From NCBI GenBank assembly GCA_029559035.1, contig JAKQCT010000096.1, positions 1 to 36,942 on the forward strand: a stretch of 36,942 nt of DNA. Direction: 5' to 3'. The translations under genes were made by a program, and so were the position numbers. This document shows, piece by piece, positions 1-36,942 of the stretch. The notes beneath the pieces were generated by a model. That model worked only from the letters and a program-made list of their open reading frames with translations, had not been told where the DNA came from and did not search any database. The first letter of the stretch is position 1, and every line of letters starts with the position of its first letter. This DNA comes from Acidobacteriota bacterium (GTDB lineage Bacteria > Acidobacteriota > UBA4820).

Positions 1-119
1 TTTTTCATAATTGAGTCAGCAGAAACTAGACAAATTGCAGACGCCACTATAAAACATAAAGTCATTACAAATGTGGACACAAACAGCCTTATATAGTCCT
101 TAATTAAAGTTCTATCCAT
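1..119 (-). CDS. N-terminus of an exported or membrane protein, cut by window edge
   Basis: An open frame starts at an ATG at 119 and runs leftward off the window without a stop, giving 39 residues. A GAGGAG ribosome-binding site lies six bases upstream of the ATG. The peptide begins MDRTLIKDYIRLF and continues with a hydrophobic stretch rich in Val, Phe, Ala and Ile ending near VSADS, which looks like a signal peptide or first membrane segment. Base composition is AT-rich compared with the operons to the right. The function cannot be told from this fragment. The ribosome-binding site and signal-like sequence make a real gene likely. Confidence 0.55.
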   Translation of the reverse strand, partial: MDRTLIKDYIRLFVSTFVMTLCFIVASAICLVSADSIMK

Positions 120-148
120 TGCTATCTCCTCAATTTTTAATAATGGGG

Positions 149-343
149 TCAGGCTTGCGTAGTTGCATTGTTTTTCCTCTCGCGGTTCAACCTCTTGATA
201 ACCATTCTTACTTTATCAGCCTCTCCGGGGTCATCTCTTAGACACTTGCGCATATTCCATACTACCCGATATCTGGGCGATATCTGGGGACACAAAACTT
301 AATTCTCCAGATCATCTGCCGGCCTGCATCTGCTCAATTCCAT
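149..343 (-). pseudogene. Short frame with good ribosome-binding site and an in-frame TAA
   Basis: An ATG at 343 is preceded by GGAGGAG and opens a 65-codon frame that ends with TGA at 149. Codon 15 is TAA (299-301). After it the same frame stays open and reads VLCPQISPRYRVVWNMRKC, then a charged Lys/Arg-rich tail ending NNATTQA. It may be a small gene broken by one nonsense mutation, a remnant of a mobile-element gene, or chance. No family was recognised. It lies just upstream of the edge gene on the same strand. Confidence 0.3.
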
Positions 344-512
344 TTTCACTCCTCCATATCATTTTATTGCAGTGCCGGATGGAATTCAACAAGCGGCTTG
401 CGCGCGTTTCTGGAACTCCTCTTTAAAGAAGGGTAAACTTTAAGCCGGAAATAACCGCAGGGAGGAACGGAGATGGCAGGTTGATTCCAGCAGGGCGGCG
501 GATGAGGACAAT

Positions 513-551
513 AAATTTCGAATTTAAAATCTCGAATTTAAAATTTAAAAT
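513..551. repeat. AT-rich short direct repeat
   Basis: The 13-mer TCGAATTTAAAAT occurs twice, at 518-530 and 532-544, followed by AATTTAAAAT-like sequence. The block is almost pure A/T in a GC-rich setting and sits just before the membrane-protein gene at 573. It may act as an AT-rich upstream element or be a dispersed intergenic repeat. No clear -35/-10 pair was found in it. Confidence 0.5.
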
Positions 552-572
552 CATTTCGCGCGGCGGCGAGGA

Positions 573-2696
573 ATGACACGCCTTTGGCTCTTCCTGGCCG
601 GCCTCTTCTCGCTCTGGGGCCAGGTGCTCCTCTCGAGGGAACTGCTCGTCTCGTTCTCGGGAAGCGAGCTTCCAGTCATCCTCGGCATCGGGATACTCCT
701 CGTCTCCTCGGCGTGCGGGCTTTACACCTGCGGGAAACCGGAACCTCGCAGGATGAGGGCGGTGCTCGCGGTTTCGGGACCCGCGCTGTTCCTGCTGGTC
801 CTGCTTGCCTCGTCGCTGAGGCTTCTCTTCCATCCCGCGAGGGGGATGATCCTGCCGCTTCATCAGCAGGTAATTTCGCTTTTTATCGTCCTGGTTCCCT
901 TCGGCCTTCTGGCGGGGAGGCTGTTCGGAGAGGTCTCGCTGGTCTATCTCTCCGAGGGCGGGACCATCGGAGGCTCATACATCATCGACACTCTCGGCGC
1001 CCTCGCGGGCGGAGTGTTGTCGGCGGCCTTGGTCCGGATCGGCGTTCCGCAGGAGGCCGCGGTCGTTTTCCTGTGCGCGCTCATGCTAGCTTCATCAACA
1101 GTCTCAACAAAGCCGTGGAGAAACATCTTCGCGCTGGCGGCGTTCTTTGCTGTCTTCGCCCTTTATCCGGCGGCCGGCCGTTTGAGTATGACGGTCGCGA
1201 CGAAGGAGGAGCCGTTCCTGAAAGAGATGAGGGAAACACCTCTCGGACGGCTGTCAGTTTCGTTCGACGGGGAGCAGGCGGCATTTTTCATGAACGGTTC
1301 CCTTGTCAGCGAGAGCCAGTCTTCATCGGCTGAAGAACTCGTCCATCTTCCAGCGCTTTTCTGCGAAGCCCCGCGGTCCGTCCTGCTCATCGGAGGCTCC
1401 TCGGAAGGGCTCGCGATGGAAGCGGCGAAGCACCGCCCGGAAAAGATCGTCGTCATCGAACAATCGGAGGCGATCTTCGAACTGGCCCGGAAATACTTGC
1501 CGGGGGAAGCTCCCCAAAAAGAGGCCAGGGTCGTCGATGTCAGATCCGACGGCAGGAAATTCCTCGGTGAAGCCGGAGAGCTTTTCGATCTGATCATCGT
1601 CTCCTCGGTCGAGCCCGCGACGCTTTCGGAGGCGAGGTTCTTCACGGGAGAGTTCTTCAGGGCCGCAAGGTCGAGGCTGAATCCGGGCGGCATCCTCGCG
1701 TTCAGGATAAGGGGTTCCGAGAACCTCTGGACGGGCGTGCTGGCCGAAAGGAACGGCTCGGTCATCAAGCCGCTTTCCGGGATGTTCAAGAGCTTGGTCG
1801 TGATACCCCAGGGGCTCACGCTGGTGATAGCATCCGACGGGGAAATTCCTTCCGGCGAAGAGATCACCGACAGGTGGGAGGAGAGGAAGATAGAGGCGAG
1901 GCTCGTCTCTCCCGCCTATTTCAGCTACCTCCTATCCAACGAAAGGCGGAGGAGCGTCGAAACCCTTCTGCGGGAGAAGAAGTTCCCCGTTACCAGCGAG
2001 GAGAGGCCGTCAGCCTACCCGCTAACCATAGTCGCAGAACTGTCGAGGCACTTTCCCAGGCTCTCGGGTTTCACCGGAACGATGAGATGGGGAACCGCCG
2101 TTTCATCCGCCGTCCTGTTGCTCCTCATTCTCCTCGCGGCGCTGCGCGGGAGGGGAGCCGGAGCGCTCAGCTTTCTCGTCTTCGTGAGCGGGCTGTGGGG
2201 GATGGTCGTCGAATGCGTCCTTCTCGTCGCGTACCAGGTGAGGAACGGCGCGCTCTACAACGACATCGGACTGATCACGGCGCTTTTCATGGCGGGGCTT
2301 AGCGCGGGGGCTGCCTTTTGGGGCCTAAGAGAGAAAGCTGCCGGAAGAAAAGATGCGGCTTTCCTGGTCGCGGCTCTGATCCTATTTTCACTGCTCTGCC
2401 CCCTTGCATTATCATTTCTCGGCGCCGGTCTTCCCCTTATAAGCGTTCTGGCGATCATTGCGGGATCCGGAGCCGGGGCGATCTTCGGCCTCGCGGCAAG
2501 TATAAAGAACGAAAAGGGCGGGGCGAACCTGAAAAAGCTTTACGGCGCGGACCTCCTGGGCGGTGCGACGGGCTCGATCGTCGGCTCCCTCCTGTTCATC
2601 CCTTTCTTCGGGTTGACTGCAACCGCGGGGGTTGTCGCTCTTATGTTTGTGCCGTCCCTCATTTCCTCCAAAAAGGTTGACGGAAAACCTTCGTGA
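573..2696 (+). CDS. Multi-pass membrane protein with spermidine-synthase-like domain
   Basis: This 707-residue protein has three parts. Residues 1-210 are about six hydrophobic helices, about 225-400 are a Rossmann methyltransferase-like domain of the spermidine synthase family, and about 500-707 are another set of membrane helices. The family's nucleotide-binding loop is present as IGGSSEG (usually GGGDGG), followed by an acidic VIEQSE strand and DVRSDGRKFL. The segment that normally carries the catalytic aspartates (DxxDP) reads VSSVEPA, so the key Asp is Ser here. Polyamine synthesis is therefore doubtful; such membrane-fused homologues are usually uncharacterised. The ATG at 573 is the first start after an in-frame stop; its GAGGA lies very close. 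It stands alone before the rpsP promoter. Confidence 0.85.
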   Translation: MTRLWLFLAGLFSLWGQVLLSRELLVSFSGSELPVILGIGILLVSSACGLYTCGKPEPRRMRAVLAVSGPALFLLVLLASSLRLLFHPARGMILPLHQQVISLFIVLVPFGLLAGRLFGEVSLVYLSEGGTIGGSYIIDTLGALAGGVLSAALVRIGVPQEAAVVFLCALMLASSTVSTKPWRNIFALAAFFAVFALYPAAGRLSMTVATKEEPFLKEMRETPLGRLSVSFDGEQAAFFMNGSLVSESQSSSAEELVHLPALFCEAPRSVLLIGGSSEGLAMEAAKHRPEKIVVIEQSEAIFELARKYLPGEAPQKEARVVDVRSDGRKFLGEAGELFDLIIVSSVEPATLSEARFFTGEFFRAARSRLNPGGILAFRIRGSENLWTGVLAERNGSVIKPLSGMFKSLVVIPQGLTLVIASDGEIPSGEEITDRWEERKIEARLVSPAYFSYLLSNERRRSVETLLREKKFPVTSEERPSAYPLTIVAELSRHFPRLSGFTGTMRWGTAVSSAVLLLLILLAALRGRGAGALSFLVFVSGLWGMVVECVLLVAYQVRNGALYNDIGLITALFMAGLSAGAAFWGLREKAAGRKDAAFLVAALILFSLLCPLALSFLGAGLPLISVLAIIAGSGAGAIFGLAASIKNEKGGANLKKLYGADLLGGATGSIVGSLLFIPFFGLTATAGVVALMFVPSLISSKKVDGKPS

Positions 2697-2797
2697 CTGG
2701 ATCGCGTCCTAACCTGCTGAAATACAAGGAAATTTTTGAGCGGACGGGGCCGCCGCGAGGCGAGGGGGGGACTTTTGATGAAAAAGCGCTAAAGCGA

Positions 2798-2827
2798 TTG
2801 ACATACAAGGGCTTTTTCGTGTATCAT
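2798..2827 (+). promoter_or_regulatory. Sigma70-type promoter of the rpsP operon
   Basis: A perfect -35 TTGACA (2798-2803) is followed after 18 bases by TATCAT (2822-2827), five of six matches to the -10 consensus. It lies about 40 bases before the rpsP start and so gives a short leader. This is the best promoter match in the left part of the window and suits a strongly expressed ribosomal operon. Confidence 0.7.
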
Positions 2828-2864
2828 TCCCAATTGCGCTTTTTGCGTTAGATGGAGGTGTAAT

Positions 2865-3110
2865 TTGCTAGCTATTCGTTTGAAAAGAGTGGGTTTCAAG
2901 GGAAACCCGCTGTACCGCGTGGTTGTTTCCGACAGCAGGAAAAGGCCGACCGGAGAGGCCGTTGACGAGATCGGGACTTACAATCCCCACCCCGAGCTTT
3001 CCGATGTCAAGCTCCAGCTCGACAGGGTCGATTACTGGCTCTCTCACGGCGCGAAGCCTTCCAACACCGTGAAGAAGCTGATCGAAATCGCCAAGGCCAA
3101 GAAGGGCTGA
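2865..3110 (+). CDS. rpsP: 30S ribosomal protein S16
   Basis: The 81-residue product is a structural protein of the small ribosomal subunit needed for 30S assembly. The N-terminus LAIRLKRVGFKGNPLYRVVV and the following SRKRPTGEAVDEIGTYNP are the family signature, and the length is typical. The start codon is TTG at 2865, placed six bases after a GGAGG site; no ATG or GTG fits the conserved N-terminus. It is the first gene of the rpsP-rimM-trmD-rplS-rnhB operon. The small KH-domain gene (khpA) that often follows rpsP is absent: only 26 bases separate it from rimM. Confidence 0.97.
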   Translation: MLAIRLKRVGFKGNPLYRVVVSDSRKRPTGEAVDEIGTYNPHPELSDVKLQLDRVDYWLSHGAKPSNTVKKLIEIAKAKKG

Positions 3111-3136
3111 TGACCCCTTCCCTATGGGGATGCTGA

Positions 3137-3649
3137 ATGGCATACATCGCCCGCGGGTGTTTTCTGGCCCCGAGAGGAGTGAAAGGAGAGCTTTTCGTCC
3201 GGCTCTACGACAGGAAAGAAAGCCTGCCGGGAGAGGGAGAAGAGATCTTCTGCCTCAACAGGAACACTTTTGAACCCTTAAAAGTCGAAAGGTCTTTTTC
3301 GTACGAGAAAGGCTCCGTGCTCAAGCTCCAGCCCGTGAAGGACAGGAACGAGGCGGAAGCTTTCAAGGGCAGGGAGTTCTTCGTGGAGGGCGTCGAGGTC
3401 GAATCCGAGGAGTCGTTCATGAGCGACGAAGCGGTCGGGCTCGACATAATCGACGGCCGCAGGGGGACCATAGGCGCGGTGACCGGCTTTATCGAGCTTC
3501 CCTCCTACACGCTCATGCTCGGCAAAGGAAAGAAGGGCGTGTTCGAGGTCCCTGTGGTGAAGGGGCTCGGAGTCAGGATAGACAGGAAGTCGAAGATAAT
3601 CATAGTCGAGCTTCCCTCAGGTTACCCGGGGGTGGACGATGCGGATTGA
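3137..3649 (+). CDS. rimM: Ribosome maturation factor RimM
   Basis: RimM binds S19 and helps mature the head of the 30S subunit. The 170-residue protein has the N-terminal RimM beta-barrel (ARGCFLAPRGVKGELFVRL, residues 4-22) and a C-terminal PRC barrel (about 95-165, with GLDIIDGRRGTIGAV and EVPVVKG). Length is normal. A GGGGA site lies just before the ATG. The 3' end overlaps trmD by 11 bases, indicating translational coupling. Confidence 0.95.
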   Translation: MAYIARGCFLAPRGVKGELFVRLYDRKESLPGEGEEIFCLNRNTFEPLKVERSFSYEKGSVLKLQPVKDRNEAEAFKGREFFVEGVEVESEESFMSDEAVGLDIIDGRRGTIGAVTGFIELPSYTLMLGKGKKGVFEVPVVKGLGVRIDRKSKIIIVELPSGYPGVDDAD

Positions 3650-4325
3650 CGTCCTGACCCTCTTCCCCGAGATGTTCGCGGGGCCGATCAACAGTTCGAT
3701 CATCAGCAGGGCCTCGAGAAAGGGCCTCGTCGAGATCAGGCTCCACAACTTCCGCGCCTTCGCCAAGGACAGGCATCACACCGTGGACGACACTCCCTAC
3801 GGCGGCGGAGCCGGGATGGTGCTGAAGCCCGAGCCGATATTCGCGGCAGTGCAGTACCTCAGGGAGAAGAACGGTCCGTTCCCGCTGATCTACCTCAGCC
3901 CGAAAGGGAAGGTCCTCGACCAGAGGATGGTGGAGAGATGGTCGAAGCTCGATTCGTTCGCCCTCCTTTGCGGAAGGTACGAGGGCGTCGACCAGCGAGT
4001 CGTCGATTCTCTCGCGGACGAGGAGGTCTCCCTCGGCGATTTCGTCCTCTCGGGAGGAGAGCCGGCGGCCCTCGCGGTGATCGACGCGGTTGTAAGACTC
4101 ATCCCCGGAGCGCTCGGCGACGAAGAATCGGCGCTGGACGAGAGCTTCACGGGCAACCTTCTCGAGTACCCCCACTACACGAAGCCCAGGAGCTTCATGG
4201 GGCGCGAGGTGCCGGAGGTCCTTCTTTCGGGGAATCACGGAGAGATAAAAAAGTGGAGAGAGAAAAGCTCCATCGAGATAACAATGAAGAACAGGAAAGA
4301 TCTGTTAGATAAGAAGGAGATGTAA
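3639..4325 (+). CDS. trmD: tRNA (guanine37-N1)-methyltransferase
   Basis: TrmD uses S-adenosylmethionine to methylate G37 next to the anticodon, which prevents +1 frameshifting. The 228-residue protein begins [13 protein letters not shown] and contains [13 protein letters not shown] (residues about 53-65), the knot region [13 protein letters not shown] and the [14 protein letters not shown] loop, all family hallmarks. It is slightly shorter than the usual 240-250 residues but has both the SPOUT core and the C-terminal helical domain. The start codon lies within the rimM 3' end. Confidence 0.97.
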
Positions 4326-4327
4326 CA

Positions 4328-4678
4328 ATGCCACAGCCATTCGACCACATCGAAAAAGAACAGCTCAGGACCGACCTCCCGGTCTTCAAGTCCGGCGACA
4401 CGGTCAGGATCCACGTCAAGGTCAGGGAAGGCGACAAGGAGAGGATCCAGGTCTTCCAGGGGACGGTCATCGCCAGGAAGCACGGCGGCATCAGGGAGAC
4501 TGTCACGGTCAGGAAGATCTCGTCGGGCATAGGCGTGGAAAGGATATTCCCCCTTCACAGCCCCATCATCGACAAGATCGAGCTGGTCCAGGAAGGAAAG
4601 GTCCGCCGCGCGAAGCTTTACTACCTGAGGGACCTCAAGGGCAAGAAGGCCAGGATCACCGAGCTGAGAAGAGACTAG
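4328..4678 (+). CDS. rplS: 50S ribosomal protein L19
   Basis: This 116-residue protein of the large subunit sits at the 30S/50S interface. Recognisable segments are [44 protein letters not shown] and the basic C-terminus with [15 protein letters not shown]. An AAGGAG site at 4314-4319 precedes the ATG by eight bases; trmD ends two bases before the start. Ten of its fourteen arginine codons are AGG, a clear example of the codon habit of this genome. Confidence 0.97.
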
Positions 4679-4686
4679 CGGCGATA

Positions 4687-5316
4687 ATGTCAGAGCAGGA
4701 GGGTTCGCTCAGCTTTGACAGAAGATACTGGGAGAAGGGATGTTTCCCTTTTGCCGGAGTTGACGAAGCGGGGAGGGGGGCTTTGTTCGGCCCCGTCGTT
4801 GCCGGGGCCGTCGTCATTTATCCCGAGAAGAAGATACCGGATTTCCGGGACTCCAAGGCAGTGGACGGGAAGAAGAGAGAGAAGCTCTTCGGCGAGCTTC
4901 TCGATTGCGGCCACGAATACGGAGTCGGAATAGTGGAAGCCGAGGAGATAGACAGGATCAACATCCTGGAGGCCACGATGAAGGCGATGAGGCTGGCCCT
5001 CGAAGCCCTTCCCGTCGAGCCCAAGCTTGCTTTAGTGGACGGGAACCGGGCACCTAATGTAAAATATTCGGTGGAAACGGTGGTCGGAGGAGACCGCCGT
5101 TCTCTCTCCATAGGCGCCGCGTCGATAGTCGCCAAGGTCGTGCGGGACAGATTGATGATAAAGCTTGATTCGGAATATCCGGGTTACGGGCTGACGAGGC
5201 ACAAGGGCTACGGGACGAAGGAGCACCTTTCCGCGCTCCGCGAACTTGGCCCCAGCGCCCTTCACAGAAAGAGCTTCAGGCCCGTGGCGGAGGCTTCAGA
5301 GGGGTTATGGCACTAG
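4687..5316 (+). CDS. rnhB: Ribonuclease HII
   Basis: RNase HII nicks RNA-DNA hybrids, starting removal of misincorporated ribonucleotides. The 209-residue protein carries the acidic active-site set: Asp-Glu in GVDEAGRG (about residues 24-31), Asp in ALVDGN, and Asp in AKVVRDRLM. The GLTRHKGYGTKEH motif near the C-terminus is also typical. No strong ribosome-binding site is seen; it starts eight bases after the rplS stop and is probably coupled. Its 3' end overlaps the next gene by ten bases. The YraN-family gene that often follows rnhB is missing. Confidence 0.95.
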   Translation: MSEQEGSLSFDRRYWEKGCFPFAGVDEAGRGALFGPVVAGAVVIYPEKKIPDFRDSKAVDGKKREKLFGELLDCGHEYGVGIVEAEEIDRINILEATMKAMRLALEALPVEPKLALVDGNRAPNVKYSVETVVGGDRRSLSIGAASIVAKVVRDRLMIKLDSEYPGYGLTRHKGYGTKEHLSALRELGPSALHRKSFRPVAEASEGLWH

Positions 5317-8300
5317 ACAGGGTCAAGACCAAGGCCAACATCGACAAGTTCATCAGGGCCAACAAGATCCCCGAGGCCATCCGAGAGGTCCAGAAGCTCG
5401 TCGAGGACAACCCGAGGGACACGGTCACCCTGCAGCAGCTGGCCAACCTTTACCTGAAAATGCAGAACAAGGATTCGGCGGTGCCGATCTTCATCAGGAT
5501 CGCCGAGCTTTACCACAAAGACGGGTTCACTCCGAAAGCCCTCGCGTCCATCAAGATCGCGCTCAGGGAGGCGCCCGATAACACCCAGGCGCAGGAGCTA
5601 TACGCCTCCTTCGCCGAGCAGACCGGGATGCAGAGGGACGCCCTGGAGGCTTACGAGAAGCTGGTAACGAGCTACATGAAGAACGGGATCCTCGACAAGG
5701 CGGAGAAGATCCTCGACAAGCTGCTCGAACTGGGGCCCGACAGCGTCCGCTACCAGCTTCAGCACGGAGACCTCCTGGTTAGGCTGAACAAGAAGGAGCA
5801 GGCGGTCCCGTCATACCTGAAGGCGGCGGAAAACCTCGTCAACCAGGGCATGATCAAGGAGGCCGCGAAGATCTTCGAGAGGGTCCTGCAGATCGACCCC
5901 AAAAAGCTCCAGGCCCTGGAGCACGCGGTGAGGAACCTCCTCGCGCAGAAAGAACCGCAGAAGGCCATAGAGCTCCTTGACGGCATAGTGCAGGGGAAAC
6001 CCGCTCCGCCAATCATCAACGAGATAAGGATAGACATACTGACCTCGACCGGCAATTTCAGAAAGGCCGAGGAGATAATGGCCGGGATCCTGCAGAAGAC
6101 GCCCCTTAGGGGCGGTATTCTGGCCAAGTTCCTCCGGCTGAACATGGCGCAGAAGAAGTTCCAGGAAGCCGCCCAGGTGCTGATGGCGGAGGTCGAAAAG
6201 GCGGAGCCCGCTTCGCTAAAGGAGTTCGAGGGAGGCTTCGAGGAGCTCCTCGGCGTGGCACCGACGCTGGATGCCGCGTACGAAGGACTCATTTCGGTCT
6301 GCAGGAAGCAGGGCAGCAACGCCAAGCTGCAGACGACCCTGGTCAAGTACTCCGACATCTTGACCAACGCGGGAGATCTGGAGAATGCCGCGCGCGTTCT
6401 AAAAGATGCGCTCGGACTTGCCCCCTCCGACAACACCCTCATGCTCAAGCTCGAGGAGATTGAAGAGAGGATGGGCGTTAAAAAGGCTCCAGCCCCCGAG
6501 CCTGCGACAGCAGAAGCAGGCAGGGATGAATCGACCAAATCCGAGTTCTACCCGACTCCTGAGCCGGTTAGGGAAGCCCCCGAGGTCGAGATAGAGGTCG
6601 AGATAGAGGACATCGCCCCCCAGCAGGCGCCGGCAAGCCCCCCGTCGATGCAGGAGGTCGAGGTGACCTCCACTTTCTCGGCTCCTCCGCGAGTTACGGA
6701 GGACTTCGCCTCTTCGGAGCAGGAAGGCGGATCTTCGGATGAAGAATCCGAAGAGATGGAGATCTCGGTCGAGTTCACGGCGGAGGGCGAAACGATGCAG
6801 CCCGTCCGCGACAGCGAAGAATACGGAGAATCCGCCGAGAAGGAGGCGCCCGAAGAGCCAAAAGCCGTACGAGCGCCGAAGAAGCTCGACAGCGAGGCGG
6901 CGGGAAAGATACAGGAAAGGCTCTCCGAAGCCCAGATCTTCTTAAAATACGGCCTCGTGGAGAAGGCCATCGGAGAACTGCAGGCCGTACTGAAGGAAGT
7001 CCCGGACCACATACAGGCGCACCAGAAACTTATCGGGATCTTCCGCTCCATGGACAAGAAGGACAAGCTTGTCCGTCAGATATTGAAGCTCGCGGCGGTC
7101 TTCAGGGACCAGGGGGACAGGGACACCTGCGACAACCTCCTTGACGAGGCGAGGGGGATAGACCCCAACCACAAGGCGATCGCGGATTTCGAGGTCGCGG
7201 GAGCGGGGAAGGGGCCGGAGAAGATCGAGAGCGCGAAGGACATAGATTCCCTCGCCAGGATGATGCAGGGGAAGAAACCCGCGCCGGCCGCCCCGAAGGA
7301 AGAGGCTCCGTCGATGGAACTAGTCGAGGAGGAGGAGCCCGAGATCGTCGAGGAACAGCTTGAAAAAGAAGACGAGGAGATCGACATAGAGATCGGAGCG
7401 CCGGACGCTTCCGACACGGGCTCGGAAAAGTTCGTGGAAGTCGAGGAATCGGCAACCACGACTCCTACGCCACAACAGATAATAACGCAGGCGGAGTCAG
7501 AGCCCGAAACAGCCCCGGAGGAAGAAGAATCGCTCCGCGTCGAGATAAGCGGAGAAGAAATATCGAGGAGCAGCGAGCTCGGCGAAAAGCTGGAGGAAGC
7601 GGAATTCTACTTCGCCCAGGAGCTGTGGGAGGACGCCAACAGGATAGCCGCGGAGCTGACGGAGAAGTTCCCCGCGGACCTCAGGGTCCAGAACCTGACC
7701 AAGAGGCTCGAAGAGCAGGGCCACATGATCTCCGTGACAGAAGGCATTCAGGCCGCGCCTGAGGAAATCTCCGCTCAAGAAGCCCGTGCCGAAGAACCTT
7801 CCAGAGAACAGGACGACCTTTCACTCCTCGACAGCGAGCTGGTCAAAGGGCTCGGAGGAGTGGTTCCCGCTGAAAGAAAGAAGGGGCGTGTCAAGGTCAC
7901 GCTCAGGGACATAATCCCGGAGGAAGAATCGGCGAAGAAGGAAGAAGAACAGCCCCTGCAGGAAACGGGCGAACAGTACTACGACCTGGCGAAGGAGCTC
8001 GGCGCGGCGCTGGAAGGGCTGGAAGGCACGGCCTCCGACCTCTTCGACGAGGAGGAGTCGGCTGAGAAGAGCCCCGAGGAGATGTCCTTCGAGGAGGTAT
8101 TCAAGGAGTTCAAGAAGGGCGTCGAGAAGAAGGTTCCCGAGGAAGACTTCGACACGCACTACAACCTCGGCATCGCCTACAAGGAGATGGAGCTTGTCGA
8201 GGAGGCGATAGGGGAGTTCCAGATCGCGGCGAAGTCACCGATCTATTTCGCGGACGCCTGCGCGATGCTCGGGAAGTGCTTCCAGATAAAGGGCATGGCG

Positions 8301-8501
8301 GACCTCTCGGAGAAGTGGTACAGGAAGGGGCTGGATTCGAAGGGGTTCCCGGAGGATGTCTACAACGGCCTGAGGTACGACCTCGCGGAGCTGCTGGAGA
8401 CGCAGGGAAAGAACAAGGACGCGCTCGCGATCTACAAGGAGGTCTACGCCTCGAACGCCAACTACCGCGATGTCAAGGACAAAATAGATTCGTTGAAATA
8501 A
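5307..8501 (+). CDS. Giant TPR protein with acidic linkers
   Basis: The 1064-residue protein alternates tetratricopeptide blocks with acidic, disordered-looking linkers. Helical TPR repeats fill about residues 1-390 (for example LANLYLKMQNKDSAVPIFIR and KAEKILDKLLELGPDS), then 530-640, 755-810 and 945-1064 (HYNLGIAYKEMELVEEAIGE). The linkers at about 400-525, 650-750 and 820-940 are Glu- and Pro-rich. There is no signal peptide or membrane segment, so it should be a cytoplasmic scaffold. It overlaps rnhB by ten bases and is the last gene of the rpsP operon. The TPR/acidic-linker/TPR layout recalls the shorter protein at 21296 and, loosely, FimV-type assembly proteins. The partner is unknown. 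Confidence 0.85.
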   Translation: MALDRVKTKANIDKFIRANKIPEAIREVQKLVEDNPRDTVTLQQLANLYLKMQNKDSAVPIFIRIAELYHKDGFTPKALASIKIALREAPDNTQAQELYASFAEQTGMQRDALEAYEKLVTSYMKNGILDKAEKILDKLLELGPDSVRYQLQHGDLLVRLNKKEQAVPSYLKAAENLVNQGMIKEAAKIFERVLQIDPKKLQALEHAVRNLLAQKEPQKAIELLDGIVQGKPAPPIINEIRIDILTSTGNFRKAEEIMAGILQKTPLRGGILAKFLRLNMAQKKFQEAAQVLMAEVEKAEPASLKEFEGGFEELLGVAPTLDAAYEGLISVCRKQGSNAKLQTTLVKYSDILTNAGDLENAARVLKDALGLAPSDNTLMLKLEEIEERMGVKKAPAPEPATAEAGRDESTKSEFYPTPEPVREAPEVEIEVEIEDIAPQQAPASPPSMQEVEVTSTFSAPPRVTEDFASSEQEGGSSDEESEEMEISVEFTAEGETMQPVRDSEEYGESAEKEAPEEPKAVRAPKKLDSEAAGKIQERLSEAQIFLKYGLVEKAIGELQAVLKEVPDHIQAHQKLIGIFRSMDKKDKLVRQILKLAAVFRDQGDRDTCDNLLDEARGIDPNHKAIADFEVAGAGKGPEKIESAKDIDSLARMMQGKKPAPAAPKEEAPSMELVEEEEPEIVEEQLEKEDEEIDIEIGAPDASDTGSEKFVEVEESATTTPTPQQIITQAESEPETAPEEEESLRVEISGEEISRSSELGEKLEEAEFYFAQELWEDANRIAAELTEKFPADLRVQNLTKRLEEQGHMISVTEGIQAAPEEISAQEARAEEPSREQDDLSLLDSELVKGLGGVVPAERKKGRVKVTLRDIIPEEESAKKEEEQPLQETGEQYYDLAKELGAALEGLEGTASDLFDEEESAEKSPEEMSFEEVFKEFKKGVEKKVPEEDFDTHYNLGIAYKEMELVEEAIGEFQIAAKSPIYFADACAMLGKCFQIKGMADLSEKWYRKGLDSKGFPEDVYNGLRYDLAELLETQGKNKDALAIYKEVYASNANYRDVKDKIDSLK

Positions 8502-8532
8502 TCGAAGACAATCCATTTGAAGATACTATTAT

Positions 8533-8880
8533 CGCAGGTTAGGACGCTTCGCGTCTTTTTCGAACTTCGATCGAGTCTCTTTGTGTGCAAGCACCCGCGA
8601 GACTCTCTCTCGTTCTCTGTCAGCCTGTCGGCTTCCCCTGCGATCTGCGATCGAAGAACTCCCCCCCTCCCCCCCACCAACCGTTACAATGCGCCGACGG
8701 CGACGGGCCATCTACTGTGTCAAATTTCACCGTCCGCATCCTCAGAGTACATCACAGTACACTTCCGGTGCGGCCGGTTCATTTTCCTCGTACCTGGCCC
8801 ATCGGCGTCTATGCGCCAGCGCCCTTCGGTGCGCTGAGCCGTGGTCCTATGCTTTCTGCGAATTACAACGTGAGAATTTA
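8533..8880 (+). repeat. Left copy of a ~345 bp inverted repeat
   Basis: This non-coding stretch after the TPR gene matches, in inverted orientation, the segment at 9541-9882. Shared blocks in order are CGCAGG (8533), GACGCTTCGCGTCTTTTTCG (8543-8562), GTCAG-7nt-GCTTCCCCTGCG (8619-8642), ATGCGCCGACGGCGA (8689-8703), GTACATCxCAGTAC (8747-8760), CCCATCGGCGTCT (8798-8810) and a weaker CTGC(A/G)AATT...GAATT tail near 8857-8879. Spacings between blocks agree with the other copy to within about 0-7 bases. The copies are diverged between the blocks. No protein-coding signal is convincing here. Confidence 0.75.
8543..8560 (+). terminator. Terminator of the rpsP operon, inside the repeat
   Basis: A five-pair stem GACGC/GCGTC with a TTC loop is followed directly by five T residues. 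It lies 41 bases after the stop codon of the giant TPR gene and in the correct orientation. The hairpin belongs to the outer end of the left inverted repeat. The stem is short, so efficiency is uncertain. Confidence 0.55.
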
Positions 8881-8882
8881 AT

Positions 8883-9521
8883 TTACTTGGCTGGAAGATC
8901 GTTCTCAGTAAGATATCGTTTTATTTCCGAAAGTTGCTGTTTGTTCAACTTCACCTTCATGGTTAATGGCCTGCTGCCGTTCCAATTTAATGCAAGGTCC
9001 GTAGAAATTTCTTTCTTTTCTAATTCCTTTAATAGTGTTTGCAGATAACTTGTCCTCTCGGTAAGAGGTAATGACTGCATGTTACATTTTATTTCTAATT
9101 CTTGTAAAGTGCCAATCCACTGGGCATAATGATTTGGTGATAGTATTAAAGCACCTTCTAAAAAATCAAAATGACCTATTGCTGCTAACCCTGGGCCAAA
9201 GATCACCCCCACAGATGTTGCCCTTTTTGGTTCGAATTTCTTACCTTTGCTGTAGATAAATGGATTGGCCAGATATGAAGTCCCTGCTTTTCCTGCTGAC
9301 GGTCCTTCAAGTATACCTCCACCTTTACCTTTGAAATAATAGGGGATGACAAGCACGTCTTGAATAGATTCGCCTGATATTTGGCTCGTAATAATTAAGT
9401 CCCCGATTTTCACGAATGAAAAGTTCGAAACAAATGGAAAGCAACCTAATAACGCAAAACATAAAAACGAAATTAAAATAATGAGCAACACAGGATATAT
9501 TCTTATAGTCAACCCACTCAT
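8883..9521 (-). CDS. Lipoprotein of unknown function, AT-rich cargo gene
   Basis: The 212-residue product has an N-terminal hydrophobic stretch (residues about 6-25) ending in a lipobox-like FALLGC, so it is probably a lipoprotein with the acylated Cys near residue 27. The mature part has no recognised domain. It contains Gly-rich GKGGGILEGPSAGKAG, a GVIFGPGLAAIGHFDF segment and a charged C-terminal region with KVKLNKQQLSEIKRYL. A GGGAGG site precedes the ATG by five bases. Composition and codon use are much more AT-rich than all neighbours, and inverted repeats abut both ends, so it looks acquired. No function is assigned. Confidence 0.75.
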   Translation of the reverse strand: MSGLTIRIYPVLLIILISFLCFALLGCFPFVSNFSFVKIGDLIITSQISGESIQDVLVIPYYFKGKGGGILEGPSAGKAGTSYLANPFIYSKGKKFEPKRATSVGVIFGPGLAAIGHFDFLEGALILSPNHYAQWIGTLQELEIKCNMQSLPLTERTSYLQTLLKELEKKEISTDLALNWNGSRPLTMKVKLNKQQLSEIKRYLTENDLPAK

Positions 9522-9536
9522 TTATCCTCCCCGAAT

Positions 9537-9565
9537 ATTATATTCCTAATTCTTAACAATTTGCA
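9537..9565 (-). promoter_or_regulatory. Possible promoter of the lipoprotein gene
   Basis: On the minus strand a perfect TATAAT (9542-9537) lies 17 bases after TGCAAA (9565-9560), which matches the -35 consensus at only three positions. The gene's ribosome-binding site follows within about ten bases, so the leader would be very short. The -35 part falls in the inner end of the right repeat. Confidence 0.35.
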
Positions 9566-9882
9566 GGATGGTTGAAACAGTTGGGGGTAAGCTTTGCTTG
9601 CCGCGCCAAGACGCCGATGGGCGGCATGCGAGGAAGGCAAGGGGGTTAAGCCCGACTCGTACTGGGATGTACTTGGAGGGCCTTAGACCCCGCAGGCTGA
9701 CAAAGCAGTTCGCTCCATCGCCGTCGGCGCATGGTAGGGTGTGGGGGGTGGATGTTTTATCTTTTCATCAGGCGCAGGGGAAGCTGAAAGCTGACAGGAG
9801 GCGAGCGGAAGGCTCGGAAGGAGCTTGCTTATTGAAGAGCCTTTACGCGAAGCCGAAAAAGACGCGAAGCGTCTGCCCTGCG
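9541..9882 (-). repeat. Right copy of the ~345 bp inverted repeat
   Basis: Read on the minus strand from 9882, this copy repeats the blocks of 8533-8880 in the same order: CGCAGG (9882-9877), GACGCTTCGCGTCTTTTTCG (9873-9854), the GTCAG...CTTCCCCTGCG block (9795-9773), ATGCGCCGACGGCGA (9732-9718), GTACATCCCAGTAC (9672-9659) and CCCATCGGCGTCT (9621-9609). The distance between the GTAC block and the CCCATCGG block is 51 bases in both copies. It begins right beside the lipoprotein gene's control region and ends about 80 bases before the asnS stop. Confidence 0.75.
9856..9873 (-). terminator. Terminator facing the asnS operon, inside the repeat
   Basis: On the minus strand this is GACGC-TTC-GCGTC followed by five T residues, identical to the hairpin at 8543-8560 but on the other strand. 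Transcripts of the dnaB-alr-FHA-asnS direction would meet it about 90 bases after the asnS stop codon. Confidence 0.5.
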
Positions 9883-9893
9883 CTTATAAAAAA

Positions 9894-9913
9894 GGGCGAA
9901 CGACCGTTCGCCC
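9894..9913. repeat. REP-like perfect palindrome
   Basis: GGGCGAACG and CGTTCGCCC form a nine-pair inverted repeat around a two-base AC centre, followed by CCTACA. Short palindromes of this GGGCGAAC...GTTCGCCCCTAC kind recur in intergenic DNA of many bacteria. Here it is next to the outer end of the right long repeat. Confidence 0.6.
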
Positions 9914-9924
9914 CTACAATTTAT

Positions 9925-9952
9925 CTTCAGCCTTCAGCCCTCAGCCTTTAGC
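9925..9952. repeat. Degenerate 7-bp tandem repeat, four units
   Basis: The units CTTCAGC, CTTCAGC, CCTCAGC and CTTTAGC follow each other without spacers. The array lies between the REP-like palindrome and the asnS stop. No function is evident. Confidence 0.6.
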
Positions 9953-9960
9953 CATAAACT

Positions 9961-11253
<1,293 letters not shown>

Positions 11254-11274
11254 TTTACGAACTCCTTGTTCCCG

Positions 11275-12552
11275 TTAAGGCGTTATCCTTTTCTGTTCTA
11301 TCCTGAAGATGAACTGGCACTGCCCGGCGTGGACCTGCGAGCCTGGCTTCAGCTCCCTGAACTTCACTCTTTCTCCGTCCACGTATGTCCCGTTCGTCGA
11401 TTCGAGGTCGAGGATGAACCACTGCTCTTCCTTGGGGACGATCCTGAAATGCTGTCCCGAAATAGTCTTGTCGTCTATCGCCACGTCGTTGACCTTGTTC
11501 CTCCCGACGGTCGTCGGCTGGCTCTTCGAGACCTGGAACATCCTCGGCGGCTGATTGCCCCGCATGTGCAGGAGTATCGGGATCTCCTCTATCACCATCG
11601 TCGAGTCGAGGTCGTCGGCGGTCGGGGCTTTCTTGAAGAGCGACGGGTCGAGGTCTGCCGGCGGAGGCGGTTCCTTGGACTCGCCGATCAGGGGTACGCC
11701 CGGCTGGGTGTCCGAAGGGATCTTCTCGAGGCAGTCGGGACATTCGGTCTCCCAGACCGAGAATACCCTCCCGCATTTCGGGCACGCTTTATCCTTTTCC
11801 TTCTTGTTCCTGAAAAAGAGGAAGATGGCGACCGAGGCGGCGATGACCACCGCGATCAAAGTGAAGAGCAGGATGACCGTGAGAAGAGAGAAGGCGCTCT
11901 CTTCAACTTTCGGCTGCGGAGCCGGAACAGGCTGGGGCGGGGGAGGTGCCTGCTTCTCTTCTACGGGTTTGATCTCTTTTTTGGCCCTCAGGCCGTCCGC
12001 TCCCGAGACTGCGGACGCGGGAGCGAATGAGCCGATCTTTCCGAGGTAGGTCCCCTTCGTGAGGGCGGAAAGCCTTTTAAGGTTTTTTTCTTCCGCGCCC
12101 ATCCCCACCGTAATTATCGGGACCTTCAGCGCCTCCGCCTTTTTCGCCACGTCTTCTATCGTCACTGCGGAGTTCTCGTCCTTGCCGTCGCTGAAGAGGA
12201 TGATCACGCCCCTCTCCTTCGAGTCCTCGAATTCGGAGAGCGTCCCGAAGATCGCGTCGTAGAGGAGAGTGTACCTGCCGCCCTGCTTCGCCTCCGATAT
12301 GTTCCGTGCCACGGAAGAGGAGTCTGTCAGGGAAGAGCCCAGAGTTTCGGGGTCGTCGTTGAAGGAGATGAGCGTCACGGGCCCCTGTTCGAGGAGGCCG
12401 GGAGCGAGGCCCGATATCTTCTCTTTCGCGAGGTTGAACTCGCCCGGAGGTATCGACCTGCTCGTGTCGAGGAGGACCGCGGTCGTCTGGGAGCAAGCCG
12501 GGAATGCGGCGAGGACCGCCACCGCCAACAGGATCAGCGCGCCTTTCTTCAT
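11275..12552 (-). CDS. Membrane protein with VWA, zinc-ribbon and FHA domains
   Basis: The 425-residue protein starts with a signal sequence (1-20). A von Willebrand A domain (about 22-180) has an intact metal-site motif DTSRS (29-33) and FSDGKDEN. A Pro-rich linker and one transmembrane helix (about 221-247) follow. Beyond the membrane come a zinc ribbon (Cys257, Cys260, Cys271, Cys274) and a C-terminal FHA domain with VGRNKVNDV, SGQH and LESTNGTYVDG, which would bind phosphothreonine. The predicted topology places VWA outside and FHA in the cytoplasm, so it could pass information across the inner membrane. It has its own promoter and AAGGAG site. No Ser/Thr kinase gene lies nearby. The partner is unknown. 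Confidence 0.9.
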   Translation of the reverse strand: MKKGALILLAVAVLAAFPACSQTTAVLLDTSRSIPPGEFNLAKEKISGLAPGLLEQGPVTLISFNDDPETLGSSLTDSSSVARNISEAKQGGRYTLLYDAIFGTLSEFEDSKERGVIILFSDGKDENSAVTIEDVAKKAEALKVPIITVGMGAEEKNLKRLSALTKGTYLGKIGSFAPASAVSGADGLRAKKEIKPVEEKQAPPPPQPVPAPQPKVEESAFSLLTVILLFTLIAVVIAASVAIFLFFRNKKEKDKACPKCGRVFSVWETECPDCLEKIPSDTQPGVPLIGESKEPPPPADLDPSLFKKAPTADDLDSTMVIEEIPILLHMRGNQPPRMFQVSKSQPTTVGRNKVNDVAIDDKTISGQHFRIVPKEEQWFILDLESTNGTYVDGERVKFRELKPGSQVHAGQCQFIFRIEQKRITP

Positions 12553-12594
12553 GTTCTACTCCTTACCCCTCTCGTCAAGAACCGGGGAACGAAC

Positions 12595-12623
12595 ATTCTA
12601 TCTCTTAATTGTCCAGATGACAA
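12595..12623 (-). promoter_or_regulatory. Promoter of the FHA-asnS pair
   Basis: On the minus strand TTGTCA (12623-12618) and TAGAAT (12600-12595) each match the sigma70 consensus at five of six positions and are separated by 17 bases. They lie in the 80-base gap between alr and the VWA/FHA gene, about 45 bases before its start. Confidence 0.65.
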
Positions 12624-12632
12624 AACGAAGGT

Positions 12633-13793
12633 TCAACCGAGAATGGGGACCTCGCGCCGGCACTTCCCGCCCAGCTCGTATATCCTGGGGACTCTGGCGC
12701 TCAGGCCGCAGGTGATCTCGTAGGGTATGGTGCCGGCCATTTCGGCCCAGTCCCAGGGAGTGATCTCTTCCCCGCCGTCGCGTCCCAGCAGCGTCACGGC
12801 GTCTCCTTCACGCGCATCGATCCCCTCGAGGGAGACGACGGAAAGGTCCATGCTGATCCTTCCCCTGAACGGGGCCTTCTTCCCCTTGATGATCACGGCG
12901 CCGCCCTTTTCGGATAGGATCCTCGGGAGGCCGTCTGCGTAGCCCACGGGCAGGAGGGCCAATTTCTCTTCTTTGTCCGTCACGTAGGTGGCGGAGTATC
13001 CCACCTCCGAGCCCGGCGGGAGGATCTTGATCTGTTCGATGCGGGTCTCGTACCTGAGGACGGGTTCGAGCCCGTCCCTGTCCAGTTCGCGGGCGGGGAC
13101 CATCCCGTACATCGCCAGTCCCGGCCTTACCAGTCCCATGCGCGTCTCCGGATGGAAAAGGAGCCCCGCGGAGTTGGCCAGATGGACCAGGCGCGGCCTT
13201 ACGCCCGCGGCTTCCAGCCTGGCGACGATCTCCATAAAGACGGCGGCCTGCCTTTTCGTCTGGTCCCAGTCCGGGTGGTCGGCCGAGGCGAGCGCCGAAA
13301 AAACTCCCTCCACGACAATATTATTACAGCACGACAATTTCCGGATCAGCCCGTCCACCTGCTCGGACCTGAAACCGAGCCTTCCCATGCCGCTGTCTAT
13401 CTTGATGTGGACCCTTCCTTTTGCTCGGAGCTTCCCGGCCGCCCGCTCGACGGCATCGACGTTCGGGAGCCTGTAGAGGCACGGCATCAGCCCGTTCTCA
13501 AGGGCGGCGGGTATCTCCTCGTCCGCCAGGGGCCCGAGCACCAGGATCTCTTCGCGGATCCCGGCTTTCCTCAGCGATATTCCTTCATATATTGTCGCGA
13601 CGCCGAAATGATCCGCGAGGCCTTTCGAGGAGAGGGCCCTGGATATGGGCACGGCGCCCAGCCCGTAGCAGTTGGCTTTCACGACCGCCATTACCGGTTT
13701 GCCGCCCGAAAGCTGCTTCAGGCGCGAAACGTTCCTGCAGATCGCGTCAATGGAAATGATCAGCCTCGTGGGCCTGACGGGGAGGCTATTCAT
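12633..13793 (-). CDS. alr: Alanine racemase
   Basis: This PLP enzyme interconverts L- and D-alanine and feeds D-Ala to peptidoglycan synthesis in the cytoplasm. The 386-residue protein has the PLP lysine in AVVKANCYGLGA (Lys39), the TIM-barrel strands VHIKIDSGMGRLGF and ANSAGLL, and the second-domain catalytic tyrosine in EVGYSATYV, followed by LPVGYADGLPR and GRISMDLS. Length is standard. Its start overlaps the dnaB stop by eight bases, so the two are translationally coupled. Confidence 0.96.
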   Translation of the reverse strand: MNSLPVRPTRLIISIDAICRNVSRLKQLSGGKPVMAVVKANCYGLGAVPISRALSSKGLADHFGVATIYEGISLRKAGIREEILVLGPLADEEIPAALENGLMPCLYRLPNVDAVERAAGKLRAKGRVHIKIDSGMGRLGFRSEQVDGLIRKLSCCNNIVVEGVFSALASADHPDWDQTKRQAAVFMEIVARLEAAGVRPRLVHLANSAGLLFHPETRMGLVRPGLAMYGMVPARELDRDGLEPVLRYETRIEQIKILPPGSEVGYSATYVTDKEEKLALLPVGYADGLPRILSEKGGAVIIKGKKAPFRGRISMDLSVVSLEGIDAREGDAVTLLGRDGGEEITPWDWAEMAGTIPYEITCGLSARVPRIYELGGKCRREVPILG

Positions 13794-15231
13794 GGTAGGG
13801 GTCGTAGTTCGTGAACTCGGCGAACTGTTCCAGGAATTTCAGGTCGACCGGGCCGGTCGGTCCGTTCCTCTGCTTGGCTATTATCAACTGGGCCTTTGAT
13901 TTGTCCTCGGTGCTCTGGTCCTCGTCCCTTCCCTTTTTCTCTTTCATGAACATGCCCGGCCTGTGGAGGAAGAGGACAAGGTCCGCGTCCTGTTCGAGCG
14001 AACCGGAATCCCTGAGGTCCGACAGCATCGGGATGCCGCTGTCGCCCCTTTTCTCCGGGGCCCTGGAGAGCTGCGAGAGGGCCACCACGGGAAGGTTCAG
14101 TTCCTTCGCGAGCATCTTGAGCGAACGGGATATCGCGGCGACTTCCTGGTTCCGGCTCTCGAACCTTCCGTCCCTCGAGGCGCCTTCGAGGCCCTTGCCG
14201 CTCATCAGCTGAAGGTAGTCTATGACGACGAGGTCTATCTTGTTCGAAGTCTTCAGCCTCCTCAGCTTGGCCCCTATGTCGAGGACGGAGATCGAAGGGT
14301 TGTCGTCAATGTAGATCCCGTACTTGGAAAGTATGTCTATGGTCCTTGAGATCTTCGCGAGGTTCTCCTTGTTGAGGAACCCGTTCCTGATCTTCTGGAG
14401 CTCTATGTGCGCCTCGATGCTGAGGAGCCTGAAGAAGATCTGTTCCCGGCTCATCTCCAGGCTGAATATCGCGACCGGATGCCCCCCCTTGGCGGCGTTC
14501 AGGGCGAGGCTCAGCCCGAAGGCGGTCTTGCCGACCGAAGGCCTCGCGGCAAGGAGGATCAGGTCCTTCTTCTGCAGTCCGCTCGTCATGTTGTCGAGCC
14601 AGTCGAAACGGGTCTTGACCCCCGTTACATGCTCCTTGTTCTTGACGAGCTTGTCGATGTCCACCATGATCTGCGTCGAGAAGGACTGGAGGCTCGCGAG
14701 GCTGCTGGTGAGCGTCTCCTCCCCGACATCGAGTATCGCCTTCTCGGCAGACGTCAGGATGGCCTGCGGGTCCTTGATCTCCTGCTGAGGGCTGTAGATG
14801 CTGTCTATCGTCCTCAGGCAGGCGAAGACTAGCTTCCTCAGAACGGTCTTCTCCTTGATGATGTTCATGTAGTGGTCGACGCTGGTCAGCAGGGGGATGC
14901 CCTCGATGAGCCCGGAGAGGGCTTCCATGCCTCCTACGCCGGCCAGGCCTTCCCTGGTCTTCTCGAGCCTGTTGGAGATGCTGACCAGGTCCGCCGGCAC
15001 GCCGTTCAGGTGGAGCTCCCTTATCGCGGTGAAGATCCTTTCGTGCGCGGGAGAGACGAAATCCTCCGGCGTGATCTTCTCCATGACCGACGGTATGAGG
15101 CTGTTGGTGAGCAGTATCGCTCCCAGGAGCCCCTTCTCGGCCTCGAGGCTCGAAGGTAGCCCCTCCCTGAGGATGGTCTTCTCGGGGGACGTCAAATTGT
15201 TGCTGGGGGGCTCTTTCCTGTTTTTCATCAT
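13786..15231 (-). CDS. dnaB: Replicative DNA helicase DnaB
   Basis: DnaB is the hexameric helicase that unwinds DNA at the replication fork. The product has the N-terminal helical domain (SLEAEKGLLGAILLTN) and a RecA-like C-terminal domain with Walker A ARPSVGKTAF, Walker B LVVIDYLQLM, and the ALSQLSRAPEKR and LRDSGSLEQDAD segments. The start is uncertain: tandem ATGs at 15231 and 15228 follow a GGAG, and an in-frame GTG exists at 15270. The 15231 form gives 481 residues, normal for the family. No intein is seen. It is divergent from pilM. Confidence 0.95.
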   Translation of the reverse strand: MMKNRKEPPSNNLTSPEKTILREGLPSSLEAEKGLLGAILLTNSLIPSVMEKITPEDFVSPAHERIFTAIRELHLNGVPADLVSISNRLEKTREGLAGVGGMEALSGLIEGIPLLTSVDHYMNIIKEKTVLRKLVFACLRTIDSIYSPQQEIKDPQAILTSAEKAILDVGEETLTSSLASLQSFSTQIMVDIDKLVKNKEHVTGVKTRFDWLDNMTSGLQKKDLILLAARPSVGKTAFGLSLALNAAKGGHPVAIFSLEMSREQIFFRLLSIEAHIELQKIRNGFLNKENLAKISRTIDILSKYGIYIDDNPSISVLDIGAKLRRLKTSNKIDLVVIDYLQLMSGKGLEGASRDGRFESRNQEVAAISRSLKMLAKELNLPVVALSQLSRAPEKRGDSGIPMLSDLRDSGSLEQDADLVLFLHRPGMFMKEKKGRDEDQSTEDKSKAQLIIAKQRNGPTGPVDLKFLEQFAEFTNYDPYHE

Positions 15232-15357
15232 ACTCCGTGCCAGTAAAAACTCACCGGAACAAACTACCACTAATTGCCCCTATTGACAAGCACCGGTAAA
15301 AAAGTAATAAAATGGTAATTGATTAAGGAAGGAGGTTGAGAGAGTTAAAAAATGCTC

Positions 15358-15386
15358 TTGACAAACCAATTTAAGTTGTATATCCT
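15358..15386 (+). promoter_or_regulatory. Promoter of the pil operon
   Basis: A perfect TTGACA (15358-15363) is followed after 17 bases by TATCCT (15381-15386), four of six consensus matches. The pilM GTG start lies 57 bases downstream of the -10 box. A second TTGACA at 15283 has only a weak -10 partner (TAATAA, 15305). Confidence 0.55.
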
Positions 15387-15442
15387 AAAGTAGTGGATGA
15401 GATTTTGGGGACGTTAGACCTTTTCCAGAAGGGGAGGTTGCT

Positions 15443-16501
15443 GTGATATTTGGAAAGAAGAAAAATCTTATCGGACTCGATATCGGCTCTTCTTCAATCA
15501 AGATGGTGCAGCTCAGGGAAAGGGGAAAAGGCAAGGGCTTCGAACTCGTCAATTACGGAATGGAGCCTCTCCCCCGCGAAGCGATAGTCTCCGGCACCAT
15601 TATGGACTCCGGGGCCGTCATCAGTTCCATCCAGCAGTTGATCATGAAGACAGGCGTCAAGGAGAACAACGTCTCGACGGCCGTCGACGGGAACTCGGTG
15701 ATCATCCAGAAGATAACGATGACAGCGATGTCCGACGCCGAACTTAACGAAGCCATAAGGTGGGAGGCCGGGCAGTACATCCCGTTCGACATGGAGGAGG
15801 TCAGGATTGACCACGAGGTCCTCGACCAGGACCCGACCACCGGCAACCTCAAGGTGCTCCTTGTCGCGGCCAAAAGGGACCTGGTCAACGAATACACCTC
15901 CATCCTTGCCCAGGCGGGGCTCAACCCGGTCATGATCGACATCGACGCGTTCTCGGTCCAGAACGCTTTCGAGATCAATTATCCCGTCAACGCGACGGAG
16001 ATCACCGCGCTGGTCAACGTGGGGGCCAGCACCACCAACGTCTGCATGCTGAAGGGGACGAGCCCTCTGTTCTGGAGGGACCTCCAGTGGGGCGGAGACA
16101 ACTTCACCGACGCCATCCAGAGGGAGCTGAACCTGACCTTCGAGGCGGCCGAAGCGCTTAAGAAGGGAGAGCCGATGGAGAACATCAAGCTCGAGCAGGC
16201 GATCCCCGTCATAAACCAGGTCAACCAGGAGTTCGGGACCGAGGTCAAGAAGACCTTCGATTTCTTCAAGCTTACGACGAACGAAGGCGCCGTCCAGAGG
16301 ATAATCCTTTCGGGCGGAGGCACGAGAGTGCCCAACCTCGACAGGTTCCTGGCCCAGCAGTTCGGGATCCCCGTTGAGATACTCAATCCCTTCCAGAACA
16401 TCGAAGTCAACGAGAAGGATTTCCCGATAGACGAATTGAACGCAAATGCTCCTAATTTTGCCGTGGCTGTAGGGTTGGCCCTTCGAAAAATGGGGGAATA
16501 A
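15443..16501 (+). CDS. pilM: Type IV pilus assembly ATPase-fold protein PilM
   Basis: PilM is an actin-like cytoplasmic protein that binds the N-terminus of PilN and anchors the alignment complex of the type IV pilus machine. The 352-residue protein begins with the nucleotide-binding motif IGLDIGSSSIKMVQL. It also shows IRWEAGQYIPFD, ALVNVGASTTN and the ILSGGGTRVPNL loop. The GTG start at 15443 follows GGGGAGG by five bases. It is first in pilMNOPQ, with pilN starting immediately after its stop codon. Confidence 0.95.
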   Translation: MIFGKKKNLIGLDIGSSSIKMVQLRERGKGKGFELVNYGMEPLPREAIVSGTIMDSGAVISSIQQLIMKTGVKENNVSTAVDGNSVIIQKITMTAMSDAELNEAIRWEAGQYIPFDMEEVRIDHEVLDQDPTTGNLKVLLVAAKRDLVNEYTSILAQAGLNPVMIDIDAFSVQNAFEINYPVNATEITALVNVGASTTNVCMLKGTSPLFWRDLQWGGDNFTDAIQRELNLTFEAAEALKKGEPMENIKLEQAIPVINQVNQEFGTEVKKTFDFFKLTTNEGAVQRIILSGGGTRVPNLDRFLAQQFGIPVEILNPFQNIEVNEKDFPIDELNANAPNFAVAVGLALRKMGE

Positions 16502-17194
16502 ATGATAAAAATAAACTTATTAGCCGAAGAGCATGGAAAAAAAGTAAAGGGAGGAGCGGCGCCCGTAGCGGTTGCTCCGGTCGCGGGTGAAGCCGGTCCG
16601 GTTCCTCTTCCGGCTCTCCTAGGCATCATCATCTTATTCGCCCTGGGAACCGTCGGCTGGGTAGGATGGCGTTACTTCCAGAACCTCCAGATGGAACGCA
16701 GGATCGAACAGCAGACCGCAGAGCTCGCAAAGTACAAGGACGCGACCAAGAGGGTCGAAGACCTCAACAAGAAGAAGGTCGAATACCAGGCGAAGCTGGA
16801 CAAGATCACAGAACTCAAGAAGAGGCAGCCCCACCCGGTGCTTCTGATGAACAAGCTGGTCGAGATCCTCCCGGAAGGAGTCTGGTACACGAGCCTCACC
16901 AACCCGAAGGAAGGAATAAAGGTCGAGGGCAAGGCCAGGGGCCTGAAAACCGTCTCGACCTTCTATGACAACGCCGTCGCCGTTCCCGATTTCGTGGACG
17001 CGGCGAAAGGCATGGGCAACATCAAGCAGGATTCCGCTCTAGGGGATGTCTACAACTTCACCATGACGTTCAGCTTCATTCCGGGCGGACCGCAGGCGAA
17101 AGCCGAAGCGGAAGCGGCCGCGGCGGCGCAGAAAAAGCCCGCGGCGCCCAAGAAGGCGGCGGCTCCGGCGAAGAAACAGGACTCTGGTATTTAA
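16502..17194 (+). CDS. pilN: Type IV pilus inner-membrane protein PilN
   Basis: The 230-residue protein has a short cytoplasmic tail MIKINLLAEE, equivalent to the INLLP motif that binds PilM. One membrane helix (about 38-57) follows, then a coiled coil (about 60-110, KYKDATKRVEDLNKKKVEYQ) and a periplasmic ferredoxin-like domain. It ends in an Ala/Lys/Pro-rich tail from about residue 200 that is longer than usual. It forms heterodimers with PilO. The ATG directly follows the pilM stop and uses the GGGGGAA before it. Confidence 0.92.
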   Translation: MIKINLLAEEHGKKVKGGAAPVAVAPVAGEAGPVPLPALLGIIILFALGTVGWVGWRYFQNLQMERRIEQQTAELAKYKDATKRVEDLNKKKVEYQAKLDKITELKKRQPHPVLLMNKLVEILPEGVWYTSLTNPKEGIKVEGKARGLKTVSTFYDNAVAVPDFVDAAKGMGNIKQDSALGDVYNFTMTFSFIPGGPQAKAEAEAAAAAQKKPAAPKKAAAPAKKQDSGI

Positions 17195-17226
17195 CCATGG
17201 GATCGGACAGAGGTTAGGAGGGAGAG

Positions 17227-17805
17227 ATGGAACAGTTGGCTAAACTCCCAAAGGCGGCGCAATACATTATCGCCATCGTGCTAGGTGCGGCCATTCTGGC
17301 GGCCGGATATTTCTTCATAATCCAGGGGCAGGTGAAGAAATACACAGCCCTTGAGAAAAAGTCCGGAGAACTCCAAAGCCAGATCCAGCAGGGTAAAGAA
17401 GCGGCCAAGAAGGCTGAGCTGCTCGCCATCCAGATCGAGCAGATCAAGAAAGAGCTTGAGATCGTCAAGACGATCATTCCCGAGGATCCGGAAACCGGCA
17501 AGCTTCTGCGGGTATTCCAGAATCTCGCCAGGGACCTCAATCTCACCTTCACCACCATAAGCCCTAAGAAGATCACGCCCGGAGACCTTTACAACCAGCA
17601 GGCCTACGACATCGAAGTTCGAGGGGGTTACCATCAGCTGGCGCAGTTCTTCGACAAGCTGGCCCACCTCAGGAGGGTGGTCAACATAGACAACCTTTCA
17701 ATAAAAGCTTCGACCGCCAAAGATTCTGTCATACAGTCAAAATTCCAGGCGATAATATACACGCAGAATCCTGACGCCTTCAAAGAAACGGAGGCAAAGA
17801 AATGA
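17227..17805 (+). CDS. pilO: Type IV pilus inner-membrane protein PilO
   Basis: The 192-residue protein has a membrane helix at about 17-37 (IIAIVLGAAILAAGYFFII), a coiled coil to about residue 85 and a periplasmic domain with GGYHQLAQFFDKLAHLRRVV, the characteristic PilO segment. It pairs with PilN and links to PilP. A GGAGGGAG site precedes the ATG. Its end overlaps pilP by four bases. Confidence 0.93.
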   Translation: MEQLAKLPKAAQYIIAIVLGAAILAAGYFFIIQGQVKKYTALEKKSGELQSQIQQGKEAAKKAELLAIQIEQIKKELEIVKTIIPEDPETGKLLRVFQNLARDLNLTFTTISPKKITPGDLYNQQAYDIEVRGGYHQLAQFFDKLAHLRRVVNIDNLSIKASTAKDSVIQSKFQAIIYTQNPDAFKETEAKK

Positions 17806-18344
17806 AGCTGAAGAAGATTATCGCGTTCGCAATACCGGTAATTGCTGCAAGCGTCCTGGCTTTCGCGCAGGCGCCGCCGGCCCAAGCTCCGGCCCCCGAC
17901 ACCGCTGCAGTTCCGGCTACCCCCCCCGCACCGGCCGACATGACAGAGGAGAATATGATCCTGGAAGGAGAAAGCCTCTACCACCACTCCACCGAGCGTG
18001 ATCCCTTCTCCCCTCTCATCCGCTCCAAAACGGCGGGAGGCGGGGCGCCCGTAAAGGTCAAGTACGGGACGAAGGGCATCTCCAGGTTCACGGTCGAGAA
18101 CTGCATCCTCGAAGGTGTGGTCAAATCTGGGGACGGTGAGTTCGCCTGGTTCCAGGGGCCCGATCTGAAGCCCTACAAGGTGAAGTCGGGTGACACATTC
18201 GCCGACGGGGTCGTGCTGGACATTTCTTGGGAAAGAGGCGAAGTGATCGTTCAGCAGGAGATAGACGATCCCACCGCCATTAAACCGTTTCGCAATGTCA
18301 GTTTAAAGATAAGAAGCCAAAGCCAGGAAGGGGAGGCGCAATGA
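17802..18344 (+). CDS. pilP: Type IV pilus periplasmic protein PilP
   Basis: PilP connects the PilN/PilO complex with the secretin PilQ. The 180-residue protein has a signal peptide ending near LAFAQ, a Pro/Ala-rich linker, the conserved RDPFSPLI segment (about 67-74) and a C-terminal HR domain with FTVENCILEGVV and GDTFADGVVLDI. No lipobox cysteine follows the signal peptide, whereas many PilP proteins are lipoproteins. It overlaps pilO and pilQ by four bases on each side. Confidence 0.9.
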   Translation: MKLKKIIAFAIPVIAASVLAFAQAPPAQAPAPDTAAVPATPPAPADMTEENMILEGESLYHHSTERDPFSPLIRSKTAGGGAPVKVKYGTKGISRFTVENCILEGVVKSGDGEFAWFQGPDLKPYKVKSGDTFADGVVLDISWERGEVIVQQEIDDPTAIKPFRNVSLKIRSQSQEGEAQ

Positions 18345-20758
18345 GAAAACAAATCCTTTTTGTAGTTTTCTTATGCCTAGGGATTTGGGGATTGATGGCT
18401 GCAGAAAATTCGCCAGCAGCCCCGAATGTACTAAAGGGAATCAACAAGTCGACGGAGAACGGGAACATCATCATCCAGCTTGAGGGGACCACTCCGATCC
18501 TCAACGCCACGTTCTACGACTATCCTCCGGATAAGTTCGTGGTGGACATCCCGGACTTGGACATTTCCCAGGTGCCCTCGAAGATCGAGGTCGATTCCGA
18601 GATCGTGAGCGCGATCAGGCTCGAGCCGATCAGCAACGCCAAGGGAAGGCCGCTGATCCAGCTGGAGATCGAAAAGAGCGCGCTGGCGAAATGCCTAGTT
18701 TCGACCGAGGGGAACAACCTGTTCATAAAGGTGGTGAGGGACGGCGAAGCCGGCGGAAGCCAGGCGGCCGCGCCGGCGCCGCCGGTTGAAAAGGCATCAC
18801 TGGACGTTGTCCCCGAAACGGCATCCGCTCCCGCCGCCAGGACAGAAAAAGCCAGGACAGAACCGGCAAGGGTCCTGACCGCGATCCGGGTCCTTGACGA
18901 AGGTCGTTCAGTCAGGATCGAGGCGGACGGCCAGATCCAGTACAAGTGGTTCGCCCTGAAGAACCCGGAAAGGCTGGTCATCGACCTAAAGGGAGTCGAG
19001 AAATCTCTTGCCTCCGCGAGGACAGAAGGGATGGGAGGGATCCAGCAGATACGGACTAACCTCTTCAAGAACGATCCCCCGGTCATGAGGGTCGTCCTCG
19101 ACCTCAATTCAGAGAGCGCTTGGAACGTCCTGCCTCAGGAAAGCGGCCTGGTGGCCACTACATCAGCCGACTACGCTTCCGCGGCGAAGATCGAACCCTC
19201 CCCCGCGCCGGCCCCCGCCCCTGCAGAAGAGACGGTTCCCGCGGCCGAGGATACGGTTCCCGCGGCTTCCCCAGCGGTCGAAGCACAGCCAGCGCAGGTC
19301 GAGACTGCTTCTGCGGCCATCCCGGAACCCCCGGCTGAAAGCCAGCAGGTGGAAGCCAGGGAGACGGCGGCTCTCGATAACGTGAGCGTCGAACTGAAGC
19401 CGATACACTCCTCGGCGAGCAGCGAATTCAAGGGTTACGACGATCTTTTCGTCGCCCAGGACACTTCTGTCAAGGCTTCAGAAGCCGGTACCGCCACCGC
19501 TCCGGTCGTTCCTCTTTCATTCAGGGAAAAGACCATCAGCGGCGACGAGACCAGGTACACGGGACAGCCACTGTCGCTTTCCCTCAAGGATGCCGACGTA
19601 AAGGACGTCCTCAGGCTCTTCCACGATATATCGAAGCTGAACATCGTCGTTCATCCCAGCGTCCAGGGAAAGGTCACCATCGACCTTGAGAACGTTCCCT
19701 GGGACCAGGCCATGGACATTGTCCTCAAGAACCTGGCGCTGGATTACATCTACGAGAACAACGTGATCTGGATCGCCCCTGCGGCCGAGATCTCGAGGAA
19801 GTTCGCCGACAAGCAGAAGCTCGAAGAGGACAAGCTCAATGCAGAGCCTCCGATCACCGTGACCAAGCGCCTGTCCTACGCGAAGGCGGAAGCCCTCAAA
19901 TCCATCCTCGCGAAATTCATGTCCCAGAAGGGCGAGGTCATAACGGACAAGAGGACGAACACCCTTATCATCCGGGAAGTGCCTTCCAAGAAGGACGCGC
20001 TCCTGAAACTGGTCGACACCCTCGATTCCGCGACGCCGCAGGTCCTTATCGAAGCAAGGATCGTCGAATCGACGGTTTCGTGGAGGCAGCAGTTCGGTAT
20101 CGCCTGGGGAGGCGGGACATCATCCACTACAGTAAATAATTTCCCGAACAACCAGAGCGGATGGCCTAACTGGGGCTGGGGAGATTTCGCCGTCAATGTA
20201 CCTCCTCCTGCATCCAACGGCTACATCGACCTCGTGTTCGGCAACATCGCAGGGACGTTCAACCTGGATGTCAGGCTGAGCGCCCTCGAGAATACAGGAA
20301 GAGGCAGGGTCATATCGGCTCCAAAGGTCATGACCGCCGACAACGAAAAGGCGTCGATCGAATCTGGCCGCCAGATCCCCGTCCCGATAGCCACCGCGGA
20401 CAAGGTCTCCGTCATCTACATCAACGCCACGCTCAAGCTGGACGTCACGCCCCACATAACGGCCGACGGCAACGTGAACATGGACGTCAACATAACGAAC
20501 GACGCCGTCGACTGGCAGAACCAGACGGCGGGCCAGCCTCCTCCGATCTTCAAGAAGGAGGCGAAGACCAACCTGAAGGTCAGGGACGGCCAGACCGCTG
20601 TCATCGGCGGCATATTCATCACGAGCGAAGGCGTTTCCCAGCAGGGACTACCTTTCCTGTCGAAGATCCCGGTGCTGGGATGGCTCTTCAAGAACAGGAT
20701 CAAGAACAGAGACAACTCTGAACTTCTGATCTTCCTGACTCCCAAGATCATAAGGTGA
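18341..20758 (+). CDS. pilQ: Type IV pilus secretin PilQ
   Basis: PilQ forms the outer-membrane ring through which the pilus passes. The 805-residue protein has a signal peptide and two AMIN domains that bind peptidoglycan (about 30-130 and 180-275). A Pro/Ala/Glu-rich linker follows (about 285-350), then the secretin short N-domain (LSLKDADVKDVLRLFHDISK, near 410), an N1 domain, and the secretin core from about 560 with GRGRVISAPKVMT, TNLKVRDGQTAVIGG and LSKIPVLGWLFKNR. It starts inside the last codons of pilP. Confidence 0.96.
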   Translation: MRKQILFVVFLCLGIWGLMAAENSPAAPNVLKGINKSTENGNIIIQLEGTTPILNATFYDYPPDKFVVDIPDLDISQVPSKIEVDSEIVSAIRLEPISNAKGRPLIQLEIEKSALAKCLVSTEGNNLFIKVVRDGEAGGSQAAAPAPPVEKASLDVVPETASAPAARTEKARTEPARVLTAIRVLDEGRSVRIEADGQIQYKWFALKNPERLVIDLKGVEKSLASARTEGMGGIQQIRTNLFKNDPPVMRVVLDLNSESAWNVLPQESGLVATTSADYASAAKIEPSPAPAPAPAEETVPAAEDTVPAASPAVEAQPAQVETASAAIPEPPAESQQVEARETAALDNVSVELKPIHSSASSEFKGYDDLFVAQDTSVKASEAGTATAPVVPLSFREKTISGDETRYTGQPLSLSLKDADVKDVLRLFHDISKLNIVVHPSVQGKVTIDLENVPWDQAMDIVLKNLALDYIYENNVIWIAPAAEISRKFADKQKLEEDKLNAEPPITVTKRLSYAKAEALKSILAKFMSQKGEVITDKRTNTLIIREVPSKKDALLKLVDTLDSATPQVLIEARIVESTVSWRQQFGIAWGGGTSSTTVNNFPNNQSGWPNWGWGDFAVNVPPPASNGYIDLVFGNIAGTFNLDVRLSALENTGRGRVISAPKVMTADNEKASIESGRQIPVPIATADKVSVIYINATLKLDVTPHITADGNVNMDVNITNDAVDWQNQTAGQPPPIFKKEAKTNLKVRDGQTAVIGGIFITSEGVSQQGLPFLSKIPVLGWLFKNRIKNRDNSELLIFLTPKIIR

Positions 20759-20763
20759 GTCGT

Positions 20764-21294
20764 ATGAAAAAATCAGTCATCGCATTGAGGGTCGGGGCTC
20801 TTGCCCTGACCCTCCTTTTCTTAATGACCGGGTGCGGCAAGGACGATTACACGACGACCGTTTCGGGCATCTCTTACGAAGGGCCGAGGCCGAAGATCGC
20901 CAAAATCGACGTGTCCCCCAGCTCGGGCCATGTCCAATATTTCAAGTTCAAGCTCGTGATGTCCGACCCGAATCTCTCGACGCTGGACCGTGACCACTGG
21001 ACGCTGGAAGGATGCAGGGGGTATTTCTCGGTCGACGATCCCTCGGCGGTTTTCGTGGAGCCTCTCCCCGCTCTCGATGTCAGGACAACCGTGGCCGTGC
21101 CTTCCACTACCGCCACGACATACGCTGTCACGCTCATAACCGAGGAATGGATAGAAAGGAATTGCGGGTGGCTGGTCGGTACCGATACGAGGGTTCCGGT
21201 TACGGTCCACCTCCAGTTTTACGCCCACAGGAACAGCGACGGGCTGAGGAGCGTGATACCCGTCGATTTCAGTTTCACCATCGGTGACTATTGA
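20764..21294 (+). CDS. Lipoprotein of unknown function in the pil operon
   Basis: The 176-residue product has a signal peptide with lipobox LMTGC (Cys about residue 24) and should be membrane-anchored by acylation. The mature part starts GKDDYTTTVSG and looks beta-rich, with a conserved-looking DRDHWTLEGCRG and a C-terminal VDFSFTIGDY; no family was recognised. The ATG at 20764 is preceded by AAGGTGAG that overlaps the pilQ stop. An upstream GTG at 20755 is a less likely start. Its place after pilQ suggests a role in secretin assembly or pilus function (inference). Confidence 0.75.
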   Translation: MKKSVIALRVGALALTLLFLMTGCGKDDYTTTVSGISYEGPRPKIAKIDVSPSSGHVQYFKFKLVMSDPNLSTLDRDHWTLEGCRGYFSVDDPSAVFVEPLPALDVRTTVAVPSTTATTYAVTLITEEWIERNCGWLVGTDTRVPVTVHLQFYAHRNSDGLRSVIPVDFSFTIGDY

Positions 21295-21295
21295 G

Positions 21296-22417
21296 ATGGC
21301 TTTCACCCTGGAAGAGCTCGAAGCGAAAATAAAGGCCAATCCCTACGCAAGGGAATTCTTTGACCTCGCGGCGTCCTATCAGAAGCTGGGAAGGCTTGAA
21401 GACGCTAAGAAGGTCTGCGAAAAAGGGCTGGAGAAATTCCCGGGCAACTTCCAGGCGCGGCTCCTGCTTACACAGATCTTGATAGCCGAGGGGAAGTTCA
21501 AGGAAGCCAAACAGAACGTCGACAAGGTCCTGATGGTCGTTCCCGACAACATAAGCGCGAACTTTCTTGCGGGGGACATCTGCTTCTCTCTGGGTGACAA
21601 TGCGGCGGCGCTGAAATTCTACAGGGTGGTGGAACTTTTCGAACCCGGAAGAAACGACGTGGCTGAAAAGATCGCGCAGATCGAAAAACCCGAAGTTCCC
21701 GCCCCGGCGGAGGCTTCACCGGCTGCCACGGAGAAAGAAACGCCCGTTCCGGTCATGGAAGACGTTCCGGCTGTCGAGCCCCCGAGCGTCGTATTCGAAG
21801 AGAACTCCGGGGAAGCACCGGCGCCCGAGATGGTCGAAGAACCCCTGATGTCCGTGGATGCCGACATGGAAGCTGAAGCTGTCGAAGAGCCAGATGCGGC
21901 GGAACCACAGGAGGCGGAGAGAGACGAGATTGGCAGCGACACTCTCGATTCCCTTCTCGCGGAAAGCCACGAGCCGGCTCCCGGTGAGGCCGAGGAAGAA
22001 GTTACGGAAGAACAGCCCTCCGGCTTCGAAGAGGAACCCTCTCCGCTCGCCGGAGAGCAGGCCCCCGCAGAAGAGCTAGAAGAACCGGAGTTCGCCGAGA
22101 GGCAGACACTGGGGCCCGAAGAAGAAAAATCCGAAGAAGGGGAGCGCGAGTCCGGCCTCAGCACCATGACCATCGCGGAGCTGTACGAGAAACAGGGCTA
22201 CCCCGAAAAGGCGGTGGAAGTTTACCAGCACATACTTCTCAAGGAACCGGAAAGAAAGGACATCCGGCTGAGGATAGAAACCCTCAAGGACCAGATCCTC
22301 GGATTGACTCCCGAGGGCGACGTGATCGGACACGACGTGAAAAGTGCCCTCAGGAGAAAAAGGATCGAGGTCCTCGGGACATGGCTTAGAAAGATCAAAG
22401 AGGAAGGAAATGTTTAA
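21296..22417 (+). CDS. TPR protein with acidic linker
   Basis: The 373-residue protein has N-terminal TPR repeats (about 1-125, with FFDLAASYQKLGRLEDAKKV and AGDICFSLGDNAAALKFYRV). A long Glu/Pro-rich acidic linker covers about 130-285. A C-terminal TPR unit (TIAELYEKQGYPEKAVEVYQ) and a basic tail follow. There is no signal peptide, so it should act in the cytoplasm. The chosen ATG follows GGTGA by eight bases; a GTG at 21284 would add four residues. It overlaps the Roadblock gene by eight bases. The layout resembles the C-terminal part of the 1064-residue protein at 5307. Confidence 0.85.
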   Translation: MAFTLEELEAKIKANPYAREFFDLAASYQKLGRLEDAKKVCEKGLEKFPGNFQARLLLTQILIAEGKFKEAKQNVDKVLMVVPDNISANFLAGDICFSLGDNAAALKFYRVVELFEPGRNDVAEKIAQIEKPEVPAPAEASPAATEKETPVPVMEDVPAVEPPSVVFEENSGEAPAPEMVEEPLMSVDADMEAEAVEEPDAAEPQEAERDEIGSDTLDSLLAESHEPAPGEAEEEVTEEQPSGFEEEPSPLAGEQAPAEELEEPEFAERQTLGPEEEKSEEGERESGLSTMTIAELYEKQGYPEKAVEVYQHILLKEPERKDIRLRIETLKDQILGLTPEGDVIGHDVKSALRRKRIEVLGTWLRKIKEEGNV

Positions 22418-22763
22418 AGATCTCTTCAGACTTTTGGAAGAAAGAGTAAAGGGTTTCAAGGCCGTCGTCGTCGTCAGCGGGGACGGAATCGAGATAGAGT
22501 CCAAGATCAACAGCGCTTTTTCCCACGAGATATTGAGCGCCGAGCTGAACACCGTCCTCCGCCATCTGGACAGGCTGAGGGAGGACTCCCAGATAGGGGG
22601 GTACGAAGAAGTGATCATCCGCACCGACCGCGAGAACATCTGCCTCGTGAAGCTTTCGAGGGAGATCTTCGTCCTTTTCGTCACCGAGACGAGCGAACCT
22701 ACCGGACGTTCGGTATACGAAGTTAAGAGGCTCGCGCCGGAATTTCTTAAAATATTGTCTTGA
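22410..22763 (+). CDS. Roadblock/LC7-like protein
   Basis: The 117-residue protein has the compact alpha-beta layout of the Roadblock/LC7 family: LLEERVKGFKAVVVVSGDGI, a central helix ILSAELNTVLRHLDRL, then strands EVIIRTDRENICLVKLS and IFVLFVTETSE. Relatives such as MglB regulate small GTPases that set cell polarity and pilus placement. The ATG at 22410 overlaps the TPR gene's stop and uses AGGAAGGA. An MglA-type GTPase is not in the window. The family call rests on fold pattern only and is moderately sure. Confidence 0.65.
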   Translation: MFKDLFRLLEERVKGFKAVVVVSGDGIEIESKINSAFSHEILSAELNTVLRHLDRLREDSQIGGYEEVIIRTDRENICLVKLSREIFVLFVTETSEPTGRSVYEVKRLAPEFLKILS

Positions 22764-22776
22764 ATCGGAGGTTTTT

Positions 22777-23337
22777 ATGGGAGTGATCACCAGCAACCAG
22801 GTCAGAAAAGGCATCAAGCTGCTCATCGACGCGGATGCTTACGAAGTCATCGATGCCGATCATGTGAAGCCGGGGAAAGGTTCGGCTTTCACCAGGGCCA
22901 AGGTCAGGAATCTCAGGACCGGCCAGATGCTAGAGAAAACCTACAAGGCGGGCGACAAGGTCGAGACCGCGGACACGCAGGAAAGGAAGATGCAGTTCCT
23001 ATACAAGGACGCGGACGGGTACCATTTCATGGACCAGGAGAACTACGAACAGGTAGCCATACCCGACGATACCATCGGAGAGGCTGCCGACTACCTTGTG
23101 GAACATACCGAAGCATCTCTCCTTTTTCACGGGGATGAGGCAATAGGGGTAGAATTGCCGAATTTCGTGACACTAGAAATTGTGGAGACAGACCCCGGTT
23201 TCAAGGGCGATACCGTCAGCGGCGGGAAGCCCGCAAAGTGCAATACCGGAGCGACCGTGATCGTCCCCTTTCACCTTAATGTTGGGGACAAGATCGTCGT
23301 CGATACCAGAGACGGTTCCTACAGGGAAAAAGGCTGA
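22777..23337 (+). CDS. efp: Translation elongation factor P
   Basis: EF-P relieves ribosome stalling at consecutive prolines. The 186-residue protein has the KOW-like N-domain with the modified-residue loop HVKPGKGSAF, where Lys34 would carry a beta-lysyl or other modification, and two OB domains ending VDTRDGSYREKG. A GGAGG site precedes the ATG by five bases. It is the last gene before a strong terminator, 13 bases after the Roadblock gene. Several proteins of this window are proline-rich and could depend on it. Confidence 0.96.
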   Translation: MGVITSNQVRKGIKLLIDADAYEVIDADHVKPGKGSAFTRAKVRNLRTGQMLEKTYKAGDKVETADTQERKMQFLYKDADGYHFMDQENYEQVAIPDDTIGEAADYLVEHTEASLLFHGDEAIGVELPNFVTLEIVETDPGFKGDTVSGGKPAKCNTGATVIVPFHLNVGDKIVVDTRDGSYREKG

Positions 23338-23357
23338 TCTGAAAAACATGTCTTGTA

Positions 23358-23385
23358 CGCCGGCCTAAAAGCCGGCGCTTTTTTT
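23358..23385 (+). terminator. Rho-independent terminator after efp
   Basis: A seven-pair GC stem CGCCGGC/GCCGGCG with loop CTAAAA is followed by C and seven T residues. It starts 20 bases after the efp stop and is the clearest terminator in the window. It closes the pil-to-efp transcription unit. Confidence 0.85.
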
Positions 23386-23456
23386 ATACAGGGCGTTGAC
23401 TGCTGGAATAAATCGGAACTTTTGAGAGTTATCGGCATTTCGAGGAGGGTGCTGAA

Positions 23457-24710
23457 ATGCTCAACAAAACCGGTCCGCTTTTCAAGACGATGCTCGTAAT
23501 CCTGTCCATCATGGCGTTTCCCGCGTTCGCCACGAACGGGGACAACCTGATCAACGTAGGCCCGATTTCAAGGTCCATGGGCGGAGTGGGCGTCGCTTAC
23601 CCGCAGGACGCAATAAGCGCGGTTTTTTCCAATCCTGCCGCTATCTGCTTGGAACCATGCCAGACCGGGACGGAGTTCGTATTCGCCGGCACCGTTTTCT
23701 CCCCGACCGTCAAGGCGGAGGTGACCATGATGACCCCATCGGGGGTCATCAAATATTCGGGAGAAAGCCGGCACAAGTCATTTGTCATTCCCGCGATGGC
23801 GCTGACCTCTCCGCTGAGCGATAAATGGAGGTTCGGCCTTGCCGCCTACGGTGTCTCCGGGCTGGGAGTCGATTACAGGAACAAGGGATGGGACCTGGAC
23901 GGGAATCCTGCTAACGGCTTCGAAGGCGATGTTTATACCCGTCTCGAGATCATGAGGTTCTCCCCGAACCTGGCTTACAAGTTCAACGATCATTTTTCCG
24001 TGGGCGGATCATTGCACATCATATACGGCAACCTCGACCTGGGGTCCGGAGGCACTCACGACTACACCGTGGGCCTTCAACTTGGAGCCCTCTACAGGCG
24101 CGGCATCGTCCAGTTCGGGGCGACCTACACTACGCCGGAGAAGGTTACTCACGGGCGGGTGGCGAATTTCGACGCGTTCATGGGTAGCACCACGCTTGAC
24201 GACCTGAAGCTCGAATCCCCGACCACCGTGTCCTTGGGCTGCGCGGTCATCCCCGGCGAAAAATTCTTCGTCGAAGTCGACGCGCGCTGGTACAACTGGG
24301 CGAATGCAGACGGATACAAGGATTTCGACTGGCGCGACCAATGGGTTGCAGCTCTGGGGCTCCAGTACAAGCCCGTCCCCACTGTGGCCATCAGAGGCGG
24401 ATTCAACTACGGAAAAAGCCCGGTCCGCGAACACGACGGGTTCAATCCCATGGGAGTGTCTTACATCCAGGGCAAAGCGACCCCCACTTTCGGGTACGAA
24501 TACCTTAGGACAATAGGTTTCCCGGCGGTCGTTGAGAAACACCTGACCCTGGGCGCAGGGTGGGACCTGGGCAGGGGAGTATCGCTCAACCTGGAATACA
24601 TGCACGCGTTCGAAAAAGATATCAGCGAAACCTCGGCATTCGGGGCGGTCAACCTTCATTCGAGTCTTTCGGAAGATTCCATCGGTTTCGGCATCAACTG
24701 GAGGTTTTAG
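23457..24710 (+). CDS. OmpP1/FadL/TodX-family outer-membrane protein
   Basis: The 417-residue protein has a signal peptide (cut near AFA-TNGDN) and then the family's N-terminal hatch pattern, NVGPISRSMGGVGVAYPQDAISAVFSNPAAI. Alternating beta-strands follow (FRFSPNLAYKF-like pairs, GVSLNLEYMHAF), and the C-terminal Phe in GFGINWRF is typical of barrel proteins inserted by BAM. Family members carry hydrophobic molecules across the outer membrane. GAGGAGG precedes the ATG. It lies between the efp terminator and the cytochrome cluster; whether it serves that cluster is unknown. Confidence 0.88.
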   Translation: MLNKTGPLFKTMLVILSIMAFPAFATNGDNLINVGPISRSMGGVGVAYPQDAISAVFSNPAAICLEPCQTGTEFVFAGTVFSPTVKAEVTMMTPSGVIKYSGESRHKSFVIPAMALTSPLSDKWRFGLAAYGVSGLGVDYRNKGWDLDGNPANGFEGDVYTRLEIMRFSPNLAYKFNDHFSVGGSLHIIYGNLDLGSGGTHDYTVGLQLGALYRRGIVQFGATYTTPEKVTHGRVANFDAFMGSTTLDDLKLESPTTVSLGCAVIPGEKFFVEVDARWYNWANADGYKDFDWRDQWVAALGLQYKPVPTVAIRGGFNYGKSPVREHDGFNPMGVSYIQGKATPTFGYEYLRTIGFPAVVEKHLTLGAGWDLGRGVSLNLEYMHAFEKDISETSAFGAVNLHSSLSEDSIGFGINWRF

Positions 24711-24720
24711 AAAAACCTGC

Positions 24721-24749
24721 TTCTAATGCCGTATCCGGTGGGTTATAAT
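24721..24749 (+). promoter_or_regulatory. Possible promoter of the cytochrome operon
   Basis: A perfect -10 box TATAAT (24744-24749) lies 17 bases after TTCTAA (24721-24726), which matches the -35 consensus at three positions. It sits just after the FadL-type gene and would start a leader of about 145 bases before the cytochrome ATG. The poor -35 suggests an activator or weak promoter. Confidence 0.45.
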
Positions 24750-24760
24750 GACGGTTTCAA

Positions 24761-24884
24761 GCCTGCCCTCCGGATGCAGCGAAGGGAGGGCGGCGCCCGG
24801 AAATGCAGGAAAGTATTTCTTAGCGGTTCGGAAGGGCGCCTCCAGCGATTGGAGGAACCGGGAGAATGGAGGTCTTCAAGACCT
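24761..24884 (+). promoter_or_regulatory. Structured 5' leader of the octaheme cytochrome gene
   Basis: Four stems can be drawn from the sequence. Stem 1: GCC-T-GCCCTCC (24761-24771) with GGAGGGC-GGC (24785-24794). Stem 2: GGCGCCC (24792-24798) with GGGCGCC (24834-24840), enclosing a small AGGAAA/TTTCTT hairpin. Stem 3: CCTCC (24839-24843) with GGAGG (24851-24855). Stem 4: AGGTC (24870-24874) with GACCT (24880-24884). Stems 1 and 2 share 24792-24794, and stems 2 and 3 share 24839-24840, so alternative pairings are possible. It lies between the predicted promoter and the ATG. No known riboswitch motif was recognised; stem 1 could also serve as a terminator for the porin gene, although there is no T-run. 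Confidence 0.45.
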
Positions 24885-24903
24885 TCATTGAGGAGCGGAG
24901 AAG

Positions 24904-26490
24904 ATGATCAGGACTTTCATCGTTTTCGGATTCGCGGTGCTTCTTGCGGCTGTTTCCGTTTCTCTCGTCGCTCCCAGGGACATGGACAAGCCCCTTCTGA
25001 TGGAACTGAAGGAAAGATATTCCAGGAAACACCCGCCCAAGGTCGATCACTCCAAGTTCGAAGAATTGAACAGGACGTTCTCCTCCCCAAGCGAAGTGAC
25101 CAGGGAATGCGAGAACTGCCATAACCTTACCGCCCAGGAAGTCATGAAGTCCAGCCACTGGAACTGGGAGAGGGAGGAATACATCCCGGGGCGCGGCATA
25201 GTTTACCTTGGCAAGAAGAACGCGATCAACAACTTCTGCATCTCCGGGAAGGGAAACGAGCAGTCATGCGGAAAGTGCCACATAGGATACGGGATCGACA
25301 GCCAGGGACGCGGCTTCACGGACTCGGCCAACATTGACTGCCTCGTTTGCCACGACAACACGGAAACCTACGCCAAGGCGCCCGAAAAAGCGGGAGCTCC
25401 CCTAGAGACCCTCGACCTTAATAACATAGCTAAGAGCGTCGGAAGGCCCAAAAGGACCAACTGCGGCGTATGCCACTTCCTGGGAGGCGGTGGCAACAAC
25501 GTCAAGCACGGCGACTTGGAGACTGCGATGTTTGAGCCCGACAGGGCGCTGGACATCCACATGGGCGTGGATTCGGTCAACATGCAGTGCGTGGACTGCC
25601 ACAGGACCGAGAGGCATAACATAGCCGGCAAGCTTTACTCGCTTTCTTCGATGAACCTGAAGCGCATCTCGTGCGAGGACTGTCACACGGGGACCCCCCA
25701 CGAGAAGGACATCCTCAACGAGCACACCATAAAGGTTTCCTGCCAGGCCTGCCACATCCCGGTGTACGCCAAGGAGAACGCGACCAAGGTTCACTGGGAC
25801 TGGTCCACAGCCGGCAAGCTGAAGAACGGCGAGCCGTACGTCGAAGAAGACGAGATGGGCAACCACAAGTACATGTCGATTAAAGGTTCCTTCGTCTGGA
25901 AGAAGAACCTCAAGCCCGATTACATCTGGTTCAACGGAACGGCCTCCCACTACCTGGCCGGGGACAAGGTCGTTGACCCATCCAAGCCAGTCGTACTCAA
26001 TCAACTTTTCGGCTCTTACTCGGACGAGGATTCGCAGGTTATCCCGACGAAGATCCACACTGCTGTCCAACCGTTCGATCCCGTGAACAGGACCATAATA
26101 TACCCGAAGCTTTACGCCCCTGAAAAAGGGGAGGGAGCCTTCTGGAAGGATTTTGACTGGAAGACCGCGTCAGCTGTGGGAATGAAAGAGGCTGGGCTTC
26201 CCTTCAGCGGCCAGGTTTCCTTCATAGAAACCAAGATGTACTGGCCCGTAAACCACATGGTCTCCGCCAAGGAAGAGAGCGCGAGATGCGAAGAATGCCA
26301 CAGCAGGAGTGATTCCAGGCTGGCGGGGCTGACCGACTTCTACCTTCCCGGAAGGGACCGTTCGCCTCTCGTGGACATCGGGGGCAAGTGGCTCCTGATC
26401 CTCACCATTCTTGGAATTGCCGGCCACGGCTCGTTAAGGATCCTCGTCAGTCTCAAGGGCGGCAGGAAGGAAGCTTCGGATGGCGAATAA
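24904..26490 (+). CDS. Octaheme c-type cytochrome, tetrathionate reductase (OTR) family
   Basis: The 528-residue protein has an N-terminal signal or anchor (1-23), eight CxxCH heme sites (Cys69, 122, 146, 187, 229, 257, 280 and 462) and a C-terminal membrane helix (about 496-514). The spacing, with seven sites before residue 285 and one near the end, and the segments SSHWNWEREEY and LGKKNAINNFCI, fit the OTR family. Purified relatives reduce tetrathionate, nitrite and hydroxylamine, so the natural substrate is open. The C-terminal helix suggests that it is bound to the inner membrane and faces the periplasm. It overlaps the cytochrome b gene by 11 bases. Confidence 0.9.
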   Translation: MIRTFIVFGFAVLLAAVSVSLVAPRDMDKPLLMELKERYSRKHPPKVDHSKFEELNRTFSSPSEVTRECENCHNLTAQEVMKSSHWNWEREEYIPGRGIVYLGKKNAINNFCISGKGNEQSCGKCHIGYGIDSQGRGFTDSANIDCLVCHDNTETYAKAPEKAGAPLETLDLNNIAKSVGRPKRTNCGVCHFLGGGGNNVKHGDLETAMFEPDRALDIHMGVDSVNMQCVDCHRTERHNIAGKLYSLSSMNLKRISCEDCHTGTPHEKDILNEHTIKVSCQACHIPVYAKENATKVHWDWSTAGKLKNGEPYVEEDEMGNHKYMSIKGSFVWKKNLKPDYIWFNGTASHYLAGDKVVDPSKPVVLNQLFGSYSDEDSQVIPTKIHTAVQPFDPVNRTIIYPKLYAPEKGEGAFWKDFDWKTASAVGMKEAGLPFSGQVSFIETKMYWPVNHMVSAKEESARCEECHSRSDSRLAGLTDFYLPGRDRSPLVDIGGKWLLILTILGIAGHGSLRILVSLKGGRKEASDGE

Positions 26491-27124
26491 ACAGGTGCTT
26501 GTCTACAAGGGATTCGAAAGGTTCTGGCATTGGATGCAGGCCGCATTCATAATGTTCCTCGCCTTCACCGGGTTCGAGATCCACGGCGCTTATTCCTTCC
26601 TGGGCTTCGAGAACGCGGTCAGATACCATAACATCACGGCCTACATGCTGATAGGCTTAGTGATTTTCGCGATATTCTGGCATCTGACGACCGGTGAGTA
26701 CAGGCAGTACCTGCCCACATTTAAAAACATCATGGCCCAGCTCGATTTTTACCTTTTCGGCATTTTCAGGAACGCTCCGCATCCGACGAAGAAGACCCTG
26801 CTGAGCAAGCTGAACCCCCTTCAGAGGCTGACCTACTTCTTCCTGAAGATCGTCCTGATCCCCGCAACCATCCTCTCGGGCCTTGTTTACCTGTTCTACC
26901 GTTATCCCTCCAGGAACGCGATCGACGCGATAAACATAGGATCGTTGAAACCCGTAGCGATCGTGCACACTGCGGGGGCGATCCTCCTTGTAACCTTTCT
27001 CGTCGGCCACCTTTACCTGATAACGACGGGGACCACTGTCACTTCGAATCTGAAGGCGATGCTGACCGGCTACGAAGAGCTGGAAGAGGAAGAAGTAGTG
27101 GAAAAGGATGGTGAAAAACCATGA
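26480..27124 (+). CDS. Cytochrome b561-type membrane subunit
   Basis: The 214-residue protein has four predicted membrane helices (about 18-37, 52-70, 119-138 and 158-181). Candidate heme-ligating histidines are His17, His35, His50, His68, His163 and His177, a pattern like di-heme cytochrome b subunits of formate dehydrogenase and thiosulfate reductase. It probably oxidises quinol and passes electrons to the adjacent octaheme cytochrome. A glutamate-rich tail follows the last helix. It overlaps the upstream gene by 11 bases and the downstream gene by four. Confidence 0.85.
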   Translation: MANKQVLVYKGFERFWHWMQAAFIMFLAFTGFEIHGAYSFLGFENAVRYHNITAYMLIGLVIFAIFWHLTTGEYRQYLPTFKNIMAQLDFYLFGIFRNAPHPTKKTLLSKLNPLQRLTYFFLKIVLIPATILSGLVYLFYRYPSRNAIDAINIGSLKPVAIVHTAGAILLVTFLVGHLYLITTGTTVTSNLKAMLTGYEELEEEEVVEKDGEKP

Positions 27125-27660
27125 ACGCAGAAAAGATCCCGGCTGGTCCAAGACCTTACATGAACCCATACCTGGCAGGAGTTCTGCTCGGCCTTCTCCT
27201 GACAGCTACGATCTACATTACCGGAAGGGGGCTCGGCGCGAGCGGAGCGGTCAAGGCTGTGACCGCAACGGCTGTTCAAACCATTGCTCCTTCTCACACC
27301 GCTTCGACAAAATTCTATCAGGAATACTCAGTGGAGCACGGCGGAGGCACGCCGCTCAAGAACTGGCTAGTTTTTGAGGTCGCGGGAGTCCTGCTCGGCG
27401 CGTTCCTCTCGGGGCTGATATCCGAAAGGCTCGGCTTCAAGTTAGAGAAGGGGCCTGGATCCACGAAAAGGGCGAGGCTTTACGGGGCGATCATCGGAGG
27501 GATACTCTGGGGCGTCGGCTCTCAGCTGGGGCGGGGGTGCACGAGCGGAGCGGCCCTGAGCGGACTGGCTGTCATGTCCACGGGCGGGATCCTGACCATG
27601 GCCTCGATATTTGCGGGAGCCTACGCGTTCGCCTGGTTTTTCAGGAAACTCTGGTTATAG
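27121..27660 (+). CDS. YeeE/YedE (TsuA-like) family membrane protein
   Basis: The 179-residue protein has membrane helices at about 15-35, 82-103, 120-136 and 152-175. It carries the family motif GRGCTSGAALSG with Cys140. YeeE/TsuA proteins move thiosulfate or related sulfur compounds through the membrane using cysteines along the path. This one has about half the length of the E. coli protein. It lies between the cytochrome b gene and a second family member, so the two may form the complete channel together. Start and stop overlap or adjoin neighbours as in a tight operon. Confidence 0.85.
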   Translation: MNAEKIPAGPRPYMNPYLAGVLLGLLLTATIYITGRGLGASGAVKAVTATAVQTIAPSHTASTKFYQEYSVEHGGGTPLKNWLVFEVAGVLLGAFLSGLISERLGFKLEKGPGSTKRARLYGAIIGGILWGVGSQLGRGCTSGAALSGLAVMSTGGILTMASIFAGAYAFAWFFRKLWL

Positions 27661-27673
27661 CGAGGAGATGCCG

Positions 27674-28870
27674 ATGGGCCCCCTGGTTCCCGACATTATC
27701 AGCAGCAACCTCAATTTTATAATGGCTTTCGTGATAGGGATACTCTTCGGAATGATCCTGGAACAGGCCGGGTTCTCGACTTCGAAAAAACTTGTCGGCC
27801 TCTTCTACGGCTACGACTTCACGGTCCTCAGGGTGTTCTTCACAGCCGGAGTAGTGGCGATGACCGGGGTGATGGGGCTTAAGCATTTCGGCCTCCTGGA
27901 CATAAACCTTGTCTATATCAATCCGACCTTCCTTTGGTCCGCGATAATCGGAGGGCTCATAATGGGCCTGGGTTTCGTGCTCGGCGGGTTCTGTCCGGGA
28001 ACGAGCGTTTGCGCGGCCGCCATCGGAAAACTCGACGCGATGATATTCATAGGGGGTTCTTTTATAGGGGTGCTTGTCTTCGCGGAAGGCTATCCGCTCT
28101 TTGAAGGGCTCTACAAGGCAAAGAACCTGGGGAACCCCAGGATATTCGAGACTTTCAACATCCCGGAGACGATGTTCGCTTTCCTGATGACCCTGATCGC
28201 GATCTTCGCTTTCTTGGCCGTATCGGTCATCGAAAGAAAGGTTAACGGGCTTGAACGAGAGCCTTTCAGGATCGATCCTTACAGGGCGGCGCTGGCAGCC
28301 GGAGCCGTCGTCCTCGTTGTCTTATCGCTCGCTTTCACGGACAAAAGGAACGACCTCCTTAAGAATATCGAGGACAAGGCTTTTGTGGAGAATTACAAGC
28401 TAAAGGAGATCTCGCCTGACCAGTTTGCGCTCTGCATAATGAGGATGGAGGAGTGCGACAAGTTCCAGATCTTCGATTTCAGGGACGAAGAAACTTACAG
28501 GAAGATGAGTTTTCCCAAATCTACCCTCTTCACCCTCGAGAACCTATTCGAGAAGGAACCGGTAAAACTGCTCAACATCAAGCACAGGACGACGGTCTTC
28601 ATCGCGGATGACGAAATGACGGAAAGGAAGATGGCCGTTGTCGCGACTGAACTGGGCTTCAAAAGGATCGCCATATTGAAGGGTGGAGTCAGCGAATTCT
28701 CGCGGCAGGTCCTTGAGTTCTCATCCGCCGGGACTCCCGCGACCAACGAAGAGGAGTACATAAAGAGGTTCAGGACCAAGGCGAAGCAACTCATACCTGT
28801 GATCATAGAAAACAACAAACCGCAGGGCGGGGTTAAAAAAACTCAGAAGAGGGTCATCGGAGGCTGCTGA
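27674..28870 (+). CDS. YeeE/YedE protein fused to a cysteine-less rhodanese domain
   Basis: The first 240 residues are membrane helices with the family motif GFCPGTSVCAAA (Cys107 and Cys113). Residues about 250-370 resemble a rhodanese domain: IFDFRDEETYRKMSFPKST and then AILKGGVSEF. The active-site loop that normally holds Cys reads TVFIADDEMTERKM, so no persulfide can form there. The ATG at 27674 lies six bases after GAGGAG; another ATG at 27668 is too close to it. The protein would have 398 residues. It ends only nine bases from the convergent nadK. Confidence 0.88.
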   Translation: MGPLVPDIISSNLNFIMAFVIGILFGMILEQAGFSTSKKLVGLFYGYDFTVLRVFFTAGVVAMTGVMGLKHFGLLDINLVYINPTFLWSAIIGGLIMGLGFVLGGFCPGTSVCAAAIGKLDAMIFIGGSFIGVLVFAEGYPLFEGLYKAKNLGNPRIFETFNIPETMFAFLMTLIAIFAFLAVSVIERKVNGLEREPFRIDPYRAALAAGAVVLVVLSLAFTDKRNDLLKNIEDKAFVENYKLKEISPDQFALCIMRMEECDKFQIFDFRDEETYRKMSFPKSTLFTLENLFEKEPVKLLNIKHRTTVFIADDEMTERKMAVVATELGFKRIAILKGGVSEFSRQVLEFSSAGTPATNEEEYIKRFRTKAKQLIPVIIENNKPQGGVKKTQKRVIGGC

Positions 28871-28879
28871 TCTGCTCCA

Positions 28880-29734
28880 TCATCCCCCTGCCCAGCCGAG
28901 CTTGTCCCGGAGAAGGGAGAAGTAGTCCATCCTGGGGTTCATAACCAGGGAAATGGAATCGGACGACCTTCTGACCACAACCTTGTCCATGGGCATAAGG
29001 GGCGAGCCCATCTGGCCGTCGGATGTAAGAAAGACCTCTTCGGGGTTACCCACTATCGTTATCTCCACCGTCTCTTCAGCAGGCAGAACAGTGGGCCTGA
29101 GCGACAAAGTCTGAGGGCAGAGGGGCGTCATTATAAGCGCGTTGAGCCCGGGCATCACGATGGGGCCGCCCGCGGCCAGGTTGTAGGCGGTCGAACCTGT
29201 CGGCGTCGACAGGATCAGCCCGTCGGCGAACACGTCGGCGACGAGGCCGCTGTTGGTGGCGACCTTCATGGGAACGATCCTCGCGAGGGCTCCCTTTGTG
29301 ATGACGGCGTCGTTGAGGCACCTGTATTTCGCAAGCCGTTTCCCCTTCCTGAAGACGGATGCTTCGAGCATCATCCTTTCCTGGATGCTGGCTTTGCCGG
29401 CGAGGAAAAGCTTCAGGGCGGGCACCATCTCGTTCGCAGGGATCTCGGTAAGAAATCCGACCCGCCCGAGGTTGATGCCGAGAATGGGTATCTTCCTCGG
29501 AGGGATGTGGCGTGCCGCCGCGAGCAGTGTCCCGTCCCCGCCGAGGACGATGATCAGGTCGGATTTTTTCGGCAGGGTTGCTCTTTCGGCAACGGGGACC
29601 TTCGCTCCAAGGAGCTCGGCGCTGCTCGGATCGACGCGAAAATCCACTTTTTCGCTTTTAAGAAAAGAAACAAGCTCTTTAAGGGCCGGAAGTGCGTTCT
29701 CGTGTTTCGGTTTTACGATTATACCTATCCTCAT
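28880..29734 (-). CDS. nadK: NAD kinase
   Basis: NAD kinase phosphorylates NAD to NADP in the cytoplasm. The 284-residue protein begins MRIGIIVKPKHENAL and carries the GGDGTLL nucleotide motif, GINLGRVGFLTEI, the LNDAVI segment and ADGLILSTPTGSTAYNLAAG. Length is typical. The ATG at 29734 has a GGAG five bases upstream; a longer frame to 29770 would overlap tlyA and lacks support. It is the last gene of the nfeD-to-nadK run and converges on the YeeE gene. Confidence 0.95.
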   Translation of the reverse strand: MRIGIIVKPKHENALPALKELVSFLKSEKVDFRVDPSSAELLGAKVPVAERATLPKKSDLIIVLGGDGTLLAAARHIPPRKIPILGINLGRVGFLTEIPANEMVPALKLFLAGKASIQERMMLEASVFRKGKRLAKYRCLNDAVITKGALARIVPMKVATNSGLVADVFADGLILSTPTGSTAYNLAAGGPIVMPGLNALIMTPLCPQTLSLRPTVLPAEETVEITIVGNPEEVFLTSDGQMGSPLMPMDKVVVRRSSDSISLVMNPRMDYFSLLRDKLGWAGG

Positions 29735-29766
29735 GGCAACTCCAATCTTACCCGCACAGGCCCGGA

Positions 29767-30498
29767 TCATTCAAGGTAAAGGAAGAACTCCTCGTTACCT
29801 TTCGGGCCTTTTATGGGGCTCGTCGCTTCTCCGGTCACTTCGAAACCGAGAGTTTCGGCTTCCCGCTTCACGGACATGACGGCCTCCGCTTTTACTGACT
29901 CGTCGCGCACCACGCCGCCCTTACCGACCTTGCCCTTTCCGGCTTCGAACTGAGGTTTTACTAGCGCAAGGACCTTGATGCCCGGCAGGGCTTCCTTCAA
30001 TGCCCTCAATATTATTCTGAGAGATATGAACGACACGTCCGCGACCGCCAGCTCGGGAATGTACGGCAGATCTCCGCACTTGAGGAACCTGACGTTGTAC
30101 CCCTCGATGCAGTGCACCCTGGAGTCCTGCCTGAGCCTGAAATGGAGCTGGTTGTGGCCGACGTCTATCGCTATCACCCTTGCGGCTCCGTTCCTCAGAA
30201 GGCAATCCGTGAAGCCGCCGGTGGAGGCTCCGACGTCCATGCATGAAAGGCCGGCAACTTCGATCCGGAGAGCCTTCAGCGCGCCCTCGAGCTTGAGGCC
30301 GCCCCTGCTGACGAAAGGGCACGGGTTGGCCCTTACCATGAGCACGGCGTCCTGAGGCAGGAAATCCCCGGATTTGTCGACCCTTTTTTCACCGAAATAG
30401 ACCTGGCCCGAAAGGATCAGCGCCTGGGCTTTCTGCCTGGTCTCCGCGAGCCCGGACCTTACGAGGATGACATCGGCCCTTTCTTTTCCGGGGTTCAA
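29767..30498 (-). CDS. tlyA: TlyA-family RNA 2'-O-methyltransferase
   Basis: The 243-residue protein has an N-terminal S4 RNA-binding domain (ERADVILVRSGLAETRQKAQ) and an FtsJ/RrmJ-type methyltransferase domain with the SAM loop MDVGASTGGFTDCLL, VIAIDVGHNQL and LVKPQFEAGK. TlyA proteins methylate rRNA ribose positions; the older label is hemolysin. The conserved N-terminus begins at a TTG (30498) two bases beyond the polyprenyl synthase stop; the frame is open further upstream, but that extension overlaps ispA and looks non-coding. It is next to ispA and nadK, as in many bacteria, but without dxs. Confidence 0.9.
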   Translation of the reverse strand: MNPGKERADVILVRSGLAETRQKAQALILSGQVYFGEKRVDKSGDFLPQDAVLMVRANPCPFVSRGGLKLEGALKALRIEVAGLSCMDVGASTGGFTDCLLRNGAARVIAIDVGHNQLHFRLRQDSRVHCIEGYNVRFLKCGDLPYIPELAVADVSFISLRIILRALKEALPGIKVLALVKPQFEAGKGKVGKGGVVRDESVKAEAVMSVKREAETLGFEVTGEATSPIKGPKGNEEFFLYLE

Positions 30499-30500
30499 TT

Positions 30501-31382
30501 TCAGGATTCCCTCTGCACCACGAACCTGGCGATGTCCCTGAGGTCCTGAGCCTCCTCTCCGAGGGGGGCGAGTGCTCTCAGCGATTCGGATAGGTAATCC
30601 TCCAGTTTCTTTCCGGCTTTTTCGAGGCCCCACAGCGTGGCAAGGGTGACCTTGTTGTCCCTCCTGTCCTTGCCGGCTGTCTTGCCGAGCTTCTCAGAGC
30701 TGGAGACCTCGTCGAGGATATCGTCCGAAAGCTGGAAGGCGATGCCCAGCGGGGTTGAATAATCCCTGAGGATCTTCATCATTTCGGAAGCGGCTCCCGC
30801 CCAGGCCGCTCCTGCGAGCAGGGATGCTTCAAGCAGGCATCCGGTCTTCATCCTGTGCATTTCGAGAAGGGATGCCTCTCCGAAGGAATCGGCCTTCGCC
30901 GAGATGTCTATCGCCTGTCCCTGCGCCATCCCCCTGTTGCCGAGGGCTTCCAGGACTATCCTGGACGCCTTGAGCCTTCTGGAGCGGAACCTGCTTCCTT
31001 CGGGATGGAGAGCCAAAATGTGGGCGCCCATGGTCTGGAGAGCGTCACCGGCCAGTATGGCCAAGCCTTCGCCGAAAACCTTGTGGTTCGTCGGAACGCC
31101 CCTCCGCAGGTCGTCGTTGTCCATGGCCGGAAGGTCGTCGTGGATGAGGCTGTATGTATGGAACATCTCGAGAGCGCAGGAAGCGGTGAGAACTTCCTCT
31201 ATCTCTCCTCCTCCCGCCGCCCTGTAGCCGCAGAGCGCGAGGATCGGCCTCAGCCGTTTTCCTCCCGCGCAGAGGCTGTATTTCATTGCCCTGTCCAGTT
31301 CCGTGATCCCTTCGGCGGGGAAGAAGCTTTCGAGCCTTTTCTCGATGAGAGGCCTGAATCTTTTGAAAACCGACGGCGTCAA
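30501..31382 (-). CDS. ispA: Polyprenyl diphosphate synthase (farnesyl/geranylgeranyl type)
   Basis: The enzyme condenses isopentenyl diphosphate with allylic diphosphates to make short isoprenoid chains. The 293-residue protein has the first Asp-rich motif in IHDDLPAMDNDDLRRG, followed by FGEGLAILAGDAL, and the second in FQLSDDILDEV. Product length (C15 or C20) cannot be decided from sequence alone. The start is TTG at 31382 with GGAG seven bases upstream. The xseB-ispA-tlyA order matches a common bacterial arrangement. Confidence 0.92.
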   Translation of the reverse strand: MTPSVFKRFRPLIEKRLESFFPAEGITELDRAMKYSLCAGGKRLRPILALCGYRAAGGGEIEEVLTASCALEMFHTYSLIHDDLPAMDNDDLRRGVPTNHKVFGEGLAILAGDALQTMGAHILALHPEGSRFRSRRLKASRIVLEALGNRGMAQGQAIDISAKADSFGEASLLEMHRMKTGCLLEASLLAGAAWAGAASEMMKILRDYSTPLGIAFQLSDDILDEVSSSEKLGKTAGKDRRDNKVTLATLWGLEKAGKKLEDYLSESLRALAPLGEEAQDLRDIARFVVQRES

Positions 31383-31457
31383 ATTGCTTCTCCTTCACAC
31401 GGGGCTTCTGGGCTCATCGCCATGGACCGGGAAGCTCGACTGGCCCCGGCCTTCCTT

Positions 31458-31715
31458 TCAATCGGAGTCTTCGCCGGAACGGCCTTCCTTACGGGGAGGA
31501 TCGAAAGGTTGCAGGCTGCCGTCCTCCATGAGCTTGCGGACTTTCAGCTTCGCGGATTCCAGTTCCACCCGCAGTTCCTTTCCCAGCCTGACCCCCTGTT
31601 CGAAAAGCTCGAGGCTTGATTCGAGCGAAAAGGAAGGGTCGTCCAGTTTCCTCGCTATCTCCTCGAGTTCCCTCAGCTTGTCTTCGAAGGACTGCTTTTT
31701 TTCCCTCTTCGCCAT
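31458..31715 (-). CDS. xseB: Exodeoxyribonuclease VII small subunit
   Basis: The 85-residue protein is the small subunit of the single-strand DNA exonuclease VII. It has the helical signature SFEDKLRELEEIARKLDD, SLESSLELFEQGVRL and KLKVRKLM, with a charged tail. The large-subunit gene xseA is not in the window. A GGAG site precedes the ATG. It is eight bases after the SPOR gene; a 75-base gap separates it from ispA. Confidence 0.93.
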   Translation of the reverse strand: MAKREKKQSFEDKLRELEEIARKLDDPSFSLESSLELFEQGVRLGKELRVELESAKLKVRKLMEDGSLQPFDPPRKEGRSGEDSD

Positions 31716-31723
31716 GGCGGCTC

Positions 31724-32326
31724 CTACGGGTTGGTTACGACCGATGAGCGGATGTTTTCTTTTTCGAGCTTTTCTTTAAGCTTCCGGGCTTCTTCGGCGC
31801 TCTTTATCCCTGTTATCAGGACTGCCGTGAGATCGCCTTTCTGTTTGAGCGTCGTGCTGTAGCCTTTTCCCGCAAGCCTTTTCTCGAAAGCCCTGGCGTT
31901 CTCGATCGAGGAAAAAGCTCCCAGCTGGAGGGCGTAGGTGTTCCGGGATTCCCCTGCGGCGACCGGTTGTGGCTGTTCTTTTTTCTCTTCCGCCCCGGCT
32001 TTTAAGGGGGGAGGGGCGGGGGCGGTTTCAGCCGGGTTTTCCGGCTCAGGTGCCGGCGGCGTCTCCGGCGTGATGTCGGCCACCTGGACAGCCGGTTCTG
32101 ATAGTTCCTCCTTCGGGCTTTGAGGAACGCTTCTCTCTCCCGTTTCGGGGATGAATGTCTTCGGCTCCGCTTTCTGTTCCCCGACGGCGCTTTCTCTCGG
32201 GGCATCCTGATCCTCGACCTTGAGCTTGCCGGAGGACATCCATGCAACAACCACTATTAGGAATGTAAGCACCAGGACAATGGCGGCGATCCAGGCGATG
32301 TTGGACACGGTCGGGCCTTTAGTCAT
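31724..32326 (-). CDS. SPOR-domain membrane protein
   Basis: The 200-residue protein has a short cytoplasmic N-terminus, one membrane helix (about 11-30), a long Pro/Glu-rich periplasmic linker (about 35-125) and a C-terminal SPOR domain (about 130-198, TYALQLGAFSSIENARAFEK). SPOR domains bind denuded peptidoglycan at division sites, as in FtsN and DedD. A role in division or septal wall remodelling is likely. Its start overlaps the DUF4388 gene's stop by eight bases. Confidence 0.9.
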   Translation of the reverse strand: MTKGPTVSNIAWIAAIVLVLTFLIVVVAWMSSGKLKVEDQDAPRESAVGEQKAEPKTFIPETGERSVPQSPKEELSEPAVQVADITPETPPAPEPENPAETAPAPPPLKAGAEEKKEQPQPVAAGESRNTYALQLGAFSSIENARAFEKRLAGKGYSTTLKQKGDLTAVLITGIKSAEEARKLKEKLEKENIRSSVVTNP

Positions 32327-33443
32327 CTGTCATCCCCCCCCTAGGGCCCACGCTGAGCGAGGAACGGTTCCTGACATAATCGTTGATCTCGTCTATTTGC
32401 GCCTTTTCCAGTTTCATGTTGGCGAAGAAGGCGACCCCGTATAGCAGCTCCTGAAGGAATCCCGAGATCGCGGAGCTTTTCTCTGCATCAGGCATGTTGC
32501 GGATGCTCATGAGGATCTCGTCGGGATCGAGCCTGCCGTAGCCGAAGAACCCCTCCTGCCTTTCCAGCAGTGCGGGGAAGTTCGCGGAGAGAAGGTCGTA
32601 GGCGTTCCTGAAAGTCTCCTCCGCCGCGCCCCCGAGCTTGGTGAAATAGTGAAAATAGACTTCGTTGTAATCCTCGATCTGTTCTTCGAAATTGACGGCC
32701 TTGACCTCTTCCGCCGCCTTTCCGGTGGCCCCTTCCTTCTTGACGAGCCCGAGAGTGATGAAGATCCATAGAAGGTTGTAGGTGTCGAACTGAGGCAGGT
32801 AGCTTGCTTCGAGAAGCGAGGAGACGGGCATCCCGCCCACGGTCAGCGAAAGGAGGTGCTCCTCGTCGGGAGCGAGGTCCAGCGTCGAGAAAAAGGCGGG
32901 CAGCTCGTCCGATCTCCTGAGCCGCTGTTCCGGTCCTCCGACGACCGAGTGGCACATCCTCCAGCTTTTCACCTTCTTCATGCCGTTATGGAGCAGCGTG
33001 GGCATCTCGATCGAAAGTGTGATGAGGTCTTCCGTTGAAAAATCGTCCAGCTCCAGCCTGTAATGACCCGTCGCGTGGGCGAAGATGGAATCGATGATCT
33101 CGTTGAGCTGGTTGATCACGCCCTGCACCATCTCTTCGGGCGTGAGTATCCCTCCGTCGACCAGGATCTCGCCCATCCTTTTCCCTGGCCTGATCTGCTT
33201 GGAGGTCTGAAGGAAATCCCGGATGGTTATCTTCCCGCTCCTCAGCAGGGATTCTCCCAGCCTGTCGTCGGGGCACTTGGATGTGGCGAATACCACGTTG
33301 CCCTCCTTGATGTAGAGAGCCTTCGGGTAGGTCCCGTTGTCGATGACGAGGATGCCGGTTTCCTTGTCCTTGTAAAGGGACATCAGGAACGTGGCGAGGT
33401 TTATATCGGATATGTTCCCTTCGAGTATCAGGCCGTCGGTCAT
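32319..33443 (-). CDS. DUF4388 (PATAN-like) domain protein
   Basis: The 374-residue protein opens with a DUF4388 domain (about 4-110): LILEGNISDINLATFLMSL, TGILVIDNG, KALYIKEGNVVFATS and GKRMGEILVDGGILT. Such domains occur in regulators linked to two-component and small-GTPase signalling in delta-type bacteria. A helical C-terminal part (about 180-370) has no recognised family. The ATG overlaps the diguanylate cyclase stop by four bases (ATGA). The frame continues upstream but overlaps the cyclase gene antiparallel to its reading and is not used. Function is probably signal transduction. Confidence 0.82.
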   Translation of the reverse strand: MTDGLILEGNISDINLATFLMSLYKDKETGILVIDNGTYPKALYIKEGNVVFATSKCPDDRLGESLLRSGKITIRDFLQTSKQIRPGKRMGEILVDGGILTPEEMVQGVINQLNEIIDSIFAHATGHYRLELDDFSTEDLITLSIEMPTLLHNGMKKVKSWRMCHSVVGGPEQRLRRSDELPAFFSTLDLAPDEEHLLSLTVGGMPVSSLLEASYLPQFDTYNLLWIFITLGLVKKEGATGKAAEEVKAVNFEEQIEDYNEVYFHYFTKLGGAAEETFRNAYDLLSANFPALLERQEGFFGYGRLDPDEILMSIRNMPDAEKSSAISGFLQELLYGVAFFANMKLEKAQIDEINDYVRNRSSLSVGPRGGMTDD

Positions 33444-34492
33444 CTCTGCCTGTTGATCGGCGCGGCCACCTGGATATCGTTCTTCGACTGTGCCTTGATC
33501 CTGAACATCGCGTCGTCGGCCTTCTTCACCAGCTCTTCCTTGGTGATGGCGTGGAGCGGGTAGCTCGCAACCCCGAAAGAGGCGGTCATCTCGATGCCGC
33601 CCGACTCCTCGAGAAGGAATGGAGTTCCCGCCACTTTCTGCCTCACCCTCTCGGCCACCTCGGTGGCGCCCTTGGCGTCGGTCTCCGGAAGGACTATGCA
33701 GAACTCGTCTCCCCCGTAGCGGATCACCTTGTCGATGGACCTCACAGCGTTCATTATCCTGGCCGCCGCTTCCTGCAGGGTCCTCGATCCCATGGCGTGC
33801 CCGTACTTGCTGTTGACCTCCCTCAGGCCGTCGAGGTCGAGGAAGATGAGCGAGAGAGGGCTGTTGTACCTTCTCGCCCTGTCGATCTCCTCGGCGAGGT
33901 AGTCCTCGAAGAACCTCCTGTTGAAGCTCATCGTGAGGTCGTCCTTGGTTATGAGGTCGTTGAGCCTCTTCACCGCGAGGGCGTTCTTGACCGCGAAGGA
34001 GATGTCGGTAATGAAATTTGTCAGGAAAAGGAAGCCGTCGTGGTCCAGGACCAGCTTCTCCCTGTTCTTCTGGCTCACCGCCAGGAGCATCACCGCTTCG
34101 TAGTCGTAGATGAGTTGAAGAGGGAAGCACGCAAGGACGGCGATCGGCTGGCCTTCCACGAGAGGCGCGGGTTTTTCCTGATCGGCGCCGGTGAAAGTGT
34201 GGTATCTCGGGATCATGTCCCTGACGAGCTTCTCTATGTCCAGCTTGGTCATGCCGAAGCGTTCCGCCTGGTGGCGCTCCCCGGGTATGCCGAGCCTGAA
34301 GACCCGCTCCACGAACTGACCCCTCTGGGAGAGGAGTATCAGCGTCCCGAAATCGATCAGGAAGTGCCTCTGCAGGGAGGAGAAGATCTCCTCGACGACG
34401 GTCTGCAGTTCAAAAGACCTGAAGGTCCTGATGAGGTCTTTGTGAAGGGCGAGCTCGATCTTTGGCAGGACTGACTGGGTGCTTTTCTTCAT
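33440..34492 (-). CDS. GGDEF diguanylate cyclase with N-terminal sensor region
   Basis: The 350-residue protein has a GAF-like sensor region (about 20-175) and a GGDEF domain (about 185-345). The active site is intact (RYGGDEF), and the inhibitory site RSID lies five residues before it, so product feedback is likely. It should convert two GTP to c-di-GMP. There is no membrane segment. It lies between slipin and DUF4388 genes with tiny spacings, which suggests joint expression. Confidence 0.93.
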   Translation of the reverse strand: MKKSTQSVLPKIELALHKDLIRTFRSFELQTVVEEIFSSLQRHFLIDFGTLILLSQRGQFVERVFRLGIPGERHQAERFGMTKLDIEKLVRDMIPRYHTFTGADQEKPAPLVEGQPIAVLACFPLQLIYDYEAVMLLAVSQKNREKLVLDHDGFLFLTNFITDISFAVKNALAVKRLNDLITKDDLTMSFNRRFFEDYLAEEIDRARRYNSPLSLIFLDLDGLREVNSKYGHAMGSRTLQEAAARIMNAVRSIDKVIRYGGDEFCIVLPETDAKGATEVAERVRQKVAGTPFLLEESGGIEMTASFGVASYPLHAITKEELVKKADDAMFRIKAQSKNDIQVAAPINRQR

Positions 34493-34498
34493 CCTTCC

Positions 34499-35263
34499 TC
34501 ACTTTTTTATAAGGTTGGTGAGGAACTCGATCGGTATCGGGAAGATGACCGTGCTGTGGTTCTCGGTCGAGATCTCGGTCAGCGTCTGGAGGTACCTGAG
34601 CTGCATCGTGGTCGGGTTCTGCGCCAGGATCGCGGCCGCCTCCGAAAGCTGCTTGGACGCCTGGAATTCTCCGTCGGCGTGGATGATCTTCGCCCTCTTC
34701 TCCCTCTCGGCCTCGGCCTGGAGAGCCATCGCCCTCTGCATGTCCTGCGGCAGGTCGACCTGCTTGATCTCTACCAGTGCCACCTTGATGCCCCACGGAT
34801 CGGTGTGTTGGTCCAGGACCGTCTGAAGCTCCTTGTTCAGTTTCTCCCTTTCCGAAAGGAGGTCGTCCAGTTCGACCTGCCCGAGGATCGACCTCAGCGT
34901 CGTCTGGGAAAGCTGGCTCGTGGCGTAGATGTAGTTCTCGACCTGCAGTATGGCGTTCAGCGGGTTGAATACCCTAAAATAGACGACGGCGTTCACTTTC
35001 ACCGAAACGTTGTCCTTGGTGATGATGTCCTGCGGAGGAACGTCCAGGACGATCGTCCTCAAAGCTACCCTGGTTATGGAGTCGAACGGCTTGAAGACGA
35101 AGATGAGGCCCGGACCCTTCGGCTGGGGAAGGACCCTTCCGAGGCGGAAGATCACGCCGCGTTCGTATTCCTTGAGAATGTTGATGCAGGAGAAAAGCCA
35201 CGAGAAGAAGAAGATCGCGGCCACCACGACTACAGGAAAACTCATCCCAAGGATCGTTTTCAT
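34499..35263 (-). CDS. Slipin (stomatin/prohibitin-like, SPFH domain)
   Basis: The 254-residue protein has an N-terminal membrane anchor (about 8-28) and an SPFH domain starting [21 protein letters not shown], then a coiled-coil region rich in Ala/Glu ([16 protein letters not shown]). The C-terminal hydrophobic [12 protein letters not shown] matches the segment that the NfeD-type protease cleaves in archaeal stomatin. It is ten bases after nfeD, the usual partner. It likely organises inner-membrane microdomains. Confidence 0.93.
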
Positions 35264-35273
35264 AGGTTCCTCC

Positions 35274-36617
35274 TTATTTTACCGGTTCGACCTTCAGGAC
35301 CATGCCCTGAACGGCTGTTATCTTAACGGTTGCGCCCTTCTCGATAATCTCGTTCGATTCGGCTGTCCAGTATTCCCCGAAGACGAACACCTTTCCCGTC
35401 CCGGTAGGGTTTATCGTCTCGTGGACGACGGCCGTGCGTCCTATCATGTCCTCGGGCCCCGCCATTACGGGGTTCTTGAAGGCTTTGATCGCCAGATAGA
35501 CAAGAATCCCGAGGATCGCCGCGAAGGCGAGCGCGACGGGAAGGATGAATGAGAACTTCAGCCCTTCTCCGGTAAGCGGGTTGCCCCTGTAAAGCATCAA
35601 GGCGCCGATGATCAAGGATATCGTCCCTCCTATGCCCAGCATACCATAGGATACCACTTTTATCTCCAAAATGAAAAATACTACCGCAAGGATGATGAGG
35701 AGTATGCCGACCGCGTTGACGGGCAGTATCGGCAGGCTCAGAAGGTAGAGCAGGATGGCGATGCCGCCGATTATCCCGGGGAAGATGAGGCCGGGGCTCT
35801 TGAACTCGATGAAAAGTCCCAGGATGCCTGTCAGGAGGAGAAGGAACGCCACTTCGGGGCTCGCGATCCCCGAAAGCACCTTCTGCCTGAAAGTCATCTT
35901 GGCGGTCTCGACTCCCTCGAGCTTCGCGGGCAGGTCGGTGAAGGTCCCGTCGAACCGCTTCAGCCGTTTGCCCGAGAGCATGGCCAGCAGGTCGCCCTCG
36001 CTCCCTATGACAAGCTCTATAACCTTCTGGTCGAGGGCCTCCCTCTCGGTGAGCGAGATGCTCTCCCTGACCATCTTCTCGATCGGCTCGACGTTCCTTT
36101 CGCGGATGGTGGCGATGGACCTGAGGTGCGCGGTCAGGTCGTTTATCACTTTTTCCATCATCACGTCGTCGTTCTTCGTGTTCTTCTTCTCCTGGCCCGG
36201 CTCCGTGGGGTTCGCGGGGTTCAACGGGATGGGAAGGCCGGAGACCGGGTGCGCGGAGCCGATCGTCGTTCCCGGAGCCATGGCGATGAAGTCGCAAGCC
36301 ACCGCCACCAGCGCCCCGCCCGAAGCGGCTCTCGCCCCGGAAGGGGAGACGAACGCGGCGACGGGGATTTTCGATTCGATTATTGCCCGCTGGATGGCCT
36401 CCACGTTCTTGACGTAGCCTCCCGGGGTGTCGATGATCAGCAGGATCAGGTCCGTCTTCTTCGAATTGGCCTCCGATATGGCGGCGAGGATGTATTCCTC
36501 GGTAAGAGGATGGATCGCCTTGTCCAGCGTTATCCTTGAAACGATCGCCGACGCGGGGACGGCGGCCATCAGCATCAATAGAACGAGAATCGGACCCAGT
36601 CGTCTGAAACCTTTCAC
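35274..36617 (-). CDS. NfeD-family membrane-bound serine protease (ClpP class)
   Basis: The 447-residue protein has a signal peptide ending near VPASA and a ClpP-like protease domain (about 25-215) with IIDTPGGYV and the nucleophile loop [10 protein letters not shown]; the basic partner is probably the Lys of EKVIND. Four to five membrane helices (about 260-385) and a C-terminal OB-fold domain (about 395-447) follow. The GTG at 36617 sits six bases after AAGGAGG and gives a clean signal peptide; upstream in-frame starts lack a ribosome-binding site. It is first in its operon and paired with slipin, its presumed substrate. Confidence 0.92.
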
Positions 36618-36639
36618 TGTAAGCCTCCTTGCAATCAAT

Positions 36640-36668
36640 AGGTTAGAACCTCGAGCCCGCACTGTCAA
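36640..36668 (-). promoter_or_regulatory. Promoter of the nfeD operon
   Basis: On the minus strand a perfect TTGACA (36668-36663) is followed after 17 bases by TAACCT (36645-36640), three of six matches. The AAGGAGG ribosome-binding site and GTG start follow within about 25 bases. Confidence 0.5.
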
Positions 36669-36942
36669 GGGGAAAAGGGCATATGGAGAAGGTGGGGTCA
36701 CCCATTAGCCGGTCGTTGTCAAGAGCCAAGTAATCTCCATTGCGGCGAATTTGCCGCCCATCGTTATTCTATCCCCGAAGCCCGGACTAAAGCATAACTT
36801 AATGCGCGCCCCTGTTTTCTTTCTTCAGATGTCGGACTATACTGTAACAGATCCGCATCAGTCACTCATCAGGATCAAGGCTGGGCGGGGCGAACCCATC
36901 GAAGAGAGCCCCGCCTGCCCCTGGCGGCGCAGCCGCCCCAAA
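36669..36942. other. Non-coding end region with several palindromes
   Basis: No gene start is supported here. Palindromes are GCGGC-GAATTT-GCCGC (36742-36757), GGCGGGGC/GCCCCGCC with a 16-base loop (36884-36915) and GGCGGC-GCA-GCCGCC (36923-36937). A second TTGACA on the minus strand (near 36722) has no good -10 partner. The last 60 bases look like a GC-rich dispersed repeat or a terminator region for a gene beyond the edge. Confidence 0.5.

Follow-up and report, generated by a model that had tools for sequence, protein, structure and literature searches.

A dispersed, folded repeat forms inverted pairs around AT-rich genes in an Acidobacteriota genome, suggesting small gene cassettes

Two inverted repeats enclose one AT-rich gene

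In the 36,942-nucleotide stretch of Acidobacteriota DNA analysed here (the window), a single AT-rich lipoprotein gene is enclosed by two non-coding stretches that the initial annotation took for inverted repeats of ~345 bp. This raised the question of whether the repeats are the ends of a composite mobile unit lacking a transposase, or two insertions of a dispersed structured repeat beside an acquired gene. The features of the locus are as follows.

5307..8501, plus strand: TPR protein gene, host flank, converging on the candidate cassette
8533..8863, plus strand: arm A, full-length structured repeat of the A subfamily (copy searches, alignment, consensus structure)
8533..8642, plus strand: 5' domain of arm A, a CGCAGG/CCCTGCG stem around small hairpins (sequence; 11-copy consensus structure)
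8656..8680, plus strand: C-rich linker from the 5' domain to the core (alignment of copies)
8690..8810, plus strand: core hairpin of arm A, 133 bits with covariance model R1; homologous cores in other phyla
8809..8838, plus strand: 3' hairpin of arm A (covarying helix 11)
8883..9521, minus strand: passenger gene, a 212-aa orphan lipoprotein (P0001), about 37% GC
9524..9533, minus strand: Shine-Dalgarno-like site of the passenger gene, GGGGAGGATAA ahead of the ATG (sequence read directly)
9559..9882, minus strand: arm B, structured repeat of the B subfamily, inverted relative to arm A (copy search, alignment)
9609..9731, minus strand: core hairpin of arm B, 126.8 bits with covariance model R1
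9961..11253, minus strand: asparaginyl-tRNA synthetase-like gene (asnS), host flank, converging on the candidate cassette

BLASTN of 8533–8882 against the reverse complement of 9541–9900 gave 192 identical positions out of 289 (66%, E 6e-27), with a local score of 88 compared with 11 for a same-strand control and a mean of 13.0 (sd 1.9, maximum 24) for dinucleotide-preserving shuffles. A repeat search disclosed a perfect inverted block (20/20) at 8543–8562 and 9854–9873. These results confirm that the two inverted repeats are real. Their similarity extends from the outer limits, CGCAGG at 8533 and CCCTGCG at 9882, to inner limits near CTGCGAAT (8863) and ATTTGCAG (9559), giving two near-equal arms of ~325–330 bp, slightly shorter than first described. 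The window arms are only ~66% identical and are therefore not the product of a recent joint duplication. Immediately outside arm B, at 9892–9915, lies a small separate palindrome (AGGGGCGAACGGTCGTTCGCCCTT) with CTTCAGCC-type repeats, pieces of which are found again on many contigs.

Arm A begins 31 bp past the stop codon of the TPR gene, and the first hairpin of its 5' domain, GACGCTTCGCGTC, is followed by TTTTT. The passenger protein carries a signal peptide and an LLGC lipobox, both assigned by eye. GC content drops from ~0.59 to 0.37 at its gene, as the annotation had noticed; the window and a small number of further stretches served as background. Vertical conservation of the gene, which would have spoken against an acquired unit, was absent: P0001 had a single weak homologue (35%) among 395 other genomes of the phylum, with no structured repeat found near it, and none in the 39 genomes of the first search. 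A phage or plasmid source of the passenger was rejected, P0001 being without a match in viral contigs or plasmids.

The repeat belongs to a family that spans several phyla

Further copies are present both in the window's own genome (G000, an assembly of 99 contigs) and in relatives. Within G000 the two arms matched 22 and 33 places, some of them merely short pieces or flank sequence, and a covariance model of the core found 20 places, which sets the family at ~20 copies in this genome. These copies are mostly 65–86% identical, and the arms fall into well-supported A and B subfamilies. With the same model, relatives contained 0–43 copies per genome, and copy number varied within one genus from 25 (G003) to 0 (G001 and G002). 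Relatives outside the family of the window's bacterium match mainly over a ~118-bp core, although the copies they themselves carry reach about 400 bp.

A search with an exact pattern for the centre of the core found at least 118 stretches, from Acidobacteria, Rokubacteria, Firmicutes (mainly Selenomonadales and Bacillota MAGs), Myxococcales, Gammaproteobacteria and others. A core of ~120 bases is thus common to Acidobacteriota and to Rokubacteria, Firmicutes, Myxococcales and Gammaproteobacteria MAGs; it recurs across phyla, and the outer stems vary. A phage origin was rejected since the tight core pattern had no match in viral contigs and the arm A core none in phages, and a plasmid origin since the cores of two relatives had no match in plasmids.

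Several variants of the element were also observed. Type II elements of G003 (L294–L309) carry the same core within a larger palindrome with ~75-bp terminal inverted repeats, and several contigs of that genome terminate in them. One core subfamily has an insert of ~50 bases (GGAGCCCTCGCTGACT..AAGCCAAGCAGTTGGCTT..) able to form its own hairpin (L070:650-822, L254:882-1054, L255:4099-4268, L257:943-1114 and L258:1726-1892). In Myxococcales loci (L108 and others), a MITE-like repeat surrounds the core; its inverted ends resemble AGAGGGTGTTTGGG...AAAAAT, and TTA or TA often flanks it.

Compensatory changes support a conserved fold

Structures were derived from three alignments comprising 46 sequences from many phyla (A1), 23 from Acidobacteriota (A2), and 11 full-length copies from G000 (A3). 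All three yielded consistent nested structures with compensatory changes, and double-change cells exceeded those of shuffles in each (A1, 163 vs 51; A2, 72 vs 18; A3, 79 vs 36); 97% of the cells of A2 were paired. The signal collapsed when partners were slid by 1–3 columns, a control that favours the structures, as they were derived from those same alignments. Two measures did not stand out: pair types were no more numerous than in shuffles for the 11 copies, and doubly changed pairs not clearly so for the 46 sequences. The remaining measures exceeded shuffles. Taken together, covariation strongly supports a conserved fold, and with the copies found elsewhere it bears out the dispersed structured repeat that the annotation had offered as its alternative.

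The full architecture consists of the 5' domain (CGCAGG/CCCTGCG), the C-rich linker, the core hairpin with a GTAC stem, and the 3' hairpin, whose pairs swap between C-G and G-C. At the 5' end, CGCAGG can pair with either CCTGCA at the 3' end or the internal CCCTGCG. Type I copies of G003 share this architecture with different stem letters. No Rfam family reached its gathering score in the window, and across 10 other loci a tRNA was the sole match. Fold energy was discarded as a guide to the transcribed strand; the CACCGG strand folded better in 134 of 147 sequences, and G-U counts leave this bias unexplained.

Inverted pairs and polarity in the window's own genome

Four loci of G000 hold an inverted pair of arms with heads outward and one AT-rich ORF, and no transposase of its own, filling the gap.

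Pair 1, window locus: lipoprotein ORF
Pair 2, C99 (L069; G000:C99:10500-14500): ORF of a ~450-aa protein, cassette of 2.1 kb
Pair 3, C3: ORF of about 130 aa
Pair 4, C74 (L260; G000:C74:16500-22000): lipoprotein ORF split by an IS630-like transposase (insertion sequence called by eye)

By chance, 0.33 close pairs were expected (Poisson p 4e-4), with a 2.5-kb limit chosen after seeing the data and the truncated far arm of C74 (~70 bp) included in the count. Each pair combines one B arm with one non-B arm, and three of the four sit between convergent genes. At roughly ten loci the upstream gene is GC-rich and its stop codon lies 3–78 bp ahead of the start of the arm, and in several copies, including both window arms, a T-run follows the first hairpin. 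A role of this hairpin as a transcription terminator would be plausible on these grounds; a terminator pattern scan left it out of its list and showed no clear excess over shuffles.

When the G000 copies were oriented by their core, the 300 bp on the 3' side fell below 0.47 GC in 16 of 18 copies, compared with 0 of 18 on the 5' side and 1.4% of background windows. Mean GC was 0.42 on the 3' side and 0.58 on the 5' side (Wilcoxon p 4.5e-4). The majority of G000 copies have a single recognised arm, and single-armed AT-rich blocks are more numerous than paired ones. Small ORFs occupy the other AT-rich blocks, and by eye several of them encode signal peptides or membrane segments; family matches were few among the ten cargo and transposase proteins of this genome that were searched. 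That the repeat almost always lies at the edge of a small, AT-rich, foreign-looking block in G000 suggests small mobile gene cassettes without a transposase of their own. The polarity was not seen in G004, Rokubacteria, Myxococcales or Selenomonadales, and the bracketing of cargo is therefore a property of G000 and not of the element as a whole.

One empty site among the paired loci

At C99, the 2.1-kb arm-ORF-arm unit separates a metallophosphoesterase-like gene from a TrmH-like gene. In G007, a member of another family, the same two genes are convergent and touching (L367), which makes this an empty site for the C99 pair; it is a single case across a wide distance, and may instead reflect loss in G007. 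Comparison of the window locus with relatives gave no clean empty site, the gene after asnS differing in every relative compared. This locus sits at a synteny break, with asnS and a VWA/FHA-domain gene (9961–12552) linked in most relatives. Nor were empty sites found at the pyrG and UbiA loci, where neighbours differ in relatives. No consistent target-site duplication was seen at the inverted pairs when their flanks were read by eye, and no transposase linked to the element was found.

Origin of the inverted pairs

The explanation we favour, at about even strength, is a MITE-like family, distantly ERIC-like, whose inverted pairs are passenger-gene cassettes mobilised in trans by a transposase encoded elsewhere. 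The arms would belong to a non-autonomous interspersed element of MITE-like type whose folded core is conserved, and an inverted pair with its passenger would form a small composite cassette with the arms as ends. A transposase encoded elsewhere would recognise either the folded arms or the outer ends. Insertion would take place immediately after stop codons, in many cases between two convergent genes, and the first arm hairpin, with its T-run, could there terminate the host transcript. Of the composite unit proposed by the annotation, the bracketing of one AT-rich gene at several loci and the empty site at C99 hold up; movement of the unit as a whole is a step further, and arms and passenger may have moved jointly.

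The strongest competitor, somewhat less probable though well within reach, holds that the events were independent: MITE-like insertions behind stop codons with AT-rich DNA inserted separately, or a preference of the element for the edges of acquired DNA, so that pairs reflect coincidence or a hot spot. The surplus of single-armed blocks over pairs agrees with this, as do the element standing alone and intergenic in G004, Rokubacteria, Myxococcales and Selenomonadales, and the different subfamilies of the two arms of a pair. It fits less well with the 3' position of the AT-rich DNA in 16 of 18 copies, with the outward heads and single gap-filling ORF of all four pairs (excess at p 4e-4), or with C99, where arms and ORF jointly separate genes that touch in G007. 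We consider it improbable that the element is chiefly a domesticated 3'-end regulatory RNA or insulator, which would end host transcripts, shield the AT-rich gene and be kept by selection, with movement secondary. Compensatory changes across phyla, a location immediately past stop codons and, in several copies, a T-run that follows the first hairpin would suit such a role, whereas 0 to 25 copies within one genus fits a mobile repeat, and the terminator scan, with no clear excess and the hairpin missing from its list, speaks against it.

A REP-like system, in which REP-associated tyrosine transposases (RAYTs) mobilise the repeat, was suggested by two neighbours: at G000:C78 a half copy lies ~37 bp from a RAYT gene (NF047646 over cut-off; L211:997-1941), and at G007:C65 a RAYT (L212) is adjoined by a full copy. 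However, the element occurs at 2 of 47 Y1_Tnp loci, near the roughly 0.6 we estimate from copy density, and among genomes rich in the element, G041, G042 and G045 gave no match to Y1_Tnp and G040 a fragment only; we dropped this candidate as very unlikely. Least probable of all is an artefact in which metagenome assembly created chimeric joins at repeats. Repeats are known to break assemblies, and G000 is in 99 contigs, yet the copies, mostly 65–86% identical, differ too much to be mistaken for one another, one and the same polarity appears at 16 separate places, and the element is present in many independent assemblies.

Comparison with known systems

Among known repeats, ERIC (IRU) elements come close, sharing a ~120-bp nested hairpin, a similar fold and many intergenic copies. 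E. coli ERIC aligned colinearly with the family in one orientation and beat 200 dinucleotide and 300 palindrome-keeping shuffles, as a control stretch did not; its mean score of 14.6 was reached by 0 of the 300 palindrome-keeping shuffles. This signal comes mostly from Selenomonadales copies, the window arms contributing weakly, and with covariance models R1 and R2 in global mode ERIC was not above background. Kinship with ERIC is thus suggestive at the level of sequence. The annotation's statement that the blocks differ from any element it could name is in keeping with the absence of an Rfam match, and is qualified by this colinear similarity; a literature search for the core sequences found no paper. 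ERIC hosts are reported as Enterobacteriaceae and Vibrionaceae, whereas the present family occurs in Acidobacteriota and other phyla, and Acidobacteriota copies, unlike ERIC, have the extra 5' domain, C-rich linker and 3' hairpin. According to a review, ERIC inserted at gene 3' ends in Yersinia affects transcript levels (PMC10969869).

A broader reading, which we offer tentatively and hold to be rather doubtful, is a phylum-spanning superfamily of structured elements with ERIC as its enterobacterial branch, whose inverted pairs now serve in an Acidobacteriota lineage as the ends of cassettes of one gene each, with orphan secreted or membrane proteins as cargo. If the core unites ERIC with the repeats of Acidobacteriota, Rokubacteria, Firmicutes and Myxococcota, a long-known repeat gains a far wider family and a defined conserved fold, through which the mobilising enzyme would become searchable. 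If inverted pairs are cassette ends, they would offer single orphan genes a simple route to enter chromosomes and be insulated there.

Correia elements (CREE/NEMIS), which we take to be dispersed, non-coding, hairpin-forming repeats without a transposase, presumably resemble the family. As in MITEs generally, the G000 element is a dispersed repeat of ~330 bp in about 20 copies with no gene assigned within its arms, and some copies in other genomes (G003 type II, Myxococcales) have long terminal inverted repeats. It differs from Correia elements and MITEs in a core that crosses phyla while the outer stems change; no consistent target duplication was seen by eye in G000. REP/RAYT systems likewise involve interspersed palindromes, and two RAYT genes lie beside copies, but the element described here is much larger and more complex, and its association with RAYTs was near chance. 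Paired non-autonomous ends that mobilise intervening DNA without a transposase of their own are known from the Tn3-derived TIMEs (PMC4133298) and from a mobile insertion cassette (MIC) with a MITE (PMC5444012). TIMEs have 38-bp Tn3-type inverted repeats and 5–6 bp duplications, whereas the window arms are structured repeats of ~330 bp for which no parent transposon was recognised; the inverted pairs of G000 may nevertheless be cassette ends of a comparable kind.
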